Notes: generated from the letters alone by a model not told the origin. Shown: positions 1-10,088, counted from the stretch's first letter. The stretch: DNA of 10,088 bases from a bacterium (GCA_021789095.1 JAJYJX010000088.1:1-10088), one strand, 5' to 3'. Translations and numbers: made by a program.

Positions 1-828
1 ATCATGACAGCCACGCCCATACCCCGCACCCTTGCCATGACCGCGTACGGGGACCTTGATATCTCCGTCATACGACAGATGCCGCCGCACAAAAAGCCTG
101 TGAAGACCACGCTTTTTTACAAGGAGAGCCAGAGGAAGGAGATCTACATACTTTTGCGTGACGAGATGAAAAAGGGCTTCCAGGTTTATGTCGTTTATCC
201 GCTTATAGAGGAATCCGATGCGCTCGAGCTGATGGCCGCGACAAAGATGTACGAGGAGCTGAAAAAGGAATTCAACGGATTGACCGTGGAGCTGCTTCAC
301 GGCAGGATCAGAAATGACGATCGGGAACGGATCATGACCGCTTTCAGGCAGGGCAGGGTCAACATGCTTGTTGCCACGACCGTGATAGAGGTCGGCATTG
401 ATGTGCCGAATGCTACGGTAATGCTGATCGAACATGCAGAACGGTTCGGCCTTTCGCAGCTCCATCAGCTCAGGGGCAGGGTGGGCAGGGGCGCTGAACA
501 GGCTTTATGCATACTTTTCGCGCACAGCCTTCCTGTGGCTGCGCGCAAGAGGCTTGGGGCAATGGTAAAGACAAACGATGGGTTTAAGATAGCGGAGATG
601 GACCTCGAGATACGAGGTCCCGGAGAGATGCTCGGCATAAAGCAGTCGGGCATGCCGGACTTCAGGATGGCAAGCATTGTCCACGACATCGATATACTGA
701 AGCTCGCAAGGGACACCGCATTCGATATTGTACAGGGCACTCTGCATCTCGAACCGTACGAAAAGGATATACTTTTCGGGCATCTTTACAATTCGGGCAG
801 GAGAACAATCAGCTTTATAGAGGTTTAA
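1..828 (+). CDS. recG: ATP-dependent DNA helicase RecG, C-terminal part (5' end outside window)
   Basis: RecG is a cytoplasmic superfamily 2 helicase that remodels stalled replication forks and Holliday junctions. The frame is open from base 1, and the first ATG (base 4) lies inside helicase motif III (MTATPIPRTLA), so the true start is upstream. Numbering from that Met, motif IV is near 61-72 (VYVVYPLIEESD). Motifs V and VI run at about 122-163 (LVATTVIEVGIDVPNA, then HQLRGRVGRG). The RecG-specific TRG region follows at 183-215 (RLGAMVKTNDGFKIAEMDLE, then RGPGEMLG). About 275 residues are visible, which fits the C-terminal 40% of a typical RecG. The missing part would hold the wedge domain and motifs I-II. 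It ends with TAA, followed immediately by a palindromic repeat without a T-tract, so no intrinsic terminator is evident. It is visibly more GC-rich than the lipoprotein genes downstream. The assignment is secure. Confidence 0.97.
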   Translation: MMTATPIPRTLAMTAYGDLDISVIRQMPPHKKPVKTTLFYKESQRKEIYILLRDEMKKGFQVYVVYPLIEESDALELMAATKMYEELKKEFNGLTVELLHGRIRNDDRERIMTAFRQGRVNMLVATTVIEVGIDVPNATVMLIEHAERFGLSQLHQLRGRVGRGAEQALCILFAHSLPVAARKRLGAMVKTNDGFKIAEMDLEIRGPGEMLGIKQSGMPDFRMASIVHDIDILKLARDTAFDIVQGTLHLEPYEKDILFGHLYNSGRRTISFIEV

Positions 829-899
829 CCATCCATCCCTCTTTATCAAGGAGGGGATTATGAAAAGCCTCCCCTTAACAGGAGGAGGATGGGTAGGGC
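829..899. repeat. Palindromic intergenic repeat
   Basis: An outer inverted repeat (CCATCC at 829-834, GGATGG at 887-892) encloses two small hairpins: CCCTC 837-841 with GAGGG 851-855, and CCTCC 868-872 with GGAGG 881-885. It starts directly after the recG stop codon. The composition (runs of CCTCCCC and GGAGGAGG) is that of dispersed intergenic palindromes seen in many bacterial genomes. There is no T-tract on the plus strand, so it is not a convincing intrinsic terminator. It could still slow or stabilise the 3' end of the recG transcript; that role is inference. Only one copy is in the window, so repetitiveness is not shown here. Confidence 0.55.
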
Positions 900-902
900 A
901 AT

Positions 903-929
903 GATGCCCCGAAACAAGTTCAGGGTGAC
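903..929. repeat. Fragment resembling a common dispersed repeat (aactTGTTtc type)
   Basis: The minus strand reads GTCACCCTGAACTTGTTTCG followed by GGGCATC. This resembles the widely scattered intergenic repeat whose half-unit reads 'GTCATGCTGAACTTGTTTCAGCATC'. The flanks GGTGAC/CCTGAA and CCGAAA/GGGCATC keep partial inverted symmetry around the AACTTGTTT core. It lies directly next to the palindrome at 829-899. The match is from memory of that repeat type, and only a single copy is seen here. Confidence 0.45.
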
Positions 930-1007
930 AGGGAATGGCATTCAGGTAATTGTCGGACAGCCTTTAAAACTGGGGTAGACAGAAATAAATATCCTGAAAG
1001 ATTTTCC

Positions 1008-1036
1008 TTGACTTTAACGTTCTTATTCAGTATTTT
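1008..1036 (+). promoter_or_regulatory. Sigma70-type promoter for the lipoprotein array
   Basis: A -35 box TTGACT (1008-1013) is followed after exactly 17 bases by a -10 box TATTTT (1031-1036). This is 5/6 and 4/6 to the consensus, with ideal spacing. Transcription would begin near 1042-1044, giving an untranslated leader of about 30 nt before the start at 1072, with the Shine-Dalgarno AAAGGAG at 1058-1064. A short inverted repeat (GTATTT 1030-1035, AAATAC 1040-1045) overlaps the -10 box and the probable start site. It could be an operator half-site pair but is too short to assert. Confidence 0.6.
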
Positions 1037-1071
1037 TACAAATACCAAAACAAACCTAAAGGAGATCAAAA

Positions 1072-2664
1072 ATGAAAACCAAAAGCGTTGTACTAATTCT
1101 TTTATTAACAGCTCTGACATGGTTCGCAGGTTGCTCTGACAGCAGAAACGTCACCGTCAAGTCAGCAGACAGTGTAGGTGTTATAACCGGAAGGGTTATA
1201 GATTTCTCAACACAGCAGCCCATAGCGAATGCTCAGGTCATACTCAAAACAGGCATCAATTTTATGGTCACGAAGACCATATCAGACTCAAACCCGAACC
1301 CGAACCTGAACAGGACCGGTGTGTTTACGTTCAACGGTGTGCCTGCAGGGCAGTATACCATCAAGATCGTCGCAACAGGGTATGCTGTAATACAGGATGA
1401 TAGTTCAATGGATTACAACTCTTATACAAACAGCAACAACACGGTGGTCTATGATTACGGCAATATACCGCTTTACAAAGGGTATAACCTTGATGTTTAT
1501 GTAAACTCAAACGGAACAGCACTGAGCGGGATACATATTTATACGGTAGAGAATGATACAATATGCGGGTATATAGGTAATTCCTGGTTTTATTCCCCTG
1601 AGATCACCGCAACAACCGATGCAACAGGCCATGCTACACTGTCAGGCTTAAGCCAGTGTGAGTATTACGAGATTGTGGCACCTGCAACGGATGTGAACGG
1701 TGACGGGATCTATGACTATCAGACAGGCATTGCTTACTCGCCTGATCTTCCTCTGGCAGGGAGTAATATGGCGCTCTCATTGAACATGCCGCCAGCACAG
1801 AGATACGACAACATCAGCGTGCTTGCGACAAGTGCCGTTAATTATCCGAATCTGTCCACCGGTAGCTGGTACTACGACCCATTTATGGGCTATGTCTATG
1901 CTGCTGTTGCACCACAAGGCGATATAGTTTATGTATTCAATTATCCTGTATCACTTGATTATGTATCGCTTGATTATGGTAATGTCAGGGTCGTAGCAAC
2001 GGATCCAAACTATGGACATATTTTGAACACACCTTTCAGTGCTACACTGTCAGCAGGCAACACAGTGCTTACCATCCACCCGACTTCAAACCTTGCGATC
2101 AATAACACATACTTGTTATCTGGTCAGGTAAGCGCAAACATAGGCGGGGCGTTGCAGACATATGCCCTTGGCTCATCTCCGCTGACTTTGTGGTATGTAT
2201 TCGACAACACATCTACAGGCGTCAGCAGCACGCTGAGCAGCAGCGGGTTTACCATTACTGCTGATAACTTCAACGGAGTCGTGAACAGCGGTGTTGCATC
2301 AGCGGTTTATCTCAAGTTCCCGGAATTTGTACGCGGCACATACAAAATTCTTGCTGTAACAAATGCAGGTACAACTACCTATTATGGTGCATTCGGTGCG
2401 CAGGGTAACCTTTCAGGTTCTACAAATGACAGGATCTATTATGAAGGCAATGTAGGCGGAGGCGGATGTGAAGGCCTGAACTGCGGTCCTGCCGGCCTAA
2501 AGGTCGTTTACAGGGTACCATTGGGCATTAATCTTGCTGATGATTCGTCATTGGGCGGCGGCGCACCCGGGGTGAACAACGTGACCGTTTCCCTGGATTT
2601 AACAGACACAGAAGGCAACAGGTATGTTACACCAGCAGGCGGTATAACAATCTCTATAAACTAA
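1072..2664 (+). CDS. Secreted lipoprotein with carboxypeptidase-regulatory-like and Big_5-like Ig domains, array copy 1
   Basis: The 530-residue product is a predicted exported lipoprotein. It has a positive N-terminus and hydrophobic core (residues 1-17), then a lipobox ending F-A-G-C, with lipidated Cys21 followed by Ser-Asp. Residues about 36-105 (GVITGRVIDFSTQQPIANA through GVPAGQYTIKIVATGYA) match the carboxypeptidase regulatory-like beta fold. A second similar domain covers about 137-205. It ends in DVNGDGIYD (207-215), a DxNxDGxxD loop typical of calcium binding. Residues about 284-365 resemble a bacterial Ig-like (Big_5) domain, with TVLTIHPTSNLAINNTY as its signature. The rest is beta-rich, with Thr, Ser, Asn and Tyr abundant. 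Cys165/196 and Cys466/471 are conserved in all three copies and may form disulfides. No enzyme motif is visible, so a surface adhesion, scaffold or matrix role is inference. The start has AAAGGAG seven bases upstream. Its signal peptide differs from those of copies 2 and 3. Confidence 0.88.
   Translation: MKTKSVVLILLLTALTWFAGCSDSRNVTVKSADSVGVITGRVIDFSTQQPIANAQVILKTGINFMVTKTISDSNPNPNLNRTGVFTFNGVPAGQYTIKIVATGYAVIQDDSSMDYNSYTNSNNTVVYDYGNIPLYKGYNLDVYVNSNGTALSGIHIYTVENDTICGYIGNSWFYSPEITATTDATGHATLSGLSQCEYYEIVAPATDVNGDGIYDYQTGIAYSPDLPLAGSNMALSLNMPPAQRYDNISVLATSAVNYPNLSTGSWYYDPFMGYVYAAVAPQGDIVYVFNYPVSLDYVSLDYGNVRVVATDPNYGHILNTPFSATLSAGNTVLTIHPTSNLAINNTYLLSGQVSANIGGALQTYALGSSPLTLWYVFDNTSTGVSSTLSSSGFTITADNFNGVVNSGVASAVYLKFPEFVRGTYKILAVTNAGTTTYYGAFGAQGNLSGSTNDRIYYEGNVGGGGCEGLNCGPAGLKVVYRVPLGINLADDSSLGGGAPGVNNVTVSLDLTDTEGNRYVTPAGGITISIN
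1588..1800 (+). repeat. Near-identical DNA block A, lipoprotein copy 1
   Basis: This 213-bp stretch matches 3190-3402 in copy 2 with only three differences that I can see, all at synonymous third positions. It encodes the second regulatory-like domain and the DVNGDGIYD loop. The flanking stretches are much more divergent, which is the pattern of recent gene conversion or partial duplication. Confidence 0.8.
2128..2276 (+). repeat. Near-identical DNA block B, lipoprotein copy 1
   Basis: This 149-bp block matches 3736-3884 with three visible differences. It covers the end of the Ig-like domain and the following SSPLTLWYVFDN segment. The offset between copies is 1608 bp here, against 1602 for block A, because the variable stretch in between is two codons longer in copy 2. 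Confidence 0.78.
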
Positions 2665-2669
2665 GCAAG

Positions 2670-2750
2670 TAAGGAGGATATCATGAAGAAATTACTTTTA
2701 TTACTGTTTACGGGTATGGTAGTTGCTGCGGGCTGCAGCGACCAGAGGAA
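2670..2750 (+). repeat. Duplicated ribosome-binding site and signal-peptide region (copy 2; partner 4273-4353)
   Basis: The intergenic Shine-Dalgarno, spacer, start codon and signal-peptide coding stretch of copy 2 is repeated almost base for base at 4273-4353 before copy 3, offset by 1603 bp. Copy 1 has a different leader and signal peptide. The duplication unit therefore includes the translation-initiation region, which points to tandem duplication of a whole cistron within an existing operon. Confidence 0.75.
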
Positions 2751-4266
2751 TATCACGCTAAAGTCTGCTGACAATACAGGCGTGATTAGCGGGAGGGTTA
2801 TAGATTTTTCAACACAACAGCCCATAGCAAATGCACAGGTAATACTTTCTACGGGCGGCAATTTTATGGTCACGAAGACCATATCGGACTCGAACCCGAA
2901 TCAAAACCTGAACAAGACCGGCATGTTTTCGTTCAACGGCGTTCCTGCAGGGGATTATAAATTAAGGATCGTTGCAACAGGTTATGCTGTGATAGGGGCT
3001 AACGGCACAATGTATTACAACTCTTATACAAACAGCAACAACCCGGTGGTTTATGATTACGGCAATATACCGCTTTACAAAGGGTATAACCTTGATGTGT
3101 ATGTAAACTCCAACGGAACAGCACTGAGCGGCATACATGTTTATACTGTTGTAAATGATGTAATATGCGGGAATATAGGTAATTCATGGTTTTATTCCCC
3201 TGAGATCACCGCAACAACCGATGCAACAGGCCATGCTACACTGTCAGGCTTAAGCCAGTGTGAGTACTACGAGATTGTGGCACCTGCAACGGATGTAAAC
3301 GGTGATGGGATCTATGACTATCAGACAGGCATTGCTTACTCGCCTGATCTTCCTCTGGCAGGGAGTAATATGGCGCTCTCATTGAACATGCCGCCAGCAC
3401 AGCGGTACGACAGCATACAAGTACTTGCATCAAGCGCTGACAACTATCCTAATCTGCACTATTCTGCCAACTGGTTGTATGATTGGTATCTTGGCGGAAA
3501 TATCTATGCTGCTGTTGCACCACAAGGAGATATAGTTTATGTATTCAACTATCCGGTATCGTTTGATTATGCATCCCTTGATTACTACAATGTCAGAGTT
3601 GTAAATACGGATCCCAATTATGCGCATCGTTTGAATGCACCTATCAATGCAACACTGTCAGCAGGCAACACAGTGCTTACCATCCACCCGACTTCAAACC
3701 TTTTGGTTAATAACACATACGTGTTATCAGGTAAGGTAAGCGCAAACATAGGCGGGGCGTTGCAGACATATGCCCTTGGCTCATCTCCGCTGACTTTGTG
3801 GTATGTGTTCGACAACACATCTACAGGCGTCAGCAGTACGCTGAGCAGCAGCGGGTTTACCATTACTGCTGATAATTTCAACGGGGTTGTGAACAGCGGT
3901 GTTACATCAGCGGTTTATCTCAAATTCCCTGAATTTGTGCGCGGCACATATAAGATCCTTGCATATACATCCAATGGAGCTTCCACATATCTTGGTTCAT
4001 TTGGTAATCAGGGTAACCTTTCAGGTTCTACAAATGACAGGGTCTATTATGAAGGCAATATAGGCGGATGTGAAGGCACGAACTGCGGTCCTGCCGGTCT
4101 GAAGGTCGTTTACAGGGTACCATTGGGCATTAATCTTGCTGATGACTCATCACTGGGCGGCGGCGCACCCGGGGTTAACAACGTGACCGTTTCTCTGGAT
4201 TTAACAGACACAGAAGGCAACAGGTATGTTACACCAGCAGGCGGCATAACACTTTCTATAAATTGA
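2683..4266 (+). CDS. Secreted lipoprotein, array copy 2 (mosaic of copies 1 and 3)
   Basis: The 527-residue paralogue lies 18 bp after copy 1. Its signal peptide (MKKLLLLLFTGMVVAAGC, lipid Cys18) is nearly that of copy 3. Domain order is as in copy 1: a carboxypeptidase-regulatory-like domain (about 33-102), a second one (about 134-202), the DVNGDGIYD loop (204-212), a Big_5-like Ig domain (about 282-364), and a C-terminal beta region with the Cys463/468 pair. From about residue 110 onward it is almost copy 1 at the DNA level, apart from short divergent stretches around 244-275, 293-320 and 424-436. The first 34 residues and the GDYKL segment near 90-94 follow copy 3. This looks like a recombination product between neighbours. 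Shine-Dalgarno AAGGAGG sits at 2671-2677, five bases before the ATG. It is certainly co-transcribed with copy 1. Its molecular function is unknown. Confidence 0.88.
   Translation: MKKLLLLLFTGMVVAAGCSDQRNITLKSADNTGVISGRVIDFSTQQPIANAQVILSTGGNFMVTKTISDSNPNQNLNKTGMFSFNGVPAGDYKLRIVATGYAVIGANGTMYYNSYTNSNNPVVYDYGNIPLYKGYNLDVYVNSNGTALSGIHVYTVVNDVICGNIGNSWFYSPEITATTDATGHATLSGLSQCEYYEIVAPATDVNGDGIYDYQTGIAYSPDLPLAGSNMALSLNMPPAQRYDSIQVLASSADNYPNLHYSANWLYDWYLGGNIYAAVAPQGDIVYVFNYPVSFDYASLDYYNVRVVNTDPNYAHRLNAPINATLSAGNTVLTIHPTSNLLVNNTYVLSGKVSANIGGALQTYALGSSPLTLWYVFDNTSTGVSSTLSSSGFTITADNFNGVVNSGVTSAVYLKFPEFVRGTYKILAYTSNGASTYLGSFGNQGNLSGSTNDRVYYEGNIGGCEGTNCGPAGLKVVYRVPLGINLADDSSLGGGAPGVNNVTVSLDLTDTEGNRYVTPAGGITLSIN
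3190..3402 (+). repeat. Near-identical DNA block A, lipoprotein copy 2
   Basis: This is the partner of 1588-1800, offset by 1602 bp. Directly downstream the sequence diverges into a variable segment of different length in each copy. Confidence 0.8.
3736..3884 (+). repeat. Near-identical DNA block B, lipoprotein copy 2
   Basis: This is the partner of 2128-2276. A third, slightly more diverged shared block covers the C-terminal coding ends (2482-2661 against 4084-4263, roughly ten differences). Confidence 0.78.
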
Positions 4267-4285
4267 AGCAGGTAAGGAGGATATC

Positions 4286-5869
4286 ATGAAGAAATTACTT
4301 TTACTACTGGTTGCGGGTATAGTAGTTGCTGCGGGGTGCAGCGACCAGAGGAATGTCACGCTGAAGTCTGCCGACAATACCGGCGTGATTACAGGGAAGG
4401 TTATTGACTTCTCAACGAGATCGCCTATAGCAAATGCCACGGTGATATTGACAACGGGCGGGAATAACATGGTCACCAAAACGATCTCGGACAGCAACCC
4501 GAACCCTAATCTGAACAGGACAGGCATATTTGTGTTCAACGGTGTGCCTGCTGGTGACTATAAATTAAAGATCGTTGCAACAGGTTATGCTACGGTAGAG
4601 ACCGAGAACTCTCTTTACTACAACGACTACACAAATACAAACAACACGGTTGTGTACGACTTTGGAGAAATCCCGATTTATAAGGGATTCAATCTTGATG
4701 TTTATGTGGACTCAAACGGGACCATGCTTCCTGGTGTTACTGTATATACCGCTAATAACGGTGTAAGCTCCGGCTGCCAGTTTATCGTACAAAACGGTTC
4801 ATATTTCTACTCGCCTGAGATTACAGCAACAACAGATGGATCAGGACATGCCATATTACAGGGACTCAGTGAGTGCAACCGTTACTTGATCGTAGCACCT
4901 GCAATAGATGTTAACGGCGACGGCATATACGATTACCAGACAGCCGCTGTTACTTACTACGGCCCCACGCGCAGCAACACAGCGCTGAACCTAAACATGG
5001 CGCCGGCTCAGAGATATGATGGCATATCCCTGATTGCAAGCAGTGCTGATAACTTCATGAATTTAATGAACACAGGTTACTTTGATATTTGGAATGGCGG
5101 GGTCTACAATGCAGTTGCACCTCAGGGTGATATGGTTTTTGTGTTCAACTACCCTGTTGCGGCAGAAAATATAACCATGGTTAATTGGGATACCTATGTT
5201 ATAAACACGGATCCAAACTACTTCGTGGACGTCAATACACCTATCACTGCGACACTCTCAGCAGGCAATACAGTGCTTACAATACATCCGGTAGCAAACC
5301 TTGTCATAAACAATACGTATTGGCTTGGCGGCAATGTAAGTGCAAATATAAATGGTGCTTTACAAGTAGTATCGCTTAATAATCTGTACGATCCGATTAC
5401 AGGCAATGCATCATTACAAAAATGGTATGTATTTGACAACACAGCAGCAGGGGTGGGCGGAGCAAGCTTCACAATAACCGCCGACAACTTTAACGGCACT
5501 GTAAACGGTGGCGGTGGCTTCACGGATGTATACCTTAAATTCCCTGAATGGGTATCAGGCACATGGCAGGTTATTGGATATACTTCAGGCGGTGCATCAA
5601 CATATTCCGGTGCATTTGGCCCTACTGGTAACTTTATAAATGGTTATGTGTGGTATGAAGGCAATGGAGCAGGCGCATGTGATGGGACAACGTGTCCTGG
5701 TACAAAGGTTGTATTTATATACGACATTACAGCAAATGCAGGTATTCCAACTTTCCAGGATGATACATCATTCGGCGGTCCTTCTGCGAATAGCGTGACA
5801 GTTGCTATAGATGCATCTGATGCAGAGGGTAACCACTTTTCGGGTATAATGACACTGCCTGTGAATTAA
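4286..5869 (+). CDS. Secreted lipoprotein, array copy 3 (most divergent)
   Basis: The 527-residue third paralogue lies 19 bp after copy 2, with Shine-Dalgarno TAAGGAGG at 4273-4280. The signal peptide ends V-A-A-G-C (lipid Cys18) and is followed by SDQRN as in copy 2. The domain plan is shared: a carboxypeptidase-regulatory-like domain (about 33-102), a second one (about 134-206), DVNGDGIYD (208-216), and a Big_5-like region around 283-362 with TVLTIHPVANLVINNTY. The C-terminal third is clearly different from copies 1 and 2. It lacks the YRVPLGINLADDSSLGGG segment but keeps the paired Cys465/470 and the terminal pattern NSVTVAIDASDAEGN. Cys164 and Cys197 are also kept despite insertions around them. 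It carries more Trp and fewer copy-1-like blocks, so it is probably the older paralogue. A strong terminator begins 25 bp after the stop. Function is unknown; a surface or matrix role is inferred. Confidence 0.88.
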   Translation: MKKLLLLLVAGIVVAAGCSDQRNVTLKSADNTGVITGKVIDFSTRSPIANATVILTTGGNNMVTKTISDSNPNPNLNRTGIFVFNGVPAGDYKLKIVATGYATVETENSLYYNDYTNTNNTVVYDFGEIPIYKGFNLDVYVDSNGTMLPGVTVYTANNGVSSGCQFIVQNGSYFYSPEITATTDGSGHAILQGLSECNRYLIVAPAIDVNGDGIYDYQTAAVTYYGPTRSNTALNLNMAPAQRYDGISLIASSADNFMNLMNTGYFDIWNGGVYNAVAPQGDMVFVFNYPVAAENITMVNWDTYVINTDPNYFVDVNTPITATLSAGNTVLTIHPVANLVINNTYWLGGNVSANINGALQVVSLNNLYDPITGNASLQKWYVFDNTAAGVGGASFTITADNFNGTVNGGGGFTDVYLKFPEWVSGTWQVIGYTSGGASTYSGAFGPTGNFINGYVWYEGNGAGACDGTTCPGTKVVFIYDITANAGIPTFQDDTSFGGPSANSVTVAIDASDAEGNHFSGIMTLPVN

Positions 5870-5893
5870 GGGCATAACAAAATAGAAACATTT

Positions 5894-5923
5894 AAAAGCC
5901 CCGCTTTTGGCGGGGCTTTTTTT
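5894..5923 (+). terminator. Intrinsic terminator of the lipoprotein operon
   Basis: An 11-bp perfect stem (5894-5904 with 5910-5920, core AGCCCCGC/GCGGGGCT) with a five-base loop TTTTG is followed by a run of seven T (5917-5923). It lies 25 bp after the stop codon of copy 3. The A-rich 5' side gives a shorter T run on the other strand, so weak bidirectional action is possible. Confidence 0.93.
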
Positions 5924-6011
5924 GTCGCATCAATGCGATAGAAAAGAAATGCATTTGAAAATAAGGAAGTTGGGGAAGTTTGTGTGGTAAGCGTAAGACT
6001 GCGTTCTGCCG

Positions 6012-6080
6012 TGTCATTCCCGTGAAAACGGGAATCCAGAGAAAACAAAAGACTGGATTCCCACTTCCGTGGGAATGACA
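6012..6080. repeat. Double-hairpin dispersed repeat, copy A (69 bp)
   Basis: Terminal inverted repeats TGTCATTCCC (6012-6021) and GGGAATGACA (6071-6080) bracket two hairpins. The left one is ATTCCCGT-gaaa-ACGGGAAT (6016-6035) and the right one ATTCCCAC-ttcc-GTGGGAAT (6057-6076). A GGATTC/GAATCC pair links the two halves. A second copy is at 7117-7181. The sequence belongs to the 'GTCATTCCCGCGAAAGCGGGAATCC' type found in many genomes and resembles the ATTCCC/GGGAAT Neisseria dRS3 repeats; that likeness is from memory. It sits between two convergent transcription units. Confidence 0.85.
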
Positions 6081-6101
6081 AAGAAGGGAAATGGGGATGA
6101 C

Positions 6102-6138
6102 AAAAACCGAATGCATGCAAAATTGCATTTTTCGGTTT
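6102..6138 (-). terminator. Probable intrinsic terminator for the minus-strand genes
   Basis: On the minus strand a stem formed by 6133-6138 plus 6124-6129 against 6104-6115 (AAACCG then AATGCA on the plus strand) has an eight-base loop and a three-base T bulge on one arm. The minus-strand transcript ends in TTTTTG across 6106-6101. It begins ten bases beyond the stop codon of the M50 protease gene, where a terminator would be expected. The bulge and modest GC content make it weaker than the one at 5894-5923. Confidence 0.55.
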
Positions 6139-6147
6139 ACCGGACCC

Positions 6148-7062
6148 TTACAGCCCCGAAAATGGCACCGGTATGAAGGTTATGATCAAGATGATCATCG
6201 CAAGCACGCCTATAAATTTCCTTTTCGTGTCCAGCGGCTGGTAAGGATTCATAGGGCTCGGGTGCCCCATACCCAGGATCAATATGATAAGCGCCCAGAA
6301 AAGCCATACCTCCCATCCCCATATACCCATCACAACAAGGGCTATTAATGCTGCCCTTGCAATAAGGTGGTACCACCTGCCGAATAATGCATAAGCAATG
6401 TGCCCGCCGTCAAGCTGGCCTATTGGAATAAGGTTCATTGCGGTAACGAACATGCCTATCCATCCTGCAAAAGCGATCGGGTTAAGTCCGAGCTCATAGC
6501 CCGCAGGTATGCCCGGTCTTACAAGGAAAGATATGAGTGAAACGAGCAGAGAGTCGCCTAATCTGAACCCTGTGTTTGCTGTTAAAGAAACCAGCGGAGA
6601 CATCTTTATGCCTATAATCAGGGCAGGAAGAGCGACTACAAAACCTGATAGAGGTCCTGCTGCACCTATGTCAACGAGTGCATTTCTATCCGGTATGGGT
6701 GATTTCATGCGTATAAATGCACCAAACGTACCGAGTATGTTCGGGGCAGGTATGAAGTAGGGCAGGGTTGCAACAACATCGTGGTGTTTTGACATGAGGA
6801 AATGTCCCATCTCATGCGACAACAGTATCGCTATTAACGTGAGAGCAAAGGGCAGGCCTTTATATGCTTCAGCAGGATCCGTAAATGGATTTACACCGTA
6901 CTGAAAAGCACCTGCAAAAAGGACTGCTGTAAACGTTATGCAAAACAGTATTAAGGGTGTTAATACCTTTACCTTCGGTCTTTCAGGCTGTTTGAAGCCG
7001 TAAGAATCGTCCTTTAACCGTTCAAGGTCTATCTGTGTATTGTCGAGATAATCTTTGTTCAT
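6148..7062 (-). CDS. M50 family membrane metalloprotease (site-2 protease type)
   Basis: This 304-residue polytopic membrane protein belongs to the zinc-dependent intramembrane proteases, which cut transmembrane segments of substrate proteins. The zinc motif HEMGH is at residues 83-87, inside a hydrophobic segment (about 70-92). The second catalytic signature NLIPIGQLDGGH is at 210-221, where Asp218 would be the third zinc ligand. The GTFGAFIRMKSPIPDR stretch (111-126) followed by DIGAAGPLSG (131-140) is typical of the bacterial/plant EGY1-like M50 subgroup. Further hydrophobic segments lie near 33-55, 136-154, 195-212, 234-266 and 283-300. No PDZ domain is present. The start is supported by AAAGGA at 7071-7076 on the minus strand, about eight bases upstream. 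It is the last gene of the minus-strand group, 143 bp after recO. The family is secure; the substrate cannot be inferred. Confidence 0.93.
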   Translation of the reverse strand: MNKDYLDNTQIDLERLKDDSYGFKQPERPKVKVLTPLILFCITFTAVLFAGAFQYGVNPFTDPAEAYKGLPFALTLIAILLSHEMGHFLMSKHHDVVATLPYFIPAPNILGTFGAFIRMKSPIPDRNALVDIGAAGPLSGFVVALPALIIGIKMSPLVSLTANTGFRLGDSLLVSLISFLVRPGIPAGYELGLNPIAFAGWIGMFVTAMNLIPIGQLDGGHIAYALFGRWYHLIARAALIALVVMGIWGWEVWLFWALIILILGMGHPSPMNPYQPLDTKRKFIGVLAMIILIITFIPVPFSGL

Positions 7063-7116
7063 CTTGTAATTCCTTTCGTGTAACGAGTGGTAACACTAAA
7101 CTTAATCTCCCGCCTC

Positions 7117-7181
7117 GTCATTCCCGCGAAAGCGGGAATCCAGAAACACAAAACTGGATTCCGCATCAAGTGCGGAATGAC
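7117..7181. repeat. Double-hairpin dispersed repeat, copy B (65 bp)
   Basis: This is the second copy of the element at 6012-6080, with ends GTCATTCC (7117-7124) and GGAATGAC (7174-7181). The left hairpin is ATTCCCGC-gaaa-GCGGGAAT (7120-7139) and the right hairpin ATTCCGCA-tcaag-TGCGGAAT (7158-7178). The base changes relative to copy A are compensatory in both stems. It fills the recO to M50 intergenic gap, so it would be transcribed within the minus-strand unit. Confidence 0.85.
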
Positions 7182-7205
7182 AGAAAGAAGATTTTAGTAT
7201 AGGTA

Positions 7206-7985
7206 TTAATATATAATCTTTTGAATTAATAACTTATCAATCATATCCCATAATTTCAATGGCCTATCAATATAAGCACTCATTATACGCATTGTGAAAC
7301 TGAATATGACAGAGGGGATATCAACTGTCAGAAATCTATTTATGTCGATATCATTACTGTTTATGGTTTTTATGAGTCTTAGCAATGATGCAGGTATGCG
7401 GTATGCCTCGGTATTTGAAGTTATGCACGATTTGCATATTAGTTTACCTGTTTTGATTACAAGGTTAACTTCATCATTAGAAAACGGCCTGCCGCATGAT
7501 TCGCATTTTTCCACTGCACGGAGTAAGCCGATTTCTTTTAACAGGTGCAGTTCATAGAACAATCTGATCTGGTTTAAGAAATTATTAATTCCCGGGCCCA
7601 TACCTGATTCAAGACAATAGAGTGTGTATAGAAGTATATCAAATAACTGCGTATGGCTTTGGTGTTCAGGGAGCATTACATCCGTAATACCTAACAGGTA
7701 AAAGAGCATGAGGATTTTATCGTAGTCTTTTTTCAGGTTTATGAAGTAGTTATCAACCGTTGCATGGCTTATATGCATGAGCTGATATGGGTTCTTATCA
7801 ACGAAGCCGAACTCTCCCGTGTTGCCTGCCTCGAAAGCGCCCGGGAATCTCTTCCTGCTGCTTGCACCACCTTTTACGATTGCTTTTAACTTGCCTTCGT
7901 CCTTTGAGAAAATGGTAACGATCAGGTCCGATTCAAGATACCGTAACTTGTTCAGTACAATGCCCTGTGATGTGAATATATGCAT
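7206..7985 (-). CDS. recO: DNA repair protein RecO
   Basis: RecO is the 259-residue mediator that, with RecR, loads RecA onto SSB-coated single-stranded DNA in RecF-pathway gap repair. The N-terminal OB fold covers about 1-78. The family opening is visible (QGIVLNKLRYLESDLIVTIF, then SKDEGKLKAIVKGG with the basic ASSRKR patch). The C-terminal helical region carries a zinc-finger set, Cys161-x2-Cys164 and Cys184-x2-Cys187, with CGRPF after the first pair. Length is normal for RecO. The start is fixed by an in-frame stop at 7992-7994, three codons upstream. The gene begins 11 bp after the chemoreceptor stop and has no recognisable Shine-Dalgarno in that gap, so translational coupling is likely. 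The identification is secure. Confidence 0.95.
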   Translation of the reverse strand: MHIFTSQGIVLNKLRYLESDLIVTIFSKDEGKLKAIVKGGASSRKRFPGAFEAGNTGEFGFVDKNPYQLMHISHATVDNYFINLKKDYDKILMLFYLLGITDVMLPEHQSHTQLFDILLYTLYCLESGMGPGINNFLNQIRLFYELHLLKEIGLLRAVEKCESCGRPFSNDEVNLVIKTGKLICKSCITSNTEAYRIPASLLRLIKTINSNDIDINRFLTVDIPSVIFSFTMRIMSAYIDRPLKLWDMIDKLLIQKIIY

Positions 7986-7996
7986 GCAGGTTTATG

Positions 7997-10088
7997 TTAT
8001 GCAACAAAGAGCTTTATAGCATCATTGAGCAGGTCCAATTCCAATGCGAGCTTGCCGATAATATTTTCAAGTTCTGTAATGTCTTGTTCATTATTTTTGA
8101 TATGATTGATTAATCCACCTGCCGAATCTGCAGAGAAAGTCACCTGGTTCTTGATGTCAATTGCAAGACTGTCATTTATATAACCTGCAAACGTTTTTAC
8201 GTTCTCGATGGAACTATTTATGGATATTAACGCCGCATTATGGGTGCTGCTCATTTCAGACAGCTTATCAAATGTTGACCCCATACTTGCGAGTCCGTTA
8301 TTTATGTCAGACATGGTGTTGATTGTTGATGAAATATCCTCTATGAGTTTTTCAAAGTCAGATGCCATAGATAAACCCTGGGCAGTGCCTTGTCCCGGCA
8401 CGGGCTGGTCTATGGTTTTATTGTTTTGAACTGTATTGGTCAGCGTATTTACTGTCGAGATTGAAATCTCGTTTATTCTATGTGTAATGGAGTCAATGCT
8501 GTTTAAAGAGTGTTGTGCCATGTTAATAAAACCGCTTGCGTCTTTTATACTTGAAAAAATCCCATCAACATTTCTTCTCACCCTTGTTATGTAACTTGAT
8601 ATCTCCCTGGAGCCTTTTCTTGCCCTGTCTGCCAGTTTCTTGATCTCTTCCGCTACAACCCTGAAATTCTTTCCTTCTGTCTGGGGTGAGGATGCAAGTA
8701 TGAAAGCGTTGACAGATAAAAGATTGGTCCGTTCAGCCACATTATTTATTATTCCGAGCATCTCGTCGGCCTGCTGGATATGGGTAAGAAATGTGGAAAG
8801 CAGCGATGTAACCCCGTCTATAATGTTTTGTGTTTCGCTGAAGAGGACTGCTATGTCCTTGTTCAGTTCGGCACATCTGGCGTTCAATGTCTTTAAGGTG
8901 CCGACAGACACCGAAAATTGTTCCATCAAGCCGTTTACCTTAAGAATGTCTCCGTTTATGGATCGCGAAGATGAGACAACTGCGGCAAATATGTCCTTTA
9001 ACTTGATAATGTTGTCCCTTATATCTTCGTGGATCTTTATATTGTTTACAAGTTGCCTTAACGTTCTTGATATCCATGTTGAGACCGTGTTTATTTGTTC
9101 GGTTATTTCCCTGTTTCTTTGAATGGCGTGTGATACGTTCTTGCTGTTTTTGAGTATTTTATCATTGAATGGGGCACTTGTTTTCATGATCTGATCGGAA
9201 ATTTCTCTTATGGAATTGATTATGCCCAGCAATTCACCCGTGGATTTTGACTGTTCTGAGATCACTGATTTTATTCTGACAATGGATTCCGAGGTTGATC
9301 TTATTATAGTATTCATGCCGGATATATTATCGAAGGTACGAGATTTTGACTCTCTGAAGTTCATTACGAGAGACCTCATGTCGACCAGTATCATTCCAAG
9401 CTCATCTGTTGTTACTATTTCCGGCAAAATAGTCAGTTCTTTCCTGGATAGTTTCAGGGAATAATCCGTCAGATTTTTTTCATGCGAAGCGATATCATCC
9501 GATATAAAGAATGTAATTACCATTATGGCTATGAGCATGAATATGCCAGCCAGAAGCATGTTGTGGACAAAACCGGACAGCTCTGTTCTGTATAAACTTT
9601 TATCAACGCCAATAACGATCCTGCTGGTGCTGTTGTCAATGGAAACCGTTTTAAACTGGGAAAGCAATACCTGGGTGCCGGACGCATCGGTCACAATCGC
9701 GCTGTTATCCAATTGTTTTGCTGTATCTTTTCCGAGCTGAATGCCTGAATAATTTTTTATGCTCTTGTCCTGTGCATTGTACAGATAAAAGCTGTATTTG
9801 CCTTTGAACTTGTCCGATAAGTTCTTAAGGATGTTGTCCGCGTCAGGGTTGTTGTTAAGGGTATCGTTGAGATAGGATATCGTGTTCATGGTATTATTAT
9901 ACAGGTTTTCCTTTACATACTTTTGGGCTGAGTTGTAACTGGCATAAAGGATTACGAGAAAAGCACAAAGCGATATAAGGCTGAAAACAGCGATAAGCCT
10001 GTACCGGAAGGGTATATAGATTGCCTTTAAGTCTGTAGTATTCAGCTTTCTTATTGCTATTGAAATGTATGACTTTACGACAAGATTG
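7997..10088 (-). CDS. Methyl-accepting chemotaxis-like membrane receptor with degenerate signalling tip (5' end outside window)
   Basis: The frame reads without a stop to the right edge. The 66 codons upstream of the ATG at 9889 contain no ATG, GTG or TTG start, so at least 696 residues belong to the protein. Numbering from the 9889 Met: TM1 is upstream (DNA 9935-9997). A sensor region of about 125 residues, possibly a small Cache-like fold, follows (KYSFYLYNAQDKS near 31, IVIGVDKSLY at 91-100). TM2 is at 111-130. A HAMP-like stretch includes TTDELGMILVDM (160-171). A long coiled-coil signalling domain with the hairpin tip at about 384-420 (NVAERTNLLSVNAF, then NFRVVAEEIKKLADRA) comes next. 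A Pro/Gly-rich break, QPVPGQGTAQG, lies at 495-505. The tip is recognisable, but the canonical NAAIEAARAGE reads NAFILASSPQT. It probably senses a periplasmic signal; whether it drives CheA is uncertain. Confidence 0.88.
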   Translation of the reverse strand, partial: NLVVKSYISIAIRKLNTTDLKAIYIPFRYRLIAVFSLISLCAFLVILYASYNSAQKYVKENLYNNTMNTISYLNDTLNNNPDADNILKNLSDKFKGKYSFYLYNAQDKSIKNYSGIQLGKDTAKQLDNSAIVTDASGTQVLLSQFKTVSIDNSTSRIVIGVDKSLYRTELSGFVHNMLLAGIFMLIAIMVITFFISDDIASHEKNLTDYSLKLSRKELTILPEIVTTDELGMILVDMRSLVMNFRESKSRTFDNISGMNTIIRSTSESIVRIKSVISEQSKSTGELLGIINSIREISDQIMKTSAPFNDKILKNSKNVSHAIQRNREITEQINTVSTWISRTLRQLVNNIKIHEDIRDNIIKLKDIFAAVVSSSRSINGDILKVNGLMEQFSVSVGTLKTLNARCAELNKDIAVLFSETQNIIDGVTSLLSTFLTHIQQADEMLGIINNVAERTNLLSVNAFILASSPQTEGKNFRVVAEEIKKLADRARKGSREISSYITRVRRNVDGIFSSIKDASGFINMAQHSLNSIDSITHRINEISISTVNTLTNTVQNNKTIDQPVPGQGTAQGLSMASDFEKLIEDISSTINTMSDINNGLASMGSTFDKLSEMSSTHNAALISINSSIENVKTFAGYINDSLAIDIKNQVTFSADSAGGLINHIKNNEQDITELENIIGKLALELDLLNDAIKLFVA

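Follow-up and report, generated by a model that had tools for sequence, protein, structure and literature searches.

A tandem array of three lipoprotein genes, most likely the diverged and triplicated form of an envelope lipoprotein gene carried once in related genera

Three lipoprotein genes of nearly equal length stand in tandem between recG and an M50-type membrane peptidase gene in a bacterial draft genome (G000; 2.15 Mb, 92% complete). The question raised by this locus is whether the array represents a gene that other lineages carry once, a different gene that entered the same place, or a set of paralogues kept for another purpose. The window analysed is the whole of contig C20, 10,088 bases in length, and its features are collected in Table 1. 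The first-pass annotation had described three adjacent cistrons of similar size, and complete open reading frames were indeed found for all of them, with gaps of 18 and 19 nt between neighbours. In protein sequence, copies 1 and 2 are 86% identical, copies 1 and 3 62%, and copies 2 and 3 65%; a search of G000 itself returned these three copies and no further ones. Strong Shine-Dalgarno sites, also listed earlier, are present at all three genes (AAAGGAGATC at one copy and AAGGAGGATATC at two), and the annotated terminator was recovered downstream of copy 3 as a strong hairpin and T run. The array's own promoter did not hold up equally well: the candidate site is well placed, yet the consensus scan gave 12 promoter-like matches in the region against 12.0 expected by chance. 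The three copies are probably co-transcribed and share one terminator. A palindromic intergenic repeat (CATTCCCGTGAAAACGGGAATCCAG...CTGGATTCCCACTTCCGTGGGAATGAC) occurs twice in the window and has 47 matches in G000 including itself, as an abundant REP/MITE-like element.

Table 1. Positions of features in the window and of the 398-residue lipoprotein genes in related genomes (window numbering unless a locus is named)
Feature	Position	Strand	Evidence or remark
recG, 3' end (contig begins within the gene)	1..828	+	NCBIfam RecG equivalog, E = 1e-122; left flank of the slot
Possible sigma-70-type promoter, TTGACT-17-TATTTT	1008..1036	+	Consensus scan, 9/12
Copy 1, 530-aa lipoprotein	1072..2664	+	Lipobox, CarboxypepD_reg, putative TTR-like domain 2 carrying DVNGDGIYD, putative Ig/Big_5-like domain, and a C-terminal extension that includes C-x4-C
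96-nt block of copy 1, identical to 3307-3402 in copy 2	1705..1800	+	Longest common substring; recent exchange
32-nt block at the Shine-Dalgarno site and beginning of copy 2, repeated exactly at 4272-4303 (copy 3)	2669..2700	+	
Copy 2, 527-aa lipoprotein	2683..4266	+	Plan as copy 1; mosaic
Copy 3, 527-aa lipoprotein	4286..5869	+	Plan as copy 1; most diverged
Rho-independent terminator, AAAAGCCCCGC-TTTTG-GCGGGGCTTTTTTT	about 5894..5925	+	Read from the sequence; stem also listed by scan
Palindromic intergenic repeat	5985..6090 and 7117..7190		
M50-type membrane peptidase gene, convergent	6148..7062	-	Pfam PF02163, E = 4e-21; right flank of the slot
recO	7206..7985	-	
Chemotaxis-like gene region	7997..10087	-	
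398-aa lipoprotein genes	L012:7311-8504, L111, L112, L113		

The annotated lipobox is found in every copy (FAGC-SDS in copy 1, AAGC-SDQ in copies 2 and 3), at residues 18-21 of a signal peptide that, as read from the sequence without a predictor, has a basic start and a hydrophobic stretch. Two carboxypeptidase-regulatory-like domains had been proposed. The first, CarboxypepD_reg (PF13620, about residues 35-105), lies above the curated Pfam cut-off of 32.3 bits in all three copies (38.8-41.6 bits; E = 1e-9 to 2e-10), but the second stays below it, since the domain-2 region alone gives E = 0.074 in copy 1 and 0.061 in copy 3 and has no match in copy 2. The proposed Big_5-like Ig domain (PF13205) is likewise sub-threshold, with a best score of 15.0 bits against a cut-off of 23.6 (E = 0.04) in copy 2 only and no match for the copy 3 segment searched. 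The DxNxDGxxD loop was recovered in all copies as DVNGDGIYD, and so was the Cys-x4-Cys pair (C466/C471 in copy 1). Moreover, a second conserved cysteine pair, absent from the first-pass annotation, lies in domain 2 (C165/C196 in copy 1). Each mature protein possesses four cysteines besides the lipid-bearing one, and these two pairs may form two disulfides per protein. The C-terminus, previously called Thr/Asn/Tyr-rich, shows no such enrichment over the rest of the protein and is Gly-rich instead (15-17%), and the mature proteins have a predicted pI of 4.1-4.5. A domain search of the last 163 residues in isolation gave no credible match. Structure prediction was of poor quality, with a mean pLDDT of 35.3 for full-length copy 2 and of 44.3 for domains 1-2; Foldseek matches of the latter model were generic β-sandwiches (best E = 0.016, TM about 0.17), which are meaningless and were dropped. 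Domains 2-4 may adopt β-sandwich folds.

The earlier statement that no described family has this architecture agrees with our survey: Pfam, NCBIfam, PHROGs and the PDB give no full-length match, to a characterised protein or otherwise; neither NCBIfam nor PHROGs has a named family that covers the proteins, and the PDB sequence search gave nothing credible and no solved structure covering them. No hydrolase or other catalytic family was matched in Pfam, NCBIfam or the isolated-domain tests, and a literature search found no paper on such an architecture. No full-length relative outside G000 was detected in 41 genomes searched with copy 2, nor in nine genomes of the phylum searched with the three-copy profile, and the C-terminal half (residue 240 to the end) retrieved the window's own copies alone from 386 whole genomes. 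Scans of genome contigs and of viral contigs, derived from the three-copy alignment, gave no relative either; each used two short peptide patterns and is a weak negative. One match was obtained by tblastn against plasmids, confined to the CarboxypepD_reg region. Profile matches in G001, G002, G003 and G006 were rejected as full-length relatives, because they are confined to the part corresponding to domain 1, in proteins that are larger or of another kind (TonB-receptor-like, the 244 + 334 aa tandem lipoprotein pair described below, and a 2312-aa open frame). PF13620 is a promiscuous β-sandwich domain rather than a protein family, with 7-21 matches per genome of the phylum, and is uninformative on function. 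In G001 and G006 (loci L007 and L010), a multihaem c-type cytochrome gene adjoins that of a TonB-dependent-receptor-like protein whose N-terminus is a CarboxypepD_reg domain.

A candidate counterpart of the array is instead indicated by its genomic place. The window's recG is 84% identical to that of L012, and both recG and M50 are 74-84% identical to those of the located relatives; for M50 these comprise six genomes of the group besides G000. The slot between the two holds, in the sister genus, a single lipoprotein gene of 398 aa (G001 and G007; loci L012/L107 and L104). The G001 slot and L012 (record 'bacterium isolate DX4.bin27') share a contig, the G007 contig includes the M50 side without the recG side, and that of G008 stops short of the slot. 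Of the four genera in this phylum-level group, three carry the 398-aa family, each as a single copy. In G002, G005 (genus 3) and G003 (genus 4) it is not found beside M50 but elsewhere in the genome, as full-length, single-copy orthologues with 51-55% identity. Copy number is therefore not fixed among relatives, with three copies here, one in the slot of the sister genus and one elsewhere in two other genera. The 398-aa form went undetected in G000 (92% complete) by profile search even at E<=10, and the array was found in none of the other genomes searched; hence the two forms exclude each other per genome at this completeness.

Both forms share a lipobox, CarboxypepD_reg, a candidate second TTR-like domain and a candidate Big_5-like domain, in addition to the recG-X-M50 position in the sister genus. 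The 398-aa protein differs in being single-copy and about 27-29% identical, and in possessing no C-terminal extension, DVNGDGIYD loop or C-x4-C pair. When a profile of the three copies was compared with one of five 398-aa proteins, the two were collinear over 299 columns, from residue 1 to 338 of the array proteins (97.6%, E = 2.9e-12). As the signal peptide and CarboxypepD_reg common to both could inflate this score, both were removed and the comparison was repeated, giving a score of 40.0 (E = 7e-5), while 60 column-shuffled profiles scored at most 23.1 and an unrelated tandem lipoprotein family of the same phylum (A8) scored 17.5 beyond domain 1. With domain 1 included, A8 matches the array at 96% over 92 columns. 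Domains 2-3 of the array match the 398-aa profile at 62.8%, and the Big_5-like part alone at 6.8% (E = 0.005).

The array is most likely the 398-aa gene, triplicated, strongly diverged and equipped with a C-terminal extension. This reading as an orthologue is the one best supported by the evidence taken jointly: the shared slot and orientation, the common order of domains, the mutual exclusion of the two forms and the profile similarity left beyond domain 1. The strongest competitor, which we consider unlikely though deserving of serious attention, is that a different CarboxypepD_reg lipoprotein gene entered or replaced the occupant of a permissive recG-M50 slot and was then triplicated. The low identity between the two families fits such a replacement by a look-alike, as do the weak domain-by-domain homology (that of the Big_5-like part above all) and the fact that searches with the 398-aa family, by single sequence or by profile, miss the array. 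Lipoproteins of this type also turn over elsewhere: in G005 and G006, a pair of 244 and 334 aa lies by a glycosyltransferase gene, and G000 has no such pair at the corresponding position. However, an unrelated newcomer would have to occupy the identical slot in the same orientation and domain order, and the similarity beyond domain 1 is specific to the 398-aa family, the other tandem family being without it.

The 244 + 334 aa pair (G002, G005 and G006) resembles the array in consisting of tandem lipoproteins with an N-terminal CarboxypepD_reg domain, but it differs in genomic place and in having no profile similarity past domain 1, which rules it out as a source of the array. At L161, L163 and also L162, the pair precedes a putative outer-membrane protein for whose G002 and G003 copies Pfam gives no credible match. 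G000 has only a shortened version of this protein (contig C90, L175 4865-5668) beside the glycosyltransferase gene, where the lipoprotein pair is missing.

The copies within the array bear traces of exchange. Where codons vary silently, copy 2 sides with copy 3 against copy 1 at 19 sites and with copy 1 against copy 3 at 12 within the first 110 codons, compared with 15 and 103 sites, respectively, beyond that point (Fisher P about 1e-7; the cut-point was scanned over five values, all of which gave P about 1e-6 or less). The runs of agreement are also non-random by permutation (P = 2e-4), and along copies 1 and 2 diverged stretches alternate with blocks of near identity (aligned codons 175-249 and about 360-425). 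The silent-site split, the identical blocks and the alternating divergence indicate that copy 2 is a mosaic, as from unequal crossing-over or gene conversion, with its 5' 110 or so codons copy-3-like and the remainder copy-1-like; uneven substitution rates could contribute in part to this pattern. Copies 1 and 2 differ by dN = 0.098 and dS = 0.394 (dN/dS about 0.25), and the pairs with copy 3 have a lower ratio, at a dS near saturation. The proteins are, by these estimates, under purifying selection.

The first-pass annotation had suggested an array for surface diversification, and the variable copy number that it named as support (three against one in the slot) was borne out; an excess of replacement over silent changes was not found. 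An antigenic-variation-like or adhesin-repertoire array, with paralogues kept to vary an exposed surface, would agree with tandem paralogues, differing copy number and mosaic exchange, and there are patches where replacement exceeds silent change (e.g. codons 75-125 and 450-475). These patches do not amount to an overall excess, and the low dN/dS, the near-identical blocks and the recombinant copy 2 show exchange and homogenisation rather than diversification of an antigenic type. The exchange appears homogenising rather than a shuffling of silent cassettes; all three copies, from one strain, appear intact and expressible, and the contig has neither recombinase nor silent cassette. Hence we regard this explanation as improbable. 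Slightly more doubtful still is the broader proposal of recombining, copy-variable surface lipoproteins of one lineage in an uncultured, dsrA-carrying phylum, with a C-terminal β-domain of undescribed fold that would form an adhesin or a mineral- or polymer-binding layer. Least probable of all is a hetero-oligomeric envelope complex of three specialised subunits, which would suit the equal lengths, the likely co-transcription and a copy 3 that is far diverged yet retains plan and cysteines, but is opposed by the one copy of the sister genus and by the long identical blocks of copies 1 and 2, contrary to their specialisation.

Returning to the triplicated orthologue, an envelope lipoprotein gene carried once in other genera would have undergone a lineage-specific tandem triplication and, during or after it, changed extensively and acquired a C-terminal addition of some 130-190 residues, while its copies would keep trading sequence through gene conversion or unequal crossing-over. 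The products would be exported by Sec and acylated at the lipobox cysteine. In the Lol rule of E. coli, the residue at +2 steers lipoprotein sorting, with Asp set against Ser. The Ser at +2 of the array proteins suggests an outer-membrane location, as do the neighbours of the 398-aa gene. In G002 and G005 it is flanked by a TonB-dependent receptor (PF00593, E = 2.5e-33 for the G002 copy tested) and a porin-like protein with a weak alginate-export match, and in G003 the gene after it codes for a putative outer-membrane protein with a signal peptide, which in other places comes after the unrelated tandem lipoprotein pair. At the outer membrane, the array proteins may form a stalk of about four β-sandwich domains, stabilised by two disulfides and possibly by a DVNGDGIYD loop of the Ca type. 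A non-catalytic role is most likely, either as a ligand- or polymer-binding, perhaps adhesive, module or as the accessory lipoprotein of an outer-membrane β-barrel. For the explanation as a whole, i.e. a triplicated orthologue with exchanging copies that forms an outer-membrane stalk with a binding or accessory role, our confidence is a little better than even.

Duplicated, adjacent surface lipoproteins are known from OspA/OspB of Borrelia and from the SusE/SusF-type glycan-binding lipoproteins. These are likened to the array as adjacent paralogous, non-catalytic, β-rich outer-membrane lipoproteins (the location of the array being predicted), but no sequence relationship was found and no Sus-type transport operon surrounds the array. 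The array most likely represents an uncharacterised envelope lipoprotein that has expanded in one lineage; the family is new but of an ordinary kind, namely duplicated envelope lipoproteins. It offers a one-to-three expansion at a fixed slot in which recombination between the copies is visible, in a protein family that has neither a name in Pfam, NCBIfam or PHROGs nor a solved relative. If surface exposure and binding prove true, it would add a lineage-specific envelope component to a host group apparently known mainly from metagenomes.

That group carries dissimilatory sulfite reductase, as dsrA scores above its curated cut-off in seven of the nine genomes (contig C104 of G000 and six others). 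Downstream of the array, the order of the methyl-accepting-chemotaxis-like, recO and M50 genes is conserved across four genera of the group, and in relatives the methyl-accepting-chemotaxis-like genes occur as two in tandem of about 840 aa each.
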